Positions 1 to 64,000 of a stretch of DNA of 64,000 nucleotides are shown piece by piece. The DNA is from Natrinema amylolyticum (lineage in GTDB: Archaea > Halobacteriota > Halobacteria > Halobacteriales > Natrialbaceae). Made by a program: the position numbers and the translations under genes. Within the stretch, counting starts at the first letter, position 1; every line of letters begins with the position of its first letter. Under the pieces are notes generated by a model. It was given only the letters and a program-made list of their open reading frames with translations. It did no database searches and was not told the DNA's origin. The stretch spans positions 62,001 to 126,000 of the forward strand of contig NZ_JAIWPJ010000004.1 of the NCBI RefSeq assembly GCF_020515625.1, read 5' to 3'.

Positions 1-194
1 CGGTCTTCGCCGTACCGCAACCCGACACGGAACTCGAACTTGAAGACATCACGGAGTACATGGGTGACGATGTCGCCGTTTATAAGCGACCGGAGCGACT
101 GGAAGTCGTCGACGAAATCCCGAGGAACCCGGTCGGGAAGATCGTCAAAACTGCCCTCCGAGACCGACTGGAGGCAGCCGAACCCGCTAACTGA
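1..194 (+). CDS. AMP-forming acyl-CoA synthetase, C-terminal fragment (cut by window edge)
   Basis: Only the last 63 codons are inside the window, in the frame beginning at base 3 and ending at TGA 192-194. The peptide contains VDEIPRNPVGKIVKTALRDRL, the end of the small C-terminal domain of the adenylate-forming superfamily. The lysine in the P-x-GK motif is the residue that takes part in the adenylation half-reaction. The enzyme would activate a carboxylic acid with ATP and CoA, as the complete ligases further along probably do. The chain length and substrate cannot be judged because the N-terminal domain lies upstream of base 1. Confidence 0.85.
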   Translation, partial: VFAVPQPDTELELEDITEYMGDDVAVYKRPERLEVVDEIPRNPVGKIVKTALRDRLEAAEPAN

Positions 195-426
195 GGGTTC
201 CGAATACTGGATGAATACGGGGTGAAGCGATACGAGGAGAGGTGATTGATTTCTTCACAGCGTCGGAAACTGCTGGGTGGAGCGAATGGGGACCGTTGAA
301 TATCGGATTGTACGGCCTTGTATATACCACAGGAGATCGCACGATGCGAGATACCGAACCGACTACTAGGTGCGACGATGAGGTGCGTATCGGGATGCGA
401 CCCTCTCGAGATTCCGATCGGAGTAG

Positions 427-672
427 TTAGCGAACATTCGGAGTCGACGCCGGTTCTTCGCGGACCGTGATTCGATAGTAGTCAGTGAACTTGACGATAT
501 CGTACGATTCGAACGCGGCGCAGATTCGTTCAGGAACCGCCACATCACCCTCGTCGACTTCAACCAAACAGGGCAAACACTCTTTTGCGCGTTCTGGAAG
601 TTCGTCGTAGTGGTACACCCTCGAGTCTGACGGTACCTGCTCTACAGGAGAGAGTGTGATCATCTCTGGCAT
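427..672 (-). CDS. small haloarchaeal hypothetical protein
   Basis: This 81-residue protein is acidic and has the composition of a haloarchaeal cytosolic protein. It has no signal peptide or membrane segment. The middle reads like a compact alpha/beta fold, with VYHYDELPERAKECL followed by two short strand-like stretches, VEVDEGDVAV and YRITVREEP. I recognise this kind of short protein from haloarchaeal genomes but cannot give it a function. It stands alone, with non-coding DNA on both sides, and looks unrelated to the acyl-CoA genes. The ATG at 672 is the only sensible start. Confidence 0.6.
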   Translation of the reverse strand: MPEMITLSPVEQVPSDSRVYHYDELPERAKECLPCLVEVDEGDVAVPERICAAFESYDIVKFTDYYRITVREEPASTPNVR

Positions 673-1163
673 GCGTATGCATTACAAAGTGTGGGCTCCG
701 TCCGTTTGTATGTTTTCTCAGCAGTATAACACGTTCGCGGCTTTGTACTACTTACGGCACCGTCGCTCCTGTTGGACGGTCGGAAGTTCGCTCGTGTTGT
801 ACACTCAAAATGAATCTTTTGAGACCGGGTATCTCGACGAGCGTTCGAAACTGTCCGCCGGAACAATCCAGCGACAATCGAGCGTGAAAGGGTTGCAAAC
901 TCGTGATACGGCGTCGGTACCTGTACCTGGATGCTGTCGATCGATTCCTATTCGGTCCCGGATATTTTCTTACGTGTTCACGTAGACGAACCAGCGCGAC
1001 GAAGTCGCTGTCTCCTACGTCGTCACAGGGATGATCGAACGACGAAATCGAGATGACCGACATCCGTACACGGTTACAACCGTGTGCCTCCCCTACTGGG
1101 AAATGAGCAACGAGGTACAGGCAAAGCCTCTTATCGCCGCGAATGATAGCAGTACCCGTGTCA
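673..1163. other. intergenic region without a convincing gene
   Basis: Open frames here on both strands are arginine- and serine-rich and lack the acidic composition of the real genes, so I read none as coding. The stretch holds a perfect 7-bp inverted repeat at 804-823. Near its right end there is a weak TATA-like CTTATC around 1131, about 30 bp before the thiolase ATG at 1164. Confidence 0.5.
804..823. repeat. inverted repeat CTCAAAA-N6-TTTTGAG
   Basis: Two perfect 7-bp arms (804-810 and 817-823) flank a 6-bp spacer in the non-coding stretch between the orphan small gene and the thiolase. It could be an operator or a weak stem-loop. It lies too far from either start codon to assign. Confidence 0.35.
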
Positions 1164-2312
1164 ATGAAAGACGCAGTTATCGTCGACGCAGTACGGACAC
1201 CGTTTGGCAAACGTGACGGATCGTTCCGCGACACGCATCCCCAGGATCTCGCTGCAGAACCCCTAACGGCACTCCGCGAGCGCAACGGGTTCGAGCCGGA
1301 AACGATCGAAGACGTCATCTACGGCTGCGTGACGCCGATGGACGAACAGGGACTCAACATCGCCCGGCTCGCGCCGATGGTCGCCGGCTGGGGCGATATC
1401 GTCCCGGGGGTTCAACTCAACCGGATGTGCGGGTCGGGCCAGCAGGCGGCTAACTTCGCCGCGTCGAACGTCATGGCCGGCCAGCACGACGTCCTCATCG
1501 CCGGCGGCGTCGAACACATGACCCGCGTCCCGATGGGCTCCGACGACGGCGGGCTAACGGACACGTATTTCGAGCACTTCGACGAGCGGACCCACCAGGG
1601 TGAGGGGGCCGAGCGCATCGCCGAGGAGTACGGCTTCACGCGCGAGGAACTCGACGAAATCGCCGTCGACTCCCAGCAGCGCTGGAAGGAAGCCTGGGAC
1701 GAGGGTCGCTACGACGACCAGATCACGCCGGTCGAGACCGAACTCGACGGGGAGGAGGTCGTCGTCGAGCAGGACGAACATCCCCGTCCCGGCACCGACA
1801 TGGATACGCTCTCCGATCTTCCCCTCTCCTTCCGCGAGGAGGGCGAGGGCTTCCACCATCCTGGCAACGCCTCGGGGATCGTCGACGGCTCGGCCGCGCT
1901 GTTGATCGCAAGCGAGGAAGCCGCCGAGAGACACGGTTGGGAACCGATGGCCCGCATTCGTCAGACCGAGGTCGTCGGCGTCGACCCCATCACGATGTTG
2001 AAAGGGCCGATTCCGGCCACCGAGGGGGTCCTCGAGAAGGCCGACATGACCGTCGGCGACATCGATCTCTTCGAGGTGAACGAGGCCTTCGCATCGGTCG
2101 TCGCCGCCTGGCTCGAGGAGACGGGCGCGTCCTGGGAGGACGTCAACGTCAACGGCGGTGCGATCGCCCACGGCCACCCGCTGGGCGCGACCGGGGCGAT
2201 GTTGCTGACCAAGCTGGCCCACGAACTCGAGCGGACCGGTCAGGACACCGCGCTGTCGGCGATGTGTATCGGCTTCGGCCAGGGCATCGCGACGATCCTC
2301 GAGCGAGTCTAG
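1164..2312 (+). CDS. thiolase (acetyl-CoA acetyltransferase / 3-ketoacyl-CoA thiolase)
   Basis: The 382-residue protein is full length for a degradative thiolase, which would cleave a 3-ketoacyl-CoA with CoA to acetyl-CoA and a shortened acyl-CoA. It begins MKDAVIVDAVRTPFGK, a typical thiolase N-terminus. The nucleophilic cysteine lies in LNRMCGSGQQA near residue 90. The catalytic histidine lies in GGAIAHGHPLGATGA and the second cysteine in MCIGFGQGIATI close to the C-terminus, so all three active-site elements are present. An in-frame ATG exists at 1143, but the family N-terminus favours 1164. No DUF35-type partner gene is adjacent, which fits a classical thiolase rather than the archaeal HMG-CoA-pathway type. 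Confidence 0.93.
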   Translation: MKDAVIVDAVRTPFGKRDGSFRDTHPQDLAAEPLTALRERNGFEPETIEDVIYGCVTPMDEQGLNIARLAPMVAGWGDIVPGVQLNRMCGSGQQAANFAASNVMAGQHDVLIAGGVEHMTRVPMGSDDGGLTDTYFEHFDERTHQGEGAERIAEEYGFTREELDEIAVDSQQRWKEAWDEGRYDDQITPVETELDGEEVVVEQDEHPRPGTDMDTLSDLPLSFREEGEGFHHPGNASGIVDGSAALLIASEEAAERHGWEPMARIRQTEVVGVDPITMLKGPIPATEGVLEKADMTVGDIDLFEVNEAFASVVAAWLEETGASWEDVNVNGGAIAHGHPLGATGAMLLTKLAHELERTGQDTALSAMCIGFGQGIATILERV

Positions 2313-2474
2313 CGGCGACGGCTCGCTTCGGTGACCGTCGTCGGTCCTTCGGCGGTCGAATCCCTAGAGCGTTCCCCGCTGCTACCCGTTGGTACCGGTT
2401 TCTGGAGGGTACATCGAATCTCGGCTCCTGTGATGACCGTGTCTCCCGGCTCATTATCCGAACCTCGTCCGAAG

Positions 2475-2481
2475 TTATTAA
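2475..2481 (+). promoter_or_regulatory. TATA box upstream of the 2508 mini-ORF and the amidohydrolase
   Basis: An AT-rich TTATTAA in a GC-rich context is centred about 30 bp before ATG 2508. This predicts a transcript beginning close to that ATG, with the amidohydrolase start about 73 nt further downstream. Confidence 0.5.
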
Positions 2482-2507
2482 TGGTTGTACGTTAACAATA
2501 CACAGGT

Positions 2508-2594
2508 ATGGCGTCACATACTACTGTCATATTCGGTGTGAGTGCGAGCGAAGAAACCGAGGCCGAAACGGAGAGTGCCCATGTTAGACCTTGA
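2508..2594 (+). CDS. putative leaderless leader peptide overlapping the amidohydrolase start
   Basis: This 28-codon ORF (MASHTTVIFGVSASEETEAE...) starts about 30 bp after a TATA-like box and ends at TGA 2592-2594, 14 nt inside the downstream amidohydrolase gene. A GGAG at 2570-2573, seven nucleotides before ATG 2581, could let terminating ribosomes restart on the main gene. The glutamate-rich second half fits haloarchaeal codon and amino-acid use. It could also be a chance ORF. Two similar arrangements occur at 16047 and 22839. Confidence 0.4.
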   Translation: MASHTTVIFGVSASEETEAETESAHVRP

Positions 2595-3672
2595 GGAGAC
2601 GTTCGTGTACGACGCGGTAACGCACTCGTACAACATGTCCCCGTCGAACTACCGTAACGAACAACACGCCGAGGGGATCACGGAGATGCTCTTCGGGAAC
2701 GTGTCGGCCGTCGTCGCCGACGAGTACACGCTCACCACGGAGGGCTTCGTGCGGGATTGGGGCGTCGAAGAGACGGCGACCATGCTGTTCGAGGAGAGTT
2801 ACACGGACATGGCGACGTTCCATCCGGTACCGATGTACGCCTTCCACGACGGGCTGGTCGCCAACGACAAAGCGGGTGCGGTCGTGGACCGATGGCCCGA
2901 CCGGTTCCGTTCGTACGCCTGCGTGGATCCGCTCCGAGACGAGTGGGAGGACGAACTCGAGGCGCAAGTTCGGGACTTCGATCCGCTCGGGATCAAACTC
3001 TATCCGTCCCACTGGAGCGAGGATCATCACGAAGGCTGGAGCATGGGTGATCCGGAGGTCGCGTTTCCCGTCTTCGAGAAGGCGCACGATCTCGGCATCG
3101 AACTCATCGACATTCACAAAGCAATTCCCTTCGGACCCGTCCCGCGGGGACCGTATCACCCCGGCGACGTCGACGAGGCGGCCGAGAGCTTCCCCGATCT
3201 CACGTTCAGTATCGTCCACGGCGGTTATTCGTTCACCGAGGAGACCGCCTGGCAGCTCGCTCGCTTCCCGAACGTCTACGTGAATCTGGAGGGACTGCCG
3301 GCAATTCTACTCGGTAACGAACGGCGGTTCGGCGAGTTGCTCGCCGAGTTGATCAGCTTCCTCGGAGAGGACGGAATGGACCGGCTGTTCTGGAGTTCGG
3401 GAGCGATGTCCGTCCACCCGCGGCCGCAACTCGAAGCGTTCCGCGATTTCGAGTTCTCCGAGGCGGTCCGCAAGAACACCAGTATGATGGGCGAACTCCC
3501 CCAGATCACCGACGATCACAAGCGGAAGATCCTCGGAGAGAACTACGCGAATCTCATCGATCTCGATATCGACGAGGCCCGTACGCGTATCGAGGACGAC
3601 GAGTTCAGTAGTGCGCGAGCGGACGGGGAACTCGCGGACCCGTACTCGACGACGAACGCCGAGGTGGCGTGA
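2581..3672 (+). CDS. amidohydrolase-2 family metal-dependent hydrolase
   Basis: The 363-residue protein resembles the ACMSD/amidohydrolase-2 TIM-barrel family, which performs metal-dependent hydrolysis or decarboxylation. The usual N-terminal metal-binding pair seems to be represented by VYDAVTHSYNMSP rather than a clear HxH. Later features are the strand-end segments LGIKLYPSHW, ELIDIHKAIP with a conserved histidine, FSIVHGGYSF with a second, and WSSGAM near the end where the family often has a catalytic Asp. The departures leave metal binding and the reaction uncertain. ATG 2581 has GGAG seven nucleotides upstream. The stop overlaps the next gene as TGATG, so the two are translationally coupled. 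Related amidohydrolases occur near soluble di-iron monooxygenase operons, but no monooxygenase is present here. Confidence 0.82.
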   Translation: MLDLEETFVYDAVTHSYNMSPSNYRNEQHAEGITEMLFGNVSAVVADEYTLTTEGFVRDWGVEETATMLFEESYTDMATFHPVPMYAFHDGLVANDKAGAVVDRWPDRFRSYACVDPLRDEWEDELEAQVRDFDPLGIKLYPSHWSEDHHEGWSMGDPEVAFPVFEKAHDLGIELIDIHKAIPFGPVPRGPYHPGDVDEAAESFPDLTFSIVHGGYSFTEETAWQLARFPNVYVNLEGLPAILLGNERRFGELLAELISFLGEDGMDRLFWSSGAMSVHPRPQLEAFRDFEFSEAVRKNTSMMGELPQITDDHKRKILGENYANLIDLDIDEARTRIEDDEFSSARADGELADPYSTTNAEVA

Positions 3673-4049
3673 TGTCCGCCCTAGAGAACCGAATTCGCGA
3701 GCGGCTGGACGAGGTCGTCGATCCGTGTAGCGCGGCCAACGGGACGGATCTCAGTATTATCGAAATGGGCCTCCTCGACGAGATCGACGTCGACGAGGGC
3801 CACGTCACCGTCTCGATGCGACTTACCACGCCCTTCTGCATGCAACTCCCCTACTTCGTCGAAGAGATCGACGAGCGGGTCGGCACCATCGACGAAGTGG
3901 TATCCGTCACCCTCGAGACGGACGAGGGCGTCAACTGGCACACGGGGATGATGTCCGAGGAGGCACAGAAACAGCGACGGGAACGCAAAGCCGCCCGCGA
4001 AGCGGAGTACTTCGACGAGCCGTCCGAGGACGTCCGCGCCGACGATTGA
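3672..4049 (+). CDS. DUF59/MIP18-family iron-sulfur assembly-type protein
   Basis: This 125-residue protein matches the DUF59 (MIP18/PaaD-like) fold: an N-terminal helix (ALENRIRERLDEVVDPCS), a beta segment around IIEMGLLDEIDVDEGHVTVSMRL, then TTPFCMQLPYFVEEI, where the family places its conserved TxxxCP-like cysteine. The C-terminus is charged and probably disordered. Relatives carry or help insert iron-sulfur clusters. The gene begins inside the stop codon of the amidohydrolase, so the products are probably made together, and this protein may mature the metal site of its partner or of an unseen oxygenase. Confidence 0.8.
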   Translation: MSALENRIRERLDEVVDPCSAANGTDLSIIEMGLLDEIDVDEGHVTVSMRLTTPFCMQLPYFVEEIDERVGTIDEVVSVTLETDEGVNWHTGMMSEEAQKQRRERKAAREAEYFDEPSEDVRADD

Positions 4050-4148
4050 CGGAGGAGGGGTGGCAGAGACCGTTTCTTACAACATCAATCGGATGCCCGT
4101 CCGTAACGAACGAGCCGCGTCAGCGGCGAGTAAGGAGGGGAGAGGAGG

Positions 4149-4898
4149 TCACACGTAGCCGGCGTCGACTTTCAGCGCCCGACCGGTCACGTACGACGCG
4201 TCCTCGCTGGCGAGGAAGGCGACGCAGGACGCGACTTCGTCGGGATCGGCCCAGCGGTCGAGCGCCGTCTGCCGGCGCATCGCCTCCTGTTCCTCCTCGG
4301 AGTACCACTCGTCGGTCATCGCCGTGTCGATCAGACCGGGACAGACGGCGTTGATGCGAACGTCGTACTGTGCGAATTCGCCCGCGACGGACCGCGTGAA
4401 GTGCAGCACTGCCGCCTTCGTGAGCGCGTAGGACGTGATCGGGGCCGGCTTCCATCCCGCCATCGAGGACGTGTTGATGATCACGCCGCCGTCGTCCGCC
4501 TCGAACAGCGGGAGCGCGGCGTGACAGCCGTTCCAGACACCCTTGAGATTCACGTCGATCAGTTCGTCCCTGTGTTCGCGCGTCGTTTCGCGGAAGGACC
4601 GCGCCTCGCCGATACCGGCGTTGTTGAACAGGACGTCCAATCCGTCGTAGTCCTCGGCGACGGCGTCCAGACACTCCTCGAACCGATCGTAGTCGCTGAC
4701 GTCGAGCGATCGGAACTCGGCCGTCCCGTCGGCCGCCTCGTTCGCGTCGATCCGCTCGACGGTCTCTTCGCCTCGTTCGTCGTCGATATCAGTGACGACC
4801 ACGTCGACGCCCTCCTCGGCCAGTCGGTGCGCCGTCGCGCGGCCGATCCCGGACGCACCGCCGGTAACGACTGCAGTCTTTCCGTGCAATCCTCGCAT
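4149..4898 (-). CDS. short-chain dehydrogenase/reductase
   Basis: The 249-residue classical SDR would oxidise or reduce a hydroxy/keto group with NAD(P)(H). It shows the cofactor motif VVTGGASGIGRA near residue 10, an acidic residue in VVVTDIDD after the second strand, which favours NAD(H), the NNAG motif, the catalytic Ser in INTSSMAGW, and YALTK as the YxxxK pair. The C-terminus ASYVTGRALKVDAGYV is typical. I chose ATG 4898 (MRGLHGKTAVV) because the upstream in-frame extension lacks family residues. It is divergent from the E1-alpha gene. A role in acetoin or diacetyl metabolism with that complex is possible but not shown. Confidence 0.92.
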   Translation of the reverse strand: MRGLHGKTAVVTGGASGIGRATAHRLAEEGVDVVVTDIDDERGEETVERIDANEAADGTAEFRSLDVSDYDRFEECLDAVAEDYDGLDVLFNNAGIGEARSFRETTREHRDELIDVNLKGVWNGCHAALPLFEADDGGVIINTSSMAGWKPAPITSYALTKAAVLHFTRSVAGEFAQYDVRINAVCPGLIDTAMTDEWYSEEEQEAMRRQTALDRWADPDEVASCVAFLASEDASYVTGRALKVDAGYV

Positions 4899-5030
4899 GC
4901 GTTCCGGTAACACGGTTATTCTATAAGAAAGTACGCCTCGAGCGCTCCCGGCCGCTCGATCGTCTGCCACACGGAATTCGCGGAGAGATCCGCCAGCGGT
5001 GCTATCGCGATGACGCTCATCGGGGGTAGA

Positions 5031-5036
5031 TTTATG
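5031..5036 (+). promoter_or_regulatory. TATA box for the E1-E2 operon
   Basis: TTTATG is centred about 26 bp before ATG 5059, the spacing expected for a leaderless haloarchaeal transcript. It supports 5059 as the start rather than the in-frame ATG at 5071. Confidence 0.6.
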
Positions 5037-5058
5037 CAGTAGACTGAAACACCCTTAG

Positions 5059-6075
5059 ATGTGGGATCGAATGACACAGAACGTTAGCGTCGACGACGAC
5101 ACGGCGAGAGATCTCCTCGAGGAGATGCTCCGCATCGATATCTTCGAGGAGGAGACGAAAGAGCGGTTCGGAGAGGGGGAGATTCCGGGATTCGTTCACC
5201 TCAGCGGCGGCCACGAGGGATCGCACGTCGGCATGGGCGCCGCGATGCGGGACGACGACTGGCTGGCCGTCGGCGGTGCGCGACTGATCGGCCAGTATAT
5301 CGCGAAGGGCGTACCGCTACCGGAGATCATGGCGGAGCTCTACGGACGCGTCGGGGGATCGAACAAGGGCCACGGCGGCCAGATGCACGTCTCCGACGTC
5401 GATCGGAGGCTGTACGGACACGCCGCGACGATCGGCTCCGGGCAGAATCCCGCCGTCGGACTCGGGCTGGCGGAGGAGATGAAAGGGACCGACAACGTGG
5501 CGGTGACGACCATCGGCGACGGCGGGACGAGTCGCGGCTCGTTCCACACGGCGCTCGTCTTCGCCGCCTACTGGGACCTGCCGGTCGTGTTCATCATCGA
5601 GAACAATGAGTGGGCCATCTCGACGCCCGCCGAATCGCTGTCGCCGGACCACCTCTCGGATTACGGAATTCCGCACAACATGCCGACCGAGAGCATCGAC
5701 GGGAGCGACGTCGAGGAAGTGTACCACACGGTCGCCGAGGCGATCGAGCGCGCCCGCAACGGCGAGGGACCGACGGTCATCGAGAGCCGCGTCGTCCGTC
5801 TCGTTCCCCACTTCGAAGGGGACAAGGAGACCTACCGCGACGAGGAGGCCTACGAGCGGGCCAAAGAGGAGAAGGATCCGATCGAGAACTATCGGGAGCG
5901 GCTGCTCGAGAACGACGTCATCACCGAGGACGAACTCGAGGACATGGTCGCGAACATCGAAGCGGAGGTCGAGGAGGCCGTCGAGTTCGCTCGCGAGAGC
6001 CCGGAACCGGAGCCGGAAGCGGCCTACGATCACGTCTACCAGCTGCCCCTCTACGGGCAGGGTGAGGAACAATGA
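5059..6075 (+). CDS. thiamine-diphosphate dehydrogenase E1 component, alpha subunit
   Basis: The 338-residue protein is an E1-alpha of the pyruvate, branched-chain 2-oxoacid or acetoin dehydrogenase family. It decarboxylates or cleaves the substrate on ThDP and passes the acyl group to E2. The ThDP-Mg motif runs from TTIGDGGTSRGSFHTAL to IIENNEWAIS around residues 155-190. The loop GGSNKGHGGQMHVSD near residue 105 is the usual SxxGGxxHM-like segment that contacts the cofactor. Length and motifs are closest to acetoin dehydrogenase or generic archaeal OADHC alpha subunits; the substrate cannot be told by eye. Its stop overlaps the beta-subunit start as ATGA. Confidence 0.92.
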   Translation: MWDRMTQNVSVDDDTARDLLEEMLRIDIFEEETKERFGEGEIPGFVHLSGGHEGSHVGMGAAMRDDDWLAVGGARLIGQYIAKGVPLPEIMAELYGRVGGSNKGHGGQMHVSDVDRRLYGHAATIGSGQNPAVGLGLAEEMKGTDNVAVTTIGDGGTSRGSFHTALVFAAYWDLPVVFIIENNEWAISTPAESLSPDHLSDYGIPHNMPTESIDGSDVEEVYHTVAEAIERARNGEGPTVIESRVVRLVPHFEGDKETYRDEEAYERAKEEKDPIENYRERLLENDVITEDELEDMVANIEAEVEEAVEFARESPEPEPEAAYDHVYQLPLYGQGEEQ

Positions 6076-7037
6076 CACGAGAGATCACGTACGTGCAGGC
6101 GATCGCGGAGGCGATAGACGAGGAACTGGAACGGGACGAGGAGGTCATCCTGTTCGGCGAGGACGTCGAGGAGTTCGGCGGCAACTTCGGCGAAACGGAG
6201 GGGTTGTACGAGAAACACGGTCGGAACCGAGTGCGGAACACGCCGCTGTCCGAAATCGGGATCGCAGGAATGGCCCTCGGCGCTGCCGTCGGCGGGATTC
6301 GGCCCGTCGCGGAACTGCAGTTCGCTGACTTCGCGGCGACGGCCGGTGACGAAGTCTTCAACCAGATCCCGAAACAGCCCTACGTCAGCGGCGGCCAGAT
6401 CGAAGCGCCGCTTACCATCTTCGCGCCGTCCGGGGCCGGAATCGGTGCGGGCGCACAGCATTCGCAGTCCGTCCACTCCTGGCTCGGCAACGTACCGGGG
6501 TGGGTCGTCGTCACCGCGACGACGCCCTACGACGCGAAGGGGCTGTTCAAGAGCGCCATCCGGGACAATAACCCGGTCTTCTTCCTCCCCCACAAGATGC
6601 TGAGCGAGACGAAAGGCGAAGTGCCAGACGAGGAGTACACGCTCCCGCTCGGGGAAGCCGCGGTCGAGGAGGACGGCGAGGACGTCACCGTCGTGGCGAC
6701 CCAACTCATGTTCCACCGCGCGAAGGAAGCCGCGGCCGAGGTCGATGCGGACGTCGAGATCGTCAACCCTCGGACGTTCGCCCCGCTCGACACCGAGACG
6801 ATCGCCGAGAGCGTCCGGAAGACGGGGCGACTGGTCGTCGTCGACGAGACCGTCGAGCGATACGGGACGCAGGGCCACATCGCGAACGAGATCGTCGAGA
6901 ACGACTTCTTCAGCCTCGACGCGCCGCCGAAGACTATCGGCGTGAAGGACATCCCGATTCCGCTGAGTCCGCCCCTCGAGCAGGAGGCGCTGCCCTCCGC
7001 CGACCGGATCGCGAACGGGATCGAATCGCTCTTCTAG
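6072..7037 (+). CDS. thiamine-diphosphate dehydrogenase E1 component, beta subunit
   Basis: This 321-residue transketolase-like beta subunit pairs with the preceding alpha subunit in an alpha2-beta2 E1. Family hallmarks in order are EVILFGEDVEEFGGNFGETEGL near residue 25, NTPLSEIGIAGMALGAAVGG near residue 60, PYVSGGQIEAPLTI, and HSQSVHSWLGNVPGWVVV with the conserved histidines. The C-terminal transketolase domain includes VVVDETVERYGTQGHIANEIVE. It begins within the stop of the alpha gene (ATGA), so synthesis is coupled. A 185-bp gap with its own promoter separates it from E2. Confidence 0.93.
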   Translation: MTREITYVQAIAEAIDEELERDEEVILFGEDVEEFGGNFGETEGLYEKHGRNRVRNTPLSEIGIAGMALGAAVGGIRPVAELQFADFAATAGDEVFNQIPKQPYVSGGQIEAPLTIFAPSGAGIGAGAQHSQSVHSWLGNVPGWVVVTATTPYDAKGLFKSAIRDNNPVFFLPHKMLSETKGEVPDEEYTLPLGEAAVEEDGEDVTVVATQLMFHRAKEAAAEVDADVEIVNPRTFAPLDTETIAESVRKTGRLVVVDETVERYGTQGHIANEIVENDFFSLDAPPKTIGVKDIPIPLSPPLEQEALPSADRIANGIESLF

Positions 7038-7190
7038 CGAACGGGCGACCGGCGACCGGGGAACGCGCTTCTCCGGTCGCCACCTCTCGTCTCGAGGACC
7101 GGAGTCGCGACGGAGCGCGGAGACCGGCGGCGACGCGAGCGCTCGGCATCCCGGCACTCGCGGACGAACGGGGATCGAATCGGGTGAGAG

Positions 7191-7198
7191 TTTAAATA
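7191..7198 (+). promoter_or_regulatory. TATA box for the E2 gene
   Basis: TTTAAATA, close to the haloarchaeal consensus, is centred 28 bp upstream of ATG 7223. The spacing fits a leaderless message starting at 7223 and argues against the nearer in-frame ATG at 7211. Confidence 0.7.
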
Positions 7199-7222
7199 GA
7201 AGGGTGAACCATGGTACCAAAC

Positions 7223-8683
7223 ATGGTAGACGTAGTACGGATTCCGAAGCTCGGGCTGAGTGACTACGGAGATCTCGTCGCCTGGGAGGCCGATACGGGC
7301 GATCGAGTGGAGACGGGGGACGTCGTCGCCGTCCTCGAGTCGGAGAAGGCAAGCGCCGAAATCGAGGCGCCCGCGAGCGGAGTCCTGCTCGCGCAGTACG
7401 TCGAGGAGGGCGAAGAGATCGCGATCGAAGTCGGGAAACCGCTCGCGGTGATCGGCGAGGAGGGGGAATCGGCACCGTCGCTGTCGGAACTCGAGGACGG
7501 AGAAAGCGACGAGCGGCCGGCGGACGCCGGCGAGGCGTCGTCGGCCCCGGACACCGGATCCGCGGACGGCGCGGAAGCCGACGGCGGACCGGTGACCACG
7601 GACGTCAAGGCGACGCCGCGCGCCAAGCGCCGCGCCAACGACGCGGACGTCGATCTGGCGGAAATCGATGGAACCGGACCGCAGGGCGCGGTCACCGAGG
7701 GCGACATCGAGGACTACCTCGAGAGCGGCGGATCGTCGGCAGGGAGCGGTGACGGAGCGTCAGCAGAGGGCGGCGACGAGTCCGATTCCGATGCCGCGTC
7801 CGCGACGGACGACGTCAAGGCGACGCCGCGGGCGAAACACCGCGCCGAGGAGGACGGCGTCGACTTATCTCGGATCGACGGGACGGGCCCGCAGGGAGCG
7901 ATTACCGAAGGTGACGTCGAAGCGTTCGCGGGCGGTGCCGACGCCGACGGTCCCGACGCGTCGGCGGCCGCGAGCGACGAGCAGACCACCGACGGGCTCA
8001 CCGTGACGGAATCGCGGGAACTCACCGGCGCGCGGAAGACGATCGCGGAGCGCCTGAGCCGGAGCGCTCGAGAGAAGCCCCACGTCATGGGGACGCGCGA
8101 TATCGGCATCGAACGGCTCGAAGAGGTCAGGGACCGACTCGAGGAGAAGGGCGTCGACGTCTCACTGAACGACCTCATCCTCCACTTCGTCGGCCGAACG
8201 CTCGAGGATCTCCCGGAGTTCAACGCCCACTTCGAGGACGGCGAACACCGCCTCATCGACGAGGTTAACGTGGGCTACGCGGTCGACAGCGAGAACGGGC
8301 TCATGGTGCCGGTTATCGACGACGTGCCGAACCGCGACCTCGAGGACCTGGCGTCGGAGCGGCAGCGACTCGTCGAGACGGTCCTCGAGAACGAGCACAC
8401 GTCGTCGGACCTCCGGGGCGGGACCTTCACCGTCACCAACGTCGGCGTCTTCGACATGGACGTCTCCTACTCGATCATCAACCCGCCGCAGGTCGCGATC
8501 CTCGCACTGGGTCGGCGCAAGCCGATTCCGGTCGAGCGCGACGGCGACGTCGACTTCGAGCGCGCGATCACGTTCAGTCTCACGATCGACCACCGCGTGC
8601 TCGACGGGGCCGATTCGGGCGCGTTCCTCGAGCGACTCGCCGAGTACCTCGAGTACCCCGGACGGGCGTTCGACGCCGTGTAA
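7223..8683 (+). CDS. dihydrolipoamide acyltransferase (E2) with two peripheral-subunit-binding domains
   Basis: The 486-residue E2 carries acyl groups from E1 to CoA. An N-terminal lipoyl domain occupies about residues 1-80, with the lipoylated Lys42 in VLESEKASAEIEAP. An acidic linker leads to a peripheral-subunit-binding domain at about 127-167 (VKATPRAKRRAND... GPQGAVTEGDIEDYL). A second, nearly identical one lies at about 197-237 (VKATPRAKHRAEE... GPQGAITEGDVEAF). The catalytic domain follows from about 255 and ends with DHRVLDGADSG, holding the active-site histidine and aspartate. Most E2 chains have one binding domain. No E3 gene follows, so E3 must come from elsewhere. The start is set by the TATA box at 7191. 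Confidence 0.93.
   Translation: MVDVVRIPKLGLSDYGDLVAWEADTGDRVETGDVVAVLESEKASAEIEAPASGVLLAQYVEEGEEIAIEVGKPLAVIGEEGESAPSLSELEDGESDERPADAGEASSAPDTGSADGAEADGGPVTTDVKATPRAKRRANDADVDLAEIDGTGPQGAVTEGDIEDYLESGGSSAGSGDGASAEGGDESDSDAASATDDVKATPRAKHRAEEDGVDLSRIDGTGPQGAITEGDVEAFAGGADADGPDASAAASDEQTTDGLTVTESRELTGARKTIAERLSRSAREKPHVMGTRDIGIERLEEVRDRLEEKGVDVSLNDLILHFVGRTLEDLPEFNAHFEDGEHRLIDEVNVGYAVDSENGLMVPVIDDVPNRDLEDLASERQRLVETVLENEHTSSDLRGGTFTVTNVGVFDMDVSYSIINPPQVAILALGRRKPIPVERDGDVDFERAITFSLTIDHRVLDGADSGAFLERLAEYLEYPGRAFDAV
7601..7930 (+). repeat. 210-bp tandem duplication inside the E2 gene (binding domain plus linker)
   Basis: The segment starting GACGTCAAGGCGACGCCGCG at 7601 recurs with the same 20 bases at 7811, exactly 210 bp (70 codons) later. 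Each copy encodes a complete peripheral-subunit-binding domain. DNA identity is highest at the start of the unit and lower in the acidic linker, so the duplication is not brand new. Confidence 0.8.
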
Positions 8684-8722
8684 CGCACAGTCGCTACGAA
8701 ACGGAAATCGAGACGGGTGCTC

Positions 8723-9724
8723 TCAGGGACCGAGCGCGGAATCCGCGAGCACCTCGTCGTGAAACCGCTCGTTCTCCGCGGTTCGGTCGGGCGGAAACAG
8801 GCACATGACGTGATCGACGCCGAGTTCTTCGAGCGCTCGCAGTCGCTCTCGACACGCCTCGGGCGGTCCCGCGACCGCGAAGCGGTCGCCGAGATACTCC
8901 CACACCTCGTCGTCGATGTCCTCGAGCGCGTCTGCCTCTTCGTCGCCGTGCTCCTGCATATCGTGAGCGTCGACGAGCGCGCGGAGGTCGGCTTGCACGT
9001 CGTCGGGCGCTTCCGCGACCGAGAACGTGAAGTTGTGGTAGGCGATCGGTTCGATGACCGGTTTGAGTTTCTCGACGGCTCTCGCTTTGGTTTCCGCGAC
9101 GCAAGTCGGCGTGAGCGTCACGATATCGAGGTCCTCGAGCGACCGCCCGGCCCGTTCGGCCCCTTTGCGAACGTTCGCCAGCCCGAGTTCCTCGACGGTC
9201 TTGGGGTTCGGACCGCCGCCGAAGATGACGCCGTCGGCCACCTCGCCGGCCATCCGCAGCGTCTTCGGGCCCTCCGCAGCGACGTATACGGACACGTCGC
9301 GTCGTCGCGACTCGAGGCGGAACGGCTCGCCGCCGAACGTGACTTCCTCGCCGCGAAGCAGACTGCGGATTTTCGTCGCACTCTCCGCTAGCTCCTCGAC
9401 GGTCGCCGGCTGCTGTCCGACCGAGTAGACGGCGCTGTCGCCGGCGCCGATGCCGAGCACCGTTCGGCCGTCGGCGAGCTGGTCGAGCGAGGCGATCGCG
9501 TTCGCCGTCACCGACGGATGCCGACTCTTCGGGTTCGTGATGCCGGGCGCGAGCGTCAGTTCGTCGGTCGCCGTCGCACACGCCGCGAGCGTGACGTACA
9601 GATCGGTGTAGAGCTGCTGGGAGTCGATCGCCCAGAGGGTGTCCCAGCCCCACGCCTCGAGCGAGCGGGCGTAGTCTCTCGCGTCGGCGACGGAGTCGCT
9701 CGCGACGAAGCCGCCGAATTTCAT
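8723..9724 (-). CDS. LLM-class (luciferase-like, F420/FMN) oxidoreductase
   Basis: The 333-residue protein has the TIM-barrel fold of bacterial luciferase and F420-dependent reductases: MKFGGFVASD at the first strand, WDTLWAIDSQ, LTLAPGITNPKSRHPSVTA with the segment before the cofactor site, and RTVLGIGAGDSAV. The C-terminal FAVAGPPEACRERL is the usual closing element. It resembles methylenetetrahydromethanopterin-reductase-like F420 enzymes more than two-component monooxygenases, but cofactor choice cannot be fixed by eye. Its ATG overlaps the TGA of hyuB, so it is the third gene of the hyuA-hyuB operon and probably acts on the same compound. Confidence 0.88.
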   Translation of the reverse strand: MKFGGFVASDSVADARDYARSLEAWGWDTLWAIDSQQLYTDLYVTLAACATATDELTLAPGITNPKSRHPSVTANAIASLDQLADGRTVLGIGAGDSAVYSVGQQPATVEELAESATKIRSLLRGEEVTFGGEPFRLESRRRDVSVYVAAEGPKTLRMAGEVADGVIFGGGPNPKTVEELGLANVRKGAERAGRSLEDLDIVTLTPTCVAETKARAVEKLKPVIEPIAYHNFTFSVAEAPDDVQADLRALVDAHDMQEHGDEEADALEDIDDEVWEYLGDRFAVAGPPEACRERLRALEELGVDHVMCLFPPDRTAENERFHDEVLADSALGP

Positions 9725-11403
9725 GACTCGTCGGCCGGGTCGTATCCGTAGACGTCTCGAGCGCGCTCTTCCGAAATCAGCCCCCGCTCGACGTCCGCCG
9801 CGACGCGTTCGGGATCGCGGTCCTCGGGATCGCCGTAGCCGCCGGGCGTCGCGGAGACGAGCGTGAGCGTCTCGCCGGGCTCGAGCGTGCCGGGGCCGTT
9901 CGGCGGAACCTCTTTTCCGTCGCTCGAGGAGGCCGTCGTCGCCCGTTTCCCCGATCGACCGCCGCGGAAGCCAGACGGATCGCGGTCGGCGCGGCCGGAA
10001 GTGAGCGCGAAGTACACCGGCCGATCGGTCGGGTTGCGGTACGACGTCCGCATCGCAGGGCCAGACCGATGCTCGCCGGCCCCCTCGGTGTCGGGAACTA
10101 ACGCCGTCTCCTCCCATCGGAGCGGACTGTAGCGTTCGAACATCTCGATAGGGGTGTTCTGTCCGTTGTACGGGAAGTAGACGCCGGGGATTCCGTCCTT
10201 GTCGGCGCTGGGCGGGAGGCCGCCGGCCGTTCCGCCCACGGCGATGAACTCGTCGCCGTTCTCGTCGGCGCCCGAGAACGGCGCGAGTTGAATGCCCGCC
10301 ATCTCGGAGAGCGCCGATTCGGGGACGGCCTGTCCCAACGCGCGAATGAGCGCGTCCTCCGCCCGCGAGTAGGTGAGGTGGCGCCCCATCGTCGCCTTCG
10401 GCCGATCGCAGTTGAGGATCGATCCCTCCGGTGCGGTCACCTCGATGGGCCGGAAGAACCCCTCCGCGTTCGGCAGATCGGGAACGAGCATGCACTTCAC
10501 GATGTACTCGGTGATGGTGATGATGTTCCCGAACGGACAGTTGATCCCGCCCTCGACCTGCGCCGACGTCCCGGCGAAGTCGACCTCGAGGGCGTCGCCG
10601 TCGATCGTCGCGGCGACGTGAATCTCGAGGTCGTGGTCGGCGATGGTGAACTCGATCGAGTCCTCGTACGTGCCGTCGGGCAGGTCGGCGAGTTTCTCGC
10701 GCAGTGCGCGCTCGGTCCGGTCGATGACCTCGCTCGCGACGCGGTCGAACGTCTCGGGGCCCCGCTCGTCGACGATTTCGCGAACGCGTTCCTCGCCGAC
10801 CGTGTTCCCTGATCGCAACGCCTCGAGATCGCCGAGCGCCTGGTGGGGGATCCGGACGTTGCTCCGGATAATGGAGTCGACCGCGTCGTTTCGCTCGCCG
10901 GCCTCGTAGAGCTTCGTCGGCGGAATCAGGATCCCCTCCTCGTACACCTGTTCCGCATCGGTCGACCAGCCGCCGCGGTTCCCGCCGACGTCGTCGGTGT
11001 GACCGAGACTGCCCACGATTCCGACGAGATCACCGTCGTGGAAAACGGGGTTCAGGACGACCACGTCCGACAGGTGACCGCCGCCGATCCAGGGGTCGTT
11101 CGTGATGACGGTATCGCCCGGTTCCAGCGTCTCCGGCGGGAAGTGATCCTCGAGAATGATCCGCGTCGTCCGAGACAGCGCCCCCGAGAGAACGGGGACG
11201 GACTGGTCGGAGAGGCCGATCGCATCGCCGTCGGCCGTCATGACCGCCGTCGAGGCGTCGGCTCCCTCCCGAATGGAGAAGGAGTACGCCAGCCGCTCGG
11301 CGGCGTCGTACATCTCGTCGGCGGTCGCTTGGAGCCTGTTCCACAGCACCTGAGTCTCTAAGCCGGCCGAATCAGCCGTGTCGGTGTCGTCTGTCTCGCT
11401 CAT
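9721..11403 (-). CDS. hyuB: hydantoinase B / 5-oxoprolinase family subunit
   Basis: The 560-residue HyuB-type protein forms ATP-dependent amidohydrolases or carboxylases with HyuA. Family members act on hydantoins, 5-oxoproline, caprolactam, or acetone and acetophenone. Recognisable parts are LWNRLQATADEMYDAAERLAYS near the N-terminus, GDTVITNDPWIGGGHLSD near residue 95, GSLGHTDDVGGNRGGWS with metal-binding-type His and Asp residues, VDFAGTSAQVEGGINCPFG, and LTLVSATPGGYGDPEDRDPE at the C-terminus. Length is normal. It overlaps HyuA upstream by 4 nt and the LLM gene downstream, so three proteins are co-translated. Confidence 0.92.
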   Translation of the reverse strand: MSETDDTDTADSAGLETQVLWNRLQATADEMYDAAERLAYSFSIREGADASTAVMTADGDAIGLSDQSVPVLSGALSRTTRIILEDHFPPETLEPGDTVITNDPWIGGGHLSDVVVLNPVFHDGDLVGIVGSLGHTDDVGGNRGGWSTDAEQVYEEGILIPPTKLYEAGERNDAVDSIIRSNVRIPHQALGDLEALRSGNTVGEERVREIVDERGPETFDRVASEVIDRTERALREKLADLPDGTYEDSIEFTIADHDLEIHVAATIDGDALEVDFAGTSAQVEGGINCPFGNIITITEYIVKCMLVPDLPNAEGFFRPIEVTAPEGSILNCDRPKATMGRHLTYSRAEDALIRALGQAVPESALSEMAGIQLAPFSGADENGDEFIAVGGTAGGLPPSADKDGIPGVYFPYNGQNTPIEMFERYSPLRWEETALVPDTEGAGEHRSGPAMRTSYRNPTDRPVYFALTSGRADRDPSGFRGGRSGKRATTASSSDGKEVPPNGPGTLEPGETLTLVSATPGGYGDPEDRDPERVAADVERGLISEERARDVYGYDPADES

Positions 11404-13472
11404 AGTTCGATAGTGATGTCGTAGTTGTCAGCCACGCTGACGCTCGAGTCGGGATCGGCGACGACCGTCGTCTGGTCGGCCTCGACGACGACGGGGCCGT
11501 CGATCGTCTGGCCCGCCTCGAGCCCGTCCCAGCGGTAGACGTCGGTCGCGATCGTTCCGTCCTCGGGGCCGAAGTAGACGTCGCGGCCGTTCGGTTCGTC
11601 GCTCCCGCCCTCAGGAACGGCGATCTGTGCGGTTTCGGCGGTGCGATCGGCCTCGGCGAGTTCGAGCCGGTACGTGAGTACCTCGACGGGGAACTCCAGG
11701 GTCTCGCGGTTGAACGTCTCCTGATAAGTCCGTTCGAACGCCTCGCGAGCGACGTCGGGCGTCACGTCGTCGATAGCACGTCCCTCGAGGGGCACTTTGA
11801 TCTCGTGACCCTGATCGACGTGGCGCATGTCGAGGCTGAGAGACGCCTCGGTCTCGTCCGGATCGATGCCCGCCCGCTCGAGTACCGCCGCGGCCTCGTC
11901 GCGGAGCGCATCGAACTGTCGCCGGAAGTCTTCGGCGGTCAGCGACGCGAGGACGGCCTGGCTCGTCGAACTGGCTTCGTACATGCGCGGCGCTTCGGTG
12001 AGCCCGATCGAGGACCCGACGCCCGCACCGTACGGACAGACGACCTCGTCGATGTCGAGCTTCCTGGCCACGCGGAACGCGTGCGAGGGGCCGGCGCCGC
12101 CGAGCGCCGTCATCGAGAGTCCGCGAGTGTCGATGCCGCGGGAGGCGGCGTAGCGGCGGAACGCCGTGGCCATGTTCTCGTTGACGACCTCGAACACGCG
12201 CCAGGCGGCCTCGGTCACCGATAGGTCGAGCGGATCGGCGAGCGTCTCGGCGAATATCGACTCAGTGCGCTCCGCCGCCAGCTCCATCCGGCCGCCGTAG
12301 AAGTTCTCGGGGTCGAGGTAGCCGAGCAGGAGCGAAGCGTCCGTCACAGTCGGCTCCTCGCCGCCCTGATTGTAACAGATCGGACCGGGATCGGAGCCGG
12401 CCGACTCGGGACCGACTTCGACGAGTCCGACGTCGTTCACGGAGGCGATCGATCCCCCGCCGGCGCCGATCTCGGTGAGATCGATGAGCGGCGAGACGAG
12501 GTCGTAGCCGCTCCCCTCCTTGAACCGGTGGACGCGGGCGACGTCGGTCTCGTACTTCATGCGGATGTCGCCGTCCTCGACGACCGATCCCTTCGCCGTG
12601 GTGCCGCCCATGTCGAAGGAGAACACGTCGTCGTTGCCGTGGTTCTCGCCGAAGATGCGCGAGGCGAGGACGCCCGCCGCCGGACCGGACTCGACGAGTC
12701 GGATCGGTTCCGCCTTCGCCGTCTGCACGTCGACGATACCGCCCGACGAGGTCATCATGTAGACCTCGCCCGCGAACCCCTCGGACTGAAGCTCGGAACC
12801 GAGGAACTCGAGGTAGTCCGCTACGACGGGTGCGACGTACGCGTTGATGACGGTCGTCGACGTTCGCTCGTACTCTCTGATGACGGGAACGACGTCCGCG
12901 GAGAGCGAGACGTTCAGGTCGGGATACTCGTCTTCGATGACCTCGGCCGCGGCGCGCTCGTGGGTGTCGGACTCGTAGGAGTGCAACAGCGACACGGCGA
13001 CGGAGTCGACGCCGTGGTCCTCGACAAGCGTCCGAGTCCGCTCGCGGACTTCCTCCTCGTCGAGCGGTTCGACTACCTCGCCGTCGTCGGTTAGGCGCTC
13101 GTCCAACTCGAGACGGCGCTGGCGGGGGACCAGCGGGTCGGGATACTCCATCTCCCAGTCGAACATGTCGTAGCGCGACCCGCGCCGGAGTTGGAGCGTA
13201 TCGCGGATTCCCTCGGTCGTGAGCAGCCCCGTCGTCGCTCCCGTGCCTTCGATGAGCGTGTTCGAGACGAGGGTCGTGCCGTGAATGACTGTGTCGAGAT
13301 CGTCGAACGAGACGTCGTTCTCGTCGAGGATCCGACGGGCCCCGGTCAGCGCCCCCTCCGCCGGATTCGCCGGCGTCGTCGGCTCCTTATCGATGGTGAC
13401 CGACCCCGACTCCCGGTCGACCAGCGTGAAGTCGGTGAAGGTCCCGCCGATGTCCATGCCAAGTGTATACAT
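11400..13472 (-). CDS. hyuA: hydantoinase A / 5-oxoprolinase family ATPase subunit
   Basis: The 690-residue HyuA-type protein belongs to the ASKHA ATPase fold. The phosphate-binding MDIGGTFTDFTLVDRE lies at the N-terminus. The hydantoinase_A signature region contains SSGGIVDVQTA, PAAGVLASRIFG and DMGGTTAKGSVVEDG, and TALGGAGPSHAFRVA follows further on. Length matches the N-methylhydantoinase A group and related caprolactamase and acetophenone carboxylase subunits. I chose ATG 13472 (MYTLGMDIGG) because the in-frame extension upstream has no family residues. The substrate is unknown; the adjoining acetoacetate-decarboxylase-like gene makes a ketone or ketoacid a reasonable guess. Confidence 0.92.
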   Translation of the reverse strand: MYTLGMDIGGTFTDFTLVDRESGSVTIDKEPTTPANPAEGALTGARRILDENDVSFDDLDTVIHGTTLVSNTLIEGTGATTGLLTTEGIRDTLQLRRGSRYDMFDWEMEYPDPLVPRQRRLELDERLTDDGEVVEPLDEEEVRERTRTLVEDHGVDSVAVSLLHSYESDTHERAAAEVIEDEYPDLNVSLSADVVPVIREYERTSTTVINAYVAPVVADYLEFLGSELQSEGFAGEVYMMTSSGGIVDVQTAKAEPIRLVESGPAAGVLASRIFGENHGNDDVFSFDMGGTTAKGSVVEDGDIRMKYETDVARVHRFKEGSGYDLVSPLIDLTEIGAGGGSIASVNDVGLVEVGPESAGSDPGPICYNQGGEEPTVTDASLLLGYLDPENFYGGRMELAAERTESIFAETLADPLDLSVTEAAWRVFEVVNENMATAFRRYAASRGIDTRGLSMTALGGAGPSHAFRVARKLDIDEVVCPYGAGVGSSIGLTEAPRMYEASSTSQAVLASLTAEDFRRQFDALRDEAAAVLERAGIDPDETEASLSLDMRHVDQGHEIKVPLEGRAIDDVTPDVAREAFERTYQETFNRETLEFPVEVLTYRLELAEADRTAETAQIAVPEGGSDEPNGRDVYFGPEDGTIATDVYRWDGLEAGQTIDGPVVVEADQTTVVADPDSSVSVADNYDITIEL

Positions 13473-13773
13473 ATGACGTTCATCAGAAGTGACAACGAAC
13501 AGTCTGATATATGTTGGGGTGAGGGGGCCCTGTAGGCGCGACACAAACGATCAAAGGTATGAGCGGCGGGTCACATCCAGTCGGACTCGACAATTCGAGG
13601 AGATCGTCGACCGATCTAGCGAACCGTTCCAGTACTGACTCGAATAGGGTATCCAGCGATGTTTTGCGGACAAAGAGGGGAGGCAATACAACGCAAAGAG
13701 CAGCCGAGAGCGGTGGGTACCGAGGAATCCGGGCGAGCCAAAGCGTTAATATCCGGGCCGATAACCGCAGACT
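13473..13773. other. divergent promoter region between hyuA and the acetoacetate-decarboxylase-like gene
   Basis: About 300 bp without a credible gene. A TATA-like ATATATC on the minus strand near 13509 would drive hyuA with a short leader of about ten nucleotides. A TTAATAT at 13745-13751 would drive the gene at 13774. I see no clear operator. Confidence 0.45.
13745..13751 (+). promoter_or_regulatory. TATA box for the acetoacetate-decarboxylase-like gene
   Basis: TTAATAT is centred 26 bp upstream of ATG 13774, which matches a leaderless transcript. Confidence 0.55.
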
Positions 13774-14559
13774 ATGTCCGGATTTGTTCGATCCCGAGAC
13801 GAGGTCGAGGCGATTCAGGAGCGGATGGCAGAGAACCGCTTTTACGACGCGAAGCAGGTGGCGATCAGGTTCCTGACTCGCGAGTCGACGGTCGATCGGA
13901 TCCTTCCGCCCGGTCTGGAACCGACCGAAGAGCCGATAGTCCGGGTAGACGTGGTCGACGTCGGACGGAGTAACTGCGTCGGCTCGTTCCACGGCGCCGG
14001 AGTCTACGTTCGAGCGCACCACGACGGCCGCGTCGGAGAGTACTGTCTGACCATGCCGATGTCGACGGAGGCCGCGATCACGTGGGGACGAGAGTTGTTC
14101 GGCGAGCCGAAGAAAAAGGCCGATATCTCGCTCGAGCGTGCCGGAAACGAGGTTCATGGACGAGTCTCCCGGCGAAACGAGTCGCTCATCGAAATCGATG
14201 CGACCATGAAAACGAACCGGCAACCCGATCCGAATTCACAGACGATCTACCACTACAAGGCACTCCCCGACGTGACCGGACGAGGGTTCCAGTTCGATCC
14301 GACGCTGGTCCGAGTTACGCTCGAGAGCGACCTCCACACGTTCGAAACCGGTTCCGGGTCGGTCTCGTTGGGAAACGGTTCCGACAGCCCGTTGGGGGAA
14401 CTCGAAATAGAAACGGTTCTCGGAGCGTCGTACACCGAAGCAGACTTGCGTTCGACCCAGGAGAACGTGACCACCGTCGACCCCGAAGCGTTCCTCCCGT
14501 ACGCCTTCGGAACCGGACGTAGCAACGATTGGCTCGAATTGGACAACATCTCCGATTGA
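13774..14559 (+). CDS. acetoacetate decarboxylase (ADC) family protein
   Basis: The 261-residue protein has the ADC fold signature ITWGRELFGEPKKKADI around residue 108. In true ADCs the lysine of this segment forms the Schiff base with the keto substrate. The N-terminal half contains LPPGLEPTEEPIVRVDVVDVG and GVYVRAHHDGRVGEYCLTMPM, both typical of the family. Many ADC-like proteins are not decarboxylases but aldolase-dehydratases or hydrolases, so the reaction is open. It faces away from hyuA and runs tail-to-tail with the alcohol dehydrogenase. A keto-acid role near the hyuAB operon is plausible. Confidence 0.85.
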   Translation: MSGFVRSRDEVEAIQERMAENRFYDAKQVAIRFLTRESTVDRILPPGLEPTEEPIVRVDVVDVGRSNCVGSFHGAGVYVRAHHDGRVGEYCLTMPMSTEAAITWGRELFGEPKKKADISLERAGNEVHGRVSRRNESLIEIDATMKTNRQPDPNSQTIYHYKALPDVTGRGFQFDPTLVRVTLESDLHTFETGSGSVSLGNGSDSPLGELEIETVLGASYTEADLRSTQENVTTVDPEAFLPYAFGTGRSNDWLELDNISD

Positions 14560-14621
14560 AACGTCGCCCGAGTTCTCCCCTCACCGAGGTCCTTCGCGAC
14601 CGTCTACGCGTCTGCGAACTT

Positions 14622-15632
14622 TCAGGGCTCGACGACGAGTTTGCCGACCGTGTTCCGATCGTCCATGTCGGCGAATGCGCGGTCGGCATCTTCGAGCGGA
14701 TATCGCTCGTGGACGACCGGCTCGAGTCGACCGTCTTTGACGAGGTCGACGAGGCGCTCGAGATCCAACTGCGTTCCCATCGTACTCCCGATGATTCGCT
14801 TGTGATTGAGGAAGAGGTCGCCCATGGTGAACGTCGAGGTCGGCCCGGCCGTCTGTCCGCAGACCGCCATTCGTCCGCCGCGTCGCAGGACGTTCACTCC
14901 TACCTCCGAATACGGACCGCTGAGGTGATTGATGGTCACGTCGACGCGGCCGATTTCGAGAACCGCTTCGCGTAACTCGTCAGGGTCACCGGATTCGACG
15001 ACGTGATCGGCACCGAGCGTCTCGAGCCGATCGAGTTTTTCCCGCGAGGTCGACGTCCCGATCGTCCGTGCGCCGAGGATATCGGCGAGTTGGACGGCCG
15101 CCACGCCGACGCCGCCGGTCGCGCCTGGGACGAACACGAGGTCACCCGGACCGACTTCGGCCTCCGTGAGCATTCGAAACGCCGTCATATACGCGACGGG
15201 AATCGCCGCCGCCTCCGCCGGGTCGACGCCGTCGGGGAGGCGAATGAGCCGGTCGGCTTGCACCGCCGCGTACTCCGCGAGGCCGCCGTGATAGAGGTCG
15301 AACCGTTCGCAGAGGGTCTCCGGACCGTCCCGACAGTAACGACAGGAGCCGCAGGTCTGGTTCGGACAGAGGAGGACGCGATCTCCGGGCTCGACGCCGT
15401 CGACACCGTCGCCGACCGCCGAAACGGTACCGGCAACGTCCATCCCGGCGATGTACGGCAACTGTTCCTCGTCCACCCGGAAGCCGTCGCGGAGGATCCA
15501 CAGATCGTGGTGGTTGATCGAACAGGCCTCGACCTCGAGCACCGCCTCTCCGGAACTCGGCTCGGGATCGGCGAACGATTCGACTTCGACGTGCTCCGTA
15601 CTACCGATTCCGGTGAACGCTGCAGCGCGCAT
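14622..15632 (-). CDS. zinc-binding alcohol dehydrogenase family protein (MDR)
   Basis: The 336-residue medium-chain dehydrogenase/reductase has a GroES-like N-terminal domain and a Rossmann domain. CSINHHDLWILRDG gives the first catalytic cysteine region. LLCPNQTCGSCRYCRDGPETLCE supplies the four-cysteine structural zinc lobe, and FVPGATGGVGVAAVQLA near residue 160 is the nucleotide-binding turn. It would oxidise an alcohol or reduce a ketone or enone with NAD(P)(H). Retention of the zinc lobe argues against a zeta-crystallin-type quinone reductase. ATG 15632 (MRAAAFTGIG) is the family-like start. It is convergent with the ADC-like gene. Confidence 0.9.
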   Translation of the reverse strand: MRAAAFTGIGSTEHVEVESFADPEPSSGEAVLEVEACSINHHDLWILRDGFRVDEEQLPYIAGMDVAGTVSAVGDGVDGVEPGDRVLLCPNQTCGSCRYCRDGPETLCERFDLYHGGLAEYAAVQADRLIRLPDGVDPAEAAAIPVAYMTAFRMLTEAEVGPGDLVFVPGATGGVGVAAVQLADILGARTIGTSTSREKLDRLETLGADHVVESGDPDELREAVLEIGRVDVTINHLSGPYSEVGVNVLRRGGRMAVCGQTAGPTSTFTMGDLFLNHKRIIGSTMGTQLDLERLVDLVKDGRLEPVVHERYPLEDADRAFADMDDRNTVGKLVVEP

Positions 15633-16046
15633 ATCAGTTGAATGGAACAGCCGGCGATATATAGCTGCTGTTCGACGAAATGAGTCGGCTGCTTTCCGAT
15701 TCGGTCCGCGAACGATGTTCACGGACACGAGTCTGTGTCACGTGGCCTCAGCCATCGAGGATGCCGCCGATCTCGATCGAGCGACCGCATCGTATCGCGG
15801 TTGTCGGCAGTTTCAGGTGGGCTTTGGCTCGTGCTTCGTCTCGGATCGATCACTGGTGTCGACGCCGCGCTTTACGCGAAACGCTCGTAGCGTTCGCTGG
15901 CGGCTCGAATTCGGACGTGCAGGGCTGTGAATTCAGGTATCGAAATCGATCGCAAGCGCGGTATGTTATCGAGAGAGGCGATGAACGACGGATAAACGGG
16001 TCGGTAGGCCTGTATGTTTATAATCGATCGACTGGAAGTACGGGTG
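15633..16046. other. intergenic region with no supported gene
   Basis: GC-rich but not coding by composition: the open frames are rich in Arg, Ser and Cys. It contains a short inverted repeat at 15880-15894 (AACGCT-CGT-AGCGTT). At its right end is the promoter of the LLM gene at 16088. Confidence 0.5.
16017..16023 (+). promoter_or_regulatory. TATA box upstream of mini-ORF 16047 and the LLM gene
   Basis: TTTATAA is centred 27 bp before ATG 16047 and 68 bp before the LLM start at 16088. The transcript should begin at or next to the mini-ORF start codon. Confidence 0.65.
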
Positions 16047-16091
16047 ATGTTCCGGTGTGAAACGAATTTCAACGGAGGAGACAACGCATGA
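16047..16091 (+). CDS. putative 14-residue leaderless leader peptide coupled to the LLM gene
   Basis: ATG 16047 sits 27 bp after the TATA box centre, the position of a leaderless start. The ORF encodes MFRCETNFNGGDNA and stops at TGA 16089-16091, which overlaps the LLM ATG at 16088 as ATGA. A strong GGAGGAG at 16074-16080 lies inside the mini-ORF, correctly spaced for the main start. The geometry suggests termination-reinitiation coupling. Expression of the peptide is not shown. Confidence 0.45.
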   Translation: MFRCETNFNGGDNA

Positions 16092-17095
16092 GCGCGGCCC
16101 TCGATCTGGTCGTGATGACCGGCGATCACGACACCCACGGGACGATCGTCGACCGAGCCCGTCGGGCGGAAGAACTCGGATACAGTCGCGTTTCGATGGG
16201 CGAGGCGACGGGGTGGAGCATCGTTCCCACGCTCTCGCTGATCGCCGATCGAACCGACGACATCGGCATTTCGAACGACGTCTTTTCGCCGTACGGTCGG
16301 TCACCGGCGGTGCTCGCTCAGACGAGCCTCGCCTTGTCCGACCTCTCGGACGGGCGCTACCGGCTCGGGCTCGGCCCGAGTTCGCCGGCGCTGACCGAAC
16401 ACTGGCACGGGACGTCGTTCGACCGTCCGTTGCGACGACTTCGCGAAACCCTCGAGCTAGTGCGGGCGATCTGTACCGACGGAACCGCAACCTACGACGG
16501 CGAGATTTTCGACCTCGATGGATTGTCCTACGATCGGGAGCTTCCCGAGACGCCGCCGAAGATCGATCTCGCGACGCTCGGCCCGAAGGCGACGGAGTTG
16601 ACCGGTCGATTCGCGGACGGCTGGGTCCCCCAGCTGTTCTCGCCGACGGGACTCGAGGAGCGGTTGACGGACCTCGAGCGAGGTCTCGAACTCGGCGGAC
16701 GCGACGCGAGTGACGTCCGCGTCAGTCCGCTCCTGCGGTGTATCGCTAGCGAAGACCGCGAACAGGCTCGCACGAAGGCGCGGTCGATGATCGCGTTCCT
16801 GATCGGAGCCTACGGCCCGTACTACGGCGATTCGGTGGCTTCGCAGGGGTACGAAGACGTGGTCGAAAACGTGCGAGCGGCGTGGGACGACGGCGATCAG
16901 GAGAAGATGGCCGCAGCGCTTCCAGAGGACGTTCTCGACGAGTTCGCAGCCGCGGGGACGCCGGCAGAGGTTCGGTCGCAGGTGACGCGGTACGCCGATA
17001 TCGATGGCGTCGACGCGGTTCGGGTCGGCTTCGTCGGCGGAATGACCGACGCCGAAAAGGAAGAGACGATGACGGCTCTGGCCGACTTGCTATAA
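16088..17095 (+). CDS. LLM-class F420/FMN-dependent oxidoreductase
   Basis: The 335-residue luciferase-like TIM-barrel enzyme starts ALDLVVMTGDHDTHGTIVD, with RRAEELGYSRVSMGEA as helix 1/strand 2, ISNDVFSPYGRSPAVLAQTSL and GRYRLGLGPSSPALTEHWHG around residues 70-110. ALGPKATELTGRFADGW-type sequence (here TLGPKATELTGRFADGW) near residue 165 is typical of F420-dependent members. It is a close relative of the protein at 52926. Translation is probably initiated by the GGAGGAG seven nucleotides upstream, unusual in a window where most starts look leaderless. The substrate is unknown. Confidence 0.88.
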   Translation: MSAALDLVVMTGDHDTHGTIVDRARRAEELGYSRVSMGEATGWSIVPTLSLIADRTDDIGISNDVFSPYGRSPAVLAQTSLALSDLSDGRYRLGLGPSSPALTEHWHGTSFDRPLRRLRETLELVRAICTDGTATYDGEIFDLDGLSYDRELPETPPKIDLATLGPKATELTGRFADGWVPQLFSPTGLEERLTDLERGLELGGRDASDVRVSPLLRCIASEDREQARTKARSMIAFLIGAYGPYYGDSVASQGYEDVVENVRAAWDDGDQEKMAAALPEDVLDEFAAAGTPAEVRSQVTRYADIDGVDAVRVGFVGGMTDAEKEETMTALADLL

Positions 17096-17242
17096 CCCGC
17101 GTCACGCTGTCGGCGCGCAACCGATTACCGATGCTCGCGGAGCGTCCGAAACCGACCGGAATCGCCGTTGTCGTCGGTGACTCGATCGTGAGGCAGTACT
17201 GACACCGGAACAGCCTTCATCACGGTCGTCGTGTGGTGTCAC

Positions 17243-18214
17243 ATGACGGACTATGGTTATTTATTGCCAACGCGGGGTGCGGTCCTGACGAGCGACGACG
17301 AACAGGCATTGGCGGCGAAAACGGCGAGCGACGTACTCGGATTAGCGCGCCGGGCCGAAGCGACCGGGTTCAGTTCGGTCTGGGTCGGCGACAGCGTCCT
17401 CGCGAAACCGCGTCACGAACCGCTGTCGACGCTCGCAGCCGTCGCGTCGGAAACCGAAGCCGTGGACCTGGGCACCGCCGTCTACTTGCCGGATCTGAGA
17501 AATCCGGTCCACGTCGCCCATCAGGCTGCGACAGTGGATCAACTGAGCGGTGGACGACTCCGACTCGGCGTCGGCGTCGGTATCGGACCGGACGTCGAGG
17601 CGGAGTACGCGAATCTCGATCGTACCTTCCGCGAACGAGGGGCCAGAACTAACGAGTTACTCGAAATCGTTACTGAACTCTGGAACGGAGACGCCGTCGA
17701 CTATAACGGGGAGTACTACGATCTCGAGGACGCGAGCATCGGGTTCGAACCGGTCGGCGAGGTGCCGATATACGTCGCCTCAGCGGCGTTCGATCCGTCG
17801 GACGGCTTTCCGAGATCGATCGAGGAGCGACTGGCCACACACGGCGACGGCTGGCTCCCAATCGGATTCGGGCCGGAGCAGTATCGCGACGGATTCGGGG
17901 AAATCGCAGCCCTGCTCGAGGAGTCCGGACGGTCGAGCGATACGTTCCGCAAGGCGATCTATCTCGACGTGGTCATCGACGAAGACGAGTCCCGTGCGAT
18001 CGAGACCGCCAGGTCGTTCTACGAACGGTACTATCCGGCCTGGCCGACGCTCTCGGACGACCAAATTCGAGACAAGGGTGCCTTCGGACCGATCGAAACC
18101 GTCCGAGAGACGATCGACGCGTACGAAGCCGCCGGCGTTGAGACGATCGCCGTCAGGTTCACGACCGACGCCCAGCGAAAGCAGCTCCGAACGTTCGCTC
18201 CACTCGTCGGATAA
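17243..18214 (+). CDS. LLM-class oxidoreductase
   Basis: The 323-residue luciferase-like protein opens MTDYGYLLPTRGAVLTSDD, followed by LARRAEATGFSSVWVGDSVLAKPRHEPLSTLAAVASET, the classic first third of this family. GRLRLGVGVGIGPDVEAEY occurs near residue 105 and PIYVASAAFDPSDGFPRSIEERLATHGDGWLP in the centre. It diverges clearly from the neighbour at 16088, so it is not a recent duplicate. An upstream GTG at 17231 is in frame, but the ATG at 17243 matches family starts. It may share a transcript with the preceding LLM gene, 147 bp upstream. Confidence 0.86.
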   Translation: MTDYGYLLPTRGAVLTSDDEQALAAKTASDVLGLARRAEATGFSSVWVGDSVLAKPRHEPLSTLAAVASETEAVDLGTAVYLPDLRNPVHVAHQAATVDQLSGGRLRLGVGVGIGPDVEAEYANLDRTFRERGARTNELLEIVTELWNGDAVDYNGEYYDLEDASIGFEPVGEVPIYVASAAFDPSDGFPRSIEERLATHGDGWLPIGFGPEQYRDGFGEIAALLEESGRSSDTFRKAIYLDVVIDEDESRAIETARSFYERYYPAWPTLSDDQIRDKGAFGPIETVRETIDAYEAAGVETIAVRFTTDAQRKQLRTFAPLVG

Positions 18215-18350
18215 GCACGGGTTCGTGATCCGTCTCAAAACCCGATCTTCGACGCGGTCGACGTGGACCGATCGATAGCGACTGTCCCGAGCAGATATCC
18301 AGACCCATACCAAGAACTATGCACTTACAGATGGTGTGGATAGGTAGAAC

Positions 18351-19280
18351 ATGCCACAGGAGGTATCCAAGCCCAAATACCGAGAACTCAGCGATGGCCT
18401 CTACTGGACCCAGGAGTGTCTCCCGCTGGGAACGCTCAGCGAACTGGAACGGTTCGATCTCGAGCGGTGGGTCGAACCTGACGAGGACGTCCACGGTTGT
18501 CAAAACGCGTATCTCTTTTCGGACGAGCGGAATCTATTGTTCGATACCCTCACACAACCGAACAGCGAGCACGTCGTGGAACTGATCGACGAGTTGCTCG
18601 ATGGGGACGATCTCGACTATCTCGCCATCTCGCACCCGGAAGCCAACCACGCCGGCAACACCTTCACGATCCTCGAAGCGTATCCGGATGCGACGCTACT
18701 GGTTCCCGGCGAAGCGGCCGGTTACGGAAGCGGACACAGTGCCGAACACGAACTCTATCATATCGCGGCCGAGACGCCGGCGGACGTCGACCAGGTTCCG
18801 AACGAGATTCGATACGTTGAACCGGGAGATTCGATCGACCTGGGAACGCACACGGTCGAGTTCGAAGCGCCGCTGTTCCCCGACCACTCGTTTACGCTGT
18901 GGATGAGCGAACGAACGACGAACACCCTGTTTACGGTCGATTGGATGGGATTCCTCCACCAAAATTCGAACTGCGTGAAAACCGCGAGCGAACTCGACCG
19001 CGACGTCGCGGTCGAACAGGTGTTTCGGTTTCACGCACTGGCGTTTCCGTGGATGCGATTCGGGGATACCGACGCGATCGAACGCGCCGTCGACGACGTC
19101 AGAGAGCGGTTCGACCCCGACGTCATCGCTCCGGCCCACGGCATGGTCATGACCGAGGATCTAGACGCGTATCTGGACCGCTTCCTCGAGGCCGTCACGG
19201 CGCTGTCTCGCGAAGGTGAACGGAGCAACATGGAGAGCAAACTCGAGTACATACTGCGGCCGCCGGAGGTGGACCAATGA
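18351..19280 (+). CDS. metallo-beta-lactamase-fold protein of the flavodiiron (ODP) type
   Basis: The 309-residue protein resembles the metallo-beta-lactamase half of FprA/flavodiiron oxygen or NO reductases, without a flavodoxin domain. The metal motif reads AISHPEANHAGN near residue 100 (HxExxH), with a histidine in LFPDHSFTLWM, an acidic ligand in TLFTVDWMGFL and a final histidine in IAPAHGMVM. Together these match the di-iron ligand set, with Asn in place of the Asp of HxExDH. It could be an oxidoreductase needing an external electron donor, or a hydrolase. It overlaps the next gene by ATGA. Confidence 0.85.
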   Translation: MPQEVSKPKYRELSDGLYWTQECLPLGTLSELERFDLERWVEPDEDVHGCQNAYLFSDERNLLFDTLTQPNSEHVVELIDELLDGDDLDYLAISHPEANHAGNTFTILEAYPDATLLVPGEAAGYGSGHSAEHELYHIAAETPADVDQVPNEIRYVEPGDSIDLGTHTVEFEAPLFPDHSFTLWMSERTTNTLFTVDWMGFLHQNSNCVKTASELDRDVAVEQVFRFHALAFPWMRFGDTDAIERAVDDVRERFDPDVIAPAHGMVMTEDLDAYLDRFLEAVTALSREGERSNMESKLEYILRPPEVDQ

Positions 19281-20008
19281 CGACGAAACTCACCGACGAC
19301 GTCCACTGGATCTCGAGTTGCCATCCGGACGAGGAGTACCACATGCACATGTCCGAGTACCTGATCCAGGGCGAGGACGGGACCGTTCTCGTCGACTCGG
19401 GATCGAGCCACTACCGCGACGAGATCATCGAAGAGATCGATCGACTCACCGACGGGACCGGGCCGGACGTGGTACTACTCACCCACTCGACGCTCCCCCA
19501 CACCGAAAACGTTCCCGCGTTCGAAGCGAAGTGGGGCGAGATCAAGACCATTGCCGCCACGGGGCGGTATCCCGAAATCGTCGGTCTGCCGAACGCAGAA
19601 GCTCGACAGCTCAACCGGCCGGTCGAGTTCGCCGGCCGGCCGCTCACGTGTATTCACCCGTTGCTCACCGACGTGACGGTCTCTCAGTGGGCGTACGACC
19701 ACGAGTCGGGCGTCCTGTTCACGGCGGAGGCGTTCGGACACTATCACGACCCCGGGAACTGCGAGTTAACGACGGCCGAAATCGACGGTGGCGTTTCCGC
19801 CGACCACATCGACGACTTCTATCTCGACAAACTCCCGTTCATCGATTATCTCGACCGTGAGAAGCTCGGTAACGCCTTCGAAATGCTGTTCGAAACCCTC
19901 GACGTGACGTACGTCGCCCCCATCCACGGCAATCCCGTCTCGGGCGAGGATATCGACCGCTACGTCGCTGACGTCCTGGAAGCGCTCGAGCCGCCGGAGG
20001 GCGCGTAG
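19277..20008 (+). CDS. metallo-beta-lactamase-fold paralogue with altered metal ligands
   Basis: The 243-residue protein has the same fold and length as the core of its upstream neighbour: LTDDVHWISSCHPDEEYHMHMSEYLI at the start, TVLVDSGSSHYRDEIIEEID, and VAPIHGNPVSGEDIDRYVADVLEAL at the end. The first metal motif has changed to LLTHSTLPHTENV, losing the glutamate of HxExxH. The later aspartate is replaced by TAEAFG. At most a partial metal site remains. The 4-nt overlap with the catalytic-looking partner suggests a heteromeric complex in which this is the structural or regulatory subunit. Confidence 0.8.
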   Translation: MTTKLTDDVHWISSCHPDEEYHMHMSEYLIQGEDGTVLVDSGSSHYRDEIIEEIDRLTDGTGPDVVLLTHSTLPHTENVPAFEAKWGEIKTIAATGRYPEIVGLPNAEARQLNRPVEFAGRPLTCIHPLLTDVTVSQWAYDHESGVLFTAEAFGHYHDPGNCELTTAEIDGGVSADHIDDFYLDKLPFIDYLDREKLGNAFEMLFETLDVTYVAPIHGNPVSGEDIDRYVADVLEALEPPEGA

Positions 20009-20305
20009 TACTCAGGTACGTCCGACGACGGAGCGGTTGGAACGCCTTTTATCATCGAACCCGCCAAAACGATTCTCTCGAGCGTCTAACGCGACGGGGT
20101 CATCAGATCCGATGCTATCAATCGCGTTCCGGTCTGATCGTCACGGTGTTCCGATTCGCGTTTCCGGACCGAATCCGCCACAGCCGTACCGGATGGGCGC
20201 TACGATTCAGCCTCGAGATATTCTCTCGGTAAAACGATTGGACAAATGCACATATATTATGTGAGTTGACGTGTTCAGGTCGTATCGGAGGCGGATAGCA
20301 TTACC
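20009..20305. other. intergenic region with promoter of the paired ACAD operon
   Basis: About 300 bp with no gene. CATATATTATG around 20251-20261 is a good TATA box and predicts a leader of roughly 23 nt before ATG 20306. GGAGG at 20287-20291 lies 14 nt before that ATG, rather far for an efficient Shine-Dalgarno. Confidence 0.45.
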
Positions 20306-21511
20306 ATGGACTTTAGCTATACGGACGAGCAAGACGCGTTTCGCCGCGAATTGCGAGCGTGGCTCGAGGAGAACGCCCCGGACGGTTGGCTCGAGGATCC
20401 GGAACTTCCCGATGACGACGCCGAACGCGTCGAGTTCCTTCGAGACTGGCAGCGAACGCTCGCCGACGACGGCTGGGCGGGCGTCCACTGGCCCGAAGAG
20501 TACGGCGGACGGGGCGCGTCGTTGATCGAGCAGGCGATCTACCGCGAAGAGATGGCTCGAATCAACGCGCCACCGCAGATCAACCTCATCGGAATCAACC
20601 TCATCGCCCCGACGCTGATCGAGGTCGGAACCGAAGAACAGAAACGGCGATTCCTCCCGAGTATCCGCAGTGCGGAGGAGATCTGGTGTCAGGGCTATTC
20701 CGAGCCGGAAGCGGGCTCGGACGTCGCGAGTCTGTCAACGAGCGCGGAGCCAAACGGCGACGGCGAGTGGATTATCAACGGGCAGAAGATCTGGACCAGT
20801 TACGCTCACGTCGCCGACTGGTGTTTCCTCGTCGCGCGAACCGACGACTCTGGGAAGAAACACGAGGGGCTCACCGTCTTCCTCGTCGAAATGGACCAAG
20901 ACGAGATCAGCACGGAACCGATCCACCAGCCACACGACGACCGGACCTTCAACCAGGTCTACTTCGACGATGCGGTCGCCTCCGAAGACCTCGTCGTCGG
21001 CGAGATCGATCAGGGATGGGACGTCGTCATGACGCTTTCGGCGTTCGAGCACGGTTCGACGTCGATCTATACGATCGAACAGCGGTATCTGGACCTCCTC
21101 GAGTACTGCCGAACCGAGACGCGAAACGGGACGCCACTGATCGAACGGGACCGAGTCCGACAGCAACTGGCGGATTTCGATGCGCGTATTCAGGCGGCGA
21201 AGGCCACGCACCTCAGGAACGTGAGCGAGCAGATGGAGACGGGAACCCCCGGACCGGAGGGGTCGATGGACCTACTTGTCAGCGACGAACTCAGAAACGA
21301 CCTACTCAACTTCGCAGTGAACCTGCAGGGACCGGCCGCGGCCCTGTGGGAGAACGGTCACAACGCCTTCGACGAGACGTCCGGCTACATCCGATCGTAC
21401 GGCGCGTGGATCGCCGCCGGAACGGGAGACATCCAGCGAAACATCATCGGCGAGCGGGTGCTCGGCTTGCCGAAGGACATCAAGAGCGAAACGAGCCACC
21501 GGAGTGAGTAA
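20306..21511 (+). CDS. acyl-CoA dehydrogenase, putative alpha subunit of a heteromeric enzyme
   Basis: The 401-residue FAD-dependent acyl-CoA dehydrogenase introduces an alpha-beta double bond into acyl-CoA. It shows the N-terminal helical domain (MDFSYTDEQDAFRRELRAWL), the FAD/substrate segment WCQGYSEPEAGSDVASLST near residue 130, IINGQKIWTSYAHVADW, and IAAGTGDIQRNIIGERVLGLPKD at the end. The usual Glu of the C-terminal EGT motif is replaced (AAGT). The Glu in LSAFEHGST is a candidate base on helix G, as in other FadE-type enzymes. The next ACAD gene starts two nucleotides after its stop; such adjacent unlike pairs form alpha2-beta2 enzymes in mycobacterial steroid degradation. Confidence 0.9.
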   Translation: MDFSYTDEQDAFRRELRAWLEENAPDGWLEDPELPDDDAERVEFLRDWQRTLADDGWAGVHWPEEYGGRGASLIEQAIYREEMARINAPPQINLIGINLIAPTLIEVGTEEQKRRFLPSIRSAEEIWCQGYSEPEAGSDVASLSTSAEPNGDGEWIINGQKIWTSYAHVADWCFLVARTDDSGKKHEGLTVFLVEMDQDEISTEPIHQPHDDRTFNQVYFDDAVASEDLVVGEIDQGWDVVMTLSAFEHGSTSIYTIEQRYLDLLEYCRTETRNGTPLIERDRVRQQLADFDARIQAAKATHLRNVSEQMETGTPGPEGSMDLLVSDELRNDLLNFAVNLQGPAAALWENGHNAFDETSGYIRSYGAWIAAGTGDIQRNIIGERVLGLPKDIKSETSHRSE

Positions 21512-21513
21512 CG

Positions 21514-22674
21514 ATGGATGCGAGACTAACCGAGGAACACGAGCGCGTACAGGAGACCGCACGGGAGTTTATCGAATCGGAGGGCGGAATCGACCTCGCG
21601 AGGCGACAGATCGACGGCGAGAACGTCATCGACGACCTGTGGGACGAACTCGCCGACCTCGACTACACGGCGATCACCGTTCCGCTCGAGTACGACGGAT
21701 TCGGCGAGGGGATGGTGTACCTGGCGGCCCTGCTCGAGACTGCGGGTCGATACGCACTGCCCGGGCCGCTCCCCGAGACGGCGGCCGTCGCCGTGCCGTT
21801 GATTCGCGATCTCGGCACCGAAGAACAGCGGTCGCGGTTCCTGCCGGCGGTCGCCGACGGCGACCTCCGCATGAGCGTCGCCGTGTACGACGACGAAACC
21901 GAACCCCTCCCGGGCAGTATTCAGATGGGAGTCGAACGTCGCGGCGACGAGGAGACGACCGAGTTCCGACTCGAGGGGACGAAAACGCTGGTTCCGTACG
22001 CCGCGGAGACCGATGTGGTGATCGTCGCCGCGCGAACGAGGGAGAGCCAGGGATACGAAGGCGTCTCGCTGTTCGCGATCGAAACCGACCACGACGCCGT
22101 CGAGGCGACCCGGATGGACAGCCTCGATTGGGCTCGGCCGATGTACGAGCTGTCGATCGACGGACTCACGGTCGGCGAGGACGCGCTGCTCGGTCCGCTA
22201 CACGGCGGCGGAAGCGCGCTCGTGACCGCGATGGATCGGTTTTCCGTCGCGGGGACTGCGATGCTCGTCGGGGCCGCCGACAGGGCGGTAGAGCTCTCCG
22301 CCGAATACGGCAACGAGCGCGAACAGTACGGGCATCCGATCGGCCGGTTCCAGGCCGTCAAACACCGAACGGCCGACATGTGGGTCGATATGCAGAGCGC
22401 CCGCTCGCTGGTCTACTACGCCGCGTGGGCACTCGACGAGGACGAACCGGACGCCGCGCGCGCCGCCGCCGCGACGAAGTCCTTCGCGGCCGACCGCTTA
22501 CACCGCGTCTTCGGCGACGACATCTGGAACCACGGCGGGATGGGATTCACCTGGGATCACGACGCTCACATCTACCTGAAACAGGCCAAGAGCTGGCGGA
22601 ACTTCCTCGGCTCCCCCGAAGCGAATCGGGATCGACTCATCGACTCACGGCTCGCTGCCGAACGGAAACGGTAA
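21514..22674 (+). CDS. acyl-CoA dehydrogenase, putative beta subunit of a heteromeric enzyme
   Basis: The 386-residue divergent ACAD begins MDARLTEEHERVQETAREF. The middle domain is degenerate: the normal substrate segment is reduced to MSVAVYDDETEPLPGS near residue 125. The C-terminal helices are well kept (EQYGHPIGRFQAVKHRTADMWVDMQSARSLVYY). They end in WNHGGMGFTWDHDAHIYLKQAKSW, a sequence characteristic of the ChsE2-like partner subunit rather than a stand-alone ACAD. It lies 2 nt after the first subunit and would supply half of a shared FAD site. Bulky ring- or branch-containing CoA thioesters are typical substrates of this architecture. Confidence 0.88.
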   Translation: MDARLTEEHERVQETAREFIESEGGIDLARRQIDGENVIDDLWDELADLDYTAITVPLEYDGFGEGMVYLAALLETAGRYALPGPLPETAAVAVPLIRDLGTEEQRSRFLPAVADGDLRMSVAVYDDETEPLPGSIQMGVERRGDEETTEFRLEGTKTLVPYAAETDVVIVAARTRESQGYEGVSLFAIETDHDAVEATRMDSLDWARPMYELSIDGLTVGEDALLGPLHGGGSALVTAMDRFSVAGTAMLVGAADRAVELSAEYGNEREQYGHPIGRFQAVKHRTADMWVDMQSARSLVYYAAWALDEDEPDAARAAAATKSFAADRLHRVFGDDIWNHGGMGFTWDHDAHIYLKQAKSWRNFLGSPEANRDRLIDSRLAAERKR

Positions 22675-22808
22675 GCACAGCCCTCGCTCGAGCAGTTCGA
22701 CTTCCGCAGTCGGGCCGCCCGGCTTCGATTGCAAACGATCGGCACGCGGTGCCGTCTCGTTCTTGCAGATTCGTCGCCGCCGAAACGGTGTCTCGTCAGT
22801 CCTTAGGG

Positions 22809-22814
22809 TTATAT
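22809..22814 (+). promoter_or_regulatory. TATA box upstream of mini-ORF 22839 and the kinase
   Basis: TTATAT is centred about 27 bp before ATG 22839, the leaderless spacing. It is 143 bp before the kinase start at 22955. Confidence 0.6.
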
Positions 22815-22838
22815 GTGGGTTCGGTGTTACCTAGTAGC

Positions 22839-22958
22839 ATGATACATCGGTGCGTTTCGAACGGCACGCTCACACCGAAACGTCCCCGGACGCTCGAGCG
22901 AAAAAATCGACCGCTCGGAGAACTGACGGTGCTTTCACTCGCTGGAGTCTCGACATGA
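22839..22958 (+). CDS. putative 39-residue leaderless leader peptide coupled to the kinase
   Basis: ATG 22839 follows a TATA box by 27 bp and opens a 39-codon frame starting MIHRCVSNGTLTPKRPRTLE. It terminates at TGA 22956-22958, overlapping the kinase ATG 22955 as ATGA. GGAG at 22944-22947 is seven nucleotides before the kinase start. The peptide is basic, unlike normal haloarchaeal proteins, so if translated it more likely serves as a regulatory leader than as a protein. An alternative is a longer kinase from GTG 22850, but homologues start near 22955. Confidence 0.42.
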   Translation: MIHRCVSNGTLTPKRPRTLERKNRPLGELTVLSLAGVST

Positions 22959-24073
22959 CACGTTCAACTGACTCCGACTACCTCGACCGGTTGATCGACA
23001 CCGACGCGCTCCGGCGGTACCTGGAGACGACGCTCGGTCCCGCGGACAGGCTCGAGACTGAGTACCACCAGGAGGGGCAATCGAACGAGACGCTCTTTCT
23101 CCAGTGGGGGGATCGCGATCTCGTGCTTCGGCGACCGCCCGCCGGAGCGACGGCCGACTCCGCACACGACGTACTCCGGGAATATCGGGTCATCGAAGCC
23201 CTTCAAGACGCGGACGTACCGGTCCCCCGGACGGTCGCGAGCTGTGACGACCACGGCGTCATCGGTGCCGATTTCTACGTGATGGAGCGGTGTCGCGGCG
23301 ACGTGATCAGGGACGAGGAACCCGACCGGTTCGGCGAACCGCGCTACCGACAACTGGTAGCGGATCGATTTATCGACACGATCGCCGACATCCACGAGAT
23401 CGATCCCGCAGCGGTCGGTCTCGACGATTTGGGGCATCCAGACGGGTACACCGAACGGCAAATCGAACGGTGGACCGACCAACTCGAGTGGGCGTTCGAG
23501 CGGACGGAACGGGAACGATCCGTCCCGTTGCTTCGGGAGATCGCCGATTGGCTCGCCGCGAACGTCCCCGAGGAGTACGATCACACGCTGGTTCACGGCG
23601 ATTACAAGCTCGATAACGTGATGTTCGCGCCGGGCGGGGGACGCGACGCGTCCCCGAACGAGCGAGCGAGCGACGCCCGCGAGCAGTCGCCGGAGATCGA
23701 AGCCGTTTTCGACTGGGAACTGTGTACCCGCGGCGATCCCGCGATGGATCTGGGATGGATGCTGGTTTACTGGCCTGATCCGGGTGATCCGGAGTTCGAG
23801 GGCCAACTGTTTCCCCAGTTTTTGGTCCGAGACGGCTATCCGACTCGACGGGAACTCGTTGATCGCTACGAGGATCAAACCGGTCGAACGTTCGATCATC
23901 ATCGGTTCTATCGAACGTTCGGCGTGTTCAAGATGGCCAGCGCCTGTGAGATGATGTACCGACGGTATCTCGAGGGGAACGCGAACAACGAGACCTATCC
24001 CCTGATGGAACGGCGAGTTCCGCGCCTCGCGGAACGTGCCGACCGGATCCGAACGGGCGATGAACCGTTGTAG
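22955..24073 (+). CDS. ACAD10/11-type phosphotransferase (APH-fold small-molecule kinase)
   Basis: The 372-residue protein has the aminoglycoside-phosphotransferase fold, close to the kinase domain fused to human ACAD10/11. QEGQSNETLFLQWGDRDLVLRRPP is the nucleotide loop and lysine strand. EYRVIEALQDADVPVPRTV and DFYVMERCRGDVI follow. LVHGDYKLDNVMF near residue 210 is the catalytic Brenner loop, and VFDWELCTRGDPAMDLGW holds the metal-binding Asp. A run around residues 230-245 (rich in Asp, Ser, Glu, Arg) is an insertion absent from the paralogue at 37871. Known relatives phosphorylate the hydroxyl of 4-hydroxyacyl-CoA. It follows the ACAD pair and may form one pathway with it. Confidence 0.86.
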   Translation: MTRSTDSDYLDRLIDTDALRRYLETTLGPADRLETEYHQEGQSNETLFLQWGDRDLVLRRPPAGATADSAHDVLREYRVIEALQDADVPVPRTVASCDDHGVIGADFYVMERCRGDVIRDEEPDRFGEPRYRQLVADRFIDTIADIHEIDPAAVGLDDLGHPDGYTERQIERWTDQLEWAFERTERERSVPLLREIADWLAANVPEEYDHTLVHGDYKLDNVMFAPGGGRDASPNERASDAREQSPEIEAVFDWELCTRGDPAMDLGWMLVYWPDPGDPEFEGQLFPQFLVRDGYPTRRELVDRYEDQTGRTFDHHRFYRTFGVFKMASACEMMYRRYLEGNANNETYPLMERRVPRLAERADRIRTGDEPL

Positions 24074-24216
24074 ACTCGTTCCTGGTTCGCCAAGAGGCGA
24101 TGTCCTGTTCGCGGTACGGGCGAGGTGCTTGCAGACTACTTTCGAAGGAGGTGGCTTCTACTCCACTGGACGATAGCCAGACATAAGATGGATCGTGAGA
24201 AACGGTATGGGATCAC

Positions 24217-24387
24217 ATGGGTTCTTCACGAACACCGACGGTCGCAGGAACGGCTACACTTCCGAACGGCACGTATTCGGTTCCCGAGCGAGACCTCGCG
24301 ATGACCGTCGTTCGGGACGCCCTCGACGACGCCGATATCGCGCCGTCGGCCATCGACGGATTTTACGTGTCCTCACCACGGCCTTGA
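24217..24387 (+). pseudogene. truncated N-terminal fragment of an SCP-x/thiolase-like gene
   Basis: A 56-residue open frame begins MGSSRTPTVAGTATLPNG, continues with DLAMTVVRDALDDADIAPSAI, and ends DGFYVSSPRP before TGA. The helix and 'DIAPSAIDGFYVS' turn match the first 60 or so residues of SCP2-type thiolases, like the one at the right window end. None of the catalytic parts remain, and the DNA after the stop shows no continuation in any frame before the CoA-transferase stop at 24478. It is best read as a deletion remnant. A small independent protein is possible but less likely. Confidence 0.6.
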
Positions 24388-24477
24388 ACCGTTCTCGACG
24401 AGTGAGTCCAGTTCGGGTGAGCGAGAACCGCGCTACCTGCTTGCGGATCGAGACGGACATCTCCGGGTATGCAGCAG

Positions 24478-25662
24478 TCAATCGTCGGGACCGGCGGCAC
24501 CGGCTTCGAGCATCCGGTCGATCTGCTCCTCGTTGTAACCGAGTTCCGCGAGGACTTCCCGAGTGTGCTCGCCCCGCCTCGGCGGTCGATCGCCGAGTTC
24601 CGGTCGTCCGTTCGTGGTCGAGAACGGCGGACTGGCGGTTCGAACGGGGGTATCGGTGTGAACGTTGTGCGACTCGGTCAACGCGCCCCGTTCTTGCAGG
24701 TGCGGATCCTCGACGACTTCGTCGACGTTGTGGAGCGGACCGGCGGGGACCCCGGCTTCGGCCAGTTGTTCGCAGAGGTCCGCTCGGTCGAAGTTGCTGA
24801 ACTCCTCGTTGAGGATTTTCCGGAGTTCGTCGCGATTCTCCCACCGCTTTTCGTTCGTTTCGAAGCGGTCGTCGGTGGCGAGCGCTTCGCGGTCGATAGT
24901 CCGACAGAGTCGCTCGAAGAACCGGTCGTTGACCACGCTGAGATAGAACGGTTCGTCGCCGCTCGCGTGGAAGACTTCGTTCGGCGCTAAGCCGGCAAAG
25001 CCTTGCCCCGTGCGTTCGGGCACTTCCCCCGTTCCGGTGTAATGAGCGATCCAGTAGCCCATCCACGCGGTCGCGACTTCGTACAGGTTCACGTCGATGT
25101 ACTCTCCCTCCCCGGTGCGTCGTCGCTCGTACAACCCGGACGCGAGGAGGAACGCGGCCGTCGTACCGGTCCCCCAATCGATCACGCTCGCGCCGATCCG
25201 AACGGGTGGCCGATCCTTGTATCCGATCATCGACATCAGCCCGCTCATCGCCTGAATGACGGGATCGTAAGCGGGCCACTCGGTGTACGGTCCGCCCTGA
25301 CCGAATCCGGTCAGCGAACAGTAGACGACGTCTTCGTTCACATCGGAGATCGAGTCGTAATCCAGTCCGAACTGTTCGACGACGCCCGGACGGAAACTCT
25401 CGACGATGACGTCCGCCTCTGCGGCCAATTCCCGAGCGGCTTTTCGACCGTCTTCGGTCTTCATGTCGAGACAGACGCTCCGCTTGTGCCCGAGGTTGAC
25501 CGACGCGAACACCGCGCCGTCGAGTAAGCCGCGGAACGCATCCCCCTGTGGCGGCTCGACCTTGACCACGTTCGCACCGAGCGTCGCCAGGAATTGCGTC
25601 GAGACGGGGCCGGCGACCGATTGGGTGAGATCCAGTACGTCGATATCCTCGAACGGATTCAT
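24478..25662 (-). CDS. CaiB/BaiF-type (family III) CoA-transferase
   Basis: The 394-residue CoA-transferase moves CoA between carboxylic acids through an enzyme-bound anhydride. It begins PFEDIDVLDLTQSVAGPVSTQFLATLGANVVKVEPPQGD in the usual way. VNLGHKRSVCLDMKTEDGR, IVESFRPGVVEQFGLDYDSI and YCSLTGFGQGGPY follow. The catalytic aspartate is in VRIGASVIDWGTGTTAAF around residue 165. The C-terminal AGVPAGPLHNVDEVVEDPHLQERGAL is also standard. Start ATG 25662 gives the family N-terminus. It shares orientation with the crotonase upstream (about 200 bp away) and with the ligase, and would activate an acid without ATP. Confidence 0.92.
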   Translation of the reverse strand: MNPFEDIDVLDLTQSVAGPVSTQFLATLGANVVKVEPPQGDAFRGLLDGAVFASVNLGHKRSVCLDMKTEDGRKAARELAAEADVIVESFRPGVVEQFGLDYDSISDVNEDVVYCSLTGFGQGGPYTEWPAYDPVIQAMSGLMSMIGYKDRPPVRIGASVIDWGTGTTAAFLLASGLYERRRTGEGEYIDVNLYEVATAWMGYWIAHYTGTGEVPERTGQGFAGLAPNEVFHASGDEPFYLSVVNDRFFERLCRTIDREALATDDRFETNEKRWENRDELRKILNEEFSNFDRADLCEQLAEAGVPAGPLHNVDEVVEDPHLQERGALTESHNVHTDTPVRTASPPFSTTNGRPELGDRPPRRGEHTREVLAELGYNEEQIDRMLEAGAAGPDD

Positions 25663-25871
25663 ACGTAAGGTATCGTGATAGAGACCCAAGTGTTTGAGTG
25701 TCGGTACGGAAACACGTTCGGGTGTTTTCGTCTTCGGGCAGAAGACGAAGTCGACCGGGGAGGTGGAGGTCCATCGGTTGGGTCTGGTACGCGTCTAGCA
25801 CCACTTCGGAAGGACCGTTCCAGGCAACCGACAGAATAGAAATCCGGTCGATGCTGGATCCTTGTCCGACG

Positions 25872-26684
25872 TTACCGACCTTCGAACTCCGGTTCGCGAT
25901 CCTCTAATCGCGCACTGAATCCTTCCGTGTAATCGTAGGTGTCGTCTAGCTGGCTCCCGAGTGCTTGTTCGTATGCGAGTCCCTCGTCAAGGGGCATCTC
26001 CAAGGCAGCATTAAGCGCTTTTCGTGCGTTCTCCATTCCGAGCGGAGCGTTCTCGGCGAGTTCGTCCGCGAGTTCACGGGCACGCGCATCGACTTCGTCC
26101 GGTTCACAGACTTCGTTCACGAGTCCGATCTGTTTGGCCTCGTCCGGATCGATAAATTCACCGCTCAATACGAGTTCTTTCGCCTTCGCTAGTCCGATCA
26201 TTCGCGGAAGACGCTGTGTCGCGCCGCCGTGTGGGAACGTTCCGAGTTGCACCTCGATAACGCCGTACTTGGCGTCGGTGGAGATAACTCGAAAGTCGGC
26301 CGGGAGTGAGAGCTCGAACGCGCCCGCGGGGGCCGCACGCTTGATACCGACTACGGTCGGAACGCGCGCCGTATCGATCACTTCGATCGCCTCCCCCAAG
26401 AGATTTCCACTCTCGCTCTGAGCCTCCGCTTCGTCACTCGAGTCCCCGTGCTCGCCCCGATCTCGCATCATCTCGAGGTCCATCCCCGCACAAAAGACGG
26501 GACCTTCCCCGAGCAACGCGATGGCGCGAACGGAGTCGTCGGCGAGGACTTCCTCAAACGCTTGTTTGAGATCCCTAAGAACCGCTTCGTTCATCGCATT
26601 TCGTTTCTCAGGGCGATTCAGAACGATATCGCCACGGTGGCCATCCACATCGACGAGTATGTTACCGGTACCAATTTCTCGCAT
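25872..26684 (-). CDS. enoyl-CoA hydratase/isomerase (crotonase) family
   Basis: This 270-residue crotonase has the two oxyanion-hole segments, PVFCAGMDLEMM near residue 65 and KRAAPAGAFELSLPADFRV near residue 115. Of the two catalytic glutamates of true hydratases, the second is present in GVIEVQLGTFPHGGATQRL. The first position aligns with Thr in ISTDAKYG, so an isomerase or other crotonase reaction is possible. An unusual acidic insertion (RGEHGDSSDEAEAQSESG) lies near residue 80. A minus-strand TATA-like ATAATTATA about 30 bp upstream of the ATG suggests a leaderless transcript. Confidence 0.9.
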   Translation of the reverse strand: MREIGTGNILVDVDGHRGDIVLNRPEKRNAMNEAVLRDLKQAFEEVLADDSVRAIALLGEGPVFCAGMDLEMMRDRGEHGDSSDEAEAQSESGNLLGEAIEVIDTARVPTVVGIKRAAPAGAFELSLPADFRVISTDAKYGVIEVQLGTFPHGGATQRLPRMIGLAKAKELVLSGEFIDPDEAKQIGLVNEVCEPDEVDARARELADELAENAPLGMENARKALNAALEMPLDEGLAYEQALGSQLDDTYDYTEGFSARLEDREPEFEGR

Positions 26685-27212
26685 ATGGCTTAATCAACTA
26701 TAACGACCATAATTATACCGGTATTTTTCACCCGTATCTTACTACCTCTACAACTAGTAGCGGACAGTATCGTATTCCACTCATATTCGGCGGAGTCCCG
26801 ACCGTCTCGCTACGAGCTCCCGACTACAGCACGCTGTAATGTGATATACACCCATGGTAATAGGCCACACGCAGGGAGGAGGGGTGTTTAGATAACACCC
26901 TAAGTGCGTTAATTGGGCGGATTATCGAACGAGCCCTTGCGAGAGCAAAGTCACCACTTATCTATCACGTGCAGACGATTTGTTGCGGTACACTATGACT
27001 AGAGGAGCAAAGACTACCTCAGATCGACTGACCATCACTCCGGTGGTGAACTGCTAGATCGACGAATGAGCCGAACCAGGAGACACGAATTTCAACGAAG
27101 AGTTAGTCAAAACCGGAAGCAACCGATGACTGACGATGTGACACGGACTCGGAATGGCGATAGGCGGCCACGAACTAGAAGACTCCTGTGGCAGGTTGAA
27201 GGAGAGTCGGTG
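26685..27212. other. AT-richer intergenic region, no supported gene
   Basis: This 528-bp stretch contains a minus-strand TATA box at 26709-26719 for the crotonase. It also holds several AT-rich patches and only short basic open frames. A 12-base string, CGAATTTCAACG at 27086-27097, also occurs in the leader of the LLM gene at 16063, but nothing around it matches. I see no RNA gene or insertion-sequence end. Confidence 0.45.
26709..26719 (-). promoter_or_regulatory. TATA box for the crotonase at 26684
   Basis: ATAATTATACC (plus-strand reading) is centred 30 bp from the ATG of the minus-strand crotonase. It is close to the leaderless spacing. Confidence 0.5.
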
Positions 27213-28757
27213 TCACTCGAGTTCGATTTTTCTCACCTTTCCGCTCGCCGTTCGAGGGAGTTCGTCCAAAAATTCGATCTGTCGAGGGTGCTTGTATGCT
27301 GCGAGGTTATCGAGCGAGAACTGCTTGACGTCATCGGCCGTGATGTCTTCACCGACGGTCGCATTCGGCGTCGGAACGACAAAGGCCTTCGGTACCTCGT
27401 TTCGTCGTTCGTCTGGGACGCCGACGACGGCGACATCTGCAACGGCTTCGTGCTCTCGCAGCAGGTCTTCGACCTCGCTTGGATACACGTTGTAGCCAGC
27501 GGTGACGACGACGTCTTTCGCTCGATCGATGATCTCGTAGTAGTTGTCCTCGTCGCATCGAGCGATGTCGCCTGTACGGAAGTACCCGTTCTCATCGAAC
27601 GCCGCTTCCGTTTCCTCGGGCAGGTTGTGATATCCTTTCATCACGTGCGGACCGCGGACCAGCAGTTCTCCTTCTTCTCCCGGTGGAACTTCGTTTCCAT
27701 CGTCGTCGACGATCTTACTATTGGTCATGCGGAACGGCTGTCCAATCGATCCTAATCGCGGGCCGAACGTAGAATTATTGCCCGCGTGGGTCGCACCACT
27801 GGTCTCCGTCAGCCCGTACCCTTCGTACATCTCGACGCCCGCGACCGACTCGAACTCCTCTTGGACCGTCACGGACATCTTCGCCCCCCCTTCACCGACC
27901 GACTCGAGACTCGAGAGGTCGTACTCGCCGAACGATTCGTCGTTGATCATGTCGACGAACATCGCGGTAACGCCGTTGAACGAACTAATCTCGTGTTCCT
28001 CGATTGCCGCCATCGCGTCGGCCGGATCCCACTGGCTCGGATCGCGGAGGTAGACACAGCCGCCCTTGATTAGCGGTTGCCACGTACAGTGATAGACCCC
28101 GGTCGTGTGATACAGCGGTAAACTTACCAGGACTCGTTCCTCATCCGCGTCAGTGACGCCGGCGTCCAACCCTGCAAACGCCTGCGTTCGCAAGTTTTTG
28201 TGGGTTGAGAGAACGCCCTTCGGCTTGCCCGTCGTACCGCTCGTATAGAGTTGCGTCGCCACGTCGTCGTCCGCACGGTCGACACATATCGGTTCGCCGT
28301 CGACCGCCTCGAACGGGACGTCGTCCGGTCGGGCGTCGCCGACAGTGATCACCAGCGGATCAACGTCAGTACCGCTGATCGTTTCCTCGACGACGTCACG
28401 GAGCCGGTCATGTGTCACGATGACCTGAGCGTCGGAATCCGTGAGCTGGTGCTCGAGTTCCCGGGATTGGTACTGCGGATTCGCCGGCGAAACCGGCGTT
28501 CCCGCTTTGAGCCCGCCGAAGAACGCGATGAGAAACTCCGGACAGTTCGGCACGTAGATCAGCAACCTGTCGTCAGGTTCGATCCCCCGTTCGGATAATC
28601 CGCCAGCGAAGGTCGCAGATCGGTCACGAAGTTCGGCGTGAGTGAGCGTCCGTTCGCCCATCTTGATCGCCGGTTCGTCACTGCGTTCTGCTGCCGTGAT
28701 ATCGTGGAGTGCGCCGGTGTTACCGCTTGCAGCGTCTTGGAAGTCGGTCCGTTCCAT
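27213..28757 (-). CDS. AMP-forming acyl-CoA synthetase
   Basis: The 514-residue ligase activates a carboxylic acid through an acyl-adenylate. The phosphate-binding loop LYTSGTTGKPKGVLSTHKN lies near residue 175. MYEGYGLTETSGATHAG supplies the A5 region, GYFRTGDIARCDEDNYYEIIDRAKDVVVTAGYNVYPSEVED the hinge and A8 region, and PRTASGKVRKIELE the C-terminal lysine motif. It resembles long/medium-chain or coumarate-type ligases; the substrate is not evident. The gene follows the ABC permease on the same strand after 84 bp and may be co-transcribed with the importer, linking uptake to activation. Confidence 0.93.
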   Translation of the reverse strand: MERTDFQDAASGNTGALHDITAAERSDEPAIKMGERTLTHAELRDRSATFAGGLSERGIEPDDRLLIYVPNCPEFLIAFFGGLKAGTPVSPANPQYQSRELEHQLTDSDAQVIVTHDRLRDVVEETISGTDVDPLVITVGDARPDDVPFEAVDGEPICVDRADDDVATQLYTSGTTGKPKGVLSTHKNLRTQAFAGLDAGVTDADEERVLVSLPLYHTTGVYHCTWQPLIKGGCVYLRDPSQWDPADAMAAIEEHEISSFNGVTAMFVDMINDESFGEYDLSSLESVGEGGAKMSVTVQEEFESVAGVEMYEGYGLTETSGATHAGNNSTFGPRLGSIGQPFRMTNSKIVDDDGNEVPPGEEGELLVRGPHVMKGYHNLPEETEAAFDENGYFRTGDIARCDEDNYYEIIDRAKDVVVTAGYNVYPSEVEDLLREHEAVADVAVVGVPDERRNEVPKAFVVPTPNATVGEDITADDVKQFSLDNLAAYKHPRQIEFLDELPRTASGKVRKIELE

Positions 28758-28841
28758 AACTACGTTTGGTACTCTTCACGAGACATTGTGAAACTACCGT
28801 CTGGAAGAGTGAAACGAGAGAAACGAATGAGTCGACCATGC

Positions 28842-29615
28842 CTACCCTCCGATCTGATCACCCGTGACACTAACGATGACCATGAGTATTACGAGCGTTG
28901 TCGCGAGAGCACTGATTTCGGGGCTGAGACCCGTCTGAATCTGATTGAAGATGATAATCGGGACGGTCGTTGTACTGGGTGTGACGAGAAACTGCGTTGC
29001 CGTGAACTCGCCAAACGAGATGACAAACGCAATCAACATCCCAGCGATCATCGCTGGCGCGATGATCGGAATCGTCACGTTGAACGTCGTCTCTAGTCGG
29101 TTCGCTCCCATGATCACCGACGCGTCTTCGAGACGTTCATCGAAGGTCAGTAATCGAGACCGGACGATGAGGAAGACGAACGGCAGCGCGAGTATCGAAT
29201 GCGCGAGAACGATCTGCGGATATCCTCGAGGAATCGGGAGGAGACTCCCGAACCGGAGGAAGGCGACGCCGCTAATTACCGGTGAGATCATCAGCGGTAA
29301 CAGCATGATCGTCGCGAGCGTCTCTTTCATTCTGACTTCGCTCCTCACGAACCCGAACGCGGTAATCGTACCGACGATTCCAGCGACGACTGCGGTAGCA
29401 GACGCGACAATGGTACTCACGACCATCGCATCGATGAGTCGCTGGTTTTCGAAGAGCGAGACGTACCAATCGAGCGTCACGCCGTCGGTTGGCAGCGTCG
29501 GTGCCGATTGGACGGTTAGCGAGGTCGCGATAACTATCACGAGGGGAATCAGCAGTATCGAGTAAACGAGCACTATCGCGGGGTAGAACACTAATCGTGT
29601 GGTGAGTTTCGTCAT
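28842..29615 (-). CDS. ABC transporter permease (PotC-like)
   Basis: The 257-residue inner-membrane protein has about six hydrophobic segments: LVFYPAIVLVYSILLIPLVIVI at the N-terminus and further ones around residues 65, 95, 130, 180 and 230. The EAA loop that docks the ATPase appears as RLEDASVIMGANRLETTFNVTIP near residue 160. The arrangement is that of the second permease of spermidine/putrescine- or phosphonate-type importers. Its start overlaps the stop of the preceding permease as ATGA, so the two subunits are coupled. The sequence looks less GC-rich than the surrounding catabolic genes. Confidence 0.92.
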   Translation of the reverse strand: MTKLTTRLVFYPAIVLVYSILLIPLVIVIATSLTVQSAPTLPTDGVTLDWYVSLFENQRLIDAMVVSTIVASATAVVAGIVGTITAFGFVRSEVRMKETLATIMLLPLMISPVISGVAFLRFGSLLPIPRGYPQIVLAHSILALPFVFLIVRSRLLTFDERLEDASVIMGANRLETTFNVTIPIIAPAMIAGMLIAFVISFGEFTATQFLVTPSTTTVPIIIFNQIQTGLSPEISALATTLVILMVIVSVTGDQIGG

Positions 29616-30463
29616 AGGTCACTGAGCACCTCCGAGATGTTTGCATAGTGATTAAATATCCCGATAAGGATCAGTAATGCACCCGTGAAGACGACCGAAA
29701 GCGCCGCGGCGAGGGGGATGCTGTACGAGAACGACTGTTCGATGACGTTTGCCATCATGAAGTCTCCGGGTCCACCGAGTAACGCTGGAGCGAGGAACGA
29801 CCCGGCAGCGAGAATATAGACGAACAGTGCGCTCGCAATAACGCCGGACAGACTCAGTGGGAAGACCACTGTCCGGAGCGTGTGCAGCGGCGTCGCTCCG
29901 AGTACTTTCGAGGAGTTGATCAGTTCCTCATCAATCGACTGCAAGGAGTTGAAAATCGGGAGAATCGCAAACGGCAGCAGCGCAGCCGTCAGTCCGACTA
30001 TGACTCCGGTCGTCGAAAAGAGGACGCCGAAGTCAGTACCGAACAGTTGCTGGACGGGTCCAGTCGGGAGGAAGAACAACGAGACGCCGAAATATCGAAT
30101 GATGATAGCGATCCACAGGGGTAATAGGATGAATCCGAGCATCAGCATCTGCCGTTTAGCCTTGAAGGCGATGTAATAGGAGATCCAATAGCCGAGGGTC
30201 AGGCAGACGATAGTCGTGACGAGCGCATATGCCAACGTTCGACCGAGCGTCCGCGTGTACGTGCTACTCAGCGCTGTGCTGTAATTTTCGAACAACGAGC
30301 CGCTTCCGAAGTTGAGACTCTCAAACAGCAGCACGAATACGGGTATGATAAAGAAGATCGTCAGCCAACCCAATCCGATTGCCATCAATATCTTCCCAGT
30401 TGACCGGTCACGAAACAGCCCTAACGAAGGGAGTTCTGGCAGTTGAACGTTTCCGAACTTCAT
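29612..30463 (-). CDS. ABC transporter permease (PotB-like)
   Basis: The 283-residue permease has a cytosolic N-terminus, then hydrophobic segments beginning ILMAIGLGWLTIFFIIPVFV. Others are near TLAYALVTTIVCLTLGYWI, MLMLGFILLPLWIAIIIRYF and GVIVGLTAALLPFAILPIF, with two more at the end. The EAA loop is EELINSSKVLGATPLHTLRTVVFP near residue 195. It pairs with the next permease to form the channel of a PotABC-type importer. The ATG at 30463 overlaps the ATPase stop (ATGA). A solute-binding gene is not adjacent; four candidates lie 5-28 kb downstream. Confidence 0.92.
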   Translation of the reverse strand: MKFGNVQLPELPSLGLFRDRSTGKILMAIGLGWLTIFFIIPVFVLLFESLNFGSGSLFENYSTALSSTYTRTLGRTLAYALVTTIVCLTLGYWISYYIAFKAKRQMLMLGFILLPLWIAIIIRYFGVSLFFLPTGPVQQLFGTDFGVLFSTTGVIVGLTAALLPFAILPIFNSLQSIDEELINSSKVLGATPLHTLRTVVFPLSLSGVIASALFVYILAAGSFLAPALLGGPGDFMMANVIEQSFSYSIPLAAALSVVFTGALLILIGIFNHYANISEVLSDL

Positions 30464-31512
30464 ACACAAATCACCTTGTCAGGGTCGAACTGAACCGATA
30501 CCTCTTTTCCGACACTCAGGTCATCCGATGTTTGACTAAATGCTATCACCTTGGTACCATCGTCGAGTTCGATTTCCAACTCGGCGCGGTGACCGAGGTA
30601 TTCGACGTCCGTAATCCTCCCGGAAAACGTGTTTGTGTCGCCATTGGCCTGTGGGGTAGGGTGAACGTCGATCTCCTCAGGCCGGATGTACGTCGATATG
30701 TCGTCACCGGCTACCGCTTCGGTATCGCCATTTGTCTCGATGTGAATCTCCCTCGAACCCGATCGAATGACCGGTGTGTTAGCGTCAACCAATTCTCCCT
30801 CGAACTTCGTCGACTGGCCGAGGAATTCTGCGACGAACTCCGTTTTCGGCTGTTCGTAGAGTTCCGTTGGATGACCCTCCTGTTCCTTTCGTCCTTCGTT
30901 CATCACGATCACCTGGTCCGACATCGACAGCGCTTCTGACTGGTCGTGAGTCACGTGCAACGTCGTCACATCAACTTCCTGTTGGATCGACCGGATTTCG
31001 TTTCGCATATCCTCTCGCAGGACGCGGTCGAGCCCCGTCAGCGGCTCGTCTAGTAGGAGGATGTCCGGTTCGTAGACCAGCGCTCGCGCGAACGAGATTC
31101 GACGCTGCTGCCCACCGCTGAGTTCGTCGGGTTTGTGATCGGCATGCTCCAACATCTGCACCATCTCGAGGTACTTCTCGATCTGCCTGTCGTGGTCGCC
31201 GTCGAAGTCCTGCATCTTCAGACCGTACCTGAGGTTCTCTTCGACGGTCATGTGGGGGAACAGCGCCGAGTGTTGAAACACTAGGCCGATGTTGCGCTCG
31301 TACGGTGGTACGTCCGAGACCTCTTTACCCCGGAGGTGGACCGAACCTGAGGTGGCATCGATGAGGCCCGCAATCACGTGCAACGTCGTACTCTTCCCAC
31401 AGCCACTCGGTCCGAGCAGTGTGGCGAACTGTCCCTCTTCAATACGAAACGATAATTCGTCGACGGCCAGCAAGTCTCCGTAGTACTTTGTAAGGTTTTT
31501 GACTTCTAACAT
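30460..31512 (-). CDS. ABC transporter ATP-binding protein (PotA-like)
   Basis: The 350-residue ATPase powers the importer formed by the two following permeases. All nucleotide motifs are present: Walker A LLGPSGCGKSTT near residue 35, Q-loop VFQHSALFPHMTV, signature LSGGQQRRISFARAL near residue 135, Walker B DILLLDEPLTGLD, and the switch histidine in LHVTHDQSEAL. The C-terminal third is an OB/TOBE-type regulatory domain (YIRPEEIDVHPTP...FSGRITDVEYLGHRAELEIEL), as in PotA, MalK and CysA. A minus-strand TATA-like GATAACC near 31539 is 27 bp from the ATG, so this is the first gene of the operon. Confidence 0.94.
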   Translation of the reverse strand: MLEVKNLTKYYGDLLAVDELSFRIEEGQFATLLGPSGCGKSTTLHVIAGLIDATSGSVHLRGKEVSDVPPYERNIGLVFQHSALFPHMTVEENLRYGLKMQDFDGDHDRQIEKYLEMVQMLEHADHKPDELSGGQQRRISFARALVYEPDILLLDEPLTGLDRVLREDMRNEIRSIQQEVDVTTLHVTHDQSEALSMSDQVIVMNEGRKEQEGHPTELYEQPKTEFVAEFLGQSTKFEGELVDANTPVIRSGSREIHIETNGDTEAVAGDDISTYIRPEEIDVHPTPQANGDTNTFSGRITDVEYLGHRAELEIELDDGTKVIAFSQTSDDLSVGKEVSVQFDPDKVICV

Positions 31513-31954
31513 TTGTATCCTCTTTCAGTGATGTGGTTATCTACTCGACCAGTTGTTGAGTTCTGTGTCTTTTACGGACCGGTTTTATCGGTAACCTTCG
31601 CCGGGCGATTCACTTACCCTATGTGTACTGATCGGCACCGGTGCTCCCATTTCATCGGCTATCGGTCTAAAAAATGACCGACGTGATAGCGTATGGGATG
31701 GGATAGCAGCACACATATTGCAGTGTAAATTCCGCCACCCGTATTAACCATTTTGTATTTATTTCTATAATTATGCCTAGAATATTATCTCTACAGTTAC
31801 TGCGACTGGACTTCCAACTCGTCTTCGAGCATCTGAACGAAATCGAGCAACAGGAAACGAAATCAAGAGCGGACAGGAGCGCTTCAGAACCGATGGCTGG
31901 CGTGACGTGAGAACCCGACGAAAACGATTCGTCGAGGCAGGATCTAGTGGCCGA
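31513..31954. other. AT-rich intergenic region with a possible gene remnant
   Basis: The 442-bp gap contains the promoter of the ABC operon at its left. A strongly AT-rich patch lies around 31740-31795. On the minus strand, 31796-31855 reads as an acidic C-terminus-like peptide, LLLDFVQMLEDELEVQSQ, before TAA. A stop just upstream breaks it. It may be the tail of a deleted gene. No other coding signal is visible. Confidence 0.35.
31535..31544 (-). promoter_or_regulatory. TATA box for the ABC transporter operon
   Basis: On the minus strand the sequence is GTAGATAACC, centred 27 bp from ATG 31512, fitting a leaderless mRNA for the ATPase gene. Confidence 0.45.
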
Positions 31955-32746
31955 TCAGTAGCCGACGAACTCGGGATCCCGTTTCTCCTTGAATGCGCTC
32001 ACACCTTCCGCATAGTCTTCCGTTCTCGCAGCCTTCGAGATCCGCTCGGCTTCGTGGGCGAGCTGTTCGGACAGTTGGCGAGCGGAGGCTTCCTCGAGCT
32101 GTCGTGAAATCGACCCGAGCGCTTTGGTCGGGCCGGAGGCCAGCGACGTCGCGAGCTCTTCGAGTCGATCGTCGAACGAGTCAGCGTCCGCGACTTCCGT
32201 GACGAGTCCGATTTCTTCGGCTTCGGCGGCCGGAATTCGGTCGTTGAGCAACGCAATACGTTTAGCCTCCTGCAGTCCGACGAGATGCGGAAGGTAGTAC
32301 GTCGCCGATCCGTCGCCGGTCAACCCGATGCCGGGGTAGCCAAACTGGAGGTATGCATCCTCGTGCATGAGGGTGATATCTCCCAGTAGGCCGAGGGCGA
32401 AGCCGGCGCCAACGGCCGGTCCGTCAATTCCGGTGATGATCGGCGTTTCGCCGCGTTTCAGCAGGAAGACGACGTCGTTGATAGAGGACGCGCCCCGTCG
32501 GAGCTGCGCCGGCGCACTCGAGTCCTCGTCGAAAGAGGTAATGTTACCGCCAGCACAGAATACGCCGTCGGATCCTCGAAGGACGATACACCGAACGTCG
32601 TCGTCTTCGTTGAGTTCTGTTCCTAGCCAGCGCAGTTCCTCGGTCATGGTATCGTTCAGCGAGTTCATCGCCGACTCGCTTTCGATCGAGAGGTACGCGA
32701 TACCGGTCTCCGTCTGTTCGACGTCGAAATTGTCAAATTCCTTCAT
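31955..32746 (-). CDS. enoyl-CoA hydratase/isomerase family, PaaG-like active site
   Basis: The 263-residue crotonase has oxyanion-hole segments GVFCAGGNITSF and GIDGPAVGAGFALGLLGDI. In place of the second hydratase glutamate it has a glycine (QFGYPGIGLTGDGSATYYLPHLVG). An aspartate follows in a GDGS turn, the arrangement seen in PaaG-type isomerases that move or open ring and epoxide systems. It is therefore more likely an isomerase than a hydratase. Same orientation as the ACAD at 32810, 63 bp upstream, so probably one operon with it. Confidence 0.88.
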   Translation of the reverse strand: MKEFDNFDVEQTETGIAYLSIESESAMNSLNDTMTEELRWLGTELNEDDDVRCIVLRGSDGVFCAGGNITSFDEDSSAPAQLRRGASSINDVVFLLKRGETPIITGIDGPAVGAGFALGLLGDITLMHEDAYLQFGYPGIGLTGDGSATYYLPHLVGLQEAKRIALLNDRIPAAEAEEIGLVTEVADADSFDDRLEELATSLASGPTKALGSISRQLEEASARQLSEQLAHEAERISKAARTEDYAEGVSAFKEKRDPEFVGY

Positions 32747-32809
32747 AGCTACGAATAAGTTCTTGATGGGTAGCGTCTTATGTTTTTGGCTCCGATTGAG
32801 CGGGAGCTC

Positions 32810-34060
32810 TTACTCGTCGAGAGCGTCCACGCGTCGCTCCTCGTCGAATCGAAGGACGTTCTCGAGTTCTTCCTCTTTGATATCCTCGAACGCCCACCGT
32901 GCGATCGACCGTCGGTGAACCTCGTCGGCACCGTCGACGATGCGGAACGGACGGACGTTCTCGTAGAAGTGCGCCAGCGGCAGGTCCTTGCCGATGCCGT
33001 TCCCACCGCAACACTGGATCGCGAGGTCGATGATCTCGTTCGTAACGTTGGCGGTGAAGTTCTTGGCCATGGCGACTTCGATGCGGGCATCGCTCCGGTC
33101 GAGTTCGCGGGCAGCGTGGCGCGATATCGTCCGCGCGGCGTGTAAGCGCGTCTCGGCGTCAGCGATCCGGTGGCGAAGCGCCTGTTTTTCGGAGAGTGCC
33201 GACCCGAAGCCCTCGCGTTCGCTAATGTAGGCCTTCGCGATGTCGAGTGAGCGCTCCGCCATCCCGGAGTAGCGCATGCAGTGCGTGAGTCGGCCCCCGC
33301 CGAGACGCATCTGTGCGACTTTGAACCCTTCTCCCTCCTCGCCGACCGTGTTCTCGACGGGGACGCGAACGTTCTCGTATTTCACTTCGGCGTGGCCGCC
33401 GGTCCGCTCGGTAATGCCGTGGCCGCCGAGGTGACCGACGTCACGGACGAAGTTGACGCCGTCCGTGTCGGTCGGGACGAGGATGATCGAGGTCCCTTCG
33501 TAAGGGTGGGCATCGAGGTCGGTCCGGGCCATCACCAGGAGGAAATCCGCGTCGGTGCCGTCGGAGGTCCACCACTTGTGGCCGTTGATGACCCACTCGT
33601 CGCCGTCCTTCTCGGCGGTCGTCTGCAGCATTTTCGGATCCGAACCGCCGCCTTGCATCGGTTCGGTCATCGAGAACGCGGACGAGATGTCACCCTGGAC
33701 GAGCGGCCGAAGCCACTCCTCTTTCTGCTCTTCGGTACCGACCATCTCGAGGGTGTGCATGTTCCCCTCGTGGGGTGCGTTCGCCCGGATCGAGAGCGCG
33801 CCGATAAGCGATCGACCGACCTGCTCGAACGACGGCAGCATGTCGCTGAAGTCCAGCCCTTGGCCGCCGTACTCCTCCGGCATCTGTGGTGCGAAGAGAT
33901 CGCGTTCTTTCGCCATCTCCCAGAGCTCTTCGATTTCCGCTTCGGTGATCTTCTCACCGGTTCGAAGCGCCTCCCGCTCGCGGGGAATCACCTCTTCGTC
34001 CATGAACGATTCGACTCGCGTCGCTACCTCCTGTGCCGTTTCGGAGTCGTGATACTCCAT
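32810..34060 (-). CDS. ACAD10/11-like (LvaC-type) acyl-CoA dehydrogenase family protein
   Basis: The 416-residue protein belongs to the ACAD10/11 branch: FSMTEPMQGGGSDPKMLQT near residue 135, then WVINGHKWWTSDGTDADFLLVMARTD. The C-terminus CCGGNGIGKDLPLAHFYENVRPFRIVDGADEVHRRSIAR is diagnostic. At the usual catalytic Glu (EGT/EGS) it has Asp (VDGADEVH), as in ACAD10/11. The family works with APH-type kinases; in LvaC and ACAD11 it handles 4-phosphoacyl-CoA to give an enoyl-CoA. Three such kinases lie elsewhere in this window. A TATA-like element at 34081-34090 is 26 bp upstream of the start. Confidence 0.9.
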   Translation of the reverse strand: MEYHDSETAQEVATRVESFMDEEVIPREREALRTGEKITEAEIEELWEMAKERDLFAPQMPEEYGGQGLDFSDMLPSFEQVGRSLIGALSIRANAPHEGNMHTLEMVGTEEQKEEWLRPLVQGDISSAFSMTEPMQGGGSDPKMLQTTAEKDGDEWVINGHKWWTSDGTDADFLLVMARTDLDAHPYEGTSIILVPTDTDGVNFVRDVGHLGGHGITERTGGHAEVKYENVRVPVENTVGEEGEGFKVAQMRLGGGRLTHCMRYSGMAERSLDIAKAYISEREGFGSALSEKQALRHRIADAETRLHAARTISRHAARELDRSDARIEVAMAKNFTANVTNEIIDLAIQCCGGNGIGKDLPLAHFYENVRPFRIVDGADEVHRRSIARWAFEDIKEEELENVLRFDEERRVDALDE

Positions 34061-34080
34061 ACCACGATGTCTATACGCGG

Positions 34081-34090
34081 ATTTGTAAAT
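34081..34090 (-). promoter_or_regulatory. TATA box for the ACAD10/11-like operon
   Basis: ATTTACAAAT on the minus strand, centred 26 bp from ATG 34060, with leaderless spacing. Confidence 0.5.
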
Positions 34091-34153
34091 CTATGCTATC
34101 GCGAACGTTAGCCGGTTTTCGAACTGCTAGAGTAGGACCACGCCGATCACCGA

Positions 34154-35173
34154 TCAGTCGTCTTTGAGGTCGTCGAGAACCTGATTCCAGTACTCGTTGC
34201 CGTCGAAAGACAACTGAATTCGGTCGGCGATGCCGCCGTACTTGTCCTCGATTTCGGCCGCGAGTTCTTCCGGCGGGGCTTCGATCGCGAATGCCTCGAG
34301 CATGTCGTCGGTGACCAGTTCGGTCATCTCGCCCCACTTCCCCTCTTTCGAGAGCTCGTGCAGCTCCATGCCGACGTCCTTCCAGCCGTGAAGTTCGAGG
34401 ACGTCGTGGTAGGTTCTGGTCGAACCATAGAACGCGATGCGTTGTTTCGCTTCCTGGCGCATCTCGGCGCGTTGCTCCTCGGTTTCGCCTGTGATGAGAA
34501 ACGGGCTGGCGGAGAGCGTTACCTCGTCGGGATCGCGGTCGCCTATTTCGGCGCCTTCCTCGACCATCGGTCCGATGACTTCTTCGGTGTATTTCGGCGT
34601 GTTGAACGCGTGCATACAGAGACCGTCGGCAACGTCACCGGCCATCTTGAGCATGTACTCGCTGACGCCGGCGACCCAGATGTCCGGTGGACCGTCCTCG
34701 AGCGGCCCGGGATTGAATTCGTCGGTCATGAGAGAGAACTGGAAGAACTCGCCGTCGAAATCGAGTTCGTCTTCGTTACCCTGGAACACGTCGAAAATGT
34801 GTTTGAGCGCGAGGACCTCTTCGCGAAGCCGAGGACCGGGACTTTCCCACTCGAAGTCGACCGAGAACCGTCGTTCGTTGTGTCCCTTGACTTGGGTACC
34901 GAGCCCGAGAACCATGCGGCCGTCGGAAAACTGCTGCAAGTCCCACGCTTGGTAGGCCAACACCATCGGCGAGCGGGTAAACGCCGTGGCGATGCGAGTC
35001 CCGATATCGATGTCGTCGGTCCGGTCGGCTACGAGTGGAAGCGGAAGGAACGGATCCTCATCAGTTTCTGGTGTAAACACTCCGTCGAAGCCGAACGATT
35101 CGGCCTTCGCCGCGAGGTCCGCCGATTCCGTCGACAATCCTTTCACCGCCGTATCGATTTTGAGGTCTGTCAC
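34154..35173 (-). CDS. LLM-class F420-dependent oxidoreductase
   Basis: The 339-residue luciferase-like TIM barrel starts with GTG 35173 (TDLKIDTAVKGLSTESADLAAKAESFGFDGVFTPETDEDPFLPL). IDIGTRIATAFTRSPMVLAYQAWDLQQFSDGRMVLGLGTQVKGHNERRF occupies residues 60-110 and matches the TIGR03617-like F420-dependent group. A minus-strand TATA-like element lies about 30 bp upstream of the GTG. It is followed on the same strand by the ACAD10/11-like gene after 93 bp and may share its pathway. The substrate is unknown. Confidence 0.88.
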   Translation of the reverse strand: MTDLKIDTAVKGLSTESADLAAKAESFGFDGVFTPETDEDPFLPLPLVADRTDDIDIGTRIATAFTRSPMVLAYQAWDLQQFSDGRMVLGLGTQVKGHNERRFSVDFEWESPGPRLREEVLALKHIFDVFQGNEDELDFDGEFFQFSLMTDEFNPGPLEDGPPDIWVAGVSEYMLKMAGDVADGLCMHAFNTPKYTEEVIGPMVEEGAEIGDRDPDEVTLSASPFLITGETEEQRAEMRQEAKQRIAFYGSTRTYHDVLELHGWKDVGMELHELSKEGKWGEMTELVTDDMLEAFAIEAPPEELAAEIEDKYGGIADRIQLSFDGNEYWNQVLDDLKDD

Positions 35174-35371
35174 GTTTGAGTCAGTCTACAAGCAGAAAGA
35201 TAATAGTACCGCTGAGGAACCGTCTTCTCAAGTCGAATGTAGTCGAATTCGTCCTGTTTTTCTGATCGTACTCTCGTGAACACGAGGTGCCGTCTGAGGC
35301 CTCGGCTGGAGACTGTTCAGGGTCACCGGATCCAATTATCAGACATGAAGAAGTGAAAAATATACGAATCA

Positions 35372-35378
35372 TTTAATA
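35372..35378 (+). promoter_or_regulatory. TATA box for solute-binding protein gene 1
   Basis: TTTAATA is centred about 27 bp before ATG 35403, indicating a leaderless transcript. Confidence 0.65.
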
Positions 35379-35402
35379 TGGTTCTCCAAATAAGAGGATA
35401 CG

Positions 35403-36500
35403 ATGTCACGGAGTAACGAGGACCATGATTCCGGCAGGGGACGGAAAACAACTCGACGGCGTGTGCTGCAAACCGGTGCTGTGGTTTCCGGTATCACCGT
35501 GGCTGGCTGTATGGGTGACGACAGCGATACGCTCAATTACATCAGTCGCGGCGGAACGACCCAGGACGCCGAGCGAGAGATGTTCGAAAAGTGGAGCGAA
35601 GAGAGTGGAATTGACGTGACACATCAGGAAGTAGCTGATGATACCGAGATGGTCAATCTCATCGCGGAGAATCCCGGCGAATTCGACTTCACGAACCCGG
35701 CGCAGTTCGGGCTCGCGTATGAGCGACTCGAGTACGACGGTGAACTGTTCACCGATCTCGATACGGGCGAGATCCCGAACTACGAGGAAAACGTTCAGGA
35801 TCAGTGGAAAAATGCGCCGCCCATCGAGGGAGAGGACGATGCGATATTCTACTACATGTCCTCTCAAGGAATCGGCTACAACCAAGAGCACATCGACGAG
35901 ATCACGTCGTGGGAGGATCTCAAAGCCGACGAGCTCGAAGACCGCGTCTCGCTGTTCGCATCGCCGCCGACTCGGTTTGCGAACTGTTGTGCTGCACTCG
36001 AGTACGATGTCGGTGAGACGCTCAACGACGACGGCATGATGGACGATGTGTTCGAAGAGATGGAAGAGCAACACCAGAACGTGGTCACCTACTGGAGTGC
36101 CGGCGACGAGTTCATGCGATTGCTCCGAGAGGACCAAGTCTACACATGTTCGGCGTGGGGCGGTCGCATGCAGGTCTTGCAGGAGGGGGGAATGGACGCC
36201 GCATACGTCATTCCCGATGAAGGCGCAGTCGCTCACACGAACTACTTCGTGATAATGGAAGAGAGCGATAAAAAAGAAGACGTCTACGATCTCTTGAACT
36301 ATCTCTACGAACCCGAAAACGCCGTCGAACTGAGTACCACCCACAACTATCCGATGGCCATGCAAGATCCGTCGGACGAGCTTACAGAGCTGTTCGAATA
36401 CGTCGAGAGTCCCGACGAACTGCTCTGGTTCGACTGGGGCGAGATGATTCCGAACTTGAGCGAGATTTCGGAGCGAGTCAACCAAGTGATGGCCAGCTAA
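35403..36500 (+). CDS. Tat-exported lipoprotein, ABC solute-binding protein (PotD-like), paralogue 1
   Basis: The 365-residue extracellular binding protein has a twin-arginine signal, TTRRRVLQTGAVVSG, and a lipobox ending at Cys36 (TVAGC). The mature part starts LNYISRGGTTQDAEREMFEKW and includes GIDVTHQEVADDTEMV, EQHQNVVTYWSAGDEFMRLL and AWGGRMQVLQEGGM. This matches the PotD/extracellular-solute-binding family. It is one of four paralogues in the window and would deliver ligand to the importer at 28.8-31.5 kb, whose operon has none. Divergent from the LLM gene; the ACAD at 36627 follows in the same direction. Confidence 0.92.
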   Translation: MSRSNEDHDSGRGRKTTRRRVLQTGAVVSGITVAGCMGDDSDTLNYISRGGTTQDAEREMFEKWSEESGIDVTHQEVADDTEMVNLIAENPGEFDFTNPAQFGLAYERLEYDGELFTDLDTGEIPNYEENVQDQWKNAPPIEGEDDAIFYYMSSQGIGYNQEHIDEITSWEDLKADELEDRVSLFASPPTRFANCCAALEYDVGETLNDDGMMDDVFEEMEEQHQNVVTYWSAGDEFMRLLREDQVYTCSAWGGRMQVLQEGGMDAAYVIPDEGAVAHTNYFVIMEESDKKEDVYDLLNYLYEPENAVELSTTHNYPMAMQDPSDELTELFEYVESPDELLWFDWGEMIPNLSEISERVNQVMAS

Positions 36501-36626
36501 CCCCATCGTCGTTCCGGAACCACGTGCCGCTTCGATGCGTACGAGTCGCTCACCCGCGCCAGAGTCGAATGATGGACACTGCCATTCGGTAACATGTTTT
36601 AAGTGTGGGATCAATGAATGGTTCGT

Positions 36627-37829
36627 ATGGACTTCAGCGAACCAGCCGACGCTAGCCGCCTCAAATCGGAGCTCGACGAGTTCATCGAAACGGAGATACG
36701 GCCGCTCGAGGACGACCACGAGCGGTTTCTCGGTCCGGATGCGGAACGACACATCTTCGACGACGAGTTCAGGCAAGTTCCCGAGTACCTCGACCTGAAA
36801 GCGACGATCCGCGAGCGCGCCGCCGAGGCCGGATTCTGGGGCATGAACATGCCGGAGTCAGTCGGCGGTCGGGGAATCGGTGCGCTCACCGACGCGCTCG
36901 TCGCCGAGTACCTGGCCGACCAGCCCCCGGGTCTCCACACGTATGCGGTCCGCGGTGCCGGCGGTGGTCCGACGCCGATCTTGCTCAACTGCGACGACGA
37001 GCAGCGAGAGCGGTATCTCGAGCCGCTCATGGCCGGCGAGAAGACGACGTGTTTCGCGCTGACCGAACCCGACGCTGGCAGCGATCCGCAGTTTCTCAGG
37101 ACGACAGCGGAAAGAGACGGTGACGAATGGGTGATCAACGGCGAGAAGTCGTGGATCAGCAACGCGCCCTACGCCGATTTCGCGATGGTGTTCGCGCGGA
37201 CGAGCGGCGAGCCGGGGCAAATCGACGGGATATCGTGTTTCCTCGTCGATACGGACACGCCAGGGCTCTCGGTCGGCGACATCCACCGGCCGATGGGCCA
37301 CGCCTGGGTCGCGCCGGCGGAACTCGAGTTCGAGGACTGTCGCGTCGGTGACGACGCTCTCCTCGGGACCGAAGGGAAGGGGTTCTACCAGGCGATGGAG
37401 TGGATCGGCAACGCGCGGCTGGGCGTCGCGGCCGGCTGCGTCGGGTCGGCCCAGTTCCTTCTCGAGAAGGCTCTCGACTACGCCGAAGAGCGCGAAACGT
37501 TCGGCAAACCGCTCGTCGAGCGACAGGGGATCTCGTTCCCGCTCGCCGAGGTCGCGATGGACGTCGAGCGGACGCGACAGCTCTACCAGTATGCTGCCTG
37601 GAAGGTCGATGAGGGTCATAACGCGCGCAAGGAGACGGCGATGGCGAAACTCGCCGCTGCGAAGTTGGAAAACAAAGCGGCAGACGTCGCGATGCAGATT
37701 CACGGCGCGAAGGGATACTCGCGGCGGGAGCCGATCGAAGACCGGTATCGAACCGCTCGCGGGAAACGACTCACGGAGGGATCGGACGAGATGCAAAAGC
37801 AAACGATCGTTCGCGAACTACGGAACTGA
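36627..37829 (+). CDS. acyl-CoA dehydrogenase
   Basis: The 400-residue FAD enzyme oxidises an acyl-CoA to enoyl-CoA. Motifs are CFALTEPDAGSDPQFLRTT near residue 135, WVINGEKSWISNAPYADFAMVFART, and ETFGKPLVERQGISFPLAEVAMDVE. The C-terminal RLTEGSDEMQKQTIV carries the canonical catalytic Glu. I start at ATG 36627 (MDFSEPADASR), which lies 27 bp after a TTTTAAG element; an in-frame ATG at 36618 would add three residues. It is closest to the ACADs at 39079 and 54009, so three paralogues exist. It follows solute-binding protein 1 and converges with a kinase gene. Confidence 0.92.
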   Translation: MDFSEPADASRLKSELDEFIETEIRPLEDDHERFLGPDAERHIFDDEFRQVPEYLDLKATIRERAAEAGFWGMNMPESVGGRGIGALTDALVAEYLADQPPGLHTYAVRGAGGGPTPILLNCDDEQRERYLEPLMAGEKTTCFALTEPDAGSDPQFLRTTAERDGDEWVINGEKSWISNAPYADFAMVFARTSGEPGQIDGISCFLVDTDTPGLSVGDIHRPMGHAWVAPAELEFEDCRVGDDALLGTEGKGFYQAMEWIGNARLGVAAGCVGSAQFLLEKALDYAEERETFGKPLVERQGISFPLAEVAMDVERTRQLYQYAAWKVDEGHNARKETAMAKLAAAKLENKAADVAMQIHGAKGYSRREPIEDRYRTARGKRLTEGSDEMQKQTIVRELRN

Positions 37830-37870
37830 TCCGTCTCGGAGCCGAGTTGCAGGGAATCGACGGCGTCCGA

Positions 37871-38938
37871 TCAATTAGCCCCATCGATGATGCGCAGCGC
37901 CTGTCGCGCCAGTTCCGGAACGCGCTCTTCCATGATCGGATAGTGGTCGTTGTCGGCGTTCCCCTCGAGGTGGCGACGGAAGAACATCTCGCCGATCCCG
38001 CCCAGCTTGTAGTAGGCCAGTGCCCGGTAGAATCGGTCGTTCTCGAAGGTGTAGCCCGTCGCTTGCTCGTATCGCTCGACGAGTTCCGACCGCGCGTGAT
38101 AGCCGTCCCGGAGCAGGTATTCGGCGTCGCCGGCGGTGCCGACCTTGGTGGTGTCATCGTCTTCGTCAGGCCAGTACGACAGTAGCCAGCCGAGATCGGT
38201 GAACGGATCACCGATCGTCGACATCTCCCAGTCGAGGACGGCGGCGATCTCCGGCGGCGCGTCGGAGCCGAACATCACGTTGTCGAGCTTGTAATCGCCG
38301 TGGACGAGCGTGTGTGGGTGGTCCGATGGCACGTTCGCCTGCAGCCACTCGGTTAGCTCGTGGATTTCGGGGATCTCGCGCGCGTCGGCCGTCACCTCGA
38401 GCGCCCACTCGTACTGCTGCTCCCACCTGTCGACCTGACGCTGCGTGAACCCGTCCGGATGGCCGAACTCCTCGAGGCCGACTGCCTCGTAGTCCACGTT
38501 GTGAATCGCACCGAGCGTGTCGATCATCTCGGTCCCCATCTGCGTTCGATCCGAGGGGGTTCCGAACTGCTCGGGTTCGCTGTCGCGGATGACGATTCCG
38601 TCTAACTGTTCCATCACGTAGAAATCCGAGCCGATAATGTCGTGGTCCTCGGTCGCGACGACCGTCGTCGGAACCGGAACCTCGGTGTCCTGAAGCGCTT
38701 CGAGGACGGTGTACTCTCGGATGACGTCGTGTGCCGTATCGGCTGTTTCGCCCGGCGGGGGGCGGCGGATGACGAGGTCCTGATCGCCCCACGTGACGAA
38801 CAGCGTTTCGTTGGAATGACCGCCCGAGTGGCGGTCGACCTCGAAGACGTCTGTCGAGCCGAGATGGGCGGTCAGAAACGCCTCGAGGGCGTCGAGATCG
38901 ACGAGTCGGTCGAAGTAGTTCGTGCGTTCTTCTGCCAT
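37871..38938 (-). CDS. ACAD10/11-type phosphotransferase (APH-fold kinase)
   Basis: The 355-residue kinase is clearly paralogous to the one at 22955. It has HSGGHSNETLFVTWGDQDLVIRRPP with the nucleotide loop, EYTVLEALQDTEVPVPTTV, GSDFYVMEQLDGIVIRD, the catalytic LVHGDYKLDNVMF near residue 205, and VLDWEMSTIGDPFTDLGW with the metal-binding Asp. It lacks the acidic insertion of its paralogue. It lies between two ACAD genes, convergent with one and divergent from the other. That fits phosphorylation of a hydroxyacyl-CoA before an ACAD-fold enzyme acts, as in ACAD10/11. Physical linkage is suggestive, not proof. Confidence 0.9.
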   Translation of the reverse strand: MAEERTNYFDRLVDLDALEAFLTAHLGSTDVFEVDRHSGGHSNETLFVTWGDQDLVIRRPPPGETADTAHDVIREYTVLEALQDTEVPVPTTVVATEDHDIIGSDFYVMEQLDGIVIRDSEPEQFGTPSDRTQMGTEMIDTLGAIHNVDYEAVGLEEFGHPDGFTQRQVDRWEQQYEWALEVTADAREIPEIHELTEWLQANVPSDHPHTLVHGDYKLDNVMFGSDAPPEIAAVLDWEMSTIGDPFTDLGWLLSYWPDEDDDTTKVGTAGDAEYLLRDGYHARSELVERYEQATGYTFENDRFYRALAYYKLGGIGEMFFRRHLEGNADNDHYPIMEERVPELARQALRIIDGAN

Positions 38939-39078
38939 ACTCCGTACCCTCGGTTTTCACAGCCACCATTAAAACTGCTCCCCTCCGGCTACGGTGGGAA
39001 GCGGGCGAACGCGTTCCCATGGAACGGCGAACGTCTACGGAGGTAATTTTTTGATGACGTGTGAGTAATCGTACTGCT

Positions 39079-40326
39079 ATGGATATCAGTCCATCAACGG
39101 AGCTGCAGTCGTATCTGGATGACCTCGACGAATTCATCGAGAACGAAATCAAGCCGCTCGAGGAGGAACACATCGAATACTTCGACAAACGCCGCGAACA
39201 CGCACGGACCGACTGGGACTCAGGCGGCGAACCCGACGAGGAGTGGCTAGAACTCCTCCAAGAGATGCGAGAGCGCGCCGACGAGGCAGGGTTCTTCCGG
39301 TTCGCGCTCCCCGAGGAGGTCGGCGGCGACGAGGGATCGAACTTCGCGATGGCGGTGATTCGCGAGCACCTGGCGAACAAGGGACTCGGGCTACACAACG
39401 TCCTCCAGAACGAGGCGTCGGTCGTCGGCAACACCGTCTTCCCCCAGATTCTGCTCCGGTTCGGAACCGACGAACAGCAGGAGATGATCGAAGACGTCAT
39501 CACCGGCGAGACGGGCGTCGCCTTCGGGCTCACCGAACCCGACCACGGCAGCGATGCGACGTGGATGGATACGACCGCCGAAAGGGACGGCGACGAGTGG
39601 ATCATCAACGGTGCCAAACGATGGAACAGCGGTATGCACGCCGCAGAGTACGACCTCGTGTTCGCCCGGACCAGCGGCGAGGACGGTGATGCCGACGGCA
39701 TCACGGCGTTCCTGGTACCGACGGACACCGACGGCTTCGAGGTCGACTACTTCTGGTGGACGTTCAACATGCCGACCGACCACGCCGAGGTGTCGATCGA
39801 CGACGTTCGCGTGCCGGATTCGGCAATCCTCGGCGAGGAGGGACAGGGACTGCACATCGCTCAGTTCTTCGTCCACGAGAATCGCATCCGACAGGCCGCG
39901 GCGAGTCTCGGTGCCGCGCAGTTCTGTATCGACGAGGCCGTCGACTACGCGAACGAACGGGAGACGTGGGGCAAGCCCATCTCGAGGCGACAGGCCATCC
40001 AGTTCCCGCTCGCGGAACTACATACGGAAGCGGAGATGCTCCGGAACACGATCCGCAAGACGGCCCGTCTGCTGGACGACGAGGGCGAAATGGTGACCGA
40101 ATCGGAGTCGTCGATCAGCCAACTCGTCGCGATGTGCAATTACAAGGCGAACGACCTCGTCTGTCGGGCGGCAGACCGCGCGATGCAGGTTCACGGTGGC
40201 GTCGGGTACAGCCGGCATAAGCCGTTCGAGCACATCTACCGCCACCACCGCCGGTACCGCATCACGGAAGGCTCCGAAGAAATTCAGAAGCGCCGCGTCG
40301 CGGGCCACCTGTTCGATTTCATCTGA
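39079..40326 (+). CDS. acyl-CoA dehydrogenase
   Basis: The 415-residue ACAD starts at ATG 39079 (MDISPSTELQSYLDDLDEF). An AT-rich TAATTTTTTGA stretch lies 28 bp upstream, and the in-frame GTG at 39061 seems too close to it. Motifs are VAFGLTEPDHGSDATWMDTT, WIINGAKRWNSGMHAAEYDLVFART, ETWGKPISRRQAIQFPLAELHTE, and YRITEGSEEIQKRRVAGHLF with the catalytic Glu. It is a paralogue of the ACADs at 36627 and 54009. It converges with the ligase at 40370, with 43 bp between stops. The same ACAD-ligase tail-to-tail pair recurs at 54009-56813. Confidence 0.92.
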   Translation: MDISPSTELQSYLDDLDEFIENEIKPLEEEHIEYFDKRREHARTDWDSGGEPDEEWLELLQEMRERADEAGFFRFALPEEVGGDEGSNFAMAVIREHLANKGLGLHNVLQNEASVVGNTVFPQILLRFGTDEQQEMIEDVITGETGVAFGLTEPDHGSDATWMDTTAERDGDEWIINGAKRWNSGMHAAEYDLVFARTSGEDGDADGITAFLVPTDTDGFEVDYFWWTFNMPTDHAEVSIDDVRVPDSAILGEEGQGLHIAQFFVHENRIRQAAASLGAAQFCIDEAVDYANERETWGKPISRRQAIQFPLAELHTEAEMLRNTIRKTARLLDDEGEMVTESESSISQLVAMCNYKANDLVCRAADRAMQVHGGVGYSRHKPFEHIYRHHRRYRITEGSEEIQKRRVAGHLFDFI

Positions 40327-40358
40327 ATAGCGCGATACTTGATCGAGCGCCTGCTCGG

Positions 40359-40363
40359 AAAAA
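40359..40363 (-). terminator. possible T-run terminator for the ligase
   Basis: Five A on the plus strand (five T on the transcript) just after the stop at 40370. Short U-tracts are the usual archaeal terminator signal; this one is minimal. Confidence 0.3.
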
Positions 40364-40369
40364 GACCGC

Positions 40370-41899
40370 TCAGGTGAGGTCTGATTTGAGCACCTTTCCG
40401 GTCGGATTTCGCGGCAGTTCCGATCGGAACTCGACCTCTCGAGGCTTCTTGTAGCCGGCGACCCGTTCCTCGACGTGAGACGCGATATCGTCGGCCTCGA
40501 GGTCGGTCGCGTCGTCTTCCGGGACGACGACGGCTTTGACACGTTCGCCCCACCTCTCGTCGGGAACGCCGACGACGGCGACCTCGTTGACGGCCGGGTG
40601 TTCGTGGATCACTTCCTCGACTTCGGCCGGGTGGACGTTCTCGCCGCCCGAGACGATCATGTCGTCGGCGCGGCCGACGAAGTAGACGAACCCCTCTTCG
40701 TCCCGTTTGATGAGGTCGTCGGAAACGAACCAGCCGTCCTCGTCGTACACGTCGTCGGTCTTCTCGGGCATGTTGTGGTAGCCGTCGAACACCGACGGTC
40801 CCTTGTACGCCGCGCGGCCGATCTCGCCGCGGGGGAGCCGGTTCCCGGCATCGTCGACGACTTTCATCTCGAGGTTCAGCGACGGCCGGCCGACGCTGTC
40901 GGCCTTCTCGAGCGTTCGTTCGGGCGGCAACCGGGTCGCCATCGCCTCCGTCTGACCGAAGCTCTCGACGAGGTCGGTGTCGAACGTTTCGATGATTTCG
41001 CGTTTGAGGTCCGCACTCGAGGGCGCGGCGCCCGTGCCGTAGCTCTCGAACGCTGAGAGGTCGTAGTCCGCGACGTCGTCTACCGACAGGAGCATCCGGC
41101 TCTGGGTCGGGACGAAGTACGAGGAATTGATCGACTCCTCCTCGAGGAGGGTCAACACGCGCTCCGGATCGAACCCGTCGGTGACGATCGTCGTTCCGCC
41201 GACGTAGAGGTTCGTGATGAAGGGAACGAACGCGCCGACGTGAAACAACGGCGTGACGATCAGGTGACGGTTACCCGGCTCGAGGTAGTCGCCCTCGTAG
41301 ACGCCGTCCGCCGCGAGCGTCAGCAAGTTGTCGTGGGTGAATCGACACCCCTTCGGTCGCCCGGTAGTCCCGCTCGTGTACATCAGCGCCGCCTGATCCT
41401 GACGGTCGGGAACGACGTCGACGGCGTCGGCCGACGCGTTCTCGAGGAACGCCTCGTAGGAGCTAGCGAACGCCGGGGGATCCTCGTCCACGGAGAGGAA
41501 CGTCTCGACGGGAACGATGGGGTCGTCGTGGATGTCGCCGATCGTGTCCGCACCGAAAGCGTCGAGTATCGCGACCTCGGGTCCGCTGTCGTCGAGAACG
41601 TAGCTCACCTCTTGGCCTTTGAACCGATGGTTCACCGGCACCGGACGCGCGCCGATCAGCATCGCGCCGACGAAACACTCGAGCGTTTCGACGTTGTTCT
41701 TCATATACAACGCGACGGTGTCACCGGCACGGACACCCAGGTCGGCGAGCCCGTTCGCGACCCGAGTAACCCGTGACTCGAATTCGGTGTACGTGTACGC
41801 TCCGACTCGGCGTCCGTCAGAACGGTGAACGGCGGCTTCTTGGTCCGGATATTTCCGTGCGTTTCGCTGTACCAGATGACCGACGGTCAGCCCACTCAT
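40370..41899 (-). CDS. AMP-forming acyl-CoA synthetase (LvaE-like position)
   Basis: The 509-residue ligase begins MSGLTVGHLVQRNARKYPDQ. The loop LMYTSGTTGRPKGCRFTHDN lies near residue 175, VESFGQTEAMATRLPPE near 320, and GWFVSDDLIKRDEEGFVYFVGRADDMIVSGGENVHPAEVEE in the hinge. RNPTGKVLKSDL carries the C-terminal Lys. It is a clear paralogue of the ligase at 55236. It lies directly downstream of the kinase/small-protein pair at 42034-43562 on the same strand, so the three genes may form one operon that activates an acid and phosphorylates the CoA thioester. Confidence 0.93.
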   Translation of the reverse strand: MSGLTVGHLVQRNARKYPDQEAAVHRSDGRRVGAYTYTEFESRVTRVANGLADLGVRAGDTVALYMKNNVETLECFVGAMLIGARPVPVNHRFKGQEVSYVLDDSGPEVAILDAFGADTIGDIHDDPIVPVETFLSVDEDPPAFASSYEAFLENASADAVDVVPDRQDQAALMYTSGTTGRPKGCRFTHDNLLTLAADGVYEGDYLEPGNRHLIVTPLFHVGAFVPFITNLYVGGTTIVTDGFDPERVLTLLEEESINSSYFVPTQSRMLLSVDDVADYDLSAFESYGTGAAPSSADLKREIIETFDTDLVESFGQTEAMATRLPPERTLEKADSVGRPSLNLEMKVVDDAGNRLPRGEIGRAAYKGPSVFDGYHNMPEKTDDVYDEDGWFVSDDLIKRDEEGFVYFVGRADDMIVSGGENVHPAEVEEVIHEHPAVNEVAVVGVPDERWGERVKAVVVPEDDATDLEADDIASHVEERVAGYKKPREVEFRSELPRNPTGKVLKSDLT

Positions 41900-42033
41900 A
41901 TGACGATTGTTGACACCCCTCGAGATAGGTGTTACGCCGCGCTCGGTGCGGGGGAGCCCACACTCACCGAGGGATCGACACGCCGCTTATCGATGCGGGT
42001 ATCGCGAGAAGACGTGGTGGGACCGGTTCGGAT

Positions 42034-43110
42034 TCAGGTACGATCGGCTTCGATCAGATCGAGCATGTCCTCGATCAATCCGGGAACGATGTACTGGAAC
42101 CAGGCGCTTCGGACATCGTCGCTCTCGCCGGTGTGGAATCGGTACGCGCCGCCGATACCGCTGTTCATCATCCGGAACGCACCGAAGACCCGCCAGTACC
42201 GCAGACGATCCGGGTCGATCGTCCGTCCAGTTCGCTTCTCGTACTCGTCGTAGAACCACTCGCGGTCGACGACCGCACCGGCCAAGTTCGGTCGTTCGGT
42301 GGGCTCGACGAGTTTCCCGGCGAAGTACCGCAGCGAGGAGTACGCCACGTCGAACATCGGATCGCCGATCGCCGACATCTCCCAGTCGAGCACGGCCGAG
42401 ACCGACTCGTCGTGGAGTAGCATGTTTCCGATCCGGAGGTCGCCGTGGACGAGCGTCGTTTCGGGCACCTCCGGCTTGTTCGCCTCGAGCCAGTCGATGA
42501 TCTCGTTGACGGCCGGCTCGTCGACGAGTTTCGTCGCCTCGTAACTGCGTCGCTGCAATTCGAGCGTATCGTCGACGAACGCCTGGGGATCTTTCGTCTC
42601 GAGACAGGGGACGTCGTCGCCGTCGAGTTCGTGGATGTTCGCGATGACGTCGACGAGTTGGTTCGGAAGAGGCTTTCCGTCGCGGTCCCAGGAGTCGTAC
42701 AGCGAGTTTCGATCGCGCGGATCCCAGGTCACTGGTGCCGTTCCCGGCCGGTGGCTGACCAGGAAGAACGGCCCGCCGAGCACCGACTGGTCCGCTTCGA
42801 ACCAGTAGGGTTCCGGAACGGGAACGTCGACGTCCGCTTCGTACACCGACCGCATGGTCTCGAACTCGGTCTGGATCTCGTTGCGGTAATCGAACTGTCG
42901 CTCCTCGCCGTGGCCTGGGTCGACGCGTGCGACGAGCCGTTCGGACCGCTCGGTACCGCCATCAGTCCAGGTGGTCGTAAACGACATCGTCTGCCTGGAC
43001 CACCCTTCCGTGTGGCGCTCGAGGTCAGTTACCGTAACGTCGCTATCCGCCAATCGGCCGGAGAGGTATGGCTCGAGTTCGCCCGTGATATCGTCCACCT
43101 CGAGTGTCAT
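42034..43110 (-). CDS. phosphotransferase (APH-fold kinase, LvaA-like)
   Basis: The 358-residue kinase is more distant from those at 22955 and 37871. HTEGWSRQTMSFTTTW replaces the nucleotide loop, VPVPEPYWFEADQSVLGGPFFLVSHRPG follows, and the catalytic loop is LVHGDLRIGNMLLHDES near residue 225, then VLDWEMSAIGDPMFDVAY with the Mg-binding Asp. Its start overlaps the stop of the small protein gene upstream (43107-43110). In Pseudomonas putida the kinase LvaA needs the small protein LvaB to phosphorylate 4-hydroxyvaleryl-CoA. The gene order here (small protein, kinase, ligase) resembles that. The substrate remains inferred. Confidence 0.88.
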   Translation of the reverse strand: MTLEVDDITGELEPYLSGRLADSDVTVTDLERHTEGWSRQTMSFTTTWTDGGTERSERLVARVDPGHGEERQFDYRNEIQTEFETMRSVYEADVDVPVPEPYWFEADQSVLGGPFFLVSHRPGTAPVTWDPRDRNSLYDSWDRDGKPLPNQLVDVIANIHELDGDDVPCLETKDPQAFVDDTLELQRRSYEATKLVDEPAVNEIIDWLEANKPEVPETTLVHGDLRIGNMLLHDESVSAVLDWEMSAIGDPMFDVAYSSLRYFAGKLVEPTERPNLAGAVVDREWFYDEYEKRTGRTIDPDRLRYWRVFGAFRMMNSGIGGAYRFHTGESDDVRSAWFQYIVPGLIEDMLDLIEADRT

Positions 43111-43562
43111 GCCGAATCACGTCCGAGCATTTCGAGTTGTCCCTCGACGCGTACTCGAAGGAAGTCGTAGAGCGGATCCCGTGCCGCCCTGGCGGCCGCG
43201 CCGTCGAGTTCCGCATTGATCTCGTCGAGAACGTCGTTACACGCCGAGACGAGTACGGGCTCCAGTTCGTCCCCGTCGGACCCCGAGGCGTCTTCGACGC
43301 GTTCTCGCGCGTCTGCGGCCGCTTCTGTGACGGCCGTCGACTCGCAGTCGCGCTCGACGGCTTCGAGCGCCTCGAGCAACGAGTCTCGCTGTCGTCGCGT
43401 GAGCTCACGTTGCTGACGCAACTGGTCGGCGAGATACCGCATCGTACTCGACATCGATCCCACCTGCCCGTCGACGAACTCGTCGTCGATCTCCGCCCTA
43501 ACGTCGTCCTGCAGGAACGACGCGAACTGCTCGATCACCTGCGCAGGTTGTAGGTGTGGCAT
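43107..43562 (-). CDS. small helical protein, candidate LvaB-like partner of the kinase
   Basis: The 151-residue acidic, almost all-helical protein begins MPHLQPAQVIEQFASFLQDDV. The helix EIDDEFVDGQVGSMSSTMRYL follows, then RQQRELTRRQRDSLLEALEAVE with coiled-coil character, an acidic spacer, and a final helix, PLYDFLRVRVEGQLEMLGRD. It has no signal peptide or metal motif. It resembles in size, N-terminal 'FL-x-DV' pattern and position the DUF6285/LvaB-type partners that sit next to APH-type kinases; this is a judgement by eye. ATG 43562 has GGGAGAG upstream, so it is leadered. Its stop is fused to the kinase start as ATGA. Confidence 0.65.
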   Translation of the reverse strand: MPHLQPAQVIEQFASFLQDDVRAEIDDEFVDGQVGSMSSTMRYLADQLRQQRELTRRQRDSLLEALEAVERDCESTAVTEAAADARERVEDASGSDGDELEPVLVSACNDVLDEINAELDGAAARAARDPLYDFLRVRVEGQLEMLGRDSA

Positions 43563-43744
43563 TCTCTCCCAATAATCGATTGGCACGCAAAAAGATGTTT
43601 CGCTCGGCCTACCGTTCGAACGCGATCTCATATTTTATTACTACTATTTATAAGTTATATTAATTAATAAGATTATTGGTGTTCGATAGCGGATAGTGAT
43701 TTGAATAAGTGCATTAAAATAGATGAATGGTGAGGACTGGAAAC
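43563..43744. promoter_or_regulatory. AT-rich divergent promoter region
   Basis: This 182-bp gap is the most AT-rich spot in this part of the window, a run of A and T around 43630-43678 with overlapping TTAAT palindromes. A minus-strand AATAAAATA near 43635 would serve the small protein/kinase/ligase operon, leaving a leader of about 45 nt. A plus-strand ATTAAAA at 43712-43718 would serve solute-binding protein 2, 29 bp before ATG 43745. The AT palindromes could bind a regulator. Confidence 0.5.
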
Positions 43745-44812
43745 ATGGTAGAGGATACCAATAATCAGCCAACGCGTCGCCGAGTCCTACAGACGGGCAG
43801 CGTCGTCGCAGGAATCGGCATCGCTGGGTGTATGGGAGGCAGCGATGATAGTCTCAGCTACATCAGCCGTGGTGGAGTCACACAGGAAGCGGAGCGGAAG
43901 ATTATGGAAGAGTGGTCCGAGGAGAGCGGGATCGACGTGACACATCAGGAAGTGGCGGATGACACCGAGATGGTCGAACTCATCGCGGCCAATCCCAACG
44001 AGTTCGACTTTACGAACCCGGTCTCGTGGGCGTTCGAGCTCAATCGACTCGAACACGACGAGGAACTCTTCGCGGAGATCGACCTCGAGCAGGTGCCGAA
44101 CTACGATAACGTCGACGACGCCTGGCACTCCGCGCCGCTCGTCGAAGACAATCCCTACGGCATCTTTTACTACATTTCGACCCAGGGGTTGATCTACAAC
44201 ACTGAACGAGCCGATGTGTCGTCGTGGGAAGACATCAAGGATGACGAGTACGGCGACGAGGTGACGCTGCAAAACAGCGCCGTTTCGCGGTTCGGGAATT
44301 CGTGCGCGAGTCTCGGGTACGATATCACGGAAGTCGCGAACGACGACGAGCTTTTCGAAGACGCCATCGATGAAATGGAAGAGCAACACCAGAACGTGTT
44401 CACCTACTGGACCGCCGGCGACGAGTTCATGCGCTTGCTCCGGGAGGAGCAAGCCAGCGTCTCCGAAGGGTGGGGCGGACGAGCGGAAAATCTTCAGGAA
44501 GACGGCCACCCGGTCGAGTACGTCATTCCGGAGGAGGGCTGTATCACGTGGTCGACCGCGTTCGCCGTCGTGGAAGCGAGCGACAAAAAAGAGGACGTCT
44601 ACGACCTCCTCAACTTCATCTACGAACGGGAGAACGCCGTCGAGCTGACGCTCGATCACAAGTATCCGATTCCGCTCGAGGACCCGCCCGAGGAAATCAC
44701 CGAACGCGCCGAGTACACCGAACAGCCGGACGAACTCGTCTGGATCGACTGGTCCGATATCGTTCCGTTACAGCAGGAGCTAGAACAGCGACACAACGAG
44801 ATTCTGAGCTGA
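43745..44812 (+). CDS. Tat-exported lipoprotein, ABC solute-binding protein (PotD-like), paralogue 2
   Basis: The 355-residue binding protein has the twin-arginine signal PTRRRVLQTGSVVAGIGIAG and lipobox Cys29. The mature N-terminus SYISRGGVTQEAERKIMEEW closely matches paralogues 1 and 4. GIDVTHQEVADDTEMVELI, EEQHQNVFTYWTAGDEFMRLL and GWGGRAENLQEDGH follow. The TATA box at 43712-43718 supports ATG 43745 over an in-frame ATG at 43727. It is divergent from the kinase/ligase operon, so capture and activation of one ligand may be regulated from the same intergenic region. It should dock to the PotABC-like importer. Confidence 0.92.
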   Translation: MVEDTNNQPTRRRVLQTGSVVAGIGIAGCMGGSDDSLSYISRGGVTQEAERKIMEEWSEESGIDVTHQEVADDTEMVELIAANPNEFDFTNPVSWAFELNRLEHDEELFAEIDLEQVPNYDNVDDAWHSAPLVEDNPYGIFYYISTQGLIYNTERADVSSWEDIKDDEYGDEVTLQNSAVSRFGNSCASLGYDITEVANDDELFEDAIDEMEEQHQNVFTYWTAGDEFMRLLREEQASVSEGWGGRAENLQEDGHPVEYVIPEEGCITWSTAFAVVEASDKKEDVYDLLNFIYERENAVELTLDHKYPIPLEDPPEEITERAEYTEQPDELVWIDWSDIVPLQQELEQRHNEILS

Positions 44813-44841
44813 CGGGACACACGGTTTACGGAATCCGTCTC

Positions 44842-44847
44842 AAAAAA
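44842..44847 (-). terminator. T6 terminator for the SDR gene
   Basis: Six A on the plus strand, 24 bp past the minus-strand SDR stop at 44871, in the gap where two genes converge. This is typical for an archaeal U-tract terminator. Confidence 0.4.
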
Positions 44848-44870
44848 CGAAGCCGGGGCGAGTGGATTCG

Positions 44871-45644
44871 TTACTCCTCGAGTTGCGGGACTCCCTGTAT
44901 CGGAATCGTTTCACCGACGATGTACGACGACGCCGGGCTAGCGAGGAATTGCGCGAGGTCGGCGACCTCTTCGGGGCGACCGATCGTCCGATCGGCTCTC
45001 GAGCGATCGATAGCATCGGCGTCGTCGTCGATTCCCATCTGCGTTCGAACGCCTTCCGTCGCGACGAGTCCCGGCGCGATACAGTTGACCCAGACGTCGT
45101 CCGCCGCCCAGTCGGCCGCGACCGATCGGGTGTAGTTAATGACGCCCGCTTTGGCCGCGCCGTAGTGGCTCATATTCTTCGAGCCGCGCTGACCGGCGAC
45201 GCTCGCCACGTTGATGATGTGACCGCCGTCGCCGCCACTCATCTGTTCGTACGCGATCTGCGAACAGTGGAACGTACCGTGAAGGTTGATGTCGACGATC
45301 GTCTTCCACCCGTTTTCGCTGATCTCGGCCGGCGACGCCTGAAAACTCGCCCCCGCATTGTTGACGAGCACGTCGAGGCCGCCGAACTCGTCGACGGTCG
45401 CACTGACGAGGGCCTCGACGGCAGCGCGGTCCGTGACGTCACACTCGACCGCGAGCGCCTCGCCGGGCGCGTCGCTCCCGTTGATCTCGTCGGCGACCGG
45501 TTCGACGTTGCTCGCCTCTCGAGAGGTGACGACGACATTCGCCCCGTTCTCGGCGAACCGTCCGACGATCGCCTTACCGATTCCGCTCGATGAACCGGTA
45601 ACGATGGCCGTCTTTCCGTCGACGCTGAACTGCGAGATCGTCAT
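44871..45644 (-). CDS. short-chain dehydrogenase/reductase (LvaD-like position)
   Basis: The 257-residue classical SDR has cofactor motif IVTGSSSGIGKA near residue 15, VVTSREASN after strand 2 (Arg suggests NADP), LVNNAGASF, INVASVAGQ and the catalytic HYGAAKAG. It ends FLASPASSYIVGETIPIQG. It would interconvert a hydroxy- and ketoacyl-CoA or reduce a keto acid. It converges with solute-binding protein 2 and lies close to the ligase, kinase and small-protein cluster. In the lva operon an SDR has the matching role of oxidising the 3-hydroxyacyl-CoA product. Confidence 0.92.
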   Translation of the reverse strand: MTISQFSVDGKTAIVTGSSSGIGKAIVGRFAENGANVVVTSREASNVEPVADEINGSDAPGEALAVECDVTDRAAVEALVSATVDEFGGLDVLVNNAGASFQASPAEISENGWKTIVDINLHGTFHCSQIAYEQMSGGDGGHIINVASVAGQRGSKNMSHYGAAKAGVINYTRSVAADWAADDVWVNCIAPGLVATEGVRTQMGIDDDADAIDRSRADRTIGRPEEVADLAQFLASPASSYIVGETIPIQGVPQLEE

Positions 45645-45830
45645 TGCGGCACCTCCGCTTCGGCGGCTCGGTCAGACGGGAGACGATTCTGGGTACGGCG
45701 TAGCATGTGGTTCGGTACCATCGTTCTGATTTATATGTCACCGCTAATAAAATCTCGCACCGTTCGCCGCGGTGGTCGTCAGATCACCGATCGACAGGGA
45801 AGCGATAGCCGCGGTCCGTCGACCGCACGC

Positions 45831-46823
45831 TCACGCCGGCGAATAGTATCGAACGCCGTCTTCGAGCGTCGAACGGGCTCGACCCCGCGTCTCAAGGTGT
45901 GATAGCAACCCGACCATCTCGACGAGTAGTCGTTCGATGTCGTGTTTTCGCCCCGTTCGCTCGGACGCGAGTTCGAATGCCGTCGATCCGTCCAAAGAGA
46001 GCGATTCGTGGGTCGTCTCGAGTCGAGACTCGAAGTCGTTGATCGATCGCGCGATCACGTCATCGTATGCGGTGTGCTTCGGGCCGTGGCCGGGGTAGAC
46101 GCGATCGATATCGTACGTTTCGAGGCGCCGAAGCGTCTCGAGGAACGTCGAGACCGACTCGCGGACGCCGTCGTCGAAGTTGACGAGCAGCGCCGGCGCG
46201 CGAAACGGTTCCATCGCGACATCACCGGAGAAGAGCGTTCGCTCGCCGTCGAGTTCGGTGCGATAACAGTACTGCGAGAAGTGGTGGCCCGGCGCGCGTA
46301 TCGGCTCGACCTCGAGCGGACCGACGTCGATTGACTCTCCGTGGTCGATCCAGACATCGACCTCGTCGAGGGGGAGCAGGTCACGGACGATCCGGTGAAA
46401 GCCGACGAGACGCTCGGCCGCAGTGTCGATCACGTCCGCATCGACACCGGCCTCGACGAGGTTCGTGCGCGTCGCCGTCGCGACCGTTTCCATATCTCGC
46501 TGGTAGCGCGCTGCTATCTCTCGCGGTGCGTACACGGTCGGCGATCCGCGTTCGAGCAGCGTTCGCAACTGCCCGATATGGTCTCTGTGAGCGTGGGTGA
46601 GCAGGACGTGATCGACATCGCCGGGGGCGTGATGAGATGCAGTCAGCCCGTCGGAGAGTTCAGTTCTGGCTTCGTCGCCGGGCGTCCCTGCATCGACGAG
46701 GACCGTTTCGTCGTCCTCGACGAGGTACGCAGCCGCGTGTCCCGGTGGCCATTCGACCGTAAACTCGAGTCGATGTACGTGTCGCTCGATCCCGTTCGCA
46801 GGCGTTCGATCGGCATCTGCCAT
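45831..46823 (-). CDS. metallo-beta-lactamase-fold hydrolase with C-terminal winged helix (LACTB2-like)
   Basis: The 330-residue hydrolase has the full zinc motif LLTHAHRDHIGQL (HxHxDH) near residue 80. Further ligands are in APGHHFSQYCY, LFSGDVAM and VYPGHGPKH. The last 70 residues (RKHDIERLLVEMVGLLSHLETRGRA) look like the winged-helix tail of LACTB2/glyoxalase-II-like proteins. It could cleave a thioester, as hydroxyacyl-glutathione hydrolases do, so a CoA-thioester role is possible. A TATA box (CTTATATATC on the minus strand, 46845-46854) is 27 bp upstream, giving a leaderless start. Unlike the proteins at 18351/19277, this metal site is canonical. Confidence 0.9.
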   Translation of the reverse strand: MADADRTPANGIERHVHRLEFTVEWPPGHAAAYLVEDDETVLVDAGTPGDEARTELSDGLTASHHAPGDVDHVLLTHAHRDHIGQLRTLLERGSPTVYAPREIAARYQRDMETVATATRTNLVEAGVDADVIDTAAERLVGFHRIVRDLLPLDEVDVWIDHGESIDVGPLEVEPIRAPGHHFSQYCYRTELDGERTLFSGDVAMEPFRAPALLVNFDDGVRESVSTFLETLRRLETYDIDRVYPGHGPKHTAYDDVIARSINDFESRLETTHESLSLDGSTAFELASERTGRKHDIERLLVEMVGLLSHLETRGRARSTLEDGVRYYSPA

Positions 46824-46844
46824 GGACTGTCGTTTCGCGAGCAG

Positions 46845-46854
46845 GATATATAAG
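46845..46854 (-). promoter_or_regulatory. TATA box for the MBL-fold hydrolase
   Basis: CTTATATATC on the minus strand, centred 27 bp from ATG 46823. One of the clearest TATA boxes in the window. Confidence 0.65.
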
Positions 46855-46874
46855 CACTTGTCGGCAGTCGCGAA

Positions 46875-48572
46875 TCAGGACGGGTCGAGTCCCTCGCGCT
46901 CGCGCAGGTCGAGGCGACGGACCTTTCCCGTCGTCGTCTTCGGCAGTTCGTCGACGAACTCGATCTCGCGGGGATACTGGTACTTCGCCAACTGCGATCG
47001 GACGTGGTCTTGGAGCGTCTCTTTCATCGAGTCGGACGCGTCGACATCGGCCGCGAGTACCACGAACGCTTTCGGAATTTCGCCCCGGGTTTCGTGGGGA
47101 ACGCCGATGACGCCCGAGGAGGCGACCGCATCGTGTTCGGCCAGACACTCTTCGATTTCGGTCGGCCCGATCTTGTAGCCGGAGCTAATGATGACATCGT
47201 CGGTTCGGCTCCGGAAGGAGAGATACCCGTCCGCAGACAGCACGCCCAGGTCCTCCGTTCGAAGCCACCCGTCCTGGACTTTTTCCGCGGTGGCATCAGG
47301 TCGATTCCAGTACTCCTGAAAACACATCGGGTTTCCGTCGTACTCGAGCGCGATCTCACCGACGTCACCGCGCTCGAGAGGGTCACCCGTCTCGGGGTCC
47401 TGAATCCGAACCGTGTGTCCGGGGGCGACTTTCCCCATCTTGCCGAACTGGTGCTCGACGCCGAGCGCCGCGCAGTCGGCGACGAACTGCAGCGCTTCGG
47501 TCTGCCCGTAGACCTCGTGTATCACGGCGTTTTCGAAGACGGTCGTCAGTTGTGTGGCCGTCTCCCGATCGAGCGCTTCACCGCCCTGGACGATGACCCG
47601 AACGCTCGAGAGATCGTACCGATCCGAGCCGTCGGATTGAATCATCATCCGAAGCGCGGTCGCGGGGCCGCCCGTAGTGGTTACATCGTACCGATCGATC
47701 AGTTCGAACTCCCGCTCCGGATCGAATTCGCCGTCCGCGTCGATGACCGTCGGCGTGCCGTAGTACAGCGCCGGGAACAGACTGAGGTACAGGGAACCGA
47801 TCCAGGACCACTCGACGACGGTGCGGTTGACGTCGTCCGCGCGTACCTCGAGATTGTACTGCCCCATCAATACTGCCGGCAGCGCGCCGAGCATGCTTCG
47901 GTGTGGGTGAAGCACGCCTTTCGGATTTCCCGTCGTGCCGCTCGTATAGATCATCATCGCCGGCTCCTCTGCCTCCGTCGAGGCGCTCTCGAACGACGAC
48001 GACTGTCCCTCGAGGGCCTCCCAGAACGGCGTCTCCTCCTCGGTCGGCGACTCGTCGCCGACGACGAGCGTCGTCTCGAGCGCGTCGATGTCTGCGGCGA
48101 CGGTCCGAAGCGCCTCGAGGCTGTCGTCGTGGGCGACGAACGCTTTCGTCTCGCTGTCCTCGAGGCGGAACCGCAATGCGTCCGGGCCGAGGAGGACGCT
48201 CAGCGGAACCGAGACGGCGCCGAGTTTCCATGCAGCGATATGAGTCACGAGGATCTCGACTCGCTGCGTCCCGCTGACTGCAACTCGGTCGCCTCGGACT
48301 ACCCCGCGATCCGCCAGCGCGTTCGCGAGTTGGCTGGCGTACTCCTCGAGTTGGTCGAAGCTGTAGCGAGCGCTCGATCCGTCGGTCGAATCGGCAAAGA
48401 GTGCGGTTCGGTCCTCGCCGGTGGCCCACCGTTCACAGAGGTAGGTCGCCATGTTGAACGTCTCGGGAATCTCCCACTCGAAGGACTCGTATAACTCGTC
48501 GTATCCATCCCACTCCTCGCGGTAGAACCGATACGCGTCCAGTCGCGGTTCGATGTCGCTATCGTCGATCAT
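46875..48572 (-). CDS. AMP-forming acyl-CoA synthetase, ACSM/acetyl-CoA-synthetase-like
   Basis: The 565-residue ligase has an N-terminal extension like the medium-chain (ACSM) group: YRFYREEWDGYDELYESFEWEIPETFNMATYLCERW. The loop MIYTSGTTGNPKGVLHPHRS lies near residue 205, and VEWSWIGSLYLSLFPALYYG has the aromatic residues typical of ACSM. HEVYGQTEALQFVADCAALG, GWLRTEDLGVLSADGYLSFRSRTDDVIISSGYKIGPTEIEE and PKTTTGKVRRLDLRE complete the family. ATG 48572 matches family starts; upstream in-frame TTG codons are less likely. A minus-strand CTTTAAC lies 32 bp upstream. It is a relative of the ligase at 59583. Confidence 0.93.
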   Translation of the reverse strand: MIDDSDIEPRLDAYRFYREEWDGYDELYESFEWEIPETFNMATYLCERWATGEDRTALFADSTDGSSARYSFDQLEEYASQLANALADRGVVRGDRVAVSGTQRVEILVTHIAAWKLGAVSVPLSVLLGPDALRFRLEDSETKAFVAHDDSLEALRTVAADIDALETTLVVGDESPTEEETPFWEALEGQSSSFESASTEAEEPAMMIYTSGTTGNPKGVLHPHRSMLGALPAVLMGQYNLEVRADDVNRTVVEWSWIGSLYLSLFPALYYGTPTVIDADGEFDPEREFELIDRYDVTTTGGPATALRMMIQSDGSDRYDLSSVRVIVQGGEALDRETATQLTTVFENAVIHEVYGQTEALQFVADCAALGVEHQFGKMGKVAPGHTVRIQDPETGDPLERGDVGEIALEYDGNPMCFQEYWNRPDATAEKVQDGWLRTEDLGVLSADGYLSFRSRTDDVIISSGYKIGPTEIEECLAEHDAVASSGVIGVPHETRGEIPKAFVVLAADVDASDSMKETLQDHVRSQLAKYQYPREIEFVDELPKTTTGKVRRLDLREREGLDPS

Positions 48573-48757
48573 CAATACTGACGAGAACAACCGTAATCAT
48601 GTTAAAGTTACTCACACACCGGAGCCAGCGAACAGGTGACCTGTGACAGATATGAGGGCGATAGTTCGGCCTATTCGATTACTGAGACGCGTTCCGTCGG
48701 ATCGAGAACGACGTTGTCGAGTCCCGCTCGGCGATTTCCTAAAAGGGAACTGTTATT

Positions 48758-49570
48758 ATGGTAGACAGTAACTCACGAAATGGCATGGACCTAGGAATTA
48801 CCGATAGGACTGCAGTCGTCACTGGCGGCGGTGGACGCATCGGCGGTGAAGATTGTCGCAAACTCGCCGAGGAAGGCGTCAACGTCGTTCCGTTGGATGT
48901 CGATGTCGACGGCGCAACGGAAGTCGCCGAGGAGATTAACGAAACTGCCGGCGGCGGTGACGCCATGGCGGTCGAGTGTGATCTCACGGACCGAACCGAC
49001 GTTAGCGAGTCGATCGATGACGTTCGAGATGAGTTCGGTGGCGTCGACATCCTCGTGAACAACGCCGCGATGGTCGACGCGAGGGCTCGCATCGCCGACT
49101 TCGACGACGATGTCTGGGACCGCGACGTCGAGATCAACCTCACGGGGACCTACAACATCAGCAAGGAGGTCTTCCCGAACATGTGCGAACGAGGGTGGGG
49201 TCGCGTCATCAACATGTCATCGATGGCGGGCTGGTACGGCGGCTTCGGCCAGTTCTCTTATTCGGCGACGAAAGCGGCGATGATCGGCGTCGGCAAGACG
49301 ATGGCTCTCGAGGGCGCCCAGTCGGGCGTCACTTCGAACGTCATTGCGCCGAACATCGTCGTCGGAGAGTGGTCAGACATGAGCCCGGACGAACTCCGCG
49401 AGAACGTCGATCCTTACTTCGCGCGGATAGCCGAGGCGACGCCGATGCGCGCGCTCGGCGACGAGGCGGACGTTGCCGACATGATCACCTACCTTAGTTC
49501 GGAACAGGCCTCTTACGTGACGGGCCAAGTCATCGGCGTGACCGGCGGTGTCGACCTCTTCTCGTTCTAA
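48758..49570 (+). CDS. short-chain dehydrogenase/reductase
   Basis: The 270-residue SDR has a slightly unusual glycine motif, VVTGGGGRIGGE. PLDVDVDGATEV follows strand 2 (Asp, so NAD-preferring), then LVNNAAMVD, INMSSMAGW and catalytic YSATKAAM. It ends EQASYVTGQVIGVTGGVD. It would oxidise a hydroxyacyl-CoA or related alcohol. CCTAAAAGG about 24 bp before ATG 48758 supports a leaderless start there; a second in-frame ATG at 48785 would remove nine residues. It precedes solute-binding protein 3 in the same direction. Confidence 0.9.
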   Translation: MVDSNSRNGMDLGITDRTAVVTGGGGRIGGEDCRKLAEEGVNVVPLDVDVDGATEVAEEINETAGGGDAMAVECDLTDRTDVSESIDDVRDEFGGVDILVNNAAMVDARARIADFDDDVWDRDVEINLTGTYNISKEVFPNMCERGWGRVINMSSMAGWYGGFGQFSYSATKAAMIGVGKTMALEGAQSGVTSNVIAPNIVVGEWSDMSPDELRENVDPYFARIAEATPMRALGDEADVADMITYLSSEQASYVTGQVIGVTGGVDLFSF

Positions 49571-49575
49571 TTTTT
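49571..49575 (+). terminator. T5 tract after the SDR
   Basis: TTTTT follows the SDR stop directly, before the AT-rich promoter of solute-binding protein 3. Confidence 0.35.
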
Positions 49576-49663
49576 CCACTACCTGAGAGTATTTATCTTA
49601 ATATTTTAGGTCGACAATCTGAGCAGAACGTCTATTACGATGGGCTCTGTCGTACTTAGTGCT

Positions 49664-50725
49664 ATGAGTGGGCATACCACATCCAGCGTCACGCGTCGGC
49701 GGGTGCTTCAATCGGGTGCTGTAGCAACAGGTGTTGCAGTAACCGGTTGTCTCGGCGGAAGCGGTGACTCGATACAGTACATGGGACGCGGCGGCGCAAC
49801 CCAAAATGCGTTCAGGGAACTCGCCGCCGAGTGGGAGGAAGAAAACGATGTCCAAGTCCAGCACATGGAGGTCGCAGACGACGCGGAGATGCTCAGCGTC
49901 CTCGAGGGGAACCCCGGCGAGATCGACCTCTGTAACCCCTCTCCGAGCGGGTTCGCACGATTCCGTGACGCCGACGTCCTCGCCGACCTCGATTACGGGG
50001 AGATTCCGAACTACGACAACCTCGACGATCCGTGGCACGACGCACCGTTTCTCGAGGGTCACGAGGACGGCGTCTATCGGTACATCTCGACCCAAGGACT
50101 CGCGTACAACACCGAACTCGTCGACGAGTTCGATTCCTGGGACGAGATCGAACGGGACGAGTACGACGGGCAGATATCGTTGTTCGCGGGACCGGAGGTC
50201 CGCTTTGCCAACGCTGCGGCCGCCGCAGGCATAGATGTCAACGAAATCGGAGACGACAGCGTTTTCGACGCGATCGTCGAGAAAGCCCAAGACCAACACG
50301 AGAACGTCTTCCAGTACTGGGCGTCGGGCGATCAACACATGCAGTTCCTGCGCGAGGAACAAGCCCGCATCTCCTCGGCCTGGGGCGGCCGGGTCCTCTC
50401 ACTGCAGGATGACGGCCATCCGATCGAGTACTTCATTCCCGAGGAAGGGGCCGTCACCCACAGCGAAGGATACGCGATCCCCGCAGCCAGCGAGAAACAG
50501 GACACCTCTCACGAGCTCCTCAACTGGCTCTACGAACGCGAGAACTTAATCGAACTCTCGACGAGTATCGACTACCCGATTCCGATCGAAGATCCGCCCG
50601 AAGGGATCACCCAATTACCCGATTACACGGAACACCCGGACGATCTCACCTGGATCGACTGGAGCGTGGTATTACCGCACCGGCAGGATATCGCACAGGC
50701 GTTCGACGAAATACGCGCCAGCTGA
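49664..50725 (+). CDS. Tat-exported lipoprotein, ABC solute-binding protein (PotD-like), paralogue 3
   Basis: The 353-residue binding protein is the most divergent of the four. Its Tat signal VTRRRVLQSGAVATGVAVTG ends in lipobox Cys29, and the mature part starts QYMGRGGATQNAFRELAAEW. DVQVQHMEVADDAEMLSVL, DQHENVFQYWASGDQHMQFL and AWGGRVLSLQDDGH align with the others. Where paralogues 1, 2 and 4 have THQEVADDTEM this one has QHMEVADDAEM, suggesting a different ligand. The start at 49664 gives the same Cys29 spacing as paralogue 2; an in-frame ATG at 49640 cannot be excluded. It converges with a CaiB-type CoA-transferase. Confidence 0.9.
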   Translation: MSGHTTSSVTRRRVLQSGAVATGVAVTGCLGGSGDSIQYMGRGGATQNAFRELAAEWEEENDVQVQHMEVADDAEMLSVLEGNPGEIDLCNPSPSGFARFRDADVLADLDYGEIPNYDNLDDPWHDAPFLEGHEDGVYRYISTQGLAYNTELVDEFDSWDEIERDEYDGQISLFAGPEVRFANAAAAAGIDVNEIGDDSVFDAIVEKAQDQHENVFQYWASGDQHMQFLREEQARISSAWGGRVLSLQDDGHPIEYFIPEEGAVTHSEGYAIPAASEKQDTSHELLNWLYERENLIELSTSIDYPIPIEDPPEGITQLPDYTEHPDDLTWIDWSVVLPHRQDIAQAFDEIRAS

Positions 50726-50752
50726 ACCGTCGACCGTCGGGGTTCAGTTCGC

Positions 50753-50757
50753 AAAAA
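50753..50757 (-). terminator. T5 tract after the CoA-transferase
   Basis: Five A on the plus strand, about 40 bp past the minus-strand CoA-transferase stop at 50799, in the convergent gap. Confidence 0.3.
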
Positions 50758-50798
50758 CAGCCAGAACGTCGGTGGACCGATGACGGTCGAGTCGACGG

Positions 50799-51974
50799 TT
50801 ATCGGATCGCGTCTGCGTCGCGAAGTTCCTCGAGTTCCGCGTCGGTGTATCCCACGGACGAGAGCAGCGACTCGGTGTGTTCGCCCTGTCCCGGCAGCTC
50901 TTCGCCCGCTCCCGCGGGCGTCTCGCTCGACCGAGCGGGAAAGCCGATCCGTGGCGGAGCGTCGTCGGGGCGGACGATCATATCCCGCGCGTCCAACTGC
51001 GGATGGTCGACCATCTCCGCGGGGCTGTAGACGCCGCCGAAAGCCGCGTCGACGTCGCCGAGCGCGTCTTCCCACTCCTCGCGGGTCCGTTCTTCGAACA
51101 GCGCCTCGAGTTCCTCGGTCACCTCTGCGACGGCCTCGGGATCGTGATCCTCGTGAGCGTCGATGAGGTGTTCTTTCCCGACCGCCTCACAGAACGCGCG
51201 CCAGAACTTCGGCTCGAGGGCGGCGAGGGTGACCCACTCGCCGTCGGCCGTCTCGTAGCTGTCGTACCACGGGAACGTGCCCGACAGGGCAGTCTGTCCG
51301 GGACGCGGTTCCGCGGGGTCGCCGGTAAGTGCCTGATAGGCCACCGACTGGGAAAACGACGCGACCACGTCGCTCATTGCGACGTCGATGTACTCGCCGC
51401 CCGTGTTACCGAGTTCGCGCGACAGCAGCGCTTCGGTGATCGCGAACGCCGAGAACAGCCCGCCACTCATGTCACCGATGGGATAACCGGGCATCTGGGG
51501 TTTGTCATCGGACGACTCCCGAGTCATATCGAGCAGTCCGGCCAGACCGATGTAGTTCAAGTCGTGACCCGCTCGGTCTGCCCACGGTCCCTCCTGTCCG
51601 TATCCGGTCAGCGAACAGTAGATCAGTTCCTCGTTGTACGACCGGAGCGTCTCGTAATCGATCCCGAGACGATCGACGACGCCGGGCCGAAACTGTTCGA
51701 AGACGACGTCCGCCGATTCGACGAGACGGTAGAACGCTTCGGTACCCTCGTCGGATTTGAGATCGAGCGAGACGCTCTTTTTGCCGCGGTTGACCATTTC
51801 GAAGATGGCACCGACGTCCCGTTCGGAGCGGGGTTGGCCGTGTCGGGCGTAATCCCCGGCGCCTGTGTCTTCGATTTTGATCACTTCCGCACCCGAATCG
51901 GCGAGCAGTTGCGTCGCGTACGGGCCCGGAAGCAAGCGTGTGAGGTCGAGTATGCGTACTCCGTCGAGTTGCAT
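50799..51974 (-). CDS. CaiB/BaiF-type CoA-transferase (alpha-methylacyl-CoA racemase-like)
   Basis: The 391-residue family III protein starts MQLDGVRILDLTRLLPGPYATQLLADSGAEVIKIEDTGAGDYAR. That and the next part (NRGKKSVSLDLKSDEG, YCSLTGYGQEGPWADRAGHDLNYIGLAGLL) look more like alpha-methylacyl-CoA racemase than the transferase at 24478. A conserved Asp is in YPIGDMSGGLFSAF near residue 155. Racemases use a His/Asp pair, and GHDLNYIGL is the racemase-type segment, so epimerising 2-methyl-branched acyl-CoAs is a serious alternative to CoA transfer. It follows the crotonase at 52050 on the same strand. Confidence 0.9.
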   Translation of the reverse strand: MQLDGVRILDLTRLLPGPYATQLLADSGAEVIKIEDTGAGDYARHGQPRSERDVGAIFEMVNRGKKSVSLDLKSDEGTEAFYRLVESADVVFEQFRPGVVDRLGIDYETLRSYNEELIYCSLTGYGQEGPWADRAGHDLNYIGLAGLLDMTRESSDDKPQMPGYPIGDMSGGLFSAFAITEALLSRELGNTGGEYIDVAMSDVVASFSQSVAYQALTGDPAEPRPGQTALSGTFPWYDSYETADGEWVTLAALEPKFWRAFCEAVGKEHLIDAHEDHDPEAVAEVTEELEALFEERTREEWEDALGDVDAAFGGVYSPAEMVDHPQLDARDMIVRPDDAPPRIGFPARSSETPAGAGEELPGQGEHTESLLSSVGYTDAELEELRDADAIR

Positions 51975-52049
51975 AGTCTACGATACACGTTCCCGTACTT
52001 CAACATAGGGTTTGGGGACGGTTCGAAAATCGGAGCCGCCGCCGACTCG

Positions 52050-52835
52050 TTAGCGCCCTTTGAACTCCGGTTCGTAGTCGTCTTCGGCGAACGCGCGGGC
52101 GCCCTCCTCGTGATCTTCGGTCGAAAGCAACGGCTCGAACAGTTTGTTGTCGTAAGCGATACCCTCCTCGAGGGTAGTCTGGGTGGAAATCCGTGCGGAT
52201 TCCTTGATCGCCTGAATCGCAAGCGGCGGCTTCGAGGCGATCTTTTCGGCGAACTCCTGCGTCGCCTCGTCTAGGTCGTCGGGAACACGATTGACGATCC
52301 CGAGTTCTTCCGCGCGGGCCGCGCCGATGTGATCACCGGTCATCGCGATCTCTCTGGCCGCTGCGGGGTTGGCCAGTTCGGAGATGAGTTGGACGCCACC
52401 GGCACCGGGGATGATGCCCAAGTCGACTTCGGGAAGCCCGAGGCGTGCGTCCTCGTCGGCGAACCGGAAGTCACAGGACATCGCCGTCTCGAGGCCGCCG
52501 CCGAGGCAGTAGCCCTCGATTTTCGCGATGACCGGAACCGGAAACTCCCTGATGAACCGGTAGTGCGTTCGTTCCGCGCTGGCGCCGGCGGAGGCGTCCT
52601 CGAACTCGGTGATGTCGGCACCCGCACAGAAGTTCCCTTCAGCTCCCTCGATGACGACTGCTCTGAGTGCGATCTCGTCGTCGTTTTGCTCCTCGAGCAT
52701 CCGGAGGCTCTCGACGATGTCCTGGGTCAGTTGGCCGCTCAGCGCGTTGAGTGCGTCGGGTCGGTTCAGCGTCACTCGCCCAACGCCAGTGTCTTCGTCG
52801 AACGCAACCGTCGTCGTGTCTAACGATTCCTGCAT
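52050..52835 (-). CDS. enoyl-CoA hydratase
   Basis: The 261-residue crotonase has both catalytic glutamates of true hydratases: one in FADEDARLGL, the other in LPEVDLGIIPGAGGVQLI. The oxyanion-hole segments are GNFCAGADITEF and KIEGYCLGGGLETAMSCDF. It ends in the common ...EGARAFAEDDYEPEFKGR tail. It would hydrate an enoyl-CoA to the 3-hydroxyacyl-CoA. Of the three crotonases here it is the most canonical. It is divergent from the LLM gene at 52926 and upstream of the racemase-like gene, with a 75-bp gap, probably one transcript. Confidence 0.92.
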   Translation of the reverse strand: MQESLDTTTVAFDEDTGVGRVTLNRPDALNALSGQLTQDIVESLRMLEEQNDDEIALRAVVIEGAEGNFCAGADITEFEDASAGASAERTHYRFIREFPVPVIAKIEGYCLGGGLETAMSCDFRFADEDARLGLPEVDLGIIPGAGGVQLISELANPAAAREIAMTGDHIGAARAEELGIVNRVPDDLDEATQEFAEKIASKPPLAIQAIKESARISTQTTLEEGIAYDNKLFEPLLSTEDHEEGARAFAEDDYEPEFKGR

Positions 52836-52891
52836 ACAGGCACACGTCGATGTGACAATACATAACTATGTCGATGGATAGCACAGGTGTA

Positions 52892-52898
52892 GTTTTAT
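52892..52898 (+). promoter_or_regulatory. TATA box for the LLM gene at 52926
   Basis: GTTTTAT is centred about 30 bp before ATG 52926, near the leaderless distance. Confidence 0.5.
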
Positions 52899-52925
52899 GG
52901 GAGTCGTCAGCAACCATACCGTCGT

Positions 52926-53924
52926 ATGACAGAACGAGACGTCTTTCTGCCAGTTGGTGCACAGCCGACGCTCGATGCGCTCGTCGACCAGGCGGTCGCC
53001 GCGGAAGAACTGGGATACGACCGGGCGTGGTTCCCGGAATCGTGGGGGCGAGACGCCGTCACGGCGATCGCCACGACCGCGGAACGAACCGATGAGATCG
53101 GCCTCGGAACGAGTATCGTCAACGTTTACTCCCGCTCGCCCGCACTGCTGGGACAGACTGCAGCGACGTTACAGGAGTCAACTGACGGCCGATTCCGCCT
53201 CGGCGTCGGCCCGAGCGGACCGATCGTCATCGAGAACTGGCACGGAATGGACTTCGGGAACCCCCTTCGACGGATGCGGGAAACGATCGACATCGTCAAA
53301 CAGGTGCTGACCGGCGAACCCGTGCAGTACGACGGCGAGTGCTTCGAACTCGACGGGTTCAGACTCAGATGTGACGCACCTGAGCCCGCACCACCCGTCG
53401 ACGCAGCGGCGCTGGGTCCGAAGGCGGTCGAACTCGTCGGACGCTTCGCCGACGGCTGGCACGCGGTCAACTACACCAGAGACGGTATCGAAGAACGACT
53501 TGAGGACTTAGCGCGTGGTGCGGACCTCGGCGGTCGCGACGTCGACGACCTTCGTGTTACCCTGTCAGTCGGGTGCTGTGCCCTCGAAGACGAAGAGCGT
53601 GCGAACGATCTCGTCGCCCAACATATCGCCTTCTACATTGGCGGGATGGGAACGTTTTATCGAGACAATCTCGCGCGACAAGGGTACGATGACCTCGCGA
53701 ACGAGATCTACGACGCCTGGCAGGAAGACGAACGCGACCACGCGATCGACTTAGTCAAGTCCGAGCTTCGCGACCAGATGGGCGCCGCCGGCACGCCCGA
53801 AGACGCTCGAGAGGAACTGGAACAATTCGAGACCATCGACGACGTCGACGCCGTCTACATCTCGTTCCCACGCGGGGCGACGCCGGAGGAAATCCACGAA
53901 ACGATGACCGCCCTCGCGCCGTAG
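52926..53924 (+). CDS. LLM-class F420/FMN-dependent oxidoreductase
   Basis: The 332-residue luciferase-like enzyme is closely related to that at 16088: LGYDRAWFPESWGRDAVTAI, GLGTSIVNVYSRSPALLGQTAATLQE, GRFRLGVGPSGPIVIENWHGMDF, AALGPKAVELVGRFADGWHAVN and the C-terminal AGTPEDAREELEQFETIDDVDAVYISFP all have counterparts there. The pair probably shares cofactor and chemistry, with different substrates. It is divergent from the crotonase/racemase pair. A T7 tract follows the stop. The cofactor (F420 or FMN) cannot be settled from sequence read by eye. Confidence 0.9.
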   Translation: MTERDVFLPVGAQPTLDALVDQAVAAEELGYDRAWFPESWGRDAVTAIATTAERTDEIGLGTSIVNVYSRSPALLGQTAATLQESTDGRFRLGVGPSGPIVIENWHGMDFGNPLRRMRETIDIVKQVLTGEPVQYDGECFELDGFRLRCDAPEPAPPVDAAALGPKAVELVGRFADGWHAVNYTRDGIEERLEDLARGADLGGRDVDDLRVTLSVGCCALEDEERANDLVAQHIAFYIGGMGTFYRDNLARQGYDDLANEIYDAWQEDERDHAIDLVKSELRDQMGAAGTPEDAREELEQFETIDDVDAVYISFPRGATPEEIHETMTALAP

Positions 53925-53950
53925 ATGCTCGGCGGTCGCCAACCGATCAA

Positions 53951-53957
53951 TTTTTTT
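53951..53957 (+). terminator. T7 terminator after the LLM gene
   Basis: Seven consecutive T, 27 bp after the stop at 53924, the longest T-run noticed in the window. It is followed by the TATA box of the next ACAD. Confidence 0.5.
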
Positions 53958-53972
53958 ATATTAAACAGTGGT

Positions 53973-53979
53973 CTTTATA
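53973..53979 (+). promoter_or_regulatory. TATA box for the ACAD at 54009
   Basis: CTTTATA is centred 32 bp before ATG 54009, consistent with a very short leader. Confidence 0.45.
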
Positions 53980-54008
53980 TGGGTATTTCGACAATACTGT
54001 AACTGATA

Positions 54009-55235
54009 ATGGCGCAATCAGTAGACGGTAATCCAAGCGTCTCTTTCGGTGTCGATCAGGAAACGGAACTCATCTTGCAGAGTATCGACGAGTTCATCGA
54101 GCAGGAAGTGAAACCGATCGCCGACGAACTCGGCGAGACGTTGACTAATCCGCGACTCGGTCACGAACCGAACGGCAGATTGACCGACGAAGTCGTCGAG
54201 GCCCAACAGGAGATCCGGCGCAAGAGTGCGGAGGCGGGATTCTACGCGATGAATATGCCCGAGGAAGCCGGCGGGCAAGACGTCTCGGCTATCACCTGGT
54301 ACCGAGCGAACAAACACGTCGCGAAGTCCGACGTCCCGCTGGCGACGAACGTTCTTGCCGGCCCCGAAGGACCGAAGCCCCTGCTCGCACAGGCGGAGGG
54401 CGAACAGGTCGAGAAGTACCTCGAGCCGGCGGTTCGCGGGGAGAAGTCGACCGCGTTCGGACAGACTGAACCCGGCGTCGGATCGGACTCGCCGAACATG
54501 GAGACTCGCGCGGAGAAAGACGGCGACGAGTGGGTGCTCAACGGACAGAAGCAGTGGATCACGAACGCCCCCTACGCCGACTTCATTCAGGTGTTCGCGC
54601 GGACGACCTCACAGGAGGAAGCCGGCAGACACGGTGGCATTACCTGTTTCATCGTCGAACCCGACGAGTACGAAATCGGCTCGCTGAACAACGCCGTCGG
54701 CGCGGAAGGCGTACAGGCCGAAGTCCACTTCGACGACGTCCGACTCGGTGAAGACCGCGTACTCGGAAGCGTCGATACCGCGTTCTACGAAGCGATGTCG
54801 TTCCTGGGACTCGGTCGGGTCGAGATCGGGGCGACAGCGGTCGGTCACGCCGAGTGGCTCCTCGACAAGGCGACGGAGTACGCCAACAGTCGGGAAGCCT
54901 TCGGCCAAGCGATCGGTAAAAATCAGGCGGTCTCCCACAAAATCGCCCGTGGCCGTGCGAACGTGTTCGCGGCCGATACCGTCGGTCTCAAATGTGCGTG
55001 GCTGCTCGATCAGGGCGAGCAAGCGATCGCCGAATCGTCGATCCTGAAATGGTTCGCGACCAATACCGTCTGGGACATCGCCGATGACGTTGTTCAGATT
55101 CACGGGGCCAACGGACTGGCCGAGGAGAATCCTTACATGGATCACCTCCACCGCGCCCGTATCCAGCGGATCGTCGAGGGGACCGACGAAATTCAGCTCA
55201 ACACGATCGCAAAACAGTACGGCGTCGAAACTTAA
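54009..55235 (+). CDS. acyl-CoA dehydrogenase
   Basis: The 408-residue ACAD shares its architecture with those at 36627 and 39079: EGEQVEKYLEPAVRGEKSTAF, TEPGVGSDSPNMETRAEKDGDEWVLNGQKQWITNAPYADF near residue 155, EAFGQAIGKNQAVSHKIARG, and a C-terminal QRIVEGTDEIQLNTIAKQYG with the catalytic Glu. It would desaturate an acyl-CoA. Its stop abuts the stop of the convergent ligase with no spacer (TAA at 55233-55235). Ligase, ACAD and solute-binding protein 4 repeat the arrangement around 39-45 kb. Confidence 0.93.
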   Translation: MAQSVDGNPSVSFGVDQETELILQSIDEFIEQEVKPIADELGETLTNPRLGHEPNGRLTDEVVEAQQEIRRKSAEAGFYAMNMPEEAGGQDVSAITWYRANKHVAKSDVPLATNVLAGPEGPKPLLAQAEGEQVEKYLEPAVRGEKSTAFGQTEPGVGSDSPNMETRAEKDGDEWVLNGQKQWITNAPYADFIQVFARTTSQEEAGRHGGITCFIVEPDEYEIGSLNNAVGAEGVQAEVHFDDVRLGEDRVLGSVDTAFYEAMSFLGLGRVEIGATAVGHAEWLLDKATEYANSREAFGQAIGKNQAVSHKIARGRANVFAADTVGLKCAWLLDQGEQAIAESSILKWFATNTVWDIADDVVQIHGANGLAEENPYMDHLHRARIQRIVEGTDEIQLNTIAKQYGVET

Positions 55236-56813
55236 TCAGGATTCCCAGCCGAGAATCTCTCCCTCTTCGCCCTCGAGGGGCTCTTTGAGCACTTTTCCGG
55301 TCGGGTTCCGCGGCAGCGACTCGAGGAAGACGAACTCCCTCGGTTTCTTGTAATCCGCAAGTCGGTCGCCGACATAGGTCTGTAGCTCTTCGGCCGAGGG
55401 GTCCTGTCCGTCAACCGGTACAATTGCCGCTTTGATGCGTTCGCCCCAGGTATCGTCGGGTACGCCGACGATCGCTACTTCGTCGACGGCCGGATGTTCG
55501 TGGAGCGTCTCCTCTATTTCGGCCGGGTAGACGTTCTCGCCGCCGGTGATTATCATATTGTCGGCGCGGCCGATGAATTCGACGAACCCGTCTTCGTCTT
55601 GGCGGACCAGATCGCCCGACACGAAAAATCCCTCGTCGTCGAAGACTTCCTCAGTTCGGTCGGGCATCCCGTAGTAGCCGTTGAACATCGTCGGCCCGCG
55701 GTAACAGACCTGTCCGATTTCCCCGGGTTCGACCTCTTCGCGGGTTTTAGGGTCGATAACCTTGAACAGAACGTTGATAACCGGTTTTCCGACGCTGTCC
55801 GGATGGTCAAGCGCTTGGCTCGGCTGGAGGAGCGTCGTCGTCGGCGACATCTCGGTCTGTCCGAACGCCTCCTGCAAGTCGGCGTCGAACGCTTCCGAGA
55901 CCGTCTCTTTGAGTTCTCTTCCCGACGGTGCAGCGCCGATTCCGAACTCCTCGAACGCCGAAAGATCGTAGTCCTCAAAGTCGTCTACTGCCAACAGCGC
56001 TCGAGCCATCATCGGAACGAAGAAACCGGAGGTCACTGCCTCCTCCTCGATCACGTCCATGACTCGGTTCGGTTCGAACCCGTCCATCAGGACGGTCGTC
56101 GCACCCGCGTAGTAGTTGTTGACAAACATCCCGAACGCGGCGATGTGAAACAGCGGCGTCACGATCAGTCCGCGTCCGTCGACGTTGACGTCGCGTCCCT
56201 CGAAGGCTTTCTCGACGATCCCGTTGACTGTCATCTGGATGATGTTGTCGTGGGTGAGCAGACAACCCTTCGGATCGCCGGTCGTCCCCGAGGTGTACAT
56301 CAGCATCGCCTCGTCGACTCGGGAAGAGACGATTTCGACGGGGGCCGTCGCAGACTGTTCGCGGAAGTCGACGTAGTCGTCGGCGTAGTCGGGTCGGCCT
56401 TTCCCGTAGAACAGCATCTCGTCAGGCGTAGCCGGTTCGTCGTGGATTTTGTCGACAATCTCCGCGGCGTGATCGTCGAACAGGAGCAGGTCCGCGTCGG
56501 AGTCCTCGAGGACGTATCGCACCTCATCGGCTTCGAACCGGTGGTTGACCGGCACCGGCAACGCGCCGATTCGCATCGCGCCGAGGTACATTTCGAGCGT
56601 CGGAATCGAGTTCGTCGTGTAGACGGCGACTTTGTCGCCTTGTTCGATGTCTCGATTCCGCAATCCGTTCGCGACCTGATTGATCCTTTCGTCGAAGGTG
56701 GCGTTCGTGACGGCGGTTCGTCCCCCGTCGACGGGGGTCATAACGATCGCTTCCTTTTCGGGGAACTTGTACGCGTTCCGCTCTGCAAGCCAGCTAAGAG
56801 TCAAACCTTGCAT
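55236..56813 (-). CDS. AMP-forming acyl-CoA synthetase
   Basis: The 525-residue ligase is a paralogue of that at 40370: MQGLTLSWLAERNAYKFPEK aligns with its N-terminus. PVPVNHRFEADEVRYVLEDS, LMYTSGTTGDPKGCLLTHDN near residue 185, EAFGQTEMSPTTTLLQPS, GFFVSGDLVRQDEDGFVEFIGRADNMIITGGENVYPAEIEE and RNPTGKVLKEPLE follow. I chose ATG 56813 from this alignment; an in-frame ATG at 56840 would add nine residues. It converges with the ACAD and is divergent from solute-binding protein 4, so uptake, activation and the first oxidation sit together. Confidence 0.92.
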   Translation of the reverse strand: MQGLTLSWLAERNAYKFPEKEAIVMTPVDGGRTAVTNATFDERINQVANGLRNRDIEQGDKVAVYTTNSIPTLEMYLGAMRIGALPVPVNHRFEADEVRYVLEDSDADLLLFDDHAAEIVDKIHDEPATPDEMLFYGKGRPDYADDYVDFREQSATAPVEIVSSRVDEAMLMYTSGTTGDPKGCLLTHDNIIQMTVNGIVEKAFEGRDVNVDGRGLIVTPLFHIAAFGMFVNNYYAGATTVLMDGFEPNRVMDVIEEEAVTSGFFVPMMARALLAVDDFEDYDLSAFEEFGIGAAPSGRELKETVSEAFDADLQEAFGQTEMSPTTTLLQPSQALDHPDSVGKPVINVLFKVIDPKTREEVEPGEIGQVCYRGPTMFNGYYGMPDRTEEVFDDEGFFVSGDLVRQDEDGFVEFIGRADNMIITGGENVYPAEIEETLHEHPAVDEVAIVGVPDDTWGERIKAAIVPVDGQDPSAEELQTYVGDRLADYKKPREFVFLESLPRNPTGKVLKEPLEGEEGEILGWES

Positions 56814-56948
56814 GGTAATCGCAAACACTCGTTCCGACATAGGTATTACGGTCGACACGATGCGTCCGACTTGACGACCGGTGGGGTTCTATAGGAATCA
56901 GTGAAAATCCATTGACGGACGGTCTAAGAACCCATCACCGGAGATAGG

Positions 56949-56954
56949 TTTATG
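56949..56954 (+). promoter_or_regulatory. TATA box for solute-binding protein gene 4
   Basis: GTTTATG-type element centred about 28 bp before ATG 56979. It fixes that ATG over the in-frame ATG at 56952, which lies inside the element. Confidence 0.6.
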
Positions 56955-56978
56955 TACCATCATGTGGTGAACCCACTC

Positions 56979-58052
56979 ATGTCCAATGTTGACAAGCAAC
57001 AATCAATAACACGGCGACAGCTGTTGAATACCGGTATAGTTGCGGGCGGTCTCGCGATAACCGGTTGCGTAGGTGGCAGTAGTGACTCAATCGCATATAT
57101 CAGCCGTGGTGGTGCCACACACAATGCCGAACGCGAGGTAATGGCCGAATGGTCGGACGAATCCGGTGTCGACGTAACGCATCAGGAGGTCGCAGACGAC
57201 ACCGAGATGCTCGAGCTCATTTCGGCGAATCCCGAGGAGTTCGACTTCACGAACCCCGTCCCCGCGGCGTTCGCCCAGCACCGACTGTTGTACGACGAAG
57301 AACTGTTCACCGAAATCGACTACGGCGAGATTCCGAACTACGACAATATCAAGGATTCCTGGCAGGAGGCGCCGTTTCTCCAGGGCCACGACTACGGGAC
57401 GTTTTACTACAACAACTCGCAGGGAATCGCCTACAACACCGAGCACGCGGAGCCAACGTCGTGGGAGGACGTCAAAGATCCGGACCACGAAGGCTCACTC
57501 ACGCTCCACGACAACGCCATCGCGAGGTTCGCGAACACGTGTGCGCAACTCGATATCGATCCGGGTGAAGCGGCCAACGACGACGCGTTGCTTGACGAGG
57601 TGTACAACGAAATGGAGGAGTTACACCAGAACGTCTTCACGTACTGGGCGGCCGGTGACGAGTGGATGCGACTACTACGGGAAGAGCAAGCGCACGTCGT
57701 GGAAGGGTGGGGTGGCCGAACTGAAACGCTCGAGGAAGACGGCAATCCGGTAAGCTACGTCATTCCTGAGGAGGGGTGTCTCACCTACGCAACCGCATTC
57801 GCCGTCGTCGAGGAGAGCGACATGAAAGAGGAGGTGTACGATCTGCTCAACTTCCTCTACGAACGGGAGAACGCCGCCAGCCTGTCACTCGGACACAACT
57901 ATCCAGTGCAACTCGAGGATCCGCCCGAAGAGATTACCAATCGGTACGATTACGTCGAAGATCCGGACGATGTCGTCTGGTTCGATTGGGAACAGATTCT
58001 TCCGATACAGGACGAACTCGAGCAACGGTTTAACCAAGTCAAGTCGCAGTAA
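56979..58052 (+). CDS. Tat-exported lipoprotein, ABC solute-binding protein (PotD-like), paralogue 4
   Basis: The 357-residue binding protein has the Tat signal ITRRQLLNTGIVAGGLAITG and lipobox Cys30. The mature part opens AYISRGGATHNAEREVMAEW. GVDVTHQEVADDTEMLELI, EELHQNVFTYWAAGDEWMRLL and GWGGRTETLEEDGN are nearly the same as in paralogue 2. Paralogues 2 and 4 are the closest pair by eye, and each stands divergent from a minus-strand ligase or ligase operon. The next gene in the same direction is an ACAD. No permease genes are near, so it must share the importer at 28.8-31.5 kb or one outside the window. Confidence 0.92.
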   Translation: MSNVDKQQSITRRQLLNTGIVAGGLAITGCVGGSSDSIAYISRGGATHNAEREVMAEWSDESGVDVTHQEVADDTEMLELISANPEEFDFTNPVPAAFAQHRLLYDEELFTEIDYGEIPNYDNIKDSWQEAPFLQGHDYGTFYYNNSQGIAYNTEHAEPTSWEDVKDPDHEGSLTLHDNAIARFANTCAQLDIDPGEAANDDALLDEVYNEMEELHQNVFTYWAAGDEWMRLLREEQAHVVEGWGGRTETLEEDGNPVSYVIPEEGCLTYATAFAVVEESDMKEEVYDLLNFLYERENAASLSLGHNYPVQLEDPPEEITNRYDYVEDPDDVVWFDWEQILPIQDELEQRFNQVKSQ

Positions 58053-58181
58053 GTCCATCCGTGCGCCCCTGTGTGGTGTGTACCTCGAAAGTTGTCGGCG
58101 CTCGTCTCGGACGAGAGCGCGAGTATTTCTGAGTGCCCACGGTGATTAAATAGTCAGAAGAGTCCATCGTATTATGAGTTT

Positions 58182-58188
58182 GTTTTAT
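58182..58188 (+). promoter_or_regulatory. TATA box for the ACAD at 58213
   Basis: GTTTTAT centred 27-28 bp upstream of ATG 58213; leaderless spacing. Confidence 0.6.
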
Positions 58189-58212
58189 GGTATAGCCTGC
58201 TAAGGAACTAAT

Positions 58213-59379
58213 ATGCCTACGCTCGAGACAGATGTCCACGAACTGATTCGCGATTCGGTACAGGACCTCGCTGCCGACTTCGATTCGACGTATTGGCGCG
58301 AACACGTCGAGGAGAAACGCTTCCCCGAGGAGTACTGGGAGGCGCTCGCAGACAACGGATGGCTCGGTGTCGCCATCGACGAGGAGTACGGCGGCGAGGG
58401 AATGGGGATGCACGAGATGGCGATGGTCATCGAGGAGTTAGCACGCGGCGGCGGACAGGGCGGGATCATCTTCATCCTGACGCCGGTTTTCGGCGGGATC
58501 AGCATTCAACGCCACGGAACGGACGAACAGAAGGAAGCGTACCTGCCACAGATCGTCGACGGCAACCTCAAGTTCTGTATGGGGCTTACGGAACCGAACG
58601 CGGGAACGAACACGCTCTCGATAGAGACGACTGCCGAGCGAGACGGCGACGAGTTCGTTATAGATGGCGAGAAGACCTTCATTAGTAGCGTCGAAACCGC
58701 TGACGAAATGTTGTTGGTCGCTCGAACGTCACCGTTCGATCCGTCGAATCCCGTCCACGGCGGCACGCTCTTTCTCGTCTCCGAACCGGCCGAGCGCGAC
58801 GCGATTTCGCTGTCGAAGCTCGACACGGCGGTACCGTGGTTCGAACACCAGTACCAGGTCACCATCGACGGACTCCGCGTCCACGAGGACGACATCCTGG
58901 GAACGGTCGATAACGGATTCAAACTCATGTTCGACACCCTCAATACCGAACGCATCGCCGGCGCAGCCAGCGCGCTCGGTGGCGGACTGCGCGCGATCGA
59001 CCTAGCGGTCGACTACGCGAACGATCGCGACGTCTTCGGACAGCCCATCGGCTCCCATCAATCGATCCAGCATCCCCTCGCCGAGTCCTACGCCAAACTA
59101 CTGGCCGCTCGAGAGATCACGTACAGTGCGGCCTCGAAGTGGGATTCCGGCGAGGACTGCAGTATGGAGACCAACGCCGCGAAGTTACTGACGAGCGAAT
59201 TCAGTACCGAAGCGGCGTCTCGAGCGATCCAGACCCACGGTGGGAACGGGTTCACGAAAGAGTACGAAGTCTACCAGATCTGGCAGAATTCGCGTCTCAC
59301 GCAGACGGTACCGGTCTCGAACGAAATGGCGAAAAACCACATCGCAGAGCATCACCTCGGACTCCCGCGATCATACTGA
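58213..59379 (+). CDS. acyl-CoA dehydrogenase with atypical C-terminal motif
   Basis: The 388-residue ACAD has a short N-terminal domain (TDVHELIRDSVQDLAADFD), MGLTEPNAGTNTLSIETTAERDGDEFVIDGEKTFISSVETAD near residue 125, and DVFGQPIGSHQSIQHPLAESYA. The last part reads SRLTQTVPVSNEMAKNHIAEHHLGLPRSY. The canonical EGT/EGS Glu is missing: the aligned position has QTVPVS. This VSNEM type forms its own ACAD group, whose base may lie on helix G. FAD-binding residues look complete, so it should be an enzyme. It may be co-expressed with the ligase at 59583. Confidence 0.9.
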   Translation: MPTLETDVHELIRDSVQDLAADFDSTYWREHVEEKRFPEEYWEALADNGWLGVAIDEEYGGEGMGMHEMAMVIEELARGGGQGGIIFILTPVFGGISIQRHGTDEQKEAYLPQIVDGNLKFCMGLTEPNAGTNTLSIETTAERDGDEFVIDGEKTFISSVETADEMLLVARTSPFDPSNPVHGGTLFLVSEPAERDAISLSKLDTAVPWFEHQYQVTIDGLRVHEDDILGTVDNGFKLMFDTLNTERIAGAASALGGGLRAIDLAVDYANDRDVFGQPIGSHQSIQHPLAESYAKLLAAREITYSAASKWDSGEDCSMETNAAKLLTSEFSTEAASRAIQTHGGNGFTKEYEVYQIWQNSRLTQTVPVSNEMAKNHIAEHHLGLPRSY

Positions 59380-59582
59380 GTCGGTACCGGATCAGAGAGA
59401 AAGATATCTTCGCCACGTACCGAGTTGGCCGCTACCGTACACCACAGATAGCATTACTCGCCGGCGTCCTCGAGACAGGATTACGGCACGACACTCGAGT
59501 ACGAGATCGGCGGTCGCAGTAACCAGTGTTTCAAATCGTGTCGAGCGAAAAACCTATACCGGATACAGTAATCTGGTAACAC

Positions 59583-61205
59583 GTGCCATACAACGACGCA
59601 TACGAGGCCGTAGCCGATCTGTACGACGAGGAAGCGGGCTGGGAAGAACACGCCCACGTCGGCGACAAAGAGTCGTTCAACGTGGCTACGGAAGCGCTCG
59701 GCCGCCACGGTAATTCGGACGAGACGGGTCTGCGAATCCGCGACTTCGGGAGCGGCGAGACGGAAACGTACACGTTCGCCGAACTCGACGCCGCCGCAAA
59801 TCGGGTCGCCAACTATCTGAGCGAACACACCGACCGCGGCGCCCGTATCGGTGCGAAATTGCCCACGCAGTTCGAACTGTACGCCGTCGTCTTCGGAACG
59901 ATCAAAGCCGGACGAATCTACCTTCCGCTAGCTCCCGTCTTCGGACCGGACGCGCTGAACTATCGACTCGAGGACTCACGAGCGTCGGTACTGTTTACGA
60001 CCGAGAGCGGCTGTGAGATCGTCGACGCGGACCTGCCAGCCCTCGATCGGATCGTCACGGTCGACGGTGGGTCCGTCGACGGATCGACGATCGTCGACGA
60101 CTACGACGCCGTTCGAGAACACGACGACGCCTTCGACGCCGTCGAGACGCATCCGAACGATCCGTTCACCCTCACGTACACCTCGGGGACGACGGGGTCG
60201 CCGAAGGGCGTACTGAGTCCGCACCGCGGCCCGGTCGAACTGCACGCGTACACCGAGTACGTAGTCGACTTGCGTCCCGACGACGTTTACCTGGTCGCCG
60301 CGTCGCCCTCGTGGTCCTACGGCCTCAACATGGGCACGATTATGTCGGGCGTCCGCGGGACAGCGATCGGCTGCTACCGCGGTCAGTTCGACCCCCTCAC
60401 GTTCTTCGAAACCCTCGAAGAGTGGGATGTCGACAACGCGATGATTCCGCCGACGGCCCTTCGCCAGTCCCGAGCCGCCGGCATCGACTTGAGCGAGTAC
60501 GATATCGATCTCCGGGTGCTGATTTCGGCGGGTGAAGCGCTCGATCAAGACACCGTCGACTGGTGCGAGGAGGGGCTCGGCGCACCGCCACAGGACTCCT
60601 ACGGCCTCACGGAAGGTGGTATGGTCGTCTGCAACTACGCGTTCGACGACTGGGAGGTCAAACCCGGAAGCATGGGACGGACGATTCCCGGCACCGAGGT
60701 CGCACTGCTTGACGAAGACGGAAACGAAGTCGAGCAGGGCGAGGTCGGCGAGATCGCGATCAAACGCGACGACACCTCGACCGGAACCTACTGGGGCCGC
60801 CCGGAGAAGACCCTCGAGACGTTCACCGGCCTCTGGCTGCGGACCGGCGACCTCGCACGACAGGACGAGGACGGCTACTTCTGGTACGTGAGCCGCGCCG
60901 ACAACGTCATCATTTCTTCGGGCTACCGAATCGGCCCCGAGGAAGTCGAGGAAACCTTGCTGAACCACCCTGCGGTCGAAGAAGCTGCAGTCGTCGGCAA
61001 GGACCACGACACGCGCGGCGAAATCGTGGCGGCGTACGTGACGCTCGTCGACGATTACGAACCGTCAGCCGACCTCGAGGACGAGCTCAGCGACTTCGCA
61101 CGGGAGGAGCTCTCGAAACACGAATATCCACGCGAGATCGCGTTCATCGATGAGCTCCCGAAGACGGCGAGTGGAAAGATCAAGCGGGCCGAGCTCGGGG
61201 ATTGA
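59583..61205 (+). CDS. AMP-forming acyl-CoA synthetase, benzoate-CoA-ligase/ACSM-like
   Basis: The 540-residue ligase starts with GTG 59583 (PYNDAYEAVADLYDEEAGW). A CTATACC element 27 bp upstream implies a leaderless GTG start. LTYTSGTTGSPKGVLSPHRG lies near residue 200, and AASPSWSYGLNMGTIMSGVRG is the benzoate/ACSM-like segment. DSYGLTEGGMVVCNYAF, LWLRTGDLARQDEDGYFWYVSRADNVIISSGYRIGPEEVEE and PKTASGKIKRAELGD complete the family set. It is related to the ligase at 46875. An aromatic or short branched acid is a possible substrate. A flavin reductase gene follows after 60 bp. Confidence 0.93.
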   Translation: MPYNDAYEAVADLYDEEAGWEEHAHVGDKESFNVATEALGRHGNSDETGLRIRDFGSGETETYTFAELDAAANRVANYLSEHTDRGARIGAKLPTQFELYAVVFGTIKAGRIYLPLAPVFGPDALNYRLEDSRASVLFTTESGCEIVDADLPALDRIVTVDGGSVDGSTIVDDYDAVREHDDAFDAVETHPNDPFTLTYTSGTTGSPKGVLSPHRGPVELHAYTEYVVDLRPDDVYLVAASPSWSYGLNMGTIMSGVRGTAIGCYRGQFDPLTFFETLEEWDVDNAMIPPTALRQSRAAGIDLSEYDIDLRVLISAGEALDQDTVDWCEEGLGAPPQDSYGLTEGGMVVCNYAFDDWEVKPGSMGRTIPGTEVALLDEDGNEVEQGEVGEIAIKRDDTSTGTYWGRPEKTLETFTGLWLRTGDLARQDEDGYFWYVSRADNVIISSGYRIGPEEVEETLLNHPAVEEAAVVGKDHDTRGEIVAAYVTLVDDYEPSADLEDELSDFAREELSKHEYPREIAFIDELPKTASGKIKRAELGD

Positions 61206-61265
61206 CCGTCGCACGTACCGAAACTCGTTTGTCGCCTGTTCACAAGAGACAAGGTAGGGTCACAG

Positions 61266-61853
61266 ATGCACATCGACCCTCACGAAGATTCTCACTCGGT
61301 GTACCGGACGTTGACCGGACTCGTCGTTCCCCGTCCGATCGGTTGGATTAGCACCCGCAGCGAAGCGGGTGTCGACAACCTCGCACCCTACAGTTTCTTC
61401 AACGTCGTCAGCGTCGATCCACCGATCCTCATGTTCTCCCCGGTCGACAGGCCGGACGGCCTCACGGATACCACGGTCAACGTCCGGGAGACCGAAGAGT
61501 TCGTTGTCAACCTCGTTACCCACGAGTTTGCGGAGGCGATGAACCAGACCAGCGCCGAACTGCCGCCGTCCGAAAGCGAGTTCGACCATGCAGACCTTGA
61601 GCGCGCACCCTCGAAACGCGTCGAACCGCCGCAAGTCGCGGGGGTGGCCGCCGCATTCGAGTGCGAACTGCACGACGTCCTCGACGTCGGCTCGAACTCG
61701 CTCGTACTGGGAGAAGTCGTTTGGGTCTCGGTGCGTGACGACATTACTACGAGCGGAAAGGTCGACACGGCGAAACTCGATATCATCGGACGCCTCTCCG
61801 GAGGGTCCTACGACAGAATCGACAATCGGTTCGAGATGGAGCGACCGGACTGA
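61266..61853 (+). CDS. flavin reductase family protein (FMN-binding split barrel)
   Basis: The 195-residue protein has the split-barrel flavin reductase signature GLVVPRPIGWISTRSEAGVDNLAPYSFFNVVSVDPPILMFSP in residues 18-60. NVRETEEFVVNLVTHEFAEAMN comes next and the C-terminal GEVVWVSVRDD closes the barrel. Proteins of this family supply reduced FMN to monooxygenases or act as flavin-binding oxidoreductases. Five luciferase-like proteins in the window are possible partners. It is 60 bp after the ligase in the same direction and is probably transcribed with it. Confidence 0.9.
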   Translation: MHIDPHEDSHSVYRTLTGLVVPRPIGWISTRSEAGVDNLAPYSFFNVVSVDPPILMFSPVDRPDGLTDTTVNVRETEEFVVNLVTHEFAEAMNQTSAELPPSESEFDHADLERAPSKRVEPPQVAGVAAAFECELHDVLDVGSNSLVLGEVVWVSVRDDITTSGKVDTAKLDIIGRLSGGSYDRIDNRFEMERPD

Positions 61854-61961
61854 TCCATGCTCGCGGTCCTGAGACCGGCTGGAAACGGATCGCTGAACTT
61901 CCTCCCACTCGTTTTCAGGAGGATGCAAAGAGTGAACTGTTCTCATACCAATGACTAGTGC

Positions 61962-62822
61962 ATGTCCGACTCGGACGGAGTCGACGAGATAACGCATGGT
62001 ACGGAACGCGTCAACGACGTTTCGATACATTACGTGACCGCTGGATCGGGGCCGCCGCTGGTCTTGCTCCACGGCTGGCCACAGACCTGGTACGAGTGGC
62101 GAGATGTTATCCCGTCGTTCGCTGCCGATTACACCGTTATCGCGCCTGATCTGCGGGGAATGGGCGATTCGGGGACGCCCCAGTCGGGGTACGACAAGGA
62201 CACCGTCGCGACGGATATCCGGCAACTCGTTCACGCGCTCGGGTACGGCGACGAACGTATCGCGCTCGTCGGTCACGACTGGGGGATGCCGACGGCCTAC
62301 GCCTACGCGGCCCAGTATCGAGAGGAGGTCGCCGCGCTCTGCGTCCTCGAGGCAGGACTCCCGGGCGTCCGCGAAGACGAAAAACGTCACTTCTGGCACA
62401 CCCGGTTTCACGGCGTTCAGGACCTGCCGGAGCGACTCGTCGCCGGTCGGGAACGACTGTACCTCGAGTGGTTCTACAAGGAGGGCGCGTACGATCCCTC
62501 CGCGATCGATTCGGACGCCCGAGGCGAGTACGTTCGCTGTTACTCCCAGCCCGGCGGACTTCGCGGGGGCTTCGAGTACTACCGCGCATACGACGACGAC
62601 GCCGAGAACAACGCGGCCCACGCCGAAACGCCCCTCGAGATACCGGTACTCGCACTCGGCGGTGCGGCGTCGTTCCGCAGCCTCCCGATCGAGGATATGA
62701 ACGCGGTCGCCATCGACGTCGAGGGAGAGGTCTTCGAGAACGCCGGTCACTGGATCCCCGAGGAGCGCCCTGAGTACTTCGTCGAACGGGTCGGTTCGTT
62801 TCTCGAAACCGCGATGGAGTAA
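61962..62822 (+). CDS. alpha/beta hydrolase, epoxide-hydrolase/haloalkane-dehalogenase type
   Basis: The 286-residue hydrolase shows the oxyanion segment LLHGWPQTWYEWRDVIP near residue 38, APDLRGMGDSGTPQSGYD, and the nucleophile elbow LVGHDWGMPTAYAYA near residue 105. Its nucleophile is Asp, which marks epoxide hydrolases and dehalogenases rather than esterases. The catalytic His is in FENAGHWIPEERPEYF near the end. It converges with the thiolase at the window edge, and an epoxide intermediate formed by an oxygenase would be a natural substrate. Confidence 0.9.
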   Translation: MSDSDGVDEITHGTERVNDVSIHYVTAGSGPPLVLLHGWPQTWYEWRDVIPSFAADYTVIAPDLRGMGDSGTPQSGYDKDTVATDIRQLVHALGYGDERIALVGHDWGMPTAYAYAAQYREEVAALCVLEAGLPGVREDEKRHFWHTRFHGVQDLPERLVAGRERLYLEWFYKEGAYDPSAIDSDARGEYVRCYSQPGGLRGGFEYYRAYDDDAENNAAHAETPLEIPVLALGGAASFRSLPIEDMNAVAIDVEGEVFENAGHWIPEERPEYFVERVGSFLETAME

Positions 62823-62834
62823 GTCTCGGTCCGA

Positions 62835-62839
62835 AAAAG
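62835..62839 (-). terminator. T5 tract after the thiolase
   Basis: Five A on the plus strand, 15 bp past the minus-strand thiolase stop at 62854, between convergent genes. Confidence 0.3.
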
Positions 62840-62853
62840 GAGAGTTGTACCGA

Positions 62854-64000
62854 CTACCGTTCCAGAATGTTCACGCAGGAGACCGCTCCGGTCGCGTTGC
62901 GGCCGATACCGATGTTGTGTTGCATCCCGACTTCTGCGTCGGGAACCTGTACGTCGCCGGCTTCGCCTCGTAGCTGTTCGAAGATTTCGGCGATCTGTGC
63001 GACGCCGGTGGCCCCGATCGGGTGCCCCTTCGAAAGGAGACCTCCGGAGGGGTTGACCGGCTTCTCACCGTCCAAGTGGGGGATGCCGTCGTCGATAAAG
63101 GCACCGCCCTCGCCCTGTTCACAGAAGCCGAGGTCCTCGTACGTGATCAGCTCGGTAATGGAGAAGCAGTCGTGGACCTCGGCGACGTCGATGTCGTCGG
63201 GACCGTAGCCCGATCGCTCATAGGCCATGCTCGAGGCCTGTCTCGAGGCCGGGAAGTTCGTCAGCGCCAGATCGTCGCCGCGCATGAACGAGTCGGTCGA
63301 GAGCCCGTAGCCGGCGACTCGAACCGGCGCGTCGGTGAACTCGCGGGCGCGCTCGTCGTTGGTCACGAGCACCGCACACGCGCCGTCGGTCACGGGACAG
63401 CAGTCGTAGAGGTTCAGCGGGTACGAGACCGTCGCCGAGTCCTTGACGTCGTCGACCGAACACTCGAACTGCTGGTGGGCGTGGGGATACTTCGTCCCGT
63501 TCTCGTGGTTCTTGACGGAGACCTCCGCGATCTGTTCGCGGGTAGTCTCGTACTGGTCCATGTGGCGCGTCGCTCGCATCCCGAAGAACGCGGGCATCGT
63601 CACACCGCGCCCGCGCCAGACGCGCTCGAGGGCGGCACTGCCGATGAGTCCCTCCGTCGAGTCGAGCATTTTCTCCGCGCCGATGACGAGCGCGACTTCG
63701 ACATCGCCGGCCTTGACGGCCTGAACGGCGTTTCGGAAGGCGTCACTACCGGTGGCACAGGCGTTGACGATCTGGGTCGCCGGCTTCTCGAAGAGACCCG
63801 TGGCGTGTGCGACGGAAGCGCCCGAGGATCCCTCGTTCGCGATGTCGAGCGTCCCGTACCAGATCGCGTCGATGTCAGCGGTCGGGTTGATGCCGTGATC
63901 GACGCTCTCGACGAGATCGAGGTACGCCCCCTCGAGGAGGTCGTCGAACGACCACTCGTACTTCTCGCCGAAGTCGATGATGCCCGAGCCGACGACGTGT
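62854..64000 (-). CDS. SCP-x-type thiolase / acetyl-CoA acetyltransferase, 5' end beyond window
   Basis: At least 381 codons are inside the window; the frame runs through base 64000 without a stop, so the N-terminus is missing. The visible start reads HVVGSGIIDFGEKYEWSFDD. The nucleophile is in QIVNACATGSDAFRNAV, followed by AGDVEVALVIGAEKMLDS. The C-terminal part has the catalytic His in SKGHPIGATGVAQIAEIF and ends AVSCVNILER. This belongs to the SCP2/archaeal thiolase branch, whose members often work with a DUF35 zinc-ribbon/OB protein; such a gene might lie just outside. The fragment at 24217 resembles its branch, not the thiolase at 1164. Confidence 0.92.
   Translation of the reverse strand, partial: HVVGSGIIDFGEKYEWSFDDLLEGAYLDLVESVDHGINPTADIDAIWYGTLDIANEGSSGASVAHATGLFEKPATQIVNACATGSDAFRNAVQAVKAGDVEVALVIGAEKMLDSTEGLIGSAALERVWRGRGVTMPAFFGMRATRHMDQYETTREQIAEVSVKNHENGTKYPHAHQQFECSVDDVKDSATVSYPLNLYDCCPVTDGACAVLVTNDERAREFTDAPVRVAGYGLSTDSFMRGDDLALTNFPASRQASSMAYERSGYGPDDIDVAEVHDCFSITELITYEDLGFCEQGEGGAFIDDGIPHLDGEKPVNPSGGLLSKGHPIGATGVAQIAEIFEQLRGEAGDVQVPDAEVGMQHNIGIGRNATGAVSCVNILER

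Follow-up and report, generated by a model that had tools for sequence, protein, structure and literature searches.

A small acidic protein encoded directly upstream of the APH-family kinase KIN2 in Natrinema amylolyticum is, with a probability that we put at about 0.7 and by analogy with bacterial levulinate catabolism, a dedicated and probably activating LvaB-like subunit of that kinase, which would itself be a hydroxyacyl-CoA kinase. Both genes lie in a stretch of 64,000 nucleotides (the window) on a 313-kb contig of this 4.7-Mb haloarchaeal genome (Table 1). In the bacterial system, excerpts of PMC6692424, citing Rand 2017, describe LvaB as a 12-kDa hypothetical protein that was pulled down with LvaA, and the same excerpts report that strains with deletions of lvaA, lvaB or lvaC did not grow on levulinate. 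Among the 382 Halobacteria genomes searched, we found the small gene and KIN2 together in every one that has either, and found positionally equivalent small proteins beside related kinases in bacteria.

Table 1. Features of the window that bear on the small-protein gene
Feature	Coordinates	Strand	Details
Small acidic five-helix protein	43107..43562	-	151 aa; proposed LvaB-like partner of KIN2
KIN2, APH-family kinase	42034..43110	-	358 aa; Pfam APH 1.7e-32; ATGA overlap with the small gene
AMP1, acyl-CoA ligase	40370..41899	-	Pfam AMP-binding; same strand, 134 bases downstream of KIN2
ACAD2, acyl-CoA dehydrogenase	39061..40326	+	Glu base (ITEG); HENRIRQ instead of HCMR
KIN1, ACAD11-like kinase	37871..38938	-	2.6e-50 to 8v3v; without small partner gene
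ACAD1, conventional acyl-CoA dehydrogenase	36618..37829	+	Glu base
LvaC/ACAD10/11-type acyl-CoA dehydrogenase	32810..34060	-	RLGGGRLTHCMR and IVDGADEVH; HCMR motif; Asp base
KIN3, second ACAD11-type kinase paralog	22850..24073	+	without small partner
Solute-binding protein	43727-44812		upstream of the small gene, divergent

Translation of the minus-strand frame from 43562 to 43107 gives 151 residues and a stop, with 35 acidic and 15 basic residues. An earlier note on this DNA had described an acidic, helical protein with no recognised catalytic motif, and this description holds: scans against Pfam and NCBIfam returned only sub-threshold noise with no catalytic family recognised, and an AlphaFold2 model (mean pLDDT 87.7) has helices at residues 6-24, 28-72, 76-92, 97-118 and 121-145. 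The overlap with the kinase start that it reported is also present, as the TGA of the small gene and the ATG of KIN2 (43110 to 42034) have bases 43107-43110 (ATGA) in common. The description of the protein as translationally fused to the kinase gene was mistaken; these are separate overlapping genes on the minus strand, the small gene upstream and KIN2 second, an arrangement consistent with translational coupling. An alternative in-frame ATG at 43631 would yield a product of 174 aa; we place the start at 43562 because homologs start MP(H/Y)L.P. The sequence GGGAGAGA, read directly, precedes this ATG and is a plausible ribosome-binding sequence.

The small gene is a real gene. Across its 151 codons, differences at codon positions 1/2/3 number 15/9/55 relative to the homolog in Salinadaptatus halalkaliphilus (L031, 85% identical), and 25/11/45 and 32/18/59 relative to those at loci L033 and L034; 32 positions are invariant across the family. 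That the frame might be spurious is suggested by an antisense open frame of 149 aa at 43104-43553 (+), which we regard as a shadow because the third-position-biased divergence and the invariant positions belong to the minus frame. With homologs in 11 genomes, and with the 15/9/55 pattern counting as a refutation, a spurious open reading frame can be practically dismissed.

Structure comparison adds little. Foldseek with the small-protein model gave no match at E ≤ 0.001, and the best VIA-align score, Z 8.6, is within the range that the tool deems common for helical bundles. Sequence searches of the PDB (queries A1 and A2) found no convincing relative, and no relative was found in the viral contigs searched.

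KIN2 is an intact kinase, with a catalytic loop (HGDLRIGN) and a DWE motif. Its relatives in the PDB are 9o56, 3dxp, 3ats, 9fsg and the ACAD11 structures 8v3v/8v3u, and it scores far below the cut-offs of the NCBIfam drug-kinase models. As an APH protein with an intact loop that lies nearer to acyl-CoA kinases than to drug kinases, KIN2 appears by sequence to belong with the kinases of LvaA and ACAD10/11. The window itself offers a natural contrast, as KIN1 and KIN3, which fall among ACAD11-type kinases, are partner-less; similarity to ACAD11 8v3v is 1.7e-14 for KIN2 versus 2.6e-50 for KIN1.

An initial search covered 391 Halobacteria genomes, of which 152 had a match at E ≤ 0.1 and 11 had full-length homologs (E ≤ 2.1e-26); the other matches were nearly all weak and partial (E above 1e-4), many of them inside much longer open frames. 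A profile search of 382 Halobacteria genomes gave 13 at E ≤ 0.001, of which 11 were kept; matches in G087 and G091 and a second match in G303 were set aside as weak and partial, with E-values of 1e-4 to 5e-4 in open frames 518-639 aa long. Orthologs of KIN2 (E ≤ 1e-60) occur in 11 of the 382 genomes, and the two sets are identical. We examined neighbourhoods at 12 places and on two named contigs (L032 and L033 coincide, and the copy at L039 is broken), giving 13 intact loci, that is, 12 others and the window. At all 13, KIN2 is immediately preceded by the small gene in the same orientation; conservation of the pair across haloarchaea, a check set beforehand, was thus borne out. The two genes overlap by four bases (ATGA or GTGA) at nine of these loci; the overlap is probably longer at L036 and L043, the kinase start is uncertain at L040 and a gap of 3 bases separates the genes at L037.

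The neighbours of the pair are more variable. Within the stretches examined, a relative of ACAD2 (66-96%) is present at 12 of the 13 intact loci and a relative of AMP1 (53% or more) at 11, the window counted in both; at L037, the small gene and KIN2 occur together with neither nearby. A second copy in G192 (L039 8361-11141, G192:C2) has ACAD2, the small protein and the kinase all broken across frames, and is a decaying duplicate that has decayed as a pair. The small gene and KIN2 are therefore a conserved two-gene unit, and in every genome with the small protein it is encoded beside an LvaA-like APH kinase, the arrangement that marks an LvaB-like partner. Homologs in six plasmid records are annotated as ‘hypothetical protein’ in four, and the other two records lack annotation. 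Elsewhere in the window, the solute-binding proteins at 35403-36500 and 43727-44812 are similar to each other and have RRR-type N-termini, the latter resembling PotD below the NCBIfam cut-off; the genes at 28842-31512 are, judged by sequence, apparent ABC transporter genes.

The dehydrogenase that accompanies the pair differs from that of the Lva operon. In ACAD11, according to excerpts of PMC12440821, R626, H634 and R637 of the HCMR motif hold the phosphorylated substrate beside the catalytic Asp D753. A clustered dehydrogenase with the HCMR motif and a catalytic Asp, as in Lva operons, is found in the window at 32810-34060, 9 kb from the small-gene module, and not in ACAD2, which is not of the LvaC type because it has HENRIRQ and Glu in place of HCMR and Asp; the downstream chemistry with ACAD2 may differ accordingly from that of the LvaC/ACAD10/11 type. 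The genome has three genes for LvaC-type dehydrogenases (HCMR and Asp), and each of the ten other small-protein genomes has at least one, usually away from KIN2. Among bacterial proteins, the DUF6285-linked dehydrogenases of Stutzerimonas, Azoarcus and Paroceanicella and that of Sulfitobacter alexandrii have HCMR and Asp, and the relatives of ACAD2 in Sulfitobacter pontiacus, Nocardia farcinica and Rhodobacteraceae QY30 share with it HENRIRQ or NENRIRQ and Glu. ACAD2, whose HENRIRQ helix is conserved, has 57-61% identity to bacterial proteins and about 42% or less to the haloarchaeal dehydrogenases seen that are not its orthologs.

We used ACAD2 as a slowly diverging probe for bacterial relatives; the best were in N. 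farcinica (61.1%), QY30 (60.9%) and S. pontiacus (57%). Two of these three loci have a kinase and a DUF6285 gene beside the dehydrogenase, in the order ligase, kinase, DUF6285, ACAD in S. pontiacus and DUF6285, kinase, ACAD in N. farcinica, where, like the haloarchaeal small gene, DUF6285 immediately precedes the kinase gene. At 80.6 and 50.2 bits, the two DUF6285 proteins exceed the PF19802 cut-off; the QY30 copy of ACAD2 has neither a kinase nor a small protein alongside. Two bacterial phyla thus have this kind of dehydrogenase beside a kinase and DUF6285; in haloarchaea its companions are KIN2 and the unnamed protein.

The LvaB of Pseudomonas putida we take to be a DUF6285 (PF19802) protein, a reading taken from the earlier note and from the operon order of a Stutzerimonas plasmid, and not from LvaB’s own sequence. 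On that plasmid the order is kinase, DUF6285, phosphatase, ACAD (HCMR), SDR and synthetase, which resembles the lva order and has DUF6285 where lvaB would be. Beyond the S. pontiacus and N. farcinica loci, six DUF6285 genes on plasmids overlap the kinase gene or follow it directly. In S. alexandrii, Rhodococcus opacus and QY30, kinase genes are followed by genes for proteins without a Pfam family, and in Variovorax by genes for unnamed ones: the SRS16 plasmid (L076 286-4471) carries two pairs of kinase and small hypothetical protein in one gene run. The 173-aa R. opacus protein (L047 6017-6538) overlaps its kinase gene and has a weak DUF6285 signal (E 0.0057), and hhalign gave it none to the haloarchaeal family.

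That haloarchaeal small proteins are LvaB/DUF6285 counterparts, as the earlier note proposed, stands as regards conserved adjacency and the positional match in bacteria; profile similarity is marginal. None of the 13 family members matches PF19802 at its curated cut-off, and none of the 382 Halobacteria genomes has a match at E ≤ 0.001; the family is formally outside DUF6285 as now drawn. The HMM–HMM comparison that had been suggested as a check gave a noise-level result with six DUF6285 rows (hhalign probability 0.35%, E 0.17), and with nine rows a score of 20.9 (E 0.012, probability 3.7%) that exceeded all 300 decoys (150 column-shuffled and 150 reversed). A bridging pair from S. alexandrii and QY30 scored 28.0 (E 8.6e-4, probability 23.6%), again above 300 of 300 decoys; in absolute terms both probabilities are low. 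A pair of Rhodococcus partners gave no signal: it was equalled by 14 of 150 column shuffles. All these alignments fall on the N-terminal 60-70 residues and agree in register.

Rank tests were made in both directions. With an HMM of three bacterial kinase-adjacent proteins, the 13 family members take ranks 1-9, 11, 12, 13 and 26 among 679 ORFs, of which 522 were scored; the window protein is first and the broken copy 26th. With a DUF6285 HMM and the same ORFs, the members rank 1, 2, 6, 7, 10, 12, 13, 15, 17, 19, 34, 65 and 179 (the window protein is 10th). In a separate ranking with the DUF6285 HMM, the unnamed bacterial proteins come straight after DUF6285’s own members (ranks 10-14 and 18). 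In reverse, a haloarchaeal HMM places 15 bacterial partners at 1, 2, 6, 10, 15, 16, 20, 21, 22, 24, 32, 34, 65, 67 and 88 of 459 ORFs (316 scored), with a best E-value of only 1.2; the AUC is 0.95 for the 15 partners and 0.92 for the nine DUF6285 proteins alone. Because the members are not independent, the accompanying Mann-Whitney p-values overstate the significance.

Divergence of this order may be expected. Haloarchaea whose ACAD2 proteins share about 70% identity average 56% in KIN2 and 47% in the small protein. The bacterial comparison, S. pontiacus against N. farcinica, gives 64% for the dehydrogenases, 36% for the kinases and 28% for DUF6285. A small protein at the limit of detection would fit what common descent predicts, without proving descent. 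Our preferred reading is a fast-evolving, LvaB-like subunit of a hydroxyacyl-CoA kinase, a remote counterpart of LvaB; the LvaC/ACAD10/11 signature is missing from the ACAD2 of its module.

The history of the module was probably not simple. In a maximum-likelihood tree of 32 kinases, the haloarchaeal KIN2 proteins (100/100) and the DUF6285-linked kinases (100/99) form separate clades, and the kinases with unnamed partners in S. alexandrii and Variovorax form a third; partner-less ACAD11-like kinases adjoin KIN2 weakly (86/87), where several long branches meet. On the basis of this tree we rejected a simple account in which one gene set was inherited with ACAD2 from bacteria. Because the kinase clades are separate, the pair was not simply inherited together with ACAD2, and the two may have been combined more than once. 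We also considered whether the small protein replaces an Arg lost from the CoA site of the kinase, and rejected this, as the position of ACAD11 R176 varies with and without a partner. The catalytic loop H.D.R.GN occurs in all 25 partner-linked kinases, and three of four partner-less kinases have HGDYKLDN or HGDYRIDN; a partner-specific loop is only a weak hint, because a Rhodococcus rhodochrous kinase breaks the rule and few partner-less rows were compared.

We propose that the small protein and KIN2 would be produced together from their overlapping genes, and that the small protein would have the role for KIN2 that LvaB of the DUF6285 type has for LvaA, a 4-hydroxyacyl-CoA kinase. A CoA thioester would be made by AMP1 or a comparable ligase, and the KIN2 complex would phosphorylate its hydroxyl group; a dehydrogenase (ACAD2 or the LvaC-type enzyme at 32810-34060) would then remove the phosphate group or desaturate the product, towards β-oxidation. 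Conserved residues in the N-terminal hairpin (F/R/Q/G/S/M, within 13-44) and in the last helix (R/P/Y/L/Q/G, within 128-148) probably form the surface that faces the kinase. We infer the physical complex, the activation, the substrate and this interface.

The small protein might instead be a regulator, inhibitor, chaperone or scaffold of the kinase (tying KIN2 to ACAD2, for example) that is unrelated to LvaB by descent and convergent in position. The missing PF19802 matches in family and genomes, the separate kinase clades and a fold that matches only helical-bundle lookalikes would all suit such a protein, and there is a precedent for restraint, as the kinase of ACAD10 is held back by its linked HAD domain (excerpts of PMC11342911). 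We nevertheless consider it unlikely, given the N-terminal pattern that is in register with two bacterial partner sets, above all decoys, and the two-way rank tests. Far less probable still is an unrelated small protein that shares an operon with the kinase without touching it. The variable neighbourhood at L037 leaves it some room, but neither gene was found alone across 382 genomes, the genes overlap or touch at every locus (with the 3-base gap at L037), and L037 keeps the pair even though ACAD2 and AMP1 are absent.

If the small protein is an LvaB-like subunit of KIN2, the two-part kinase arrangement of bacterial levulinate catabolism extends to archaea, and a protein currently annotated as ‘hypothetical’ gains a function. 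The pair would also mark kinases that possibly need a partner on expression, which is relevant to assays, and the pairing with a non-LvaC ACAD2, conserved across domains, points to a variant phosphorylated-acyl-CoA route. More tentatively, and as a possibility that we would not yet favour, LvaB/DUF6285 could belong, as a single branch, to a large superfamily of helical subunits that activate hydroxyacyl-CoA kinases in Archaea and Bacteria, diverge fast and mostly lack names, with the haloarchaeal branch working in a different pathway in which the Glu-type HENRIRQ ACAD2 replaces LvaC.

A literature search that covered few subscription papers showed no archaeal LvaB among the papers listed and no paper on DUF6285 by name; those on haloarchaea and levulinic acid concern, by title, mostly polyhydroxyalkanoates. 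In mammalian ACAD10/ACAD11, which KIN1, KIN3 and the dehydrogenase at 32810-34060 resemble, kinase and dehydrogenase for 4-hydroxyacyl-CoA are in a single chain without a small partner, and KIN2 is more distant from them than KIN1 is. LvaB of the P. putida lva operon shares with the haloarchaeal protein its setting, a small non-catalytic protein beside an APH-family acyl-CoA kinase with CoA ligase and dehydrogenase genes, and DUF6285-type LvaB has a similar N-terminal helix pattern. The two differ in size (12 kDa versus 150-170 aa), in the PF19802 match that the haloarchaeal proteins lack and in gene order, as the haloarchaeal small gene is upstream of the kinase and DUF6285 is downstream in most loci examined. 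The unnamed proteins of S. alexandrii, QY30 and Variovorax SRS16 are bacterial and encoded downstream of the kinase, with D.(F/Y)ARGQ where the haloarchaeal proteins have (D/E).F(V/L)..Q; like the haloarchaeal protein they have no Pfam family, are about 155 aa long and are encoded by genes that overlap or touch the kinase gene.
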